The notes below the pieces were generated by a model. It had not been told where the DNA came from. It saw only the letters and a list, made by a program, of their open reading frames with translations, and made no database searches. A program made the position numbers and the translations under genes. DNA of 25,788 bases, from positions 1 to 25,788 of IMG/VR virus record IMGVR_UViG_3300031951_011277; one strand, given 5' to 3'. The DNA comes from a virus. Position 1 is the first letter of the stretch. Each line of letters starts with the position of its first letter. Positions 1-25,788 of the stretch are shown piece by piece.

Positions 1-471
1 AGCAAGATTTTGTAGTAGTAATTCCGTACCATACTTTGCAATGCCATATGGGTCTTGTGGTTTGCAAGTCATATCTTCGGTAAAAGGAACTCTATCTTGT
101 GTTCCATATCTGGCCATTGAAGAACAATGAACAAATTTAGGAACTCCAGCTTGAATAGCCGCAGTCATGGCATTTACAGCAATTTGTGTTGTGTTCTGAA
201 CAATTAGTGATGGAGAAAAAACAGAAAGGCCTTCGTATGCTGTGCATGCTGTGTGATATACAACATCACATCCGGCCATCATATTTTTTAATTTATTGAA
301 ATCTATCAAATCTTCCTGATAGAATTCAACTTCATTCGGAACATTATCTCGATATCCACCCAATAAATTATCAATACCTGCAACTTGATATCCTTTGGAT
401 AAAAACGCATCAGCCAAATGTGATCCTAAAAAACCGGCCACGCCGGTAATAAAAACTTTTTTTATTGCCAT
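1..471 (-). CDS. NAD-dependent sugar epimerase/dehydratase (extended SDR), 3' end cut off
   Basis: I translated this by hand because it runs off the left edge. The protein begins MAIKKVFITGVAGFLGSHLA, the Rossmann dinucleotide-binding GxxGFxGxxL motif of extended short-chain dehydrogenases such as UDP-glucose 4-epimerase and dTDP-glucose dehydratase. A later DPYGIAKYGTE stretch supplies the YxxxK catalytic pair. About 157 residues are present of the usual 300-330; the substrate-specific C-terminal half is missing, so epimerase versus dehydratase cannot be settled. The gene overlaps the end of the preceding glycosyltransferase by 10 bases and is the most downstream member seen of the glycan operon. 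Its likely role is to make a nucleotide-sugar donor for those transferases (inference). Confidence 0.88.
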   Translation of the reverse strand, partial: MAIKKVFITGVAGFLGSHLADAFLSKGYQVAGIDNLLGGYRDNVPNEVEFYQEDLIDFNKLKNMMAGCDVVYHTACTAYEGLSVFSPSLIVQNTTQIAVNAMTAAIQAGVPKFVHCSSMARYGTQDRVPFTEDMTCKPQDPYGIAKYGTELLLQNLA

Positions 472-1175
472 TTTGTTCCCTCAAAATCTAACCAATATGT
501 GGTCATTTTACCTTTGCCTTCTAATAGATAAAATGGTAAAGTGTGAATCAGACCTCGACTCGATCCATAATATAACAGTTCTTTTGGACCTCTGTCAAGA
601 GCCCAAGCGAAATGGCTTGAACCCGTATCACCACCCACAAAGATTTCAGTTGTGGTAATATGGTAATAATTTTGTACAAAGTTGGTGGAATATCGCCAAC
701 CTTCAAATGAACATCTCTCTGTGGGTTCACCTTTTTTGCAAATTATTTTTTCGTAATCTTTATATTCTTCCGTAGAAAATTTTTCAATAATTTGTTTATA
801 TACATTCTCAGGCCAATTACGCCATTGATTATATGGTGCATCAAAGAGTGGAAAAATTGTAATTTTCTTTTCCATCGGTGCATCATTTGGTATTTTCACC
901 AAATCACCAGATACATCTCTAAAATCCCAAATATTAACTTTTCTCCAAGATAATGTTTCTGTACCTTCTTCCATTGAAAAATAGTTAGTCATCTTCAACA
1001 TTATCTCATAGAATGTTTGACAATGTGTGTCAGAGCTAACATTACCTGGTTTTAAATGAAATTGAATTAGTGGATTGTTTTTAGCTTTTCGTATGTGTTC
1101 TAACACATTAGCAACGCCGATGAGGTCACCATTACGAACTGTACCAAAAGTACCTGGTTCAATATTGATAATCAT
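462..1175 (-). CDS. GT-B glycosyltransferase, GT9/heptosyltransferase-like
   Basis: This 237-residue protein carries the C-terminal signature of the GT9 (ADP-heptose:LPS heptosyltransferase) family: a strand, then GGDTGSSHFAWALD, where the DTG...HxA part contacts the nucleotide-sugar, followed by a LLYYG strand. A segment near residues 105-125 (ITIFPLFDAPYNQWRNWP) resembles the start of the donor-binding domain. It is shorter than typical GT9 enzymes (320-350 residues), and the N-terminal acceptor domain is reduced. The start overlaps the upstream gene by 4 bases (ATGA). Acceptor and sugar are unknown. The context (glycosyltransferases, methyltransferase, epimerase) points to glycan assembly, either on the host surface or on virion proteins. 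Confidence 0.7.
   Translation of the reverse strand: MIINIEPGTFGTVRNGDLIGVANVLEHIRKAKNNPLIQFHLKPGNVSSDTHCQTFYEIMLKMTNYFSMEEGTETLSWRKVNIWDFRDVSGDLVKIPNDAPMEKKITIFPLFDAPYNQWRNWPENVYKQIIEKFSTEEYKDYEKIICKKGEPTERCSFEGWRYSTNFVQNYYHITTTEIFVGGDTGSSHFAWALDRGPKELLYYGSSRGLIHTLPFYLLEGKGKMTTYWLDFEGTKWQ
569..598 (-). promoter_or_regulatory. Candidate internal sigma70 promoter before the epimerase gene
   Basis: On the minus strand there is TTGACA (598-593), an 18-base spacer and TATATT (574-569). It lies inside the 3' part of the GT9-like gene, about 100 bases upstream of the epimerase start. The match is good, but an AT-rich genome yields chance -10 boxes, and a coding function explains these bases. Treat it as a candidate only. 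Confidence 0.3.
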
Positions 1176-1915
1176 AATAAACTTTCTAAATCTTTTGCGT
1201 GAACTAATTTTGCTTTGCGATTAAGATAAAAGTGTTTTTCAAATACTTTACTGCTGTTTTTACCATCGTCCCAAGATACATCATCACCTCTACGAAATTC
1301 TGGTTTCCAATCTTCTGCTTTCCACACACAATATAAAGGAACATTACATAAGTCAGCTAACATGCCAACGCCAGTAAAGTTTGTAATAAATGGTTTCTTT
1401 AAATTCTTAATGATATAAGCATTCTCTAACATTGGCCGATTGAAATCGATGAATTCACAATCTTTTAAATGTGATAGTACGTGGGTTTCTCTACGATCAT
1501 CAATATTACCCACAGCCCATCTATCACCAACATAATAAGTGTCTTTCACAGTAATATCATATTCTGGTGTTTTTACTATAAAATCATCATCAACTTCAAA
1601 TAACATTCTATATCGGTCATTTAACCAATTTTCATATCTGCATGTTTCGATTGGACGATTAATATCTTCCTTATCTTCTCTTGACGGCCAAGAGCTTAAA
1701 TTAATAACATCACCATATACAAATATTTCATCATCAAAAGAAACATCAGTAAATAAATCTTGATATAATAAAAACTCTTTGATCCCATTAAATTTACGCA
1801 TTTCAGTTTTAATTATAAGATCAAATTTACCAATATCTTTACTTACGCCAGATAATACAGGCATGGCATTTAAAAAATCACCTAAATTGGAAGTACCACT
1901 AACAAATATTTTCAT
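1172..1915 (-). CDS. GT-B glycosyltransferase, GT9-like
   Basis: This 247-residue protein starts MKIFVSGTSNLGDFLNAMPV, which matches the GT9 N-terminal pattern of a strand followed by GDxxxxxP near residue 12. Near residues 175-198 the stretch FITNFTGVGMLADLCNVPLY resembles the donor-site helix of GT9, but the usual DTG is replaced by FTG. Acidic residue-rich loops fill the middle. It overlaps both neighbours by 4 bases, so translation is probably coupled. It sits directly upstream of another short GT9-like gene. The two together exceed one GT9 enzyme in length, so they look like two short transferases rather than one split gene. The family call is moderate and the substrate is unknown. Confidence 0.55.
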   Translation of the reverse strand: MKIFVSGTSNLGDFLNAMPVLSGVSKDIGKFDLIIKTEMRKFNGIKEFLLYQDLFTDVSFDDEIFVYGDVINLSSWPSREDKEDINRPIETCRYENWLNDRYRMLFEVDDDFIVKTPEYDITVKDTYYVGDRWAVGNIDDRRETHVLSHLKDCEFIDFNRPMLENAYIIKNLKKPFITNFTGVGMLADLCNVPLYCVWKAEDWKPEFRRGDDVSWDDGKNSSKVFEKHFYLNRKAKLVHAKDLESLL

Positions 1916-2706
1916 TCACTAAATTCCTTAAAAGCAACAAACCAGTCCGATTTAGAAACTGGATGTAATTCAAATAATTCTGGTTTTTGTAGATAAGACA
2001 TTAATAATAATGTTTGGTCATCATCAACCAAATCATTTTTGAGTAATTCATTTATACTATGATATACTAATTTTTCTAAAGTTGGCCACATTTCTTTGCC
2101 TGCAACGATACAGGGGCCTGTTACATGAACATCATTATTAAAAATAACATCACTAATATATGTGTTGGATGACCACTCTTTAATATTAAAGAAATGTATT
2201 TTATTTTTATCAAAAGGATATTTCCATTTCTTAACACCATTAAGTGTTGATTCTTCCCGGCAATAACCAAAATCCATCCATGCAACAAGGTCGGTGGTAA
2301 TTAGATTGTTTTCAATTGCCTTTGAAATGAAGGAAGATTTTAATGCGTTAACAACAACATAGTCGGCATTCCAATACTCTGGATTACGAACTTCTTTGGG
2401 ATTAATTTTACTTTGATATTCAGGATTTTTTTGTACCTTTGATACCTTTTCTCTTAATTCTTGAAAATTGTTTTCAAAATCAACTGTAAGTATATCAGTA
2501 ACTCGGTCTTGCCTCAAAAATTTAATATCGTTTACGAATTCTTTCGATGTGAAAACCACCATTGGGTTTTCTAATTTAGCCATGTGGCCGAATCGTTGTA
2601 GGTATGTTTGATTTGTTCGGTGCAAATAGTGTGGCAAACCCTTATCTGGTGTCCATTCACCACGACCAATATCAAAGAAGGCAGTTACAATCGTTATGTC
2701 GTTCAT
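1912..2706 (-). CDS. HtrL/YibB (WlaTC)-family protein, putative glycan enzyme
   Basis: The protein (264 residues from ATG at 2706) begins MNDITIVTAFFDIGRGEW, followed by a PMVVFTS strand and later by WMDFGYCRE. This layout is typical of the bacterial HtrL/YibB family, whose genes sit in LPS and lipooligosaccharide clusters and whose biochemical role is not firmly established. A GT-A-like fold is plausible, with the DFG segment near residue 145 as a metal site (inference). The TTG 6 bases upstream also gives an open frame, but the ATG makes the ATGA overlap with the preceding gene that is usual in this operon, so I chose it. The neighbours support a sugar-transfer role. Confidence 0.7.
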   Translation of the reverse strand: MNDITIVTAFFDIGRGEWTPDKGLPHYLHRTNQTYLQRFGHMAKLENPMVVFTSKEFVNDIKFLRQDRVTDILTVDFENNFQELREKVSKVQKNPEYQSKINPKEVRNPEYWNADYVVVNALKSSFISKAIENNLITTDLVAWMDFGYCREESTLNGVKKWKYPFDKNKIHFFNIKEWSSNTYISDVIFNNDVHVTGPCIVAGKEMWPTLEKLVYHSINELLKNDLVDDDQTLLLMSYLQKPELFELHPVSKSDWFVAFKEFSE

Positions 2707-3431
2707 ATCCAATAATATCTTTTATAGTTATTAACAATTTCTATTTTTTCTGGTTGTTCATTTACAAATTTATCATAATCATAACCATCATTTTGGTGAT
2801 GATGTGTATCGGTCATATAGGGGTTTACTGAATAATTCTTGCCACATAAAAAATAATATACAACCATATAACAGTCCATATAACCTAAAGGATTATATTT
2901 TATTTGAAACCAATCATGATTTTCTTTAAACCAACCAACTACATTATCATAATTGTTTAAGAAAGTTGAAACCTTAAATATAGAACCACCACCACAACCA
3001 TACTGATTAGTTAAAGGTTTCACACCAGAAAAAGATTCAATACTATCTATAATGAAATCAGGAATCACATTTCCAATACGAATATCGTGGCCCACCATTT
3101 CCCAATCATCTTCTATTGTAATTTGTTTTTTAATCCAAACATCATCTTCCATCATCATTATATGTGATGTTTTACATTTTTGGCAAGCCAATTTAAATCT
3201 TTCCAACCACAATAATAATTTTTCTAGATTATAACTAGGATAACCCACCTTTGTTTTAAATGGATAATAATCACAGTTATTGTTTATTGCAATATCCGAT
3301 AAATCATCAGCAGCATCTGATCCTAAAAAGTAGTAAGCATCAGGATAATGTTTTCTTATATTTTCTACCATTTTTTCAGTAGAAAGTTTTTTACCAGCCG
3401 AAGCAAGATGACAAAAAGAAATATCAGGCAT
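2703..3431 (-). CDS. Putative GT-A-fold glycosyltransferase
   Basis: This 242-residue protein has a nucleotide-sugar transferase layout. It has an N-terminal strand (ISFCHLASAG), a helix with KMVENIRKHYPDAYYFLGSD, and at about residues 90-98 MMMEDDVW, which is placed and shaped like the DXD-type metal site of GT-A enzymes. A glycine-rich YGCGGGSIF turn follows near residue 145, as in the acceptor loop of many GT-A proteins. The C-terminus is rich in Tyr and His (TDTHHHQND). I cannot name the CAZy family. The start overlaps the methyltransferase gene by 8 bases, and the 3' end overlaps the HtrL-like gene by 4, so it belongs to the same translational unit. Confidence 0.6.
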   Translation of the reverse strand: MPDISFCHLASAGKKLSTEKMVENIRKHYPDAYYFLGSDAADDLSDIAINNNCDYYPFKTKVGYPSYNLEKLLLWLERFKLACQKCKTSHIMMMEDDVWIKKQITIEDDWEMVGHDIRIGNVIPDFIIDSIESFSGVKPLTNQYGCGGGSIFKVSTFLNNYDNVVGWFKENHDWFQIKYNPLGYMDCYMVVYYFLCGKNYSVNPYMTDTHHHQNDGYDYDKFVNEQPEKIEIVNNYKRYYWI

Positions 3432-3993
3432 ATCTCACCACAAACATAATAGAATCACTCATATTGGAAATTTCACGAGCGTCAATGACCTCATACACCA
3501 TATTATCGGGAACCAATTTAGTATATTCTTCGGTCCATTCCATTTGTGCAATATCTTCAATAACAAATACTCCACCAAGATTTAATTTAGACAAATAGAC
3601 CGACAATGATTGTAAATGACTCTCTTTTGTGTGTGGACCATCATCAATAATAATATCAAAGTTGGGTAGTGTTTCAGCAAACTCTCTCCGATAACCATCA
3701 GCATAAGTTATATTAATTCTAGGAAATTTTGCACAATTTTCTTTTGCGCCAAAGTCCATAGGATCCACACCGTATATTTGAGCTTTGGTAAAGTATTCAT
3801 GAAATACTGCGAGACCACCACCACGGTGAACTCCAATTTCCAATAATTTAATTTCTTTATCTTTATAGTTTAAGAATTCTTTATCGTAAAAAGCCGTACA
3901 ATAACGGTGATTGAATTCTTTATCTGTACCAAATTCATAATGTGTATCATTACGCCAGTTGTTTTCAACCATAATATCAATCAATGTTTTCAT
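3424..3993 (-). CDS. SAM-dependent class I methyltransferase, sugar O-methyltransferase-like
   Basis: The 189-residue protein has the Rossmann methyltransferase core. Motif I is LLEIGVHRGGGLAVF (about residues 49-63), a VDP acidic-loop end comes near residue 77, and IIIDDGPHTKESHLQSL follows near residues 113-130. The DDGxH form with a preceding EIGxxxGGG is typical of the macrocin / MycE-like and cephalosporin-hydroxylase-like group, metal-dependent enzymes that often methylate sugar hydroxyls. The start codon overlaps the stop of the upstream glycosyltransferase (TAATG). Placed among five sugar transferases, it most likely caps or decorates the glycan, which could block further extension or recognition (inference). 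Confidence 0.8.
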   Translation of the reverse strand: MKTLIDIMVENNWRNDTHYEFGTDKEFNHRYCTAFYDKEFLNYKDKEIKLLEIGVHRGGGLAVFHEYFTKAQIYGVDPMDFGAKENCAKFPRINITYADGYRREFAETLPNFDIIIDDGPHTKESHLQSLSVYLSKLNLGGVFVIEDIAQMEWTEEYTKLVPDNMVYEVIDAREISNMSDSIMFVVRYA

Positions 3994-4841
3994 TATGTTG
4001 TCCTAAAAGTAATAAGTTCTTCTTGTTTATACTTTTGTTTAATGTGTTCTTTCCATTGTGGCACTCGGTCATATTGATGTACGATTGCAAATGGCCGACC
4101 CAAAGATGTTTTTACAATTCCATCCTCAAACTTTGGTTCTGGTTCTAATAGGTGTGGTCTGAATGATTCAATTTTAGATGGATCAACAGTAGTACCAGCC
4201 TGACAAGCCCATCCATTCATTTGTTTTGCAAAGTATGTTACGCCTTTGAATGGTTGTGTTTGTATCAGTACATTATAGACCGCTTGGTCACAAATAGGAA
4301 TAGGCCGGTTGATTGCATTGAATAGGATGTTGAACACCATATCTTTTACATACTCAGACACACCACCGATTGTTCCCACATTGTATATCTCATTATTTTT
4401 AAATTGCTCATGTACATATGGTCCATAAGCTTGCATAAGATTTTCGTTACCCCATGGTTCATCTTTATATCTCATACCTTCAGAACCAGCAACGAGTTTT
4501 TTATTTTTGAGATTTAATTCCAGCCAAACGATAGGATTGGTTTGAAAATAAACATCTTTAACATCCGTGGTAACTACATGGCTATAATTCTGCCAAGTGT
4601 TTTTAAGAAAATCATAGATTGAAAGAAAACGAGCCACATGAATTGGTGCTTTAATATCACTCATTGGAATAATAATAAAATTTCTTTTAACTAATTCATC
4701 AATCGTTTCTTGTGAAGCATTACCAACAACCATGGCTTTGTCGCCAGTAAAACCACATTCATCAATTGATTCAACCCAAGGTTTTAATTGATTGTAGTTG
4801 TAATTAGTAAATGCACCGATTATTAAGCTTTTTGACGCCAT
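3993..4841 (-). CDS. Putative GT-A glycosyltransferase with TTDVKDVYFQ motif
   Basis: This 282-residue protein has an N-terminal strand (KSLIIGAFTNYNYNQLKPW) and a helix that ends in a second strand (AMVVGNAS). Near residues 89-99 comes VTTDVKDVYFQTNP. The DxxDxxFQ form is the metal-binding site of a family of nucleotide-diphospho-sugar transferases found in marine phages and in plant and algal proteins. NVGTIGG near residue 151 and CDQAVYN near residue 182 fit acceptor-binding loops of that fold. The start lies inside the last 19 bases of the upstream GT2 gene, and the stop overlaps the methyltransferase start. The donor sugar is unknown. Confidence 0.65.
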   Translation of the reverse strand: MASKSLIIGAFTNYNYNQLKPWVESIDECGFTGDKAMVVGNASQETIDELVKRNFIIIPMSDIKAPIHVARFLSIYDFLKNTWQNYSHVVTTDVKDVYFQTNPIVWLELNLKNKKLVAGSEGMRYKDEPWGNENLMQAYGPYVHEQFKNNEIYNVGTIGGVSEYVKDMVFNILFNAINRPIPICDQAVYNVLIQTQPFKGVTYFAKQMNGWACQAGTTVDPSKIESFRPHLLEPEPKFEDGIVKTSLGRPFAIVHQYDRVPQWKEHIKQKYKQEELITFRTT

Positions 4842-5536
4842 GGATAACTCCCATTATATTTTTCATTCATTACTTTGTTGCCATTTTCAAAAAATTCAGC
4901 ATTAACTGAACCTTTACCTCCATCTACTCTATAACACGTTGTATATTCACCTGTGCAGTCGAATTTAGGAAAATGATGTGTAATTGCTTGTAGAAACACT
5001 CTATCTTGGCCCCAACCACCGTGCCAAGCACTTGCAATTTTATTGGCCACATCTGTTTTAATGAAGTAACAATTGGTATCTATGTGATGAACTCCGTGAT
5101 ATGTTGGCCATTTACCTAACGATTCACAATCATCAAAACAAACAAATTTACCTTGTTTATTATATATTTGGCGTAAAGAATAACACCAATCCAAACTTCT
5201 TGTGTTAATTGTTTTAATACATTGTTCAACATGAGACCTGTATAACCAATTGTCTTGGTCAAGATATACAACATATTCTGTATTAATTAGGTGTGTAAAT
5301 GCTGCATAGACACGGTGTCCGTAAAATCCATTGGCACCGACATTGATTGGCAAAGAACAAATATGAACTCGTATATCATCAACAGCTGAACCCAATGCTT
5401 CTAATGTTTTATCCATGTGTTCATCGCCATCAATGACAACATAACATTCTGTAGGATGGCTTTGGTTTAAAACAGATTCAACGGCAGTTTTTACCTCTGG
5501 TGATCCAGTGGTTGGTATAATCACAGTAGCAGACAT
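4823..5536 (-). CDS. GT2-family glycosyltransferase
   Basis: The protein (237 residues) starts with SATVIIPTTGSPEVKTAVESV, the classic GT2 opening (VIIPTxxxPE, then a helix ending in SVLNQS). CYVVIDGD supplies the second strand, and VVYLDQDNWLY near residues 88-98 supplies the DXD metal site. GGWGQDRVFLQAI near residue 180 is the likely catalytic-base region (xDR in place of xED). There is no membrane anchor. It is the first sugar gene of the island, 3 bases downstream of a small conserved phage gene. It thus appears to be appended to the replication operon and could be read from the same transcript. Confidence 0.82.
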   Translation of the reverse strand: MSATVIIPTTGSPEVKTAVESVLNQSHPTECYVVIDGDEHMDKTLEALGSAVDDIRVHICSLPINVGANGFYGHRVYAAFTHLINTEYVVYLDQDNWLYRSHVEQCIKTINTRSLDWCYSLRQIYNKQGKFVCFDDCESLGKWPTYHGVHHIDTNCYFIKTDVANKIASAWHGGWGQDRVFLQAITHHFPKFDCTGEYTTCYRVDGGKGSVNAEFFENGNKVMNEKYNGSYPWRQKA

Positions 5537-5539
5537 AAT

Positions 5540-5818
5540 TTAATCTCGTGTTAGTTTAAGTATTCTCTCTATTTGTTTCTCTATAATTGGTTTACGATTT
5601 GGCCAATATATGTATTCTTTTTCTCCGGTCGAATGTAGTTTAGTGAGAAAAGGAACAATTAGCTTTTCTACTTCTTTTAATCGAACTTTATAATCTTCTG
5701 CGGTCTCGGCTGTTTTATTGACAACAGAATTGTATTCTTCTTCCGATACGGCAGAAAAACCAAAGTCATCTTCTACATCAAATTCTTGTGCAAGTTTATC
5801 AAAATCAATTAATGGCAT
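5540..5818 (-). CDS. Conserved T4-like phage protein with YIYWPNR motif
   Basis: This 92-residue, acidic-then-basic protein has a low-complexity acidic start (DFDKLAQEFDVEDDFGF) and ends with EYIYWPNRKPIIEKQIERIL. I recognise the combination of a DDFGF-type head and a YIYWPNR tail from small conserved proteins of marine T4-like phages, but no function is known to me. The middle is probably helical (KVRLKEVEKLIVPFLTKL). It lies between an unknown 420-residue gene (gap 8 bases) and the glycosyltransferase (gap 3), and is co-oriented with the replication genes. Confidence 0.75.
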   Translation of the reverse strand: MPLIDFDKLAQEFDVEDDFGFSAVSEEEYNSVVNKTAETAEDYKVRLKEVEKLIVPFLTKLHSTGEKEYIYWPNRKPIIEKQIERILKLTRD

Positions 5819-5826
5819 ATATTACC

Positions 5827-7089
5827 TTATTTTGCTATAACGTATTTGGACGAATTGCTGGAACGAGCCGTTGCATAGGTATAGGCATTGCGAACAAAAA
5901 GGTCTGCATATGATTTATTTTTGTTTAACCAATTAATCAATAATGGATTAACTTCGTTTGTAACTTTTGCACTTGCAATTTCTCTTAGTTCCTCATATTG
6001 TGATCTATCTCTATCTTTTAAATCTTTATCGAGAATCACTTTATAATCTTTAAATACTCGATTTGATTCTTGATAAGTCTTATACCATTTTTTACCAAAT
6101 GAAAGGTCTATGGTACATAGTATATCCGCTATAGGCCCAGCTGATAGACTACCTTCAAATGCACCTGCACCAGAAAGTTTAATAACACCTTTATACCCTT
6201 CTGAAGATGGATCATGCCGCATTTGTAATTCCATAGTTTTGTCTTTTGACATGTAAACCAATAATGTTCTTGTATAATTTTTTATGTTAACATTCTCATC
6301 ATATTTTTTCCAATTACTAATACCACCATATTCCAACTTATCAATTTTTTTCTGTTCTTCAGGACGATTAAAATTGACTTTTTTAATTTCAACTTCGTTT
6401 GGTTGTTTTTTTAATGATAGTGGTAATATATCTCCACTAGCAATCATTTTGCTGATAAAAGCATTTAATTTAGTATAATCTAATTTTTTTTCTGACACTA
6501 AATTTGCAATTTGTTTTTTAGCATCGTTGGAAGCAAAATAGATATCTGCCGTGGACCATTTATTAATATTATCAAAAGGCCTTGGAATTTTTATAATTTC
6601 TGCTGCGGGATCTTTATTTTTACTTTTATTTTCAATTAATAGTTTTTGGTTATCATTGGCTTTTTTATAAAGCTTAGCAATATTTTCCATAACTTCTTTG
6701 TCACCTTGAGCATAAAAAATGTCTGACCAATTCTCAGGTTTCAAATAACTAAAATTTTTTGAAATCGTGGTAATGTCTTTCATTAATTGTGAAGCAATAT
6801 TTAAAGAAGAACGGTACCATTCAGTTTGTGCCTTTTTAGATTTTTCGTTGGCACCATATAATAAATCTTCAACGTCAGTTAAAGAAGATTTGCCGGCTAA
6901 TAATTTTTTAGCAAATGTTTTTTCTATTGTTGCGTTGGGATACTTTTTATTCCAAAAAACTTTGAATTCAAGATAAGAAGGATATGTTTTATCATTAAAT
7001 ACTTTATCGATATTAGATACACCATGATAATCAGCAAGTGCACAAAATAATGCTTGAGCTGTTTCTTGAGCATCTTCTTTTTTTGCCAT
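5827..7089 (-). CDS. Unknown 420-residue protein downstream of the DruA-family gene
   Basis: I do not recognise this family. I place the start at the ATG at 7089 rather than an upstream in-frame codon at 7137, because the upstream version would overlap the previous gene by 44 bases and because an AGG lies 8 bases before the chosen ATG. The protein begins MAKKEDAQETAQALFCALAD, is lysine-rich, has no membrane segment, and looks mostly helical in its first 250 residues. A glycine-rich centre (KLSGAGAFEGSLSAGPIADI, near residues 305-324) is the most conserved-looking part. The C-terminus is SSKYVIAK. Neighbours are the DruA-family gene (gap 4 bases) and a small conserved phage gene, so a nucleic-acid role is possible but unsupported. 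Confidence 0.8.
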   Translation of the reverse strand: MAKKEDAQETAQALFCALADYHGVSNIDKVFNDKTYPSYLEFKVFWNKKYPNATIEKTFAKKLLAGKSSLTDVEDLLYGANEKSKKAQTEWYRSSLNIASQLMKDITTISKNFSYLKPENWSDIFYAQGDKEVMENIAKLYKKANDNQKLLIENKSKNKDPAAEIIKIPRPFDNINKWSTADIYFASNDAKKQIANLVSEKKLDYTKLNAFISKMIASGDILPLSLKKQPNEVEIKKVNFNRPEEQKKIDKLEYGGISNWKKYDENVNIKNYTRTLLVYMSKDKTMELQMRHDPSSEGYKGVIKLSGAGAFEGSLSAGPIADILCTIDLSFGKKWYKTYQESNRVFKDYKVILDKDLKDRDRSQYEELREIASAKVTNEVNPLLINWLNKNKSYADLFVRNAYTYATARSSNSSKYVIAK

Positions 7090-7093
7090 TTTT

Positions 7094-8203
7094 TTACCTA
7101 ATAATTTGAATGTCTTTACCTGAAGTCCATACCTCAAGTTCTGTTCGTAATCTACCCTCAGATTTAAGGGTTTCGTATCTATTTATAGCTTTACTCCGCC
7201 ACCATTCGATAACATTATTCAATTCATGCTTATGATAATTTTCACCAGGTAAAAGTTTATCGGTTTTTAGGTTAACATAATCAACCATATTTTTAAAACC
7301 ATAATCACCGACATAATATCTTTTCTTCTCTGTCAACGATTTGGCCTTTTCAATCGTTAAAGAGAATGCCTCTGCTTCGGGTGATCCTTTTAAAGCAGCT
7401 TTAGTGAGAGCAATAATTTTTGTGAATGTTCTCAATTTTCTACTGGTGGTACTTTCATCACCACCCAAAATATCTCCCACCTTACTCTCAACATATTGTT
7501 TTAGGTCATTGTAAGATTTTCCGTGCATCATTGGAACTATATCGGAGTCGGTAAGGCCTTTATAACGAATGTATGGCTTCATACCATCATATTGTGATAC
7601 CTGTTTTGTCGAACCATATAAACTAGTTGTTTCAAACAAACAAAGATTCATACCATATTTTTTATTACAGATTTCTCTTACTGTGTGGCTGGTACAAATG
7701 GCAGCCATTAGTTTGCCACCTAGGTAATTAAAACCAAATGGCTGAGATGGCACAATTACGAATCCCATCATAGCAGAGGCATTAAATCGTTTGGATGTTT
7801 CTGTGGTTTGCGAGAACACTTGTCCAAGCATCTCATTGCGTGGTCGCATATAGATTACAGGTGAACCTAAACGAATGAAACCTAGAATCTTTCCTGTGTT
7901 CTTTTCTCTGACTGCCAATTGTACATTTCTACCAACTGGTGCTTTATTGATGTGTGATGAGGTAATGGAAAGTAATGTTTCCCATGTTTGACCTGGTATT
8001 TCTACCACTTCAATATCCATATCTTTTGGATGCATAGTAAAATCCGAGAACAGGTCATCTTCTGGTGGAAATATTGATGTTGGTATTTGATCGAGGGATT
8101 TTATTTTTTCCTCTCGCATGTATTGTTCTATGTCATCATAATTATTAAAATAATCATGAAAGGCTTTTGCACAATACAATCCATCATCTTTGGTAATAAT
8201 CAT
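7094..8203 (-). CDS. DruA-family (DUF4338) protein
   Basis: This 369-residue protein carries what I read as the DruA/DUF4338 signature. A strand ILGFIRLGSPV (about residues 106-116) comes first, then FVIVPSQPFGFNYLGGKLMA (148-167), a VREICNKKYG helix end, and LFETTSLYGST (189-199). In Druantia defence proteins the corresponding parts are the LLGGKL and TTSALGxSS-type motifs. Here the protein is in a phage and joined by a 4-base ATGA overlap to the replicative helicase gene, so a replication or recombination role fits better than host defence (inference). The biochemical activity is unknown. No DruB-E partners are present. The call rests on remembered motif order, not on an alignment. Confidence 0.65.
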   Translation of the reverse strand: MIITKDDGLYCAKAFHDYFNNYDDIEQYMREEKIKSLDQIPTSIFPPEDDLFSDFTMHPKDMDIEVVEIPGQTWETLLSITSSHINKAPVGRNVQLAVREKNTGKILGFIRLGSPVIYMRPRNEMLGQVFSQTTETSKRFNASAMMGFVIVPSQPFGFNYLGGKLMAAICTSHTVREICNKKYGMNLCLFETTSLYGSTKQVSQYDGMKPYIRYKGLTDSDIVPMMHGKSYNDLKQYVESKVGDILGGDESTTSRKLRTFTKIIALTKAALKGSPEAEAFSLTIEKAKSLTEKKRYYVGDYGFKNMVDYVNLKTDKLLPGENYHKHELNNVIEWWRSKAINRYETLKSEGRLRTELEVWTSGKDIQIIR

Positions 8204-9591
8204 ACTTTAAATCCACTAAATGATTTCTTTTGTTTTTCTTCTCTTGTGCCAAATGTGTTCAAAGGTTTATCATGGCCAGCATCCGCAATACCCATCTGCG
8301 CAGCCTGTTCAACATCATATAGTTTCATTTTGGCCCTATCAACCCCAAGAGTAAATCGTTTGTGGAACGTTGGATCATTATATCGATTCTTTAATTGTTT
8401 GACCATGATTTGGCCAAGTTCTTCTAGTTCTTCAGAAGAAATCAAAGCAAACATCAAGTCTGCGGTGGCGGGAAGTCCGAACGATTCACTCGTGTCCTCA
8501 AGTCCCGGATCACTGGAAGTAAATCCCGAACGGGTAGTTTGTGTAGCAGATACAATAGGAACATTATACTCAACAGCAAGGCCACGTAATTCTTCTGCAA
8601 TTGCTTTAACGTAGGTGTAGGAATTAATATTCGCACCAGCCTTAATACGAGCAGAACAACAAATATTGAGATAGTCAACGAATATAATGTCAGGTACAAA
8701 AGACCTCTTGAGATTAAGTTCATTTAATAGTGTCCTAAAATGAATGGTTGATGCTGAAGCGGTTGGATATTCTTTGATAATAAGTTTGCCTGTGGTCTTT
8801 TCACGCACACGATTCACCTTCTTATCATACATATCTTTTGGTAGTTCGATCAAATCATCAATTGTTACATTCAATAGATTAGCATCAATTCTTTCTGCAA
8901 TCTTTTCTTCACTCATTTCCAAAGTGATGTAAAGAACATTTTTACCCTGAACCATGCACGAAGCAGCCACATGACACATAAAAAGAGATTTACCAACACC
9001 AGTCCCCGCCAGAGCAATATTAAGTGTTTTAGCTGGTAGGCCGCCTTTGGTGATTCTGTTGAAGTAGTCGAGGTCAAAGGGGATTCTTTCTTCTTTTCTG
9101 TGGTAAAATTCATATCGAGCATCTGAGTCCTGTAAATAGTCATGTCCTACGGAGTTGTCAAAGCTTACCGCCAGAGCGTCCGATAATATCTTGGGAATCT
9201 GACCTTTGTCGTGATTTTTATCTTTGCCATCGAGAATTGAAATAGACCCCAATACTGCGTTGTATATGGCTTTTTCTTGGCAGAACTTTTCGGTTTTATC
9301 AACAAGCCATTGAACTTCGGTTTCTGCCGATTTATTTTTTTCAATCTCTGCAATATAATCTTCACATCTTTGAACTTCATCAGATGAAAGATTTCTCTTT
9401 TCTTTGATGGCAATACTAAGTGCTTCAACCGTTGTTGTAGTATTGTAAGTTTCTGTGAATGATGTAATTTCATTAAATAAAGTTCTTTCTACACTATCAC
9501 CAAAATACTCTAGCTTTAGAAATGGTAAAACTTTTCGTAAATACTCCTCATTATAAACGAGGTTCTTCAGTATCGCTTGTTCCAGCTTCAT
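8200..9591 (-). CDS. 41: Replicative DNA helicase, DnaB-like, T4 gp41 type
   Basis: The enzyme unwinds DNA 5'-3' ahead of the phage polymerase and forms the primosome with a primase that is not in this window. Visible motifs are Walker A AGTGVGKS at about 195-202 (alanine in the first position, as in T4 gp41), LEMSEEKIAERIDA (H1a region) and Walker B IIFVDYLNI at about 302-310. The sensor-like SATQTTRSGF is followed by LKNRYNDP near the C-terminus. Length is 463, close to T4 gp41 (475). I take the ATG at 9591, which has AGGA about 8 bases upstream; a TTG lies just before it. It overlaps the preceding gene by 41 bases and the DruA-family gene by 4. Confidence 0.95.
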   Translation of the reverse strand: MKLEQAILKNLVYNEEYLRKVLPFLKLEYFGDSVERTLFNEITSFTETYNTTTTVEALSIAIKEKRNLSSDEVQRCEDYIAEIEKNKSAETEVQWLVDKTEKFCQEKAIYNAVLGSISILDGKDKNHDKGQIPKILSDALAVSFDNSVGHDYLQDSDARYEFYHRKEERIPFDLDYFNRITKGGLPAKTLNIALAGTGVGKSLFMCHVAASCMVQGKNVLYITLEMSEEKIAERIDANLLNVTIDDLIELPKDMYDKKVNRVREKTTGKLIIKEYPTASASTIHFRTLLNELNLKRSFVPDIIFVDYLNICCSARIKAGANINSYTYVKAIAEELRGLAVEYNVPIVSATQTTRSGFTSSDPGLEDTSESFGLPATADLMFALISSEELEELGQIMVKQLKNRYNDPTFHKRFTLGVDRAKMKLYDVEQAAQMGIADAGHDKPLNTFGTREEKQKKSFSGFKV

Positions 9592-9871
9592 CAATTATTT
9601 CCTGTTCAATATTACTGCCCATAATTTCCACGAGTAAGTCGCCAATATAATTTTTAAACTTCTCATCTTTTTCCAATTTTCGTGGTTTATCTACTGTAGA
9701 TTCTAACACATCATAAGCAAAAAGTAAATACACTTGATCATTTTCTTCTTTGAACTTTACCTTACCATATTTAAATACGGTGTCTTTATAGAATCCTTCC
9801 AAAAATTTAATGTGTACCGCAGTGCCATCATTTTTTGGATAAATGAAACAATAATCAATACCCTCAGTCAT
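9551..9871 (-). CDS. Conserved phage protein between UvsX and helicase genes
   Basis: This 106-residue protein has a beta-rich N-terminal half (YCFIYPKNDGTAVHIKFLEG, then VFKYGKVKF and VYLLFAYDVL) and a helical acidic tail (FKNYIGDLLVEIM, ending DTEEPRL). I know of no function. It overlaps the CGNPEC-motif gene by 8 bases and the helicase gene by 41 bases, and this tight nesting between uvsX and gene 41 suggests a replication-related role (inference). The long overlap encodes its acidic C-terminal tail together with the start region of the helicase, so neither can be changed freely. There is no sign of decay. Confidence 0.8.
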   Translation of the reverse strand: MTEGIDYCFIYPKNDGTAVHIKFLEGFYKDTVFKYGKVKFKEENDQVYLLFAYDVLESTVDKPRKLEKDEKFKNYIGDLLVEIMGSNIEQEIIDEAGTSDTEEPRL

Positions 9872-10103
9872 CTTTCACCTCAAATCTTTTTTCTTGTATG
9901 GTTTTTTCTTTCCATACTTTTCTAGGATTACCACACATTACACACTCCGGATTACCACAATCCATTGCATGATGTTTGGCAAATTTGTGTGGTTCATCTA
10001 CCGGCATACCATGCGATTTGGCAATCTTGGTTTGTTTTTTAATTTGATTTTGAGTTTTTTGAATACGCTTAGAATGTTTTAATTTAGCATCTTCATTACT
10101 CAT
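9864..10103 (-). CDS. Small basic protein with HxxDCGNPECxxCGNPRK motif, probable metal binder
   Basis: About 79 residues long. The N-terminal half is a lysine-rich helix (LKHSKRIQKTQNQIKKQTKI). The C-terminal half holds HKFAKHHAMDCGNPECVMCGNPRK, where three cysteines spaced C-x4-C-x2-C and nearby histidines look like a zinc site. Proteins with a CGNPxCxxCGNPRK motif are common in tailed phages but have no assigned role that I know of. I chose the ATG at 10103, because GGA lies about 8 bases upstream and it gives an 8-base overlap with the uvsX stop. An ATG at 10115 would add MEPK. The basic helix and the metal site make a nucleic-acid-binding role plausible. Confidence 0.8.
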   Translation of the reverse strand: MSNEDAKLKHSKRIQKTQNQIKKQTKIAKSHGMPVDEPHKFAKHHAMDCGNPECVMCGNPRKVWKEKTIQEKRFEVKDD

Positions 10104-11175
10104 TTTCGGTTCCATTCATAGTTTCAACCTCATCAAATAAGTTTTCACTACCACCTTGCATGATTTCACCAGAAGCAATCTGATATTTGTCGGTCACAAA
10201 CTTTTGAAACTTTTTGCTTTTCAAAATTGGTGTCCAGAAAGTGGCTGTATCGGTTTCTTTGATACGATATTTCTTATCTTCAATAACACCATCATCATCT
10301 ACTTTCGAGTACCAGCCATTAGAAGGTTTAACAACAAATCCACCATCCAGTGCAATATCAAGTAACCCACTCCAACGGCTAATACCACCATCAAAAGATA
10401 CAGAAACGGGGATTTTTGATTTTTCTTTGACATATCTGGATTTCTCCACGTTGATTATGAAATTATAACCAACAACTTCTGTGCCCTCTTTTTCTTGTTG
10501 GCGGCCAAGGATAAAGATGTTGTCGGCAGAATAGTAAGAACCTGTGCCACCACCAACAATTGCTTTCGGGAACATACCAATTTCCATATATGTATGATTC
10601 ACAACAATCATTGGAACATCTTTCATTGTGAGGTGTGGTGTCACCATACGAAATAAACTTTTAACTTGTTTGGCACGGGACATATCGGCAACTGATTTAC
10701 CTTCCAGAGCATCTTCAACTTCTTTCTTTGAAGCTAGATTGCCAATTGAATCAATAACAATAATTAACTTATCATCACGTTCAAGGCTGGTTAATTGTTG
10801 CATGATATCAAATTTTAATTGTTCAATATCAGTAAGAGGTGTATGTAGAACTCTGTCGGTATCAATACCAAAGCTGTCAAAATAAGACTGAGGAGTGCCA
10901 AACTCAGAATCGTAAAATAGTAACGCCGCATCATCATATTTCTCCAAATAACTTTTTGCCATTAATAAACTAAAGGCAGTTTTAAAATGTTTTGATGGAC
11001 CGGCCCACATAGTTAAACCTGGTGTTAAACCGCCATCTAAACGACCACTTAGTGCAACATTAATAATCGGCACCGATGTGGGTATCATATCTTTCTGTGT
11101 AAAGAACTTTGATTTAGAAAGAATTGCTGATTCTTTAATACTGCTGTTCTTTTTAATCTTGTCAAGTATACTCAT
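10096..11175 (-). CDS. uvsX: UvsX RecA-like recombinase
   Basis: This phage RecA homologue forms filaments on single-stranded DNA for strand exchange and recombination-dependent replication. Walker A is GPSKHFKT at residues 59-66, with phenylalanine in place of the last glycine, as in T4 UvsX. Walker B is LIIVIDS at 137-143. VVNHTYMEIG (191-200) and the glycine-rich GGGTGSYYSADN (208-219) correspond to the sensor and L2 DNA-binding loop. The acidic C-terminus (FDEVETMNGTENE) is also typical. Length is 359 against about 390 for T4. It is 11 bases downstream of the membrane protein gene and overlaps the next gene by 8 bases. RecA identity itself is excluded by the Walker A form. Confidence 0.95.
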   Translation of the reverse strand: MSILDKIKKNSSIKESAILSKSKFFTQKDMIPTSVPIINVALSGRLDGGLTPGLTMWAGPSKHFKTAFSLLMAKSYLEKYDDAALLFYDSEFGTPQSYFDSFGIDTDRVLHTPLTDIEQLKFDIMQQLTSLERDDKLIIVIDSIGNLASKKEVEDALEGKSVADMSRAKQVKSLFRMVTPHLTMKDVPMIVVNHTYMEIGMFPKAIVGGGTGSYYSADNIFILGRQQEKEGTEVVGYNFIINVEKSRYVKEKSKIPVSVSFDGGISRWSGLLDIALDGGFVVKPSNGWYSKVDDDGVIEDKKYRIKETDTATFWTPILKSKKFQKFVTDKYQIASGEIMQGGSENLFDEVETMNGTENE

Positions 11176-11186
11176 AATTTTCCTTT

Positions 11187-12185
11187 TTAAAAGTCACCAC
11201 CATCTAATTTTGTTGCTGTGTTTGATTTTTCTCTGAAAGCAAATTCAGCATCATAATCATACTTAGGTTCTAATTTTTTTGGATGTTCTGCCGGTTGTTC
11301 AACATTATGGTGTTCTTCATAAACTCCAGGTACCACATGAACTGTTAATGGAGGTATAGTTTCACCGGTTACTTCATCTATTATAATTGGTTGTTCTTCT
11401 ATCTTAGTGATGTTCTCTTTTGGTATTTCAATTTTATCATTTGCAGTTTCTACATTTTGTGTTGGTATGTCAGGTACTATTGTAATAATTTCATTTTCTT
11501 TATTAATTACCACTCTACTCCTTTGTTGCAATGACATATTTGCTGCTATCAATAATAACACAGCTAGAGGGTCAAACACAACCATTATCAGCAATATTAC
11601 CAAACGAACTGCTTTATCGATACCATTAGCATCTTCAGTACCATATACCATATCACCAATATACTTAATGGGACCAACTTCGGCAATTAATTTATTTTCT
11701 TCTTTAAGAAGTGGTAATTTTCTTTTGTTGATATCTGCCAGTTCTTTTTGTGTTTGTTGGATTTGCCTATCAACATTGGCTGACGCTGTTTCTGGATTAC
11801 CAGCACGTTTCAGTAAATATTCTAATCGATCATTAGCAATCTTTTCTTGCTGTTTGAGTGTTCTTATTTCTACTGAGTTAGCACCAGCTTCTAATGTGGA
11901 ATCAATGTGTGCTTGGGATAGAAAACCAAAAATACCCATACTTGTAATCACCATTAATATTACTACGGCAGATGTCAAATAAGATTTTAATAAAAGTGGG
12001 CAGGTTTTCCAATTACGATATAACCATGATGCAGTAACTAATTTACTCATCTCAAGAACCGAACCCATGAAAACGATTGGCCAAAATGCGCCCGTAAAGA
12101 TTGCAGCCAATCCAATAATAGAATAATAGGCTGCAATACCTGATAGTAATAATGCAGATAGAAATGTTAGTATGATTAATGTCAT
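11187..12185 (-). CDS. Membrane protein with four predicted TM helices and a periplasmic-type coiled coil
   Basis: I start at the ATG at 12185, which makes an ATGA overlap with the DNA polymerase stop and has GAGGA about 12 bases upstream; an in-frame codon 51 bases earlier is less likely. From this start (332 residues) there are hydrophobic segments at about 3-22, 25-46, 68-90 and 185-212. Between the third and fourth lies a charged coiled coil (about 100-165, with LKQQEKIANDRLEYLLKRAG). A proline- and glutamate-rich soluble tail of about 120 residues follows. Similar membrane proteins lie next to uvsX in marine T4-like phages, without known function. An anchor for replication complexes at the membrane is one option (speculation). 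Confidence 0.85.
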   Translation of the reverse strand: MTLIILTFLSALLLSGIAAYYSIIGLAAIFTGAFWPIVFMGSVLEMSKLVTASWLYRNWKTCPLLLKSYLTSAVVILMVITSMGIFGFLSQAHIDSTLEAGANSVEIRTLKQQEKIANDRLEYLLKRAGNPETASANVDRQIQQTQKELADINKRKLPLLKEENKLIAEVGPIKYIGDMVYGTEDANGIDKAVRLVILLIMVVFDPLAVLLLIAANMSLQQRSRVVINKENEIITIVPDIPTQNVETANDKIEIPKENITKIEEQPIIIDEVTGETIPPLTVHVVPGVYEEHHNVEQPAEHPKKLEPKYDYDAEFAFREKSNTATKLDGGDF

Positions 12186-14719
12186 GAGAAGAAATCCTCT
12201 ATTGAACTTGTTTTTTCTGTTTTCCAACCCATGCAATCCAAAATGACTCTAATTGGTTCCAGAAATGCCTTGTCGAATTGCATATCATAATCAATATATT
12301 CTTGCAGTTCAAACTCTTTTGGTAAACGAGATGGATACGAAACAACTGTATCTTTAAATGGATTAGGCATCTTTAGATAAGTGAATTTAACTTTTTCACC
12401 TTCTTGAATGAGTGGATATTTTTTCGTAAGATTCTTTTGTTTTAAATTATGATTATAAAGGATGGCACCCTTAACATGAATTGGTGTTCCTTTTTTATAT
12501 AAAGTTAAATCATCAGAATAAGTATTTAGACCGTTAAGTCCACGAGGAAAAGATATTTCTTCTACAGGTAATGTTTTGAATTCTTTTCTAAAATCTTCAA
12601 TAAATTTATAAACATCTTCTTGTGTGCCGTTGACCATTAATTGAATGGCTTCTTTCATTCTCTCACGAATGGCGGATGGCGTGGATGACTTGATCATTTC
12701 AAGACCCATAACTTTCATCTGTGGTTCTTTATATTGAACGCCTTCATTATTATACACATTCAGAATGTATCGTTTCTTGGCAGTCCAGATGCCTTTGTTG
12801 GATAGACCTTCTCGTTTCATTTCCATCTTTTGTTGATAAGCATGAACATAATTTCCAAGTTCACCATAACATTTATCAATGTATGGTTGGAGTTTATCTT
12901 CACAGATTTTATCCATAACAGAAATTACTTTTTGTTTGTCTGATGTATCTTTGATAAATTTGTTAACCAATTCACCCATGCGTAGATAGATTGAATCTGT
13001 ATCAGAAGCAATCACATAATCTTTACTATCTGTTTCCAGCAGTTTGTTCATGTAATCATTAATTTTATTTTCAATCCAACGAATACTTAACTGGCCAGCA
13101 GTAGTGACGCCAAGGGCCATACGTAAATCATAAAAACGGAAATATTGACTACCAAGAGCACCATAAGCAGAATTAAGGGAAACTTTCTTCGCCAATTGAA
13201 TGTTGTTGTATTTAGCAATTCGTTTTTCGATTTCATAGAGTTTGTTTGGATCTTTTTCATTTTCATATTCTTGTTTTGCTTGTAACATCAACTTCTTAAA
13301 CTTACTTCTGTCAGTATACATTTCTTCCATCATTTTAGGTAAAAAACCTTGGAAATCAGTGCGAAAGAATTGTCCGTTAGGTGTAATTGTCACACCTTCT
13401 AAATTTGAAGTATCAATCTTTTTATACAATAACTTCTCAACAGATACACCTTGTGAAAGAACCTCACACATTGCATCTGTATAATTTTCAGGTTCAATTA
13501 AAGTTTCTGGCGAAATATTATATTGCATCATCAAATGTGGATACAAACTGTTCAAGTCAAACGATGCCACCCAATCATGTAGACCAACTTGTGGATCTTT
13601 AACATACGCACCTTCAAATGCTGAATCTTTGTCTTTAACAATTCGTGGTGGAACAATAATATCTTTATCACGCAGATAAGAATATGTCAATGCGTCCCAC
13701 ATACGAGTTTGTGCAAACACATCTTCAAAGTTTGATTTGGTATCATACCCTAGAGTTACAGCCAACTCAAGAAGTTTTAGTTTATCTTCTAGTTTAAGAA
13801 TCAAATCAACGTCTTTAATATTATACTCAATAAACTTTTGATAGTTTAAACGATATAGAGCATGAAGATTATCATATTCATCATAAGCAATCTTACCTTC
13901 ACCAAGTTCAACTTGTGCAATGTTATCCAAACGATATGATTCTTGTGATTTACCACCAGGAGCATACCATTTGTATAGTTCAATATAATCAAGTGATGAG
14001 ATACCTACGAGTGTATAATCGATTAATTGTCGATTATTGACATAAGCATTACGTTCAGTAATAAAATTCCATGGTGATAGTTTCTTGGCTTCATCATCAC
14101 CAAGAATCTTTCTGAAACGATTGATGAGATATGGTATATCAAAGAACTTTGTATTCCAACCAGTAATGATATCCGGATAATTATCTTTGAAGTGATTTAA
14201 AAATGTTTTACAGAGATTGTATTCATCTTTACAGCGAATATAGATTTCTTCACCTTGAACTTGATACTCACCACATCCGTAAACAGTAATGCCGCCATTT
14301 AGTTGTCGAATTGCAATTGCTGTGATGGGTTCGTTTGCTTGATATGGATCAGGAAAACCATTCTCAGAACCAACCTCAATATCTATAATGGCGATTGTTA
14401 TTTTGTCATAATCATAATCAACCATACCTTTGTGTTGGTCGGCAATGAAAGCATATTCAAAACGAGTTTGGCCATAAATCTTAGAGGCACCAGAAACACC
14501 ATCAAATTGTTTGATGTAATCTCTGGCCGATTTAATTGATGGAAACTTTTTCTCGTCAAGATAATCACCTTCCAGATTTGTAAAGTTGGTGATTTTTTTA
14601 GATGGCAAAAACAAAGATGGAGAATACTCAACCTTTGTTTTTATTTTTTTACCGTTTTGGATGCCACGGTAGAGTATGTTACTGCCAATACTCTGAACAT
14701 TAGTATAAAAATTACTCAA
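12182..14719 (-). CDS. 43: Family B DNA polymerase, T4 gp43 type
   Basis: This is the phage replicative polymerase with a 3'-5' exonuclease. Using the TTG at 14719 as start (845 residues), exo I is DIEVGS at about 113, exo II is NTKFFDIPYL with D194, and exo III is Y299xxxD303. Polymerase motif A is DLNSLYPHL at 388, motif B is KVSLNSAYG at 512, motif C is DTDS at 573-576, and a KKRY element follows. The extreme C-terminus (SSIEDFFS) looks like a clamp-binding tail. TTG is preferred because the protein then begins LSNFYTNVQSIGSN, matching the first residues of T4 gp43. It also overlaps the upstream stop by 4 bases, with AAAGAG upstream. The ATG at 14752 has no ribosome site. Confidence 0.95.
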   Translation of the reverse strand: MSNFYTNVQSIGSNILYRGIQNGKKIKTKVEYSPSLFLPSKKITNFTNLEGDYLDEKKFPSIKSARDYIKQFDGVSGASKIYGQTRFEYAFIADQHKGMVDYDYDKITIAIIDIEVGSENGFPDPYQANEPITAIAIRQLNGGITVYGCGEYQVQGEEIYIRCKDEYNLCKTFLNHFKDNYPDIITGWNTKFFDIPYLINRFRKILGDDEAKKLSPWNFITERNAYVNNRQLIDYTLVGISSLDYIELYKWYAPGGKSQESYRLDNIAQVELGEGKIAYDEYDNLHALYRLNYQKFIEYNIKDVDLILKLEDKLKLLELAVTLGYDTKSNFEDVFAQTRMWDALTYSYLRDKDIIVPPRIVKDKDSAFEGAYVKDPQVGLHDWVASFDLNSLYPHLMMQYNISPETLIEPENYTDAMCEVLSQGVSVEKLLYKKIDTSNLEGVTITPNGQFFRTDFQGFLPKMMEEMYTDRSKFKKLMLQAKQEYENEKDPNKLYEIEKRIAKYNNIQLAKKVSLNSAYGALGSQYFRFYDLRMALGVTTAGQLSIRWIENKINDYMNKLLETDSKDYVIASDTDSIYLRMGELVNKFIKDTSDKQKVISVMDKICEDKLQPYIDKCYGELGNYVHAYQQKMEMKREGLSNKGIWTAKKRYILNVYNNEGVQYKEPQMKVMGLEMIKSSTPSAIRERMKEAIQLMVNGTQEDVYKFIEDFRKEFKTLPVEEISFPRGLNGLNTYSDDLTLYKKGTPIHVKGAILYNHNLKQKNLTKKYPLIQEGEKVKFTYLKMPNPFKDTVVSYPSRLPKEFELQEYIDYDMQFDKAFLEPIRVILDCMGWKTEKTSSIEDFFS

Positions 14720-15465
14720 TCTTTCTCTTTCGTCCAATGCACAATTTGCCATGTGCCGTCATGATGTTCCACTAAAGCGGTGCAGGATTCTACCCAATCA
14801 CCGTCATTCATATACAATATACCATTTAATTCTTTTATTTCTGCATGATGAATATGACCACATATTACACCATCATACCCCTTTTTCTTACAATATTCTG
14901 AAATATTCTTTTCAAAACCTAACAAAAAATCAACAGATGATTTTACTTTATATTTTAAATATTTGGAAAGAGACCAATACCCTAAGCCAAATTTTCTTCG
15001 AAAAGAATTAAATGCAGAATTCCAATTCAGAACCATATCATACAACTTATCACCAAGAAAGGCAAGCCATGGTGCAAGTTTAGAAATACCATCAAACAAA
15101 TCACCGTGAGTTACCAAAAAACGTTTGCCATTTGCATCAATGTGTTCTGTTTGATTATATATTTCTATTACACCAAAACTTAAACCATATGGTATCATTG
15201 GCCTTAAAAACTCATCATGATTACCGGCTACATAGATAACTTTGGTATCTCTTTTTGCATGGCCAAGTATTCTACGCACCACATTTGAATGGCTTTGTTT
15301 CCATCGCCATTTGTTTTGTTGTATTTTCCAAGCATCAATAATATCACCTATAAGATATAATGTGTCACAGGTATTATGCTTTAAAAAATTATTGAGTTTT
15401 TCTGCCTGACAATCTCTTGTGCCAAGATGAACATCAGAAATAAAAATACTACGATAGGTTTTCAT
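14716..15465 (-). CDS. Calcineurin-like phosphoesterase, LpxH-like (UDP-2,3-diacylglucosamine hydrolase)
   Basis: The 249-residue protein has the full metallophosphoesterase set: DVHLG (11-15), GDIID (40-44), GNHDE (81-85), VTHGD (118-122) and GHIHHAE (203-209). These hold a two-metal site. The order, the length (LpxH is about 240) and the helical insert with GYWSLSKYLKYKVK around 162-175 resemble bacterial LpxH. LpxH removes UMP from UDP-2,3-diacylglucosamine in lipid A synthesis, at the inner face of the membrane. A different phosphodiester substrate cannot be excluded. The gene overlaps the small upstream gene by 17 bases and the polymerase gene by 4. A lipid A enzyme directly before the DNA polymerase fits a phage that also carries many glycan genes. 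Confidence 0.85.
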   Translation of the reverse strand: MKTYRSIFISDVHLGTRDCQAEKLNNFLKHNTCDTLYLIGDIIDAWKIQQNKWRWKQSHSNVVRRILGHAKRDTKVIYVAGNHDEFLRPMIPYGLSFGVIEIYNQTEHIDANGKRFLVTHGDLFDGISKLAPWLAFLGDKLYDMVLNWNSAFNSFRRKFGLGYWSLSKYLKYKVKSSVDFLLGFEKNISEYCKKKGYDGVICGHIHHAEIKELNGILYMNDGDWVESCTALVEHHDGTWQIVHWTKEKD

Positions 15466-15631
15466 CGTGTGAAATAATCCATTTTAGAGCGTCTGATAGC
15501 TCTGTGTAGAGAGGTGACTTTGGTGTATTATTTAGGGTGAACCATTGATAATTTAGTGTTTCTTTAATATCCCAAGAGTTATTCTCTTTACTCCATCTTG
15601 CGGTGCGAATTATGGATTTTTCTAGTACCAT
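15449..15631 (-). CDS. Small unknown protein, 60 residues
   Basis: I do not recognise it. The sequence is tryptophan-rich (W13, W20, W30 and W51) and reads as a short beta hairpin region (TLNYQWFTLNNT) followed by a helix (ELSDALKWIISHDEN). Its start overlaps the Sm-like stop (TAATG), with AGG 5 bases upstream. Its end overlaps the phosphoesterase start by 17 bases. It fills the only space between these two real genes, in the same operon, which is the main support for it being translated. It has no signal peptide or membrane segment. Confidence 0.65.
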   Translation of the reverse strand: MVLEKSIIRTARWSKENNSWDIKETLNYQWFTLNNTPKSPLYTELSDALKWIISHDENLS

Positions 15632-15942
15632 TAACCTGTAATTAGTGTTTTGGTTGGAGGAATAACAATTCCAGAACCAAAGATTTGATTGTAATTATTA
15701 ACAAAATCTTCTGCTGGCACATAGGAGTATACTACACTTTTCTTATTCAAGGCAACCGTAGCACCAATTTTTTGTTCGGCATGAATGGGAAAGGGTGCAA
15801 AGCCTACGCTTGGTTGACCATCTTTACCACGTACAACAGCGATACCAACAGCATTTACCAGTACAAATTCAGTTTCGGATTCCGACTCAATCTCACCCAA
15901 AACTTCTTCTCCGGTCACTAATTTTAACGTTAATACTTTCAT
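15631..15942 (-). CDS. Sm-like (LSm-fold) phage protein
   Basis: This 103-residue protein begins MKVLTLKLVTGEEVLGEIES and continues with FVLVNAVGIAVV, a strongly bent five-strand pattern matching the Sm1 motif (a strand, GxxVxGxI, then LxNA). An Sm-like protein of putative cyanophage origin has been described structurally, and this protein has the same general look. Sm rings bind RNA, but RNA binding by the phage version is only an inference. The C-terminal half (SYVPAEDFVNNYNQIFGSG) has a helix not seen in minimal Sm proteins. It is the first gene after the perfect sigma70 promoter at 15985-16013, with GGAGAT as ribosome site, so it should be an early, well-expressed protein. Confidence 0.75.
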   Translation of the reverse strand: MKVLTLKLVTGEEVLGEIESESETEFVLVNAVGIAVVRGKDGQPSVGFAPFPIHAEQKIGATVALNKKSVVYSYVPAEDFVNNYNQIFGSGIVIPPTKTLITG

Positions 15943-15984
15943 TTATTATCTCCAATGACTAAATAACTATGTAGTTGAATTGAA

Positions 15985-16013
15985 ATTATATCTGATTTAT
16001 CTCTCCATGTCAA
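15985..16013 (-). promoter_or_regulatory. Perfect consensus sigma70 promoter for the replication operon
   Basis: Minus strand: -35 TTGACA (16013-16008), a spacer of exactly 17 bases, and -10 TATAAT (15990-15985). All 12 consensus positions match. The predicted start is near 15978, which gives a leader of about 36 bases before the Sm-like gene with GGAG as ribosome site. No other strong promoter is seen until far downstream, so it could drive the Sm-like, phosphoesterase, gp43, uvsX, 41 and later genes. The -35 lies in a palindrome (see repeat). Confidence 0.85.
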
Positions 16014-16021
16014 CCTGACAT
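16007..16021. repeat. Palindrome ATGTCA-n3-TGACAT over the -35 box
   Basis: Two perfect 6-base inverted arms separated by 3 bases. One arm overlaps the TTGACA -35 element of the replication-operon promoter, so a dimeric regulator bound here would compete with RNA polymerase. It may also be a by-product of the -35 sequence; nothing else in the sequence shows binding. Confidence 0.5.
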
Positions 16022-16066
16022 TCGGTATTCTTTATTATCCCCATCAACATAACTAAAAGAAATCAA

Positions 16067-16510
16067 ATGTCCGATCCATTTGTTGCTGGCGCTCAAGGTG
16101 CCGCAAATACTCTCAAAGCTGCTCAAGGAGCCAGCAAACAATTAAGCTCTGTGGTTACCGACCAACAGGCCGATATGGAAAAAGCTGTTCAACAACAGCA
16201 TGCCCAAAGAATGAAAGCCAAAGCAGAAAAAGAATACTTAGCCACGATGGCAGAGTTTAAGGCTTACGAAAAATATCAAAAAGAAAAAGCTCACCAACAA
16301 AAAATTGACCAGTTAAAACTGGAAGCTATTAAAAAATATGGCAAAACTGCTTGGGCGGAAATTGAAGCCACAAAAGTAAAAATGCAAAAAGAAAGAGATG
16401 AAGAATTAAAATACATGGATAAAGACAGGCAAAAACAAACTCAGCTTTTTTGGTGGTGTATGACGGCAGCTGCTTTAGTAACATACTTTTTTAAGTTGTA
16501 TAAATTATAA
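16067..16510 (+). CDS. Coiled-coil protein with C-terminal membrane anchor
   Basis: This 147-residue protein has an alanine- and glutamine-rich N-terminus (MSDPFVAGAQGAANTLKAAQ), then a long charged helix (about residues 35-125, with KAKAEKEYLATMAEFKAYEK), and a hydrophobic end (about 127-143, LFWWCMTAAALVTYFF) followed by KLYKL. It looks like a tail-anchored coiled-coil protein, inserted in the membrane by its C-terminus. It is the first gene of the plus-strand island; the 124-base gap before it holds the divergent promoter. I see only a weak ribosome site (AAAGAAA). Two tiny membrane proteins follow at once, so it may belong to a membrane-associated group such as lysis or superinfection functions (speculation). 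Confidence 0.8.
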   Translation: MSDPFVAGAQGAANTLKAAQGASKQLSSVVTDQQADMEKAVQQQHAQRMKAKAEKEYLATMAEFKAYEKYQKEKAHQQKIDQLKLEAIKKYGKTAWAEIEATKVKMQKERDEELKYMDKDRQKQTQLFWWCMTAAALVTYFFKLYKL

Positions 16511-16594
16511 ATGAATATGCAACCAATAGTTTTCGGACTCGTTCTTATATTTTGTCTTTCTTTAATGGTAATTGAATCTGGAGTATTTAAATAA
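16511..16594 (+). CDS. Membrane micropeptide 1, 27 residues
   Basis: The frame starts directly after the stop of the preceding gene and encodes MNMQPIVFGLVLIFCLSLMV followed by IESGVFK. One transmembrane helix fills nearly the whole peptide. No clear ribosome site is seen, so translation may be coupled to the gene before it. The main support is its similarity to the next micropeptide: both share the pattern P/Q-I-[VI]-F-x-[LI]-VLI-x2-L-x-LM-x2-[ED]-S-x-V. Function is unknown; one-helix phage peptides can be holin-like, inhibitors of membrane proteases or structural subunits of membrane complexes. Confidence 0.6.
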   Translation: MNMQPIVFGLVLIFCLSLMVIESGVFK

Positions 16595-16614
16595 TAAACT
16601 GAGATGGAGGTATT

Positions 16615-16704
16615 ATGAATAAATTACCGCAAATAATATTTGCGATTGTATTGATTGGCAGTTTAACTCTTATGGCATTAGATTCTATAGTTAAAATGTC
16701 CTAA
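16615..16704 (+). CDS. Membrane micropeptide 2, 29 residues, paralogue of the preceding one
   Basis: A strong ribosome site (GGAGG, 5 bases before the ATG) precedes a frame for MNKLPQIIFAIVLIGSLTLM followed by ALDSIVKMS. It is one hydrophobic helix with a basic N-terminus (N-in topology expected). It aligns without gaps to the micropeptide 20 bases upstream, with identical F, VLI, L, LM, S and V positions and conservative changes elsewhere, so the two are probably a tandem duplication. The perfect ribosome site makes translation likely even though the peptide is so short. Function is unknown. Confidence 0.72.
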   Translation: MNKLPQIIFAIVLIGSLTLMALDSIVKMS

Positions 16705-16711
16705 ATAATTA

Positions 16712-16870
16712 ATGGCAATAATTCATCCAATAGATTTTTGGGTATACCTAATGATCAACTGTTGGTTTTTTCCACACACACTTATAAAACACACAAATGA
16801 ACGAACTAATTTATGTCCTACTAACAACTCATCTAACAATCATCGCAGTAACACTATATCTACATCGTAG
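16712..16870 (+). CDS. Possible small protein overlapping the desaturase start
   Basis: The frame encodes 52 residues (MAIIHPIDFWVYLMINCWFF, then a polar Asn/Thr/Ser-rich tail). The first part is hydrophobic enough for one membrane helix. The last 74 bases overlap the desaturase gene in another frame, and the polar tail there looks like shadow translation. There is no ribosome site. It could act only as a coupling leader for the desaturase, which also lacks a clear site, or it may not be a gene. Confidence 0.25.
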   Translation: MAIIHPIDFWVYLMINCWFFPHTLIKHTNERTNLCPTNNSSNNHRSNTISTS

Positions 16871-17501
16871 TCAAACTCATCTAGGCGTTACATTTCATCC
16901 AGTAGTAAATCACTTTTTTCGTTTTTGGTTATGGTTAACTACAGGTATGGTCACCAAACAATGGGTAGCCATTCATCGTAAACACCATGGTATGACCGAC
17001 CAAAAAGGTGATCCACATTCACCACAACTATTTGGTATATGGAAAGTTTTATTTGGTGGAGCATTTTTATATAACACCGCCAGTAAAGATACTTCAATGG
17101 TCAATGCGTTTGGTAGAGGAACACCAGATGATTGGATGGAAAAAAATGTATATAGCAAACATAGTAGATTAGGAATTACTTTGTTATTGCTTATAAATTT
17201 ACTTTGTTTTTCTTGGTGGGGTTTATTGATTTGGGGTATTCAAATGTTGTGGATACCTTTGTTAGCTGCAGGTGTAATCAATGGAATTGGTCATTATTGG
17301 GGGTATAGAAATGTCGAAACAAAAGAATCATCTAGAAATATTTTCCCTATTGGTATTATTATTGGTGGCGAAGAGCTTCATAATAATCACCATACTTCTC
17401 CTGGTTCTGCCAAGCTTAGTAGTAAATGGTTTGAAATAGATATTGGTTGGTTTTACATCAAAGTATTAGAGAATCTCAAACTGGCCACACTCAAGCATTA
17501 A
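16797..17501 (+). CDS. Fatty acid desaturase, membrane di-iron type
   Basis: This 234-residue integral membrane enzyme has all three histidine boxes: HRSQTH at 23-28, HRKHH at 60-64 and HNNHH at 195-199, plus H166 before the last box. They bind two irons. The form (short N-terminus, HRxxTH then WVAIHRKHH...D..GDPHSP) is that of the delta-9 acyl-CoA / acyl-lipid desaturase group, which puts a double bond into an acyl chain using oxygen and an electron donor. Hydrophobic segments lie at about 5-20, 36-52 and 125-165. Desaturase genes occur in marine cyanophages. A role in membrane fluidity during infection is inferred. The last 11 bases overlap the convergent Fe-S carrier gene. Confidence 0.92.
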
Positions 17502-17814
17502 AAGAAGAACCACAACCACAGGTGGATTTAGCATTTGGATTGCTAATGACAAATTGTGAATTAAATTTTTCTTCTCTATAATCCAGTGTTGCACCTTGTA
17601 GATATTGAGAAGATATCACATCAACTACTATTTTAATTCCTTCACTCTCAATCACAAAATCATCTTCTGCAATTTCTTCTTCAAATGTGAATCCGTATTG
17701 ATAACCAGAACAACCTCCACCTTGCACAAACATCCGCAATGCACCATTAGGTAGTTTTTCTTCTACCAGTAAATCACGAACCTTGTTGATTGCACTATCG
17801 GTTACTTGAATCAT
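17491..17814 (-). CDS. A-type iron-sulfur carrier, ErpA/IscA/SufA family
   Basis: The 107-residue protein carries the three conserved cysteines of A-type carriers: C35 in GGGCSGYQY, and C99 and C101 in the C-terminal TCGCGSSF. The usual length is 105-120. The family takes a [2Fe-2S] or [4Fe-4S] cluster from the scaffold and passes it to apo-enzymes. I do not pick between IscA, SufA and ErpA. It is the last gene of a small operon behind an initiator-like tRNA and two tiny genes, overlapping the one before by 20 bases. The facing desaturase is a di-iron enzyme, not an Fe-S protein; its electron donor (ferredoxin) would be a client (inference). Confidence 0.93.
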
Positions 17815-17965
17815 TTTGTTTTTCTATCCGTTTAAATTCTTCATCTTCAGCGATTGCATCATCAATATCTTTTGGTTCTGGTAGTTCTGCACCGGTGCAT
17901 GAACCTCCATTATTGAACCATAACTCCATGGCTTGTTGACGATACTTTTCTAAATCGGATATCAT
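17795..17965 (-). CDS. Tiny acidic protein, 56 residues
   Basis: Found by hand translation. It starts [20 protein letters not shown] and continues with [20 protein letters not shown], then a charged tail. A helix is followed by an acidic segment; one cysteine is present. Its ATG overlaps the stop of the 40-residue gene (ATGA), and its end overlaps the Fe-S carrier by 20 bases, so it fits the overlapping-operon style exactly. GAGG lies 3 bases before the ATG, and an earlier AGG is at normal distance. I know no family. The location suggests a helper to the Fe-S carrier, but this is a guess. Confidence 0.62.
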
Positions 17966-18084
17966 CTGCCTCTGCCTGCCTTACGCATCACAGTCATTTT
18001 GGGAACAAATGTTTGTTTTGGTTTTGGTGCTGATGGAGTTTTTGCTTTGGGTAATGTTACTGCTGGTTTTTTTGGTTCGGTCAT
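17962..18084 (-). CDS. Tiny Pro/Lys-rich basic protein, 40 residues
   Basis: Found by hand translation. The ribosome site is near perfect (AAGGAG, 6 bases before the ATG). The sequence is MTEPKKPAVTLPKAKTPSAP followed by [20 protein letters not shown]. It has no hydrophobic core and is very basic and proline-rich, so it is probably disordered and could bind nucleic acid or ribosomes (inference). The ATG is only 13 bases after the CCA end of the upstream tRNA, so the tRNA must be cut from the same transcript. It overlaps the next gene by 4 bases. Confidence 0.68.
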   Translation of the reverse strand: MTEPKKPAVTLPKAKTPSAPKPKQTFVPKMTVMRKAGRGR

Positions 18085-18097
18085 ATTATCTCCTTGT

Positions 18098-18172
18098 TGG
18101 TTGCGGGGGAAGGAATCGAACCTACGGCCCCTGGATTATGAGTCCAATGCTCTACCTCTGAGCTACCCCGCT
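18098..18172 (-). tRNA. tRNA with CAU anticodon and initiator-like acceptor stem (fMet-like)
   Basis: The 75-base gene folds as a full cloverleaf. Acceptor pairs 2-7 are GCGGGG with CCCCGC, while 1 and 72 are A and A and cannot pair. The D stem is GCTC/GAGC. The anticodon loop is CTCATAA (anticodon CAT) on TTGGA/TCCAG. The T arm is GTAGG-TTCGATT-CCTTC with one T-T mismatch. CCA is encoded. The last 12 bases (CCCCCGCAACCA) equal the end of E. coli initiator tRNA as I remember it. Missing 1:72 pairing and G-C pairs at 29:41 and 30:40 are initiator features, but 31:39 is A-U and the 11:24 pair is C-G as in elongators. A weak TATAAT (18181-18176) lies just upstream. Confidence 0.88.
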
Positions 18173-18224
18173 ATAATTATATATATCAAAAACTAAATTA
18201 ACTTTTTTGTATTCTGAAACCTCT

Positions 18225-18247
18225 GGAAAAAATTTCGGAGGCTCCGG
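18225..18247 (-). terminator. Weak intrinsic terminator after the DXD glycosyltransferase gene
   Basis: On the minus strand a short hairpin (CCGGA-GCC-TCCGA, 5 pairs with one wobble) is followed by AAATTTTTT. It lies 20 bases after the stop of the glycosyltransferase gene and ahead of the tRNA. The stem is short, so read-through into the tRNA and Fe-S carrier genes is likely. Confidence 0.45.
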
Positions 18248-18266
18248 CAACTCTAACCTTTTTTAC

Positions 18267-18980
18267 CTACCACTCACCTGACCAATGTTTTATATTGGCT
18301 TCAGCATAAAATTCTTGCTTTAATTTTTTCCAATCCATGATACCATCACCTCTATAAACTATCGTATCGTGTGGTGGATGTTCTTTGTACGTTTTAATAA
18401 ACGGAATTTGTTCCATATATTTACGCATCTCAGCAAACTTCTCAACACCAGGATTTGTATTAATCATTTCACCAAATAATACGGTTGTTACTGCATGCAT
18501 ATAAGTTTGTGGACCTAAAAAGAAAACATTCTTATGTCCTTCATATCGCCTCTGTAATATTAATTCAATAGTTTTTGCTTGAATTGGATTTTTAGGTTCC
18601 GTCAACATAAAATCTTGTGAAAAATCCCAATCCAAACAAGTTGGTAATACACATTTTATATTATCGGTTATAATTTTTGATAAAGGAATGTTATAGAAAC
18701 GGTCAATATCCATATAAAGACCACCTTCGTTGTATAACTTAAACAGCCTCCACAAATCTGTTTTTTCTACTATGTGTATATCTTTAATTAAATTGTAATC
18801 TCTTTTGTTTAATGTGTTTCTGAGATACTCATCAACATCACTATCATCATATACTGTAACTGTCCAGTCCGGATTTAAATCAATTAGATTTCGTAAACCA
18901 TTGAGAATAAGTGGTGATTTACTATCAACCACATCTTTAGTTTTCCAAGCAACGTGTGCAATTTTTGGTATGGAACTCAT
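18267..18980 (-). CDS. DXD glycosyltransferase (Gly_transf_sug / capsular type)
   Basis: The protein (237 residues from ATG at 18980) begins MSSIPKIAHVAWKTKDV, then NPDWTVTVYDD. At about 73-93 comes EKTDLWRLFKLYNEGGLYMD followed by ID, the hallmark of the DXD sugar-binding region in the mannosyltransferase/OCH1-like group (D91 and D93). This family transfers a sugar from a nucleotide donor to polysaccharide or LPS acceptors. An upstream frame extension to 19067 exists but would run into the opposite J-domain gene, so I reject it. The start lies only 13 bases from the divergent J-domain start. I see no ribosome site, so translation may start from a leader inside the opposite gene or be leaderless. 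Confidence 0.85.
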   Translation of the reverse strand: MSSIPKIAHVAWKTKDVVDSKSPLILNGLRNLIDLNPDWTVTVYDDSDVDEYLRNTLNKRDYNLIKDIHIVEKTDLWRLFKLYNEGGLYMDIDRFYNIPLSKIITDNIKCVLPTCLDWDFSQDFMLTEPKNPIQAKTIELILQRRYEGHKNVFFLGPQTYMHAVTTVLFGEMINTNPGVEKFAEMRKYMEQIPFIKTYKEHPPHDTIVYRGDGIMDWKKLKQEFYAEANIKHWSGEW

Positions 18981-18988
18981 TATAAATA
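18981..18988 (+). promoter_or_regulatory. T4-type late promoter box TATAAATA before the J-domain gene
   Basis: An exact match to the T4 late promoter -10 box, placed in the 13-base gap between the two divergent genes and pointing to the J-domain gene. Transcription would start about 6 bases after the box, at or next to the ATG at 18994, which predicts a leaderless or nearly leaderless message. An 8-base AT-only match is expected a few times by chance in this window; the position in the only gap makes it more credible. Confidence 0.5.
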
Positions 18989-18993
18989 TATGT

Positions 18994-19599
18994 ATGAATA
19001 AAAATCTATATGATATCTTAGGCGTTTCTAAAACTGCAACAGTTGAAGAAATTAAAGCCAAGTACAAATCTCTTGCTCAACAACACCATCCAGATAAAGG
19101 TGGTGATCCTGAGATATTTAAAGAAATAAAAAACGCCTATGAAGTTCTAAGTGATCCTGTTAATAGAAAAAAATATGACACTACCGGTCATTATGACTTT
19201 GGTACAAGTTTGCGTGACCAAGCTTTAGAACAACTCAGTCGTTTATTTTTTAATTTACTTCCAAATATTAATCCCGATCTTGATGATTTAATCCTTATCA
19301 TGAAGAATGAAAGTAGGAAAGAAAAACAAAATATTAATAATAACATTAATGCCTGCAATGGTTACATTTTTAGATTAAAAAAAATAATTAATAAGATTAA
19401 AAAGAAAAACGATCAAGGCGAAAATCTATTAAAAATGTTTGCCGAAACTCAATTAAAGAATCATGAAAACGAATTACAAAATTTTATACGACAAATACAA
19501 ATTGTTGATATTGTAATCGAAATACTTGAAGATTATCAATATGGTGATGTTACAACTTTAATTGAAAATTTTATGGATACTTCTACTCAAAACAATTAG
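18994..19599 (+). CDS. J-domain (DnaJ-like) co-chaperone
   Basis: I start at the ATG at 18994 (201 residues), where MNKNLYDILGVSKTATVEEI opens a standard J domain. HPD is at 32-34 (QHHPDKGG), then FKEIKNAYEVLSDPVNRKKY. The J domain (about 1-62) recruits and stimulates an Hsp70. There is no Gly/Phe linker or zinc finger; instead about 130 residues of Asn/Lys-rich helical, partly coiled-coil sequence follow, so it is a class C type protein with a specific client or site. The partner Hsp70 would be the host DnaK. It is an isolated plus-strand gene; its 3' end abuts the opposite-strand tRNA-Thr. Confidence 0.9.
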   Translation: MNKNLYDILGVSKTATVEEIKAKYKSLAQQHHPDKGGDPEIFKEIKNAYEVLSDPVNRKKYDTTGHYDFGTSLRDQALEQLSRLFFNLLPNINPDLDDLILIMKNESRKEKQNINNNINACNGYIFRLKKIINKIKKKNDQGENLLKMFAETQLKNHENELQNFIRQIQIVDIVIEILEDYQYGDVTTLIENFMDTSTQNN

Positions 19600-19673
19600 T
19601 GGTGCCCCTTGATAGAATCGAACTAACAATTCAAGATTACAAATCTAGCGTTATACCATTTAACTAAAGGGGC
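19600..19673 (-). tRNA. tRNA-Thr (UGU)
   Basis: A 74-base cloverleaf. The acceptor is GCCCCTT with AAGGGGC, 7 pairs without mismatch. The D arm is GTTA...TAAC. The anticodon stem is CTAGA/TCTTG (one T-T mismatch) with loop TTTGTAA, anticodon TGT. The T arm is GTTAG-TTCGATT-CTATC (one T-T mismatch). ACCA is encoded. It reads ACA codons, which AT-rich phage genes use often. It starts 7 bases after the upstream glycosyltransferase stop, so it is co-transcribed, and its CCA touches the J-domain stop codon on the other strand. Confidence 0.93.
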
Positions 19674-19680
19674 CAGAAAG

Positions 19681-20673
19681 TCAACTGCTTTTAATCCATT
19701 TATTAACGTATTTATCAGATACAAGATTGCATGTTGCAATCGACAAAAATCTTGCTGCTTGAATAATCAAGTAATTAATATTCTTACTATGTAGATTATA
19801 CTCATCTTCTTCAATTAAATTTTTCTCTTTTAAAGAGATTAAATCATTCATCATCGCTGTGAAAAATGTTATTCTAATTATTTGAGCATTAAATGAATTT
19901 ACAAATTTGTGGTCAAAAGAGAGAAGTTCTCTATGCAATTGATTCGTGTGGTGTCGGCGTTTAACCAAAGGAACATCCACAAAATAACAACCGCCGGATA
20001 AAAATGATCTAAAAGTCATTACTCGATCATGGCCATAGGCACAATAAGATGTTGTCAATTCAGGAAAATGTTTAAGTGATGATTTACGCCAAGCCATATT
20101 ACTACCAATTAGTATGTCATCTTGAGCTTTAAGTATCTTTTCATATTCCATAGGTTTTATTGATATATTGGACAGAGAAGAATTTTTTGGTTCTAATAAT
20201 ATTTTTCCTTGATGATCAATTAGTGAAGCATTAACCAAAATCATAGATGCATTCTTTGCTTGTTCATTGAATGCCTTAACCAAAACTGCACAACGCAGAC
20301 GGTGAGAAATGTCATCACCGTGAGATTGACACACCAAATCACATGATGTTTTTTCGGCCATCAGATGTAGATGGTCTCTTACCAATCGTGATGTGCCAAC
20401 TCGCATTAGTATTGTGTGCTTCAATTCAGATTTACTAATATAATCAACAACCGTTTGATACGCAACAGCAAAAGTATTATCAGTAGAAGCATCATCTGAT
20501 ATTAAAATTTCAACTGCCACTCCTTCTTGTTTTAATACAGAAGTAATTGCCTCGGCAACGAATTCTTCACAGTTATAAACAGGCATAACTACTGAAATTT
20601 CTGGTTGTTCTGATCCTTGATGGACTGTTACAAAGTTATCTTTATAACTACTAAGGTTTTTAATTATATTCAT
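19681..20673 (-). CDS. GT2-family glycosyltransferase
   Basis: About 330 residues. The GT-A/GT2 layout is clear: ISVVMPVYNCEEFVAEAITS near residue 27, then ILISDDASTDNT, VCQSHGDDISHRLRC (the DxD-like site is GDD) and YGHDRVMTFRSFLSGG (the xD region with H and R) near 215. A C-terminal helical part of about 90 residues (FFTAMMNDLISLKEKNLI) has no membrane anchor. I start at the ATG at 20673 (14-base overlap with the upstream acyltransferase); a TTG 15 bases earlier gives an alternative. Its partner gene makes acylated sugars or sialic-acid-like sugars, so the pair probably adds a modified sugar to a glycan. Confidence 0.85.
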   Translation of the reverse strand: MNIIKNLSSYKDNFVTVHQGSEQPEISVVMPVYNCEEFVAEAITSVLKQEGVAVEILISDDASTDNTFAVAYQTVVDYISKSELKHTILMRVGTSRLVRDHLHLMAEKTSCDLVCQSHGDDISHRLRCAVLVKAFNEQAKNASMILVNASLIDHQGKILLEPKNSSLSNISIKPMEYEKILKAQDDILIGSNMAWRKSSLKHFPELTTSYCAYGHDRVMTFRSFLSGGCYFVDVPLVKRRHHTNQLHRELLSFDHKFVNSFNAQIIRITFFTAMMNDLISLKEKNLIEEDEYNLHSKNINYLIIQAARFLSIATCNLVSDKYVNKWIKSS

Positions 20674-21310
20674 GTGCAGGAATTCCAAGATTCTTTGAAA
20701 ATTCTTGTGTGTTACGGTTTATCAAGGTACTAGATCCAATAAAACTTTTATTTGCTATATTAATTGAGTTTAATATTGTGGTGTTTAATCCAATAAATGT
20801 TTGTGAACCAATAATGGTTCTGCTGCCTACTGTTACTTCAGCTGATATGAAGCAATGATCTTTAACTACACAATGGTGTCCTAAATTAACACCAGAACGA
20901 ACTATTGTATTGTTTCCAATCTCAACAAAAGGTTGCACTATAGTTCCTTCATATACCAATACGTTTTCACCAAGCTTGACGTTTGTTGCTACCAATGCTC
21001 GGCTCGATATGTAATTAATAAACTTGTATCCCATCGACTTAATTAATTCGTAACGAGATTGCCTGAATACATTGGTGTTATACGGATTTGATATTTGAAA
21101 ACCTGCCGGAAATATAAAATCAACTTGGTCTGGTGGAAACTCTTCCAGTATTTTTTCAAAAGGAATAACCGGAAGGGATTCGTGATTAGAGTTGGTGATT
21201 CTATCTTGGTCCACAGTAAATGCCACAACTCGATAAGGACTATCTACAGATAGATAGTAATTCGTTGTGCTAGCGGAATCTTGATTACCAAATACTATTA
21301 CAGGTTTCAT
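20660..21310 (-). CDS. Sugar O/N-acyltransferase, NeuD/PglD-like left-handed beta helix
   Basis: The 216-residue protein has a Rossmann-like N-terminal half (MKPVIVFGNQDSASTTNYYL, then VVAFTVDQD, FIFPAG), as in the PglD/NeuD nucleotide-sugar-binding domain. A run of hexapeptide repeats follows from about residue 105: VKLGEN, VLVYEG, TIVQPF, VEIGNN, TIVRSG, VNLGHH, CVVKDH, CFISAE, VTVGSR, TIIGSQ. These form a left-handed beta helix that trimerises and uses acetyl-CoA. The HHCVVKDH region holds the likely catalytic His. Such enzymes acetylate amino-sugars or sialic-acid-type sugars. Substrate unknown. It is followed by a glycosyltransferase with a 14-base overlap. Confidence 0.88.
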   Translation of the reverse strand: MKPVIVFGNQDSASTTNYYLSVDSPYRVVAFTVDQDRITNSNHESLPVIPFEKILEEFPPDQVDFIFPAGFQISNPYNTNVFRQSRYELIKSMGYKFINYISSRALVATNVKLGENVLVYEGTIVQPFVEIGNNTIVRSGVNLGHHCVVKDHCFISAEVTVGSRTIIGSQTFIGLNTTILNSINIANKSFIGSSTLINRNTQEFSKNLGIPAHEYN

Positions 21311-21317
21311 TTACTAC

Positions 21318-21482
21318 TTAAACTGTTTTTCTTGCAATAGCGTTTTTGATTTTGGCTTTGATTTTTGGTTTGCTCGTTGATTCTAACAGTTTTGTTAGTT
21401 GAGCAATGTTTAAAGGACCTAATCTCGGTTTGCCGTTTTTGGTCAACATGGGATTTTTCTTTTTAGATTTCGCAACTGCCAT
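21318..21482 (-). CDS. Small basic conserved phage protein, 54 residues
   Basis: Found by hand translation. AAGGA lies 8 bases before the ATG. The sequence is MAVAKSKKKNPMLTKNGKPR, then LGPLNIAQLTKLLESTSKPK and IKAKIKNAIARKTV. The motif KKKNPMLTKNGKPRLGPLN is one I recall from small conserved proteins of marine T4-like phages, without known function. The protein is strongly basic and mostly helical, so a nucleic-acid-binding or ribosome-associated role is plausible (inference). It lies 20 bases after the tRNA-Gly CCA end and 7 bases before the acyltransferase, in the same transcript. Confidence 0.78.
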   Translation of the reverse strand: MAVAKSKKKNPMLTKNGKPRLGPLNIAQLTKLLESTSKPKIKAKIKNAIARKTV

Positions 21483-21502
21483 AATATAGTCCTTTAAGAA
21501 TT

Positions 21503-21572
21503 TGGAGCGGTGGCTTGGATTTGCACCAAGTGACTAGATTGGACACCTAATCTGGTTCTATACCCCGACCGC
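21503..21572 (-). tRNA. Aberrant tRNA-Gly (UCC) with short D arm
   Basis: A 70-base element with encoded CCA. The acceptor GCGGTCG pairs with CCACCGC (one C-C mismatch), and the discriminator is T, as in tRNA-Gly (which also starts GCGG). The T arm CTTGG-TGCAAAT-CCAAG is perfect but lacks the usual TTC. The anticodon region is ambiguous. In one fold TTAGG/TCTAG holds a 7-base loop TGTCCAA with anticodon TCC (U33 replaced by G). In another, AGATT/AATCT holds an 8-base loop. The D arm has only 3 pairs (GGT/ACC). A promoter 5' to it (21582-21610) would start about 3 bases before the tRNA, which argues that it is expressed. Confidence 0.65.
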
Positions 21573-21581
21573 ATATGTAAT

Positions 21582-21610
21582 ACTATAACATTATATAGTT
21601 TGATTGTCAA
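21582..21610 (-). promoter_or_regulatory. Near-consensus sigma70 promoter for tRNA-Gly and the acyltransferase operon
   Basis: Minus strand: TTGACA (21610-21605), a 17-base spacer, TATAGT (21587-21582), 11 of 12 consensus positions. The -35 lies in the last codons of the metallopeptidase gene. The predicted start, near 21575, is about 3 bases from the tRNA-Gly 5' end. Confidence 0.72.
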
Positions 21611-22127
21611 TGGTTATTTGTGGTATATTTAACCATGCTATTGGTTCTGGCTTGAGTGGTGCATCTGGATTACGAACATCACTAAACACTTCCCACAATT
21701 TTTCTTTAATAGCAAATTTGGTAAATAATCCTGTTGATAACCCAAAAGCTTCAACTTCCCATGGTTCATCATAGTAATTTAAGTTTTCTGTAATTTTCTG
21801 GCCTCTCCAACGAGTACCATATTCATTCATTTCATTATAAGCATATTGTTTAACATGAACCATTTCATGTGCTAATGTTTCCAATATATCATGTGAACCT
21901 ATAACCGGATTCAATTCTATTTGAAATTCTCTAGGTTTATTGCTTTCGTTGTAGTCCAATACGTCAGCATAACCCAAAACGTCAAGTTTAGAATTAAATT
22001 TAATCCGTACACATATATTTTCTAACATTTTTGCAGTCATCAACTGTTCAGCATAAAAAATAGCCGCACGCTTTACAAACGGCCGAAAGCGTTCTTTATC
22101 TGGACATCCGACTATACTGAGTTGCAT
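21591..22127 (-). CDS. SprT-like zinc metallopeptidase
   Basis: The protein (178 residues from ATG at 22127) has the zinc motif HEMVH at 87-91 (ILETLAHEMVHVKQYAYNEM), where two His and one Glu are the zinc site and catalytic base. A third ligand is likely in the following WEVEAF region (residues about 120-130). The short size and the HExxHxxQ form resemble SprT/WLM-like proteases, some of which remove protein-DNA crosslinks in other organisms. That role for the phage gene is inference. AGGAG lies 10-14 bases before the chosen ATG; a TTG further upstream at 22166 gives a less likely longer form. The gene end carries the -35 of the next promoter. Confidence 0.78.
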   Translation of the reverse strand: MQLSIVGCPDKERFRPFVKRAAIFYAEQLMTAKMLENICVRIKFNSKLDVLGYADVLDYNESNKPREFQIELNPVIGSHDILETLAHEMVHVKQYAYNEMNEYGTRWRGQKITENLNYYDEPWEVEAFGLSTGLFTKFAIKEKLWEVFSDVRNPDAPLKPEPIAWLNIPQITIDNQTI

Positions 22128-22181
22128 TTGAGGTTTCTCCTGTGAAAACCAACTAATACTTCTCAAATATTTAGGTGCTAT

Positions 22182-22628
22182 CTAGTTTTCACCTGGTGAA
22201 ATTTGTTCTACTGATATACCACATCTATTTAAGAAGTCTATACCGATGGTATCTCGATACGAATTACGGTAATATATTTTTTTAATACCAGCGGTATAGA
22301 CTTGTTTTGCACAATGAATACACGGTGCATGTGTCAGGAACATGGTGGAACCATCTCCAGATTCACTACTCTTGGCGAGTTTAGCGATGGCATTAGCCTC
22401 AGCGTGGATCACTTCATCCTTGGTTTTGGTGATGACACCGCCATCCTCGTGTATTTCTATCACTTCTTCACATTCATTGGTCCATCCGGCCGGCATACCA
22501 TTATAACCAATAGAAATAATCCTATCATCTTTGACAATAATAGCACCAACTTGTAATCGTTTTGCGGATGATAGTTTGGCGAATCTTTCTGCCACATCCA
22601 TATAAGCGTCAATAAATTTTTGTTTCAT
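22182..22628 (-). CDS. cd: dCMP deaminase, T4 Cd type
   Basis: The 148-residue protein has the zinc-dependent deaminase signature HAEANA at 75-80 (H75, E77) and APCIHCAKQV with C103 and C106. GYNGMPAGWTNECEE near 41-55 is typical of dCMP deaminases. The enzyme makes dUMP from dCMP for thymidylate synthesis, which AT-rich phages need. Shorter than T4 Cd (193 residues): the T4 insert zinc region is absent. No strong ribosome site is visible; the ATG is 5 bases after the CCA end of tRNA-Met, so the tRNA is processed from the same RNA. Confidence 0.93.
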   Translation of the reverse strand: MKQKFIDAYMDVAERFAKLSSAKRLQVGAIIVKDDRIISIGYNGMPAGWTNECEEVIEIHEDGGVITKTKDEVIHAEANAIAKLAKSSESGDGSTMFLTHAPCIHCAKQVYTAGIKKIYYRNSYRDTIGIDFLNRCGISVEQISPGEN

Positions 22629-22632
22629 AGTT

Positions 22633-22707
22633 TGGTGGGCCGTGAAAGAGTCGAACTTTCTTCAACCGGTTATGAGCCGGACGCATCTACCAATATGCTA
22701 ACAGCCC
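22633..22707 (-). tRNA. tRNA-Met (CAU), elongator-like
   Basis: A 75-base cloverleaf with encoded CCA. The acceptor is GGGCTGT with ACGGCCC, 7 pairs including one G-U, and 1:72 is paired, unlike the other CAU tRNA of this window. The D arm is GCAT/ATGC. The anticodon stem is TCCGG/CCGGT with loop CTCATAA, anticodon CAT. The T arm is GAAAG-TTCGACT-CTTTC. It could be Met or, if C34 is changed to lysidine, Ile(AUA). It is transcribed with the small genes upstream (8 bases after the 57-residue gene stop). Confidence 0.92.
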
Positions 22708-22714
22708 GCATTGG

Positions 22715-22888
22715 TTACCAACTTCCATCATCAAACCATATTCGTATGGTGATTGGCATTAATTCAATGATATAGGAAGTTGTTACTTCCCAAGCATCAT
22801 TCTCACTACCCCTACTAAAACCAATCCGCCAATGAAATGGATTTAATTTTAGTGTAATGTTACATCCAGAATATCTCAGCCATTTCAT
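22715..22888 (-). CDS. Small conserved phage protein, 57 residues
   Basis: Found by hand translation. It starts MKWLRYSGCNITLKLNPFHW and ends ITIRIWFDDGSW. It is strand-rich, with four Trp residues. I recall small proteins of marine T4-like phages with the same opening (an aromatic start, then LNPFHWRxGF) and the same ending (IDDGSW), without known function. The start overlaps the preceding stop (ATGA). The end is 8 bases from tRNA-Met, so the message passes directly into the tRNA. Confidence 0.72.
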   Translation of the reverse strand: MKWLRYSGCNITLKLNPFHWRIGFSRGSENDAWEVTTSYIIELMPITIRIWFDDGSW

Positions 22889-23115
22889 TTTAAAATTTCC
22901 GCCATAGGTTCAGGAATGTTAAATTGACTACGGATGTATTTGTCTTTTAACATATCCGGAATAATCGTATGTGGTTCTTCCAACATAAACGGACAAGGAC
23001 CTCCCCATTTATTATTGGTCAAAAATGATTTAAATATTTCTAAATCTTTTTTACTCTTTGGATCAAAGGTTCTTTTTTGATTTTGTACCATCTGGTAGTT
23101 TGTAAGAACTGTCAT
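22885..23115 (-). CDS. Small phage protein, 76 residues
   Basis: The sequence begins MTVLTNYQMVQNQKRTFDPK and is followed by a helix KKDLEIFKSFLTNNKWGG, then PCPFMLEEPHTIIPDMLKDKYI. It is soluble with one cysteine. No function is known to me. Both ends overlap neighbours by 4 bases (ATGA), so all three small genes behind the promoter at 23317-23345 are translationally coupled. As part of the early cluster it could be a host takeover protein (inference from position only). Confidence 0.78.
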   Translation of the reverse strand: MTVLTNYQMVQNQKRTFDPKSKKDLEIFKSFLTNNKWGGPCPFMLEEPHTIIPDMLKDKYIRSQFNIPEPMAEILK

Positions 23116-23306
23116 TTTAAATACTCCATACTATCTTTTTTCATATAATGAACCACTTGATTTTTCTTTGAATCGGGTACTTCTCTAACAACGGGAATAA
23201 ATTTCTCGCCATCAATTTCCTCAATCGGCCAATGGGAGTAAGTATAGAAGATGTCCGTACCATTTCTAGCACGAACTTTTTTGAGAATTGATTTCACTTT
23301 TTTCAT
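23112..23306 (-). CDS. Small conserved phage protein, 64 residues, first gene of an early cluster
   Basis: I start at the ATG at 23306 (MKKVKSILKKVRARNGTDIF), not at the in-frame codon at 23345, which falls inside the -35 box. The protein has a basic helix, then YTYSHWPIEEIDGEKFIPVV. I recall this YSHWPIEEIDG-type sequence from small conserved proteins of marine T4-like phages; the function is unknown. The promoter -10 is so close that the message starts only about 4-6 bases before the ATG, so the gene is read from an almost leaderless RNA, or its translation is deliberately weak. Confidence 0.78.
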   Translation of the reverse strand: MKKVKSILKKVRARNGTDIFYTYSHWPIEEIDGEKFIPVVREVPDSKKNQVVHYMKKDSMEYLK

Positions 23307-23316
23307 AATATGTACC

Positions 23317-23345
23317 ATTATAACACAGAATAGGGAGCCTGTCAA
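23317..23345 (-). promoter_or_regulatory. Perfect consensus sigma70 promoter for the small-gene/tRNA-Met cluster
   Basis: Minus strand: TTGACA (23345-23340), a 17-base spacer and TATAAT (23322-23317), 12 of 12 consensus positions. The predicted start, near 23311-23309, is 3-5 bases before the ATG at 23306. The whole -35 box is the loop of a 10-pair inverted repeat (23330-23356). Confidence 0.85.
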
Positions 23346-23356
23346 GAGCCCCCTAT
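23330..23356. repeat. 10-pair inverted repeat with the -35 box in its loop
   Basis: Minus strand: ATAGGGGGCT, 7-base loop CTTGACA, GGCTCCCTAT. Eight pairs are Watson-Crick and two are G-U in RNA. In the RNA from upstream genes it could act as a hairpin that stops or protects the Hsp20 transcript. In DNA it could be an operator for the promoter. There is no U-run after it, so a standard terminator is less likely. Confidence 0.7.
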
Positions 23357-23360
23357 ATGT

Positions 23361-23423
23361 TTACCGACTTTTTGGATAATTCAACTGTTCCCATTCCTCA
23401 TCGGTTACGGGCCACCAGTTCAT
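23361..23423 (-). CDS. 20-residue peptide coupled to Hsp20
   Basis: The frame overlaps the Hsp20 stop (TAATG) and encodes MNWWPVTDEEWEQLNYPKSR. It is Trp-rich and acidic, with a DEEWEQL helix. Overlap of the reinitiation type and the start directly at the Hsp20 stop suggest translation, but at this length chance cannot be excluded. Function is unknown. Confidence 0.45.
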   Translation of the reverse strand: MNWWPVTDEEWEQLNYPKSR

Positions 23424-23884
23424 TATACACTCTTTTCTTTAATGGCAATCTTTTTAATGGTATCTTGAGCCTGCACAAGATTTTCTAACCATACACGCAA
23501 CATACCATTCATCATTTCAGCTTGACCAATTTCAATCTTGTCAGCTAATGTAAATGAACGTGAGAAGTTACGGTTAGCGATTCCCTTAAAGAGAAAATTT
23601 TCTTCTTCTTTAAGTTCTTCTTCTTTTGCAGAGCCTTTGATGACCAATTTATTACCTTCAAGAGTTACTTCAATATCAGATTTGGCGAAACCAGCAACTG
23701 CCATTTCAATGACATACTTGTTTTTGCTTACTTGTTTGATATTGTATGGGGGATACGATGGTACATTCTTAGTTACATTTTTGGTAACTTCTTCGATGTC
23801 TTTGAAGAATTTATCGTAACCAACTGTGAATGGATCCAGCGTTTTGTGAAAGTCAAATAGACTTGGTAATAGACTTGTAGTCAT
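23423..23884 (-). CDS. hsp20: Small heat shock protein Hsp20 (IbpA-like)
   Basis: The 153-residue protein has the alpha-crystallin domain at about 45-140: YPPYNIKQVSKNKYVIEMAV, the conserved AGFxKxDIEV segment (64-73), GNKLVIKG, and FxRSFTLADKI. It binds unfolding proteins without ATP. Hsp20 is a core gene of marine T4-like phages, possibly a scaffold or folding aid in virion assembly. AAGGAG lies about 9 bases before the ATG. A late box TATAAATA (23949-23956) and a 5' hairpin precede it. Together with the late box before the J-domain gene, this suggests that both chaperones are made with the virion proteins. Confidence 0.95.
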   Translation of the reverse strand: MTTSLLPSLFDFHKTLDPFTVGYDKFFKDIEEVTKNVTKNVPSYPPYNIKQVSKNKYVIEMAVAGFAKSDIEVTLEGNKLVIKGSAKEEELKEEENFLFKGIANRNFSRSFTLADKIEIGQAEMMNGMLRVWLENLVQAQDTIKKIAIKEKSV

Positions 23885-23923
23885 GTTTATATGCTCCTTA
23901 GTTAAGCGAGTTAATCAAAATTA

Positions 23924-23942
23924 TAGGCCCCTAAGGCACCTA
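23924..23942 (-). promoter_or_regulatory. 5' leader hairpin of the hsp20 late transcript
   Basis: Minus strand: TAGGTGCC, loop TTA, GGGGCCTA. Seven of eight positions pair (one G-U, one G-G mismatch). It starts about 7 bases after the late box, at the predicted first base of the late mRNA, so the transcript would carry a 5' end stem-loop, a known way to slow decay. It could also end transcripts coming from regA, though only a short TATAATTTT follows. Confidence 0.5.
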
Positions 23943-23948
23943 CATCCA

Positions 23949-23956
23949 TATTTATA
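23949..23956 (-). promoter_or_regulatory. T4-type late promoter box TATAAATA for hsp20
   Basis: An exact late consensus box on the minus strand in the 106-base gap between regA and hsp20. The predicted start is near 23943, about 59 bases before the hsp20 ATG. It would be used by RNA polymerase carrying the phage late sigma and clamp (gp55/gp33/gp45 in T4, outside this window). Confidence 0.7.
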
Positions 23957-23990
23957 ACACATTTTGCTCCAAAAGGCAATACTTTTGGTA

Positions 23991-24404
23991 TTAAAAATTG
24001 TCTTTTTTAACTTTATTACCAATATTATATTTTGGTATTAATTGCCACTCACCTTTTTCTTTGTGTGAAAGAATTTTAATTTGCGATAGAAATATAGGTT
24101 CTGGTGTTTGTGTGGATTTTTTATCCACCAAAGTTATTAAGCCCCAATCTTCCAACAAATTAGCAATTGCGTTTCTACGAGAAAGGTCATTCTCACTAGT
24201 ATCCGTTGGTTTGCCATCTAAGGCAAACAATTCTTTAAAATGCACAATGTAGTATCGGCCTTGCTTGTGTAAGATGTGGCAAGATTGGTATAGTATTTTT
24301 TCTTTTTTTGAAGCGACACCAATACGGGTAAGTGTTTCCCGGACTTTTAAAAAATCATCTTGTTGATTCAAAGTCACTTCAACTAAATCAGTAATGTTAA
24401 TCAT
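23991..24404 (-). CDS. regA: RegA translational repressor
   Basis: The 137-residue protein is close to T4 RegA in order and motifs: DFLKVRETLTRIGVASKKEK (about 17-36), then LYQSCHILHKQGRYYIVHFK (38-57), NLLEDWGLITLVDK, and WQLIPKYNIGN near the C-terminus. RegA binds early mRNAs near the start codon and blocks translation, including its own in T4. It is preceded by gp62 with a 4-base overlap, as in T4 (order 44-62-regA). Length is 137 against 122 in T4 because of a short C-terminal extension (KVKKDNF) and one loop. The next gene, 43 in T4, is about 9 kb away here. Confidence 0.96.
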   Translation of the reverse strand: MINITDLVEVTLNQQDDFLKVRETLTRIGVASKKEKILYQSCHILHKQGRYYIVHFKELFALDGKPTDTSENDLSRRNAIANLLEDWGLITLVDKKSTQTPEPIFLSQIKILSHKEKGEWQLIPKYNIGNKVKKDNF

Positions 24405-24784
24405 GTTCCGCCTTTGTTTGTTTTTCTTTTTATTTCAGCGATTTGTTCATTAGTAAGGAGTCGTAAAGCCTCTTTGGCTTTCTCATTGGAATAACCAAAA
24501 TATATCTTTACACATTCTATATCCTTGTCGACCTCTGATTTCTGCCACGGTTGGAATTTCCGTTTCATTGGTCTTATGGTATTTAGAAGATATGAATATT
24601 GCATGTCCACATCGATCTCTGGATGTAGGTTCATCTCATTGACATATAGAACACAATCCATATGGTATGACAGAGCACGGTTGACGATAAAGGGCTTGTA
24701 CTCTTTAAAATCCAGTTCATCACGGAATACAGATTTCTTGGTCTGTAGAATTGATGGTAGTATCTCTTTAAATAAATCTGGCAT
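24401..24784 (-). CDS. 62: Clamp loader small subunit, gp62 type
   Basis: This 127-residue protein sits between gp44 and RegA as in T4. Its sequence KEYKPFIVNRALSYHMDCVL (near 27-46) and MNLHPEIDVDMQYSYLLNTI followed by RPMKRKFQPWQK matches the form I know for gp62 in marine T4-like phages, which is shorter than T4 gp62 (187). With four gp44 subunits it forms the complex that loads the sliding clamp gp45 on DNA. It has no ATPase motif, as expected. It starts 2 bases after the nuclease stop and overlaps regA by 4 bases (ATGA). Confidence 0.9.
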   Translation of the reverse strand: MPDLFKEILPSILQTKKSVFRDELDFKEYKPFIVNRALSYHMDCVLYVNEMNLHPEIDVDMQYSYLLNTIRPMKRKFQPWQKSEVDKDIECVKIYFGYSNEKAKEALRLLTNEQIAEIKRKTNKGGT

Positions 24785-24786
24785 TT

Positions 24787-25266
24787 TTAATATTTTCTTC
24801 TGCCATTTTTATAGTTAGATTGAGCAAATTTCTTCATTTCATCAGCTTCTCGTTTTTCAACTTTTTTAATGAACTTTACAGAGGGTTGTTCAATAGGAAT
24901 ACCTATCATTTTAACATCTTCTTTTGTGGTGTATTCAAAATATTTAAAATCTGAATCAACTTCAAAAAAACAATTATTCCATTTATACGTTGGACTAAAT
25001 GAAGCTTCTGATGTAACAAAAGTTAAACGAGTATTTGGATTTCGACATTTTCTCAATTGATTTGGTTGAAATGTTAAAGCTCTTAATTTAACATGAGGCT
25101 GTTGTGTTTTAACTTCAACCCATTGGCCGTCAACTTTTAAATCTTTTTGGTTATCATAAGGATTAATAGAAATCTCAATTACACAACCTTTAGAACTATA
25201 ATAATTTGAAACAATTTTTTCACCAATATCACCCAATTGTTTCATTTTTGTTGTATCTGTTTTCAT
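24787..25266 (-). CDS. PD-(D/E)XK-like nuclease
   Basis: This 159-residue protein has the core of the restriction-endonuclease fold: an N-terminal helix with E16 (LGDIGEKIVSNYYSSKG), then D42 in KDLKVDG and E51-V-K53 in WVEVKT, which give the D-Xn-ExK catalytic triad with metal. This is similar to Holliday-junction-resolvase or restriction-type nucleases. The C-terminal half is aromatic and basic (NNCFFEVDSDFKYFEYT; KKVEKREADEMKKFAQSN). T4 has no gene here between 44 and 62. Translation is coupled by a 4-base overlap to gp44 and 2 bases to gp62. The substrate is unknown; DNA repair or host DNA breakdown are possible. Confidence 0.72.
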   Translation of the reverse strand: MKTDTTKMKQLGDIGEKIVSNYYSSKGCVIEISINPYDNQKDLKVDGQWVEVKTQQPHVKLRALTFQPNQLRKCRNPNTRLTFVTSEASFSPTYKWNNCFFEVDSDFKYFEYTTKEDVKMIGIPIEQPSVKFIKKVEKREADEMKKFAQSNYKNGRRKY

Positions 25267-25788
25267 TTGAACTCACAATCTACCATGGTTTCTGTTAAAC
25301 AGGCTATCATATTGATTTCGTGGTCGGCCACAAATGCAGATTGGTATTGATACTTGGCGAGAATGAGAACTAATTGAGGTACCGAATCTGGTGTTAATTC
25401 TTCATACAAAGAATCATACAATTTTCGATATACTTTGATTGGGTCATTATCTAAATTGTTGGTGACCCATTTACGAGCAGAGGCAAAGTCTTTTTCTTTG
25501 AGAGCTTTGATTAAGGATTCAAGTTGTATATCAGCAACATTAGAAAGAATACCAGCGTCAATGGAACCAGAAACGGAGTATCGCTGCAATTCGTTAAGAA
25601 TTCTTCGATTGTCAGGAAAGTGTTTCGTGATGACGGCGGCAACAACGTCTTTGGAGTATTTGATTCCCTCTTGTGAAAGGATGTTTTCAACCCGTTTAAA
25701 AAATTGTGACGCCAGTTTTGGTTTAGAACCGTTGATTTTAAAATCGATAACAGAACAACGGGAATGAATCGGATCAATGATCCGATTT
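25263..25788 (-). CDS. 44: Clamp loader large subunit gp44, 5' part cut off
   Basis: Hand translation from the right edge gives NRIIDPIHSRCSVIDFKING, with the SRC motif that carries the arginine finger of clamp loader AAA+ ATPases, then QFFKRVENILSQEGIKYSKD and a C-terminal collar domain (VVAAVITKHFPDNRRILNEL; QRYSVSG; SIDAGILSNV). It ends with AFVADHEINMIACLTETMVD, as in T4 gp44. About 174 residues of some 320 are seen; the Walker A and B motifs are outside the window. The downstream overlap with the nuclease gene is 4 bases. The identity is clear from the SRC position and the collar sequence. Confidence 0.95.
   Translation of the reverse strand, partial: NRIIDPIHSRCSVIDFKINGSKPKLASQFFKRVENILSQEGIKYSKDVVAAVITKHFPDNRRILNELQRYSVSGSIDAGILSNVADIQLESLIKALKEKDFASARKWVTNNLDNDPIKVYRKLYDSLYEELTPDSVPQLVLILAKYQYQSAFVADHEINMIACLTETMVDCEFK

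Follow-up and report, generated by a model that had tools for sequence, protein, structure and literature searches.

The tRNA(CAU) gene at 18172..18098 of the window, by which the whole 25.8-kb stretch of an IMG/VR virus record analyzed here is meant, probably encodes a phage initiator-type tRNA built on the scaffold of an elongator tRNA-Met, a reading that, judged from sequence, carries a probability of roughly 0.7. The replication module of the window is T4-like, with a DnaB-type helicase, UvsX and a family B polymerase that shares ~50% identity with cyanomyovirus polymerases. Host-type genes are also present, coding for a fatty acid desaturase (16797-17501), an Fe-S cluster biosynthesis protein (17491-17814), a DnaJ-domain protein (18805-19599) and Hsp20 (23423-23884). 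No exact 40-nt match to the tRNA was found in GTDB genomes, and a host or prophage source was consequently not found. The tRNA reads AGCGGGG UA GCUC AGAGGUA GAGC A UUGGA CUCAUAA UCCAG GGGCC GUAGG UUCGAUU CCUUC CCCCGCA A CCA (Table 1). The open first pair is followed by G2:C71, C3:G70, G4:C69 and G5:C68, and the discriminator base is A73. Both G29:C41 and G30:C40 are present in the anticodon stem, so that the sole missing initiator G:C pair is 31:39, which is A:U. The original prediction for this gene had listed the unpaired A1 and A72, G29:C41, G30:C40, A31:U39 and C11:G24, all of which are confirmed in the sequence; it overlooked the U50:U64 mismatch in the T stem. Another 5′ end, which would restore a 1:72 pair, was ruled out, as base -1 is not conserved (T in 40, C in 4 and A in 2 of the 46 identical copies described below).

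Table 1. Coordinates of the tRNA(CAU) gene, its parts and its surroundings in the window.
Feature	Position	Strand	Basis or remark
tRNA(CAU), elongator-type body with initiator-type A1:A72 mismatch (class I), CCA encoded	18098..18172	(-)	ARAGORN, Rfam 63.9 bits
A1, unpaired with A72 (18102)	18172..18172	(-)	sequence
D stem 10-13 (GCUC), giving C11:G24, elongator type	18160..18163	(-)	sequence
Anticodon stem 5′ side 27-31 (UUGGA), with G29 and G30; partners U39, C40, C41	18143..18147	(-)	sequence
T arm with U50:U64 mismatch	18109..18125	(-)	sequence
Shine-Dalgarno AAGGAG of the following gene	18090..18095	(-)	2 nt past the CCA of tRNA(CAU) 18172..18098
Second tRNA(CAU), Ile2 (lysidine)-like, GGGCUGU acceptor, C4:G69	22633..22707	(-)	profile
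tRNA-Thr(UGU)	19600..19673	(-)	ARAGORN and Rfam; context

The last 12 bases, CCCCCGCAACCA, are indeed those of the E. coli initiator, as had been claimed; 5395 of the 5426 E. coli genomes contain the initiator sequence. In many bacterial elongator tRNA-Met genes, however, the same 2-7:66-71 stem occurs with the end CCCCCGCUACCA, base 72 being the sole difference, which makes the 12-base match weaker evidence than it appears. As the acceptor stem is equally that of an elongator, the phage tRNA is set apart chiefly by its broken first pair. A fusion with a host initiator was ruled out, since acceptor stem and body are both those of bacterial elongator tRNA-Met. The proposed “hybrid” is nonetheless correct, as an initiator-type 1:72 on an elongator body, and of the functions considered a part in initiation has the best support; the GC-rich acceptor stem no longer contributes to it, being also found in bacterial elongator tRNA-Met.

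A position profile, which in leave-one-out recovery assigned 35/35 initiators, 70/73 elongators and 28/28 Ile2 tRNAs, gave the phage tRNA scores of -53.8 for elongator Met, -88.6 for initiator and -92.8 for Ile2. The elongator votes came from bases 9, 11, 12, 23, 24, 26, 31 and 39, and the initiator vote from base 72, with bases 27, 51 and 63 in support. Most of the elongator references had been retrieved with the hybrid's own backbone pattern; against the ten that had not, the score was -63.5, still above that of the initiator. The elongator references are paired at 1:72 in 73/73 cases, but pairing was partly a selection criterion. The profile thus puts the whole body with elongator tRNA-Met, with 1:72 broken, in place of the intermediate form that had been suggested. 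This overall profile stands against the initiator reading, as does the absence of R11:Y24 and G31:C39. The best isotype score is that of elongator Met and elongators with the same acceptor stem exist, either of which the original prediction had held to speak against it, but the pair that differs, 1:72, is the principal initiator determinant and is kept across phages. The other tRNA(CAU) of the window, which had been taken for a normal elongator-like one, best matches Ile2 (lysidine) tRNAs, with scores of -94.2 for Ile2, -119.3 to -139.4 for elongator and -158.5 for initiator.

Conservation among phages indicates that the mismatch is maintained. In IMG/VR, 77 stretches matched a pattern in which base 1 and the entire 3′ half were unconstrained, and the identical 75-nt tRNA is present in 46 IMG/VR contigs, the window included. 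Pairwise identity between the flanks of these copies (100 nt per side) has medians of 0.70 and 0.59, and the flanks form at least 29 clusters at 95% flank identity. Other tRNAs of the same contigs vary, Thr-UGU having 10 forms among 26. An independent sample of 80 loci, chosen by DNA polymerase similarity, contained the exact 75-nt tRNA in 7 loci, along with further mismatched CAU tRNAs that have A:A, C:A or U:U at 1:72 and the D stems GCUC, GUGA, GUAA or GUUC. The many identical copies in separate flank clusters, together with the retention of the mismatch in the A:A, C:A and U:U lineages, argue that the mismatch tRNA did not arise by chance. Among the unique tRNAs of the polymerase relatives with G2:C71 and C3:G70 (class I), 1:72 is mismatched in 20/20, G29:C41 is found in 18/20 and G30:C40 in 20/20. 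The 50:64 pair is non-Watson-Crick in 13/20 class I tRNAs, compared with 1/14 other CAU tRNAs of the same phages (p = 0.001); a general viral sample shows no such excess (6/37 mismatched vs 11/57).

On the polymerase tree there are at least seven changes in the mismatch letters, and the set contains none of these tRNAs in paired form; only mismatched tRNAs were labeled on the tree, and tRNA genes may move between phages. The exact 75-nt copy recurs on distant polymerase branches and near relatives bear other tRNA bodies; its recurrence on distant branches makes horizontal spread of one allele likely as well, and it is doubtful that purifying selection alone caused the perfect identity. At two pairs of loci (L091/L094 and L106/L145), close polymerase relatives have very different initiator-like tRNAs at the same place, as if the tRNA gene had been swapped between phages.

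A comparison with bacteria distinguishes the phage form more sharply. Among the matches to the same backbone pattern listed for GTDB genomes, 1:72 is paired in 110 of the 111 tRNAs parsed, mostly as G:U or G:C; in IMG/VR, the same pattern mostly finds it mismatched. The GTDB matches listed come from Alphaproteobacteria, Acidobacteria, Chloroflexi, Actinobacteria and Myxococcales and represent elongator tRNA-Met. The unpaired exception among them, a G1:A72 tRNA of Jiella endophytica, lies within Mu-like portal, F, protease and Gp36 genes and thus in a prophage. This hybrid tRNA(CAU) sits in the head-gene block (L207, 6404-6479), and the same tRNA occurs in a viral contig (L046). When bacterial CAU tRNAs were sampled with a pattern that takes no account of 1:72 and 11:24, R11:Y24 accompanied 35 of 36 mismatched tRNAs and Y11:R24 accompanied 46 of 47 paired ones, the sole mismatched tRNA without R11:Y24 again being that of the J. 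endophytica prophage. Unique mismatched CAU tRNAs of viruses have Y11:R24 in about 29/57 (Fisher p = 3e-7), made up of 19/20 from the polymerase relatives and 10/37 from the general sample, two samples that were unselected for 1:72 and 11:24 and in which a sequence or two is possibly counted twice. The mismatch is therefore coupled to R11:Y24 in bacteria but uncoupled from it in viruses, marking the hybrid as a phage trait; in the sequences compared, phages have it often and bacterial chromosomes hardly ever. Without exception, the 57 mismatched viral CAU tRNAs from these two samples have G30:C40, which their paired counterparts show in 31/57 and 13/14 cases. Of the 94 unique viral CAU tRNAs in the general sample (L274-L392), 26 combine a 1:72 mismatch with R11:Y24 and look like ordinary phage initiators.

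The setting of the gene is also constant. Wherever a mismatched copy and the polymerase gene occur at one locus (52 copies), the tRNA is on the polymerase strand, 0.4-9.6 kb upstream of the gene. An AAGGAG-type site follows the CCA after 1-4 nt in 46/46 identical copies, so that the mRNA released by 3′ processing of the tRNA would have a very short leader. Contigs G134, G135 and G145 (L013, L019, L066), which are 32-55 kb long, have the mismatch tRNA as their sole detected tRNA gene, and in contig L087 it is accompanied by an Ile2-like CAU tRNA and a third one of elongator type. Both arrangements are consistent with a role other than the decoding of internal AUG or AUA, and the company of the two other CAU tRNAs in L087 suggests that this role is a separate one. 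Of 37 contigs checked, 24 carry a gene for peptide deformylase (PF01327), the enzyme that removes the formyl group, and so do 16 of the 17 contigs above 50 kb in the polymerase group. This gene shares the strand of the tRNA in these contigs (L513-L517 and related ones, G130-G162), the measured distances place it about 9-12 kb further upstream, and it would fall just beyond the window. Given this distance, and its occurrence in L098 and L149, where no class I tRNA lies close to the polymerase gene, peptide deformylase was rejected as a partner gene of the tRNA and is regarded as a trait of the phage group.

Formylation, exclusion from the A site and resistance to Pth depend chiefly on the 1:72 mismatch, assisted by 2:71, 3:70 and 11:24; elongators become initiators when this mismatch is combined with the G:C pairs (PMC7949028, PMC11231383). 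A1339 and G1338 of the 30S subunit read G30-C40 and G29-C41, not 31:39 (PMC11497404), and the affinity for EF-Tu is set by pairs 49:65, 50:64 and 51:63 (PMC11231383). The phage tRNA retains the decisive set, namely the 1:72 mismatch, 2:71, 3:70, 29:41 and 30:40. Through its CAU anticodon it would be charged by the host MetRS, and its open 1:72 should allow methionyl-tRNA formyltransferase to formylate it. Mismatch and formyl group would then shield it from EF-Tu and peptidyl-tRNA hydrolase, and the weak 50:64 pair may reduce its affinity for EF-Tu further. With the 30S head gripping G29:C41 and G30:C40, the tRNA is predicted to enter the P site directly, where it would supplement or replace the host initiator tRNA during infection. 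The absence of R11:Y24, which should reduce formylation to some extent, and of G31:C39 presumably has some cost in efficiency, for which high expression could compensate. A boost of initiation during infection, the role first put forward for this gene, is plausible from its sequence. It counts against the initiator reading that loss of the 1:72 pair is a small step, as bacterial elongator relatives often have a weak G1:U72.

That same weak pair invites another reading, in which the gene encodes an ordinary elongator tRNA-Met for internal AUG and the open 1:72 is the tolerated decay of an ancestral bacterial G1:U72. The profile and the body are those of elongator Met, and G1:U72 is frequent in the bacterial relatives, consistent with this notion. 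Drift, however, should re-pair the position (6/16 letter combinations), yet none of the 20 unique class I tRNAs is paired while A:A, C:A and U:U alternate. The acceptor stem beyond 1:72 is fully paired in the relatives, with compensatory changes, and the same class I tRNAs retain G29:C41 and G30:C40 and have a weakened 50:64, all of which renders simple decay unlikely. It is quite improbable that the tRNA is instead a toxin-resistant replacement initiator, the odd body of which was selected to evade attackers of initiator tRNA such as VapC-type nucleases and AtaT-type acetylases. The anticodon loop CUCAUAA is the same as in bacterial initiators and thus has no loop mutation, and many other phages encode initiators of the normal R11:Y24 build. 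In its favor, tRNA-fMet is the target of VapC and AtaT, and AtaT discriminates against elongator tRNA-Met (PMC7180214), while phage tRNAs have been proposed to stand in for those cleaved by host defences (PMC10264068); such enzymes might overlook the elongator D arm and 31:39.

Two further possibilities take the gene out of methionine decoding or out of translation. A non-translating RNA, acting as a decoy for formyltransferase, synthetase or a toxin, or left over as a processing signal for the next gene, would agree with the Shine-Dalgarno site that invariably lies 1-4 nt past the CCA, but all tRNA elements are intact and the anticodon arm is conserved, neither of which a processing signal needs, making this reading very improbable. 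The chance that the gene encodes a tRNA-Ile2, with C34 converted to lysidine so as to read AUA, is next to negligible: apart from the CAU anticodon nothing points to it, C4:G69 and C5:G68 occur in 28/28 bacterial Ile2 references where the phage tRNA has G4:C69 and G5:C68, the Ile2 profile score is the worst of the three, and an Ile2-like tRNA is already encoded in the window.

Read as an initiator-type tRNA, the gene suggests that phages have done in nature what was done in the laboratory, breaking 1:72 in the presence of G:C pairs while retaining both pairs read by the 30S head. The hybrids would then offer naturally occurring minimal initiators for testing what features a cell needs. They also suggest that an initiation tRNA of one's own is a widespread phage strategy, hidden by the plain annotation “tRNA-Met”. 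This bears on the statement, made of phages of a VapC-bearing host, that phages generally avoid tRNA-fMet (PMC10264068), with which the ordinary-looking viral initiators described above contrast as well. A tentative extension, which we consider possible but hardly likely, is that phages repeatedly built initiators from elongator tRNA-Met and that this class dropped R11:Y24 and G31:C39 to evade initiator-specific toxins or start-site checks of the host while ribosomal entry was kept. No description of the elongator-bodied initiator class or of its phage-specificity was found in the open-licence literature, which is weak evidence of novelty; phage initiator tRNAs as such are already known, from T5 and cyanophages.

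With bacterial initiator tRNA-fMet, the phage tRNA shares the 1:72 mismatch, G2:C71, C3:G70, G4:C69, G30:C40 and the loop CUCAUAA. G2:C71, C3:G70 and G4:C69 are found in 35/35 bacterial initiators, but 2:71 and 3:70 occur in elongator tRNA-Met too and are not discriminating. R11:Y24 and G31:C39, each present in 35/35 bacterial initiators, are missing from the phage tRNA, and its base 9, 12:23 and 26 are likewise of elongator type. In the same bacterial sample, 14/35 initiators (many of them proteobacterial) lack a G:C pair at 29:41, and 16/35 (again many proteobacterial) have U50:G64. Bacterial elongator tRNA-Met with the GCGGGG acceptor shares the 2-7:66-71 stem, the D arm GCUCAG-GGUAGAGC, A26 and often A:U at 31:39. 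It differs in its paired 1:72 (the 110/111 parsed among the matches listed), where the phage tRNA has A:A and, in addition, U50:U64.

Among phages, the tRNA-fMet of T5 (AY543070, 32428-32505, annotated “initiator tRNA fMet”) is likewise a phage gene with a CAU anticodon, a 1:72 mismatch (U:U in T5), G2:C71, C3:G70, G4:C69, G30:C40, an incomplete set of three G:C pairs and a non-Watson-Crick 50:64 (U:G in T5). It has, however, the initiator D stem with A11:U24, and A29:U41, U31:G39 and U73, in place of C11:G24, G29:C41, A31:U39 and A73. A T5 formylmethionine tRNA was reported in 1975 according to the title of Chen et al. as cited in PMC4810235, and cyanophages are said there to encode tRNA-fMet. 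Closer in kind are tRNAs of isolated phages that combine a 1:72 mismatch with an elongator-type D stem, in Rhizobium phages V1VFA-S and RHph_X66 (C1:A72, C11:G24), Stenotrophomonas phage Philippe (C1:A72, U11:A24) and Xanthomonas virus PB119 (A1:A72); these belong to other phage families and hosts, have other anticodon and T stems, and are annotated as plain tRNA-Met. The conversion logic is the same as that of the engineered elongator-to-initiator tRNAs, in which a 1:72 mismatch and G:C pairs were introduced into tRNA-Met and tRNA-Gln (PMC7949028, PMC11231383), but the phage tRNA is natural and has two G:C pairs instead of three.
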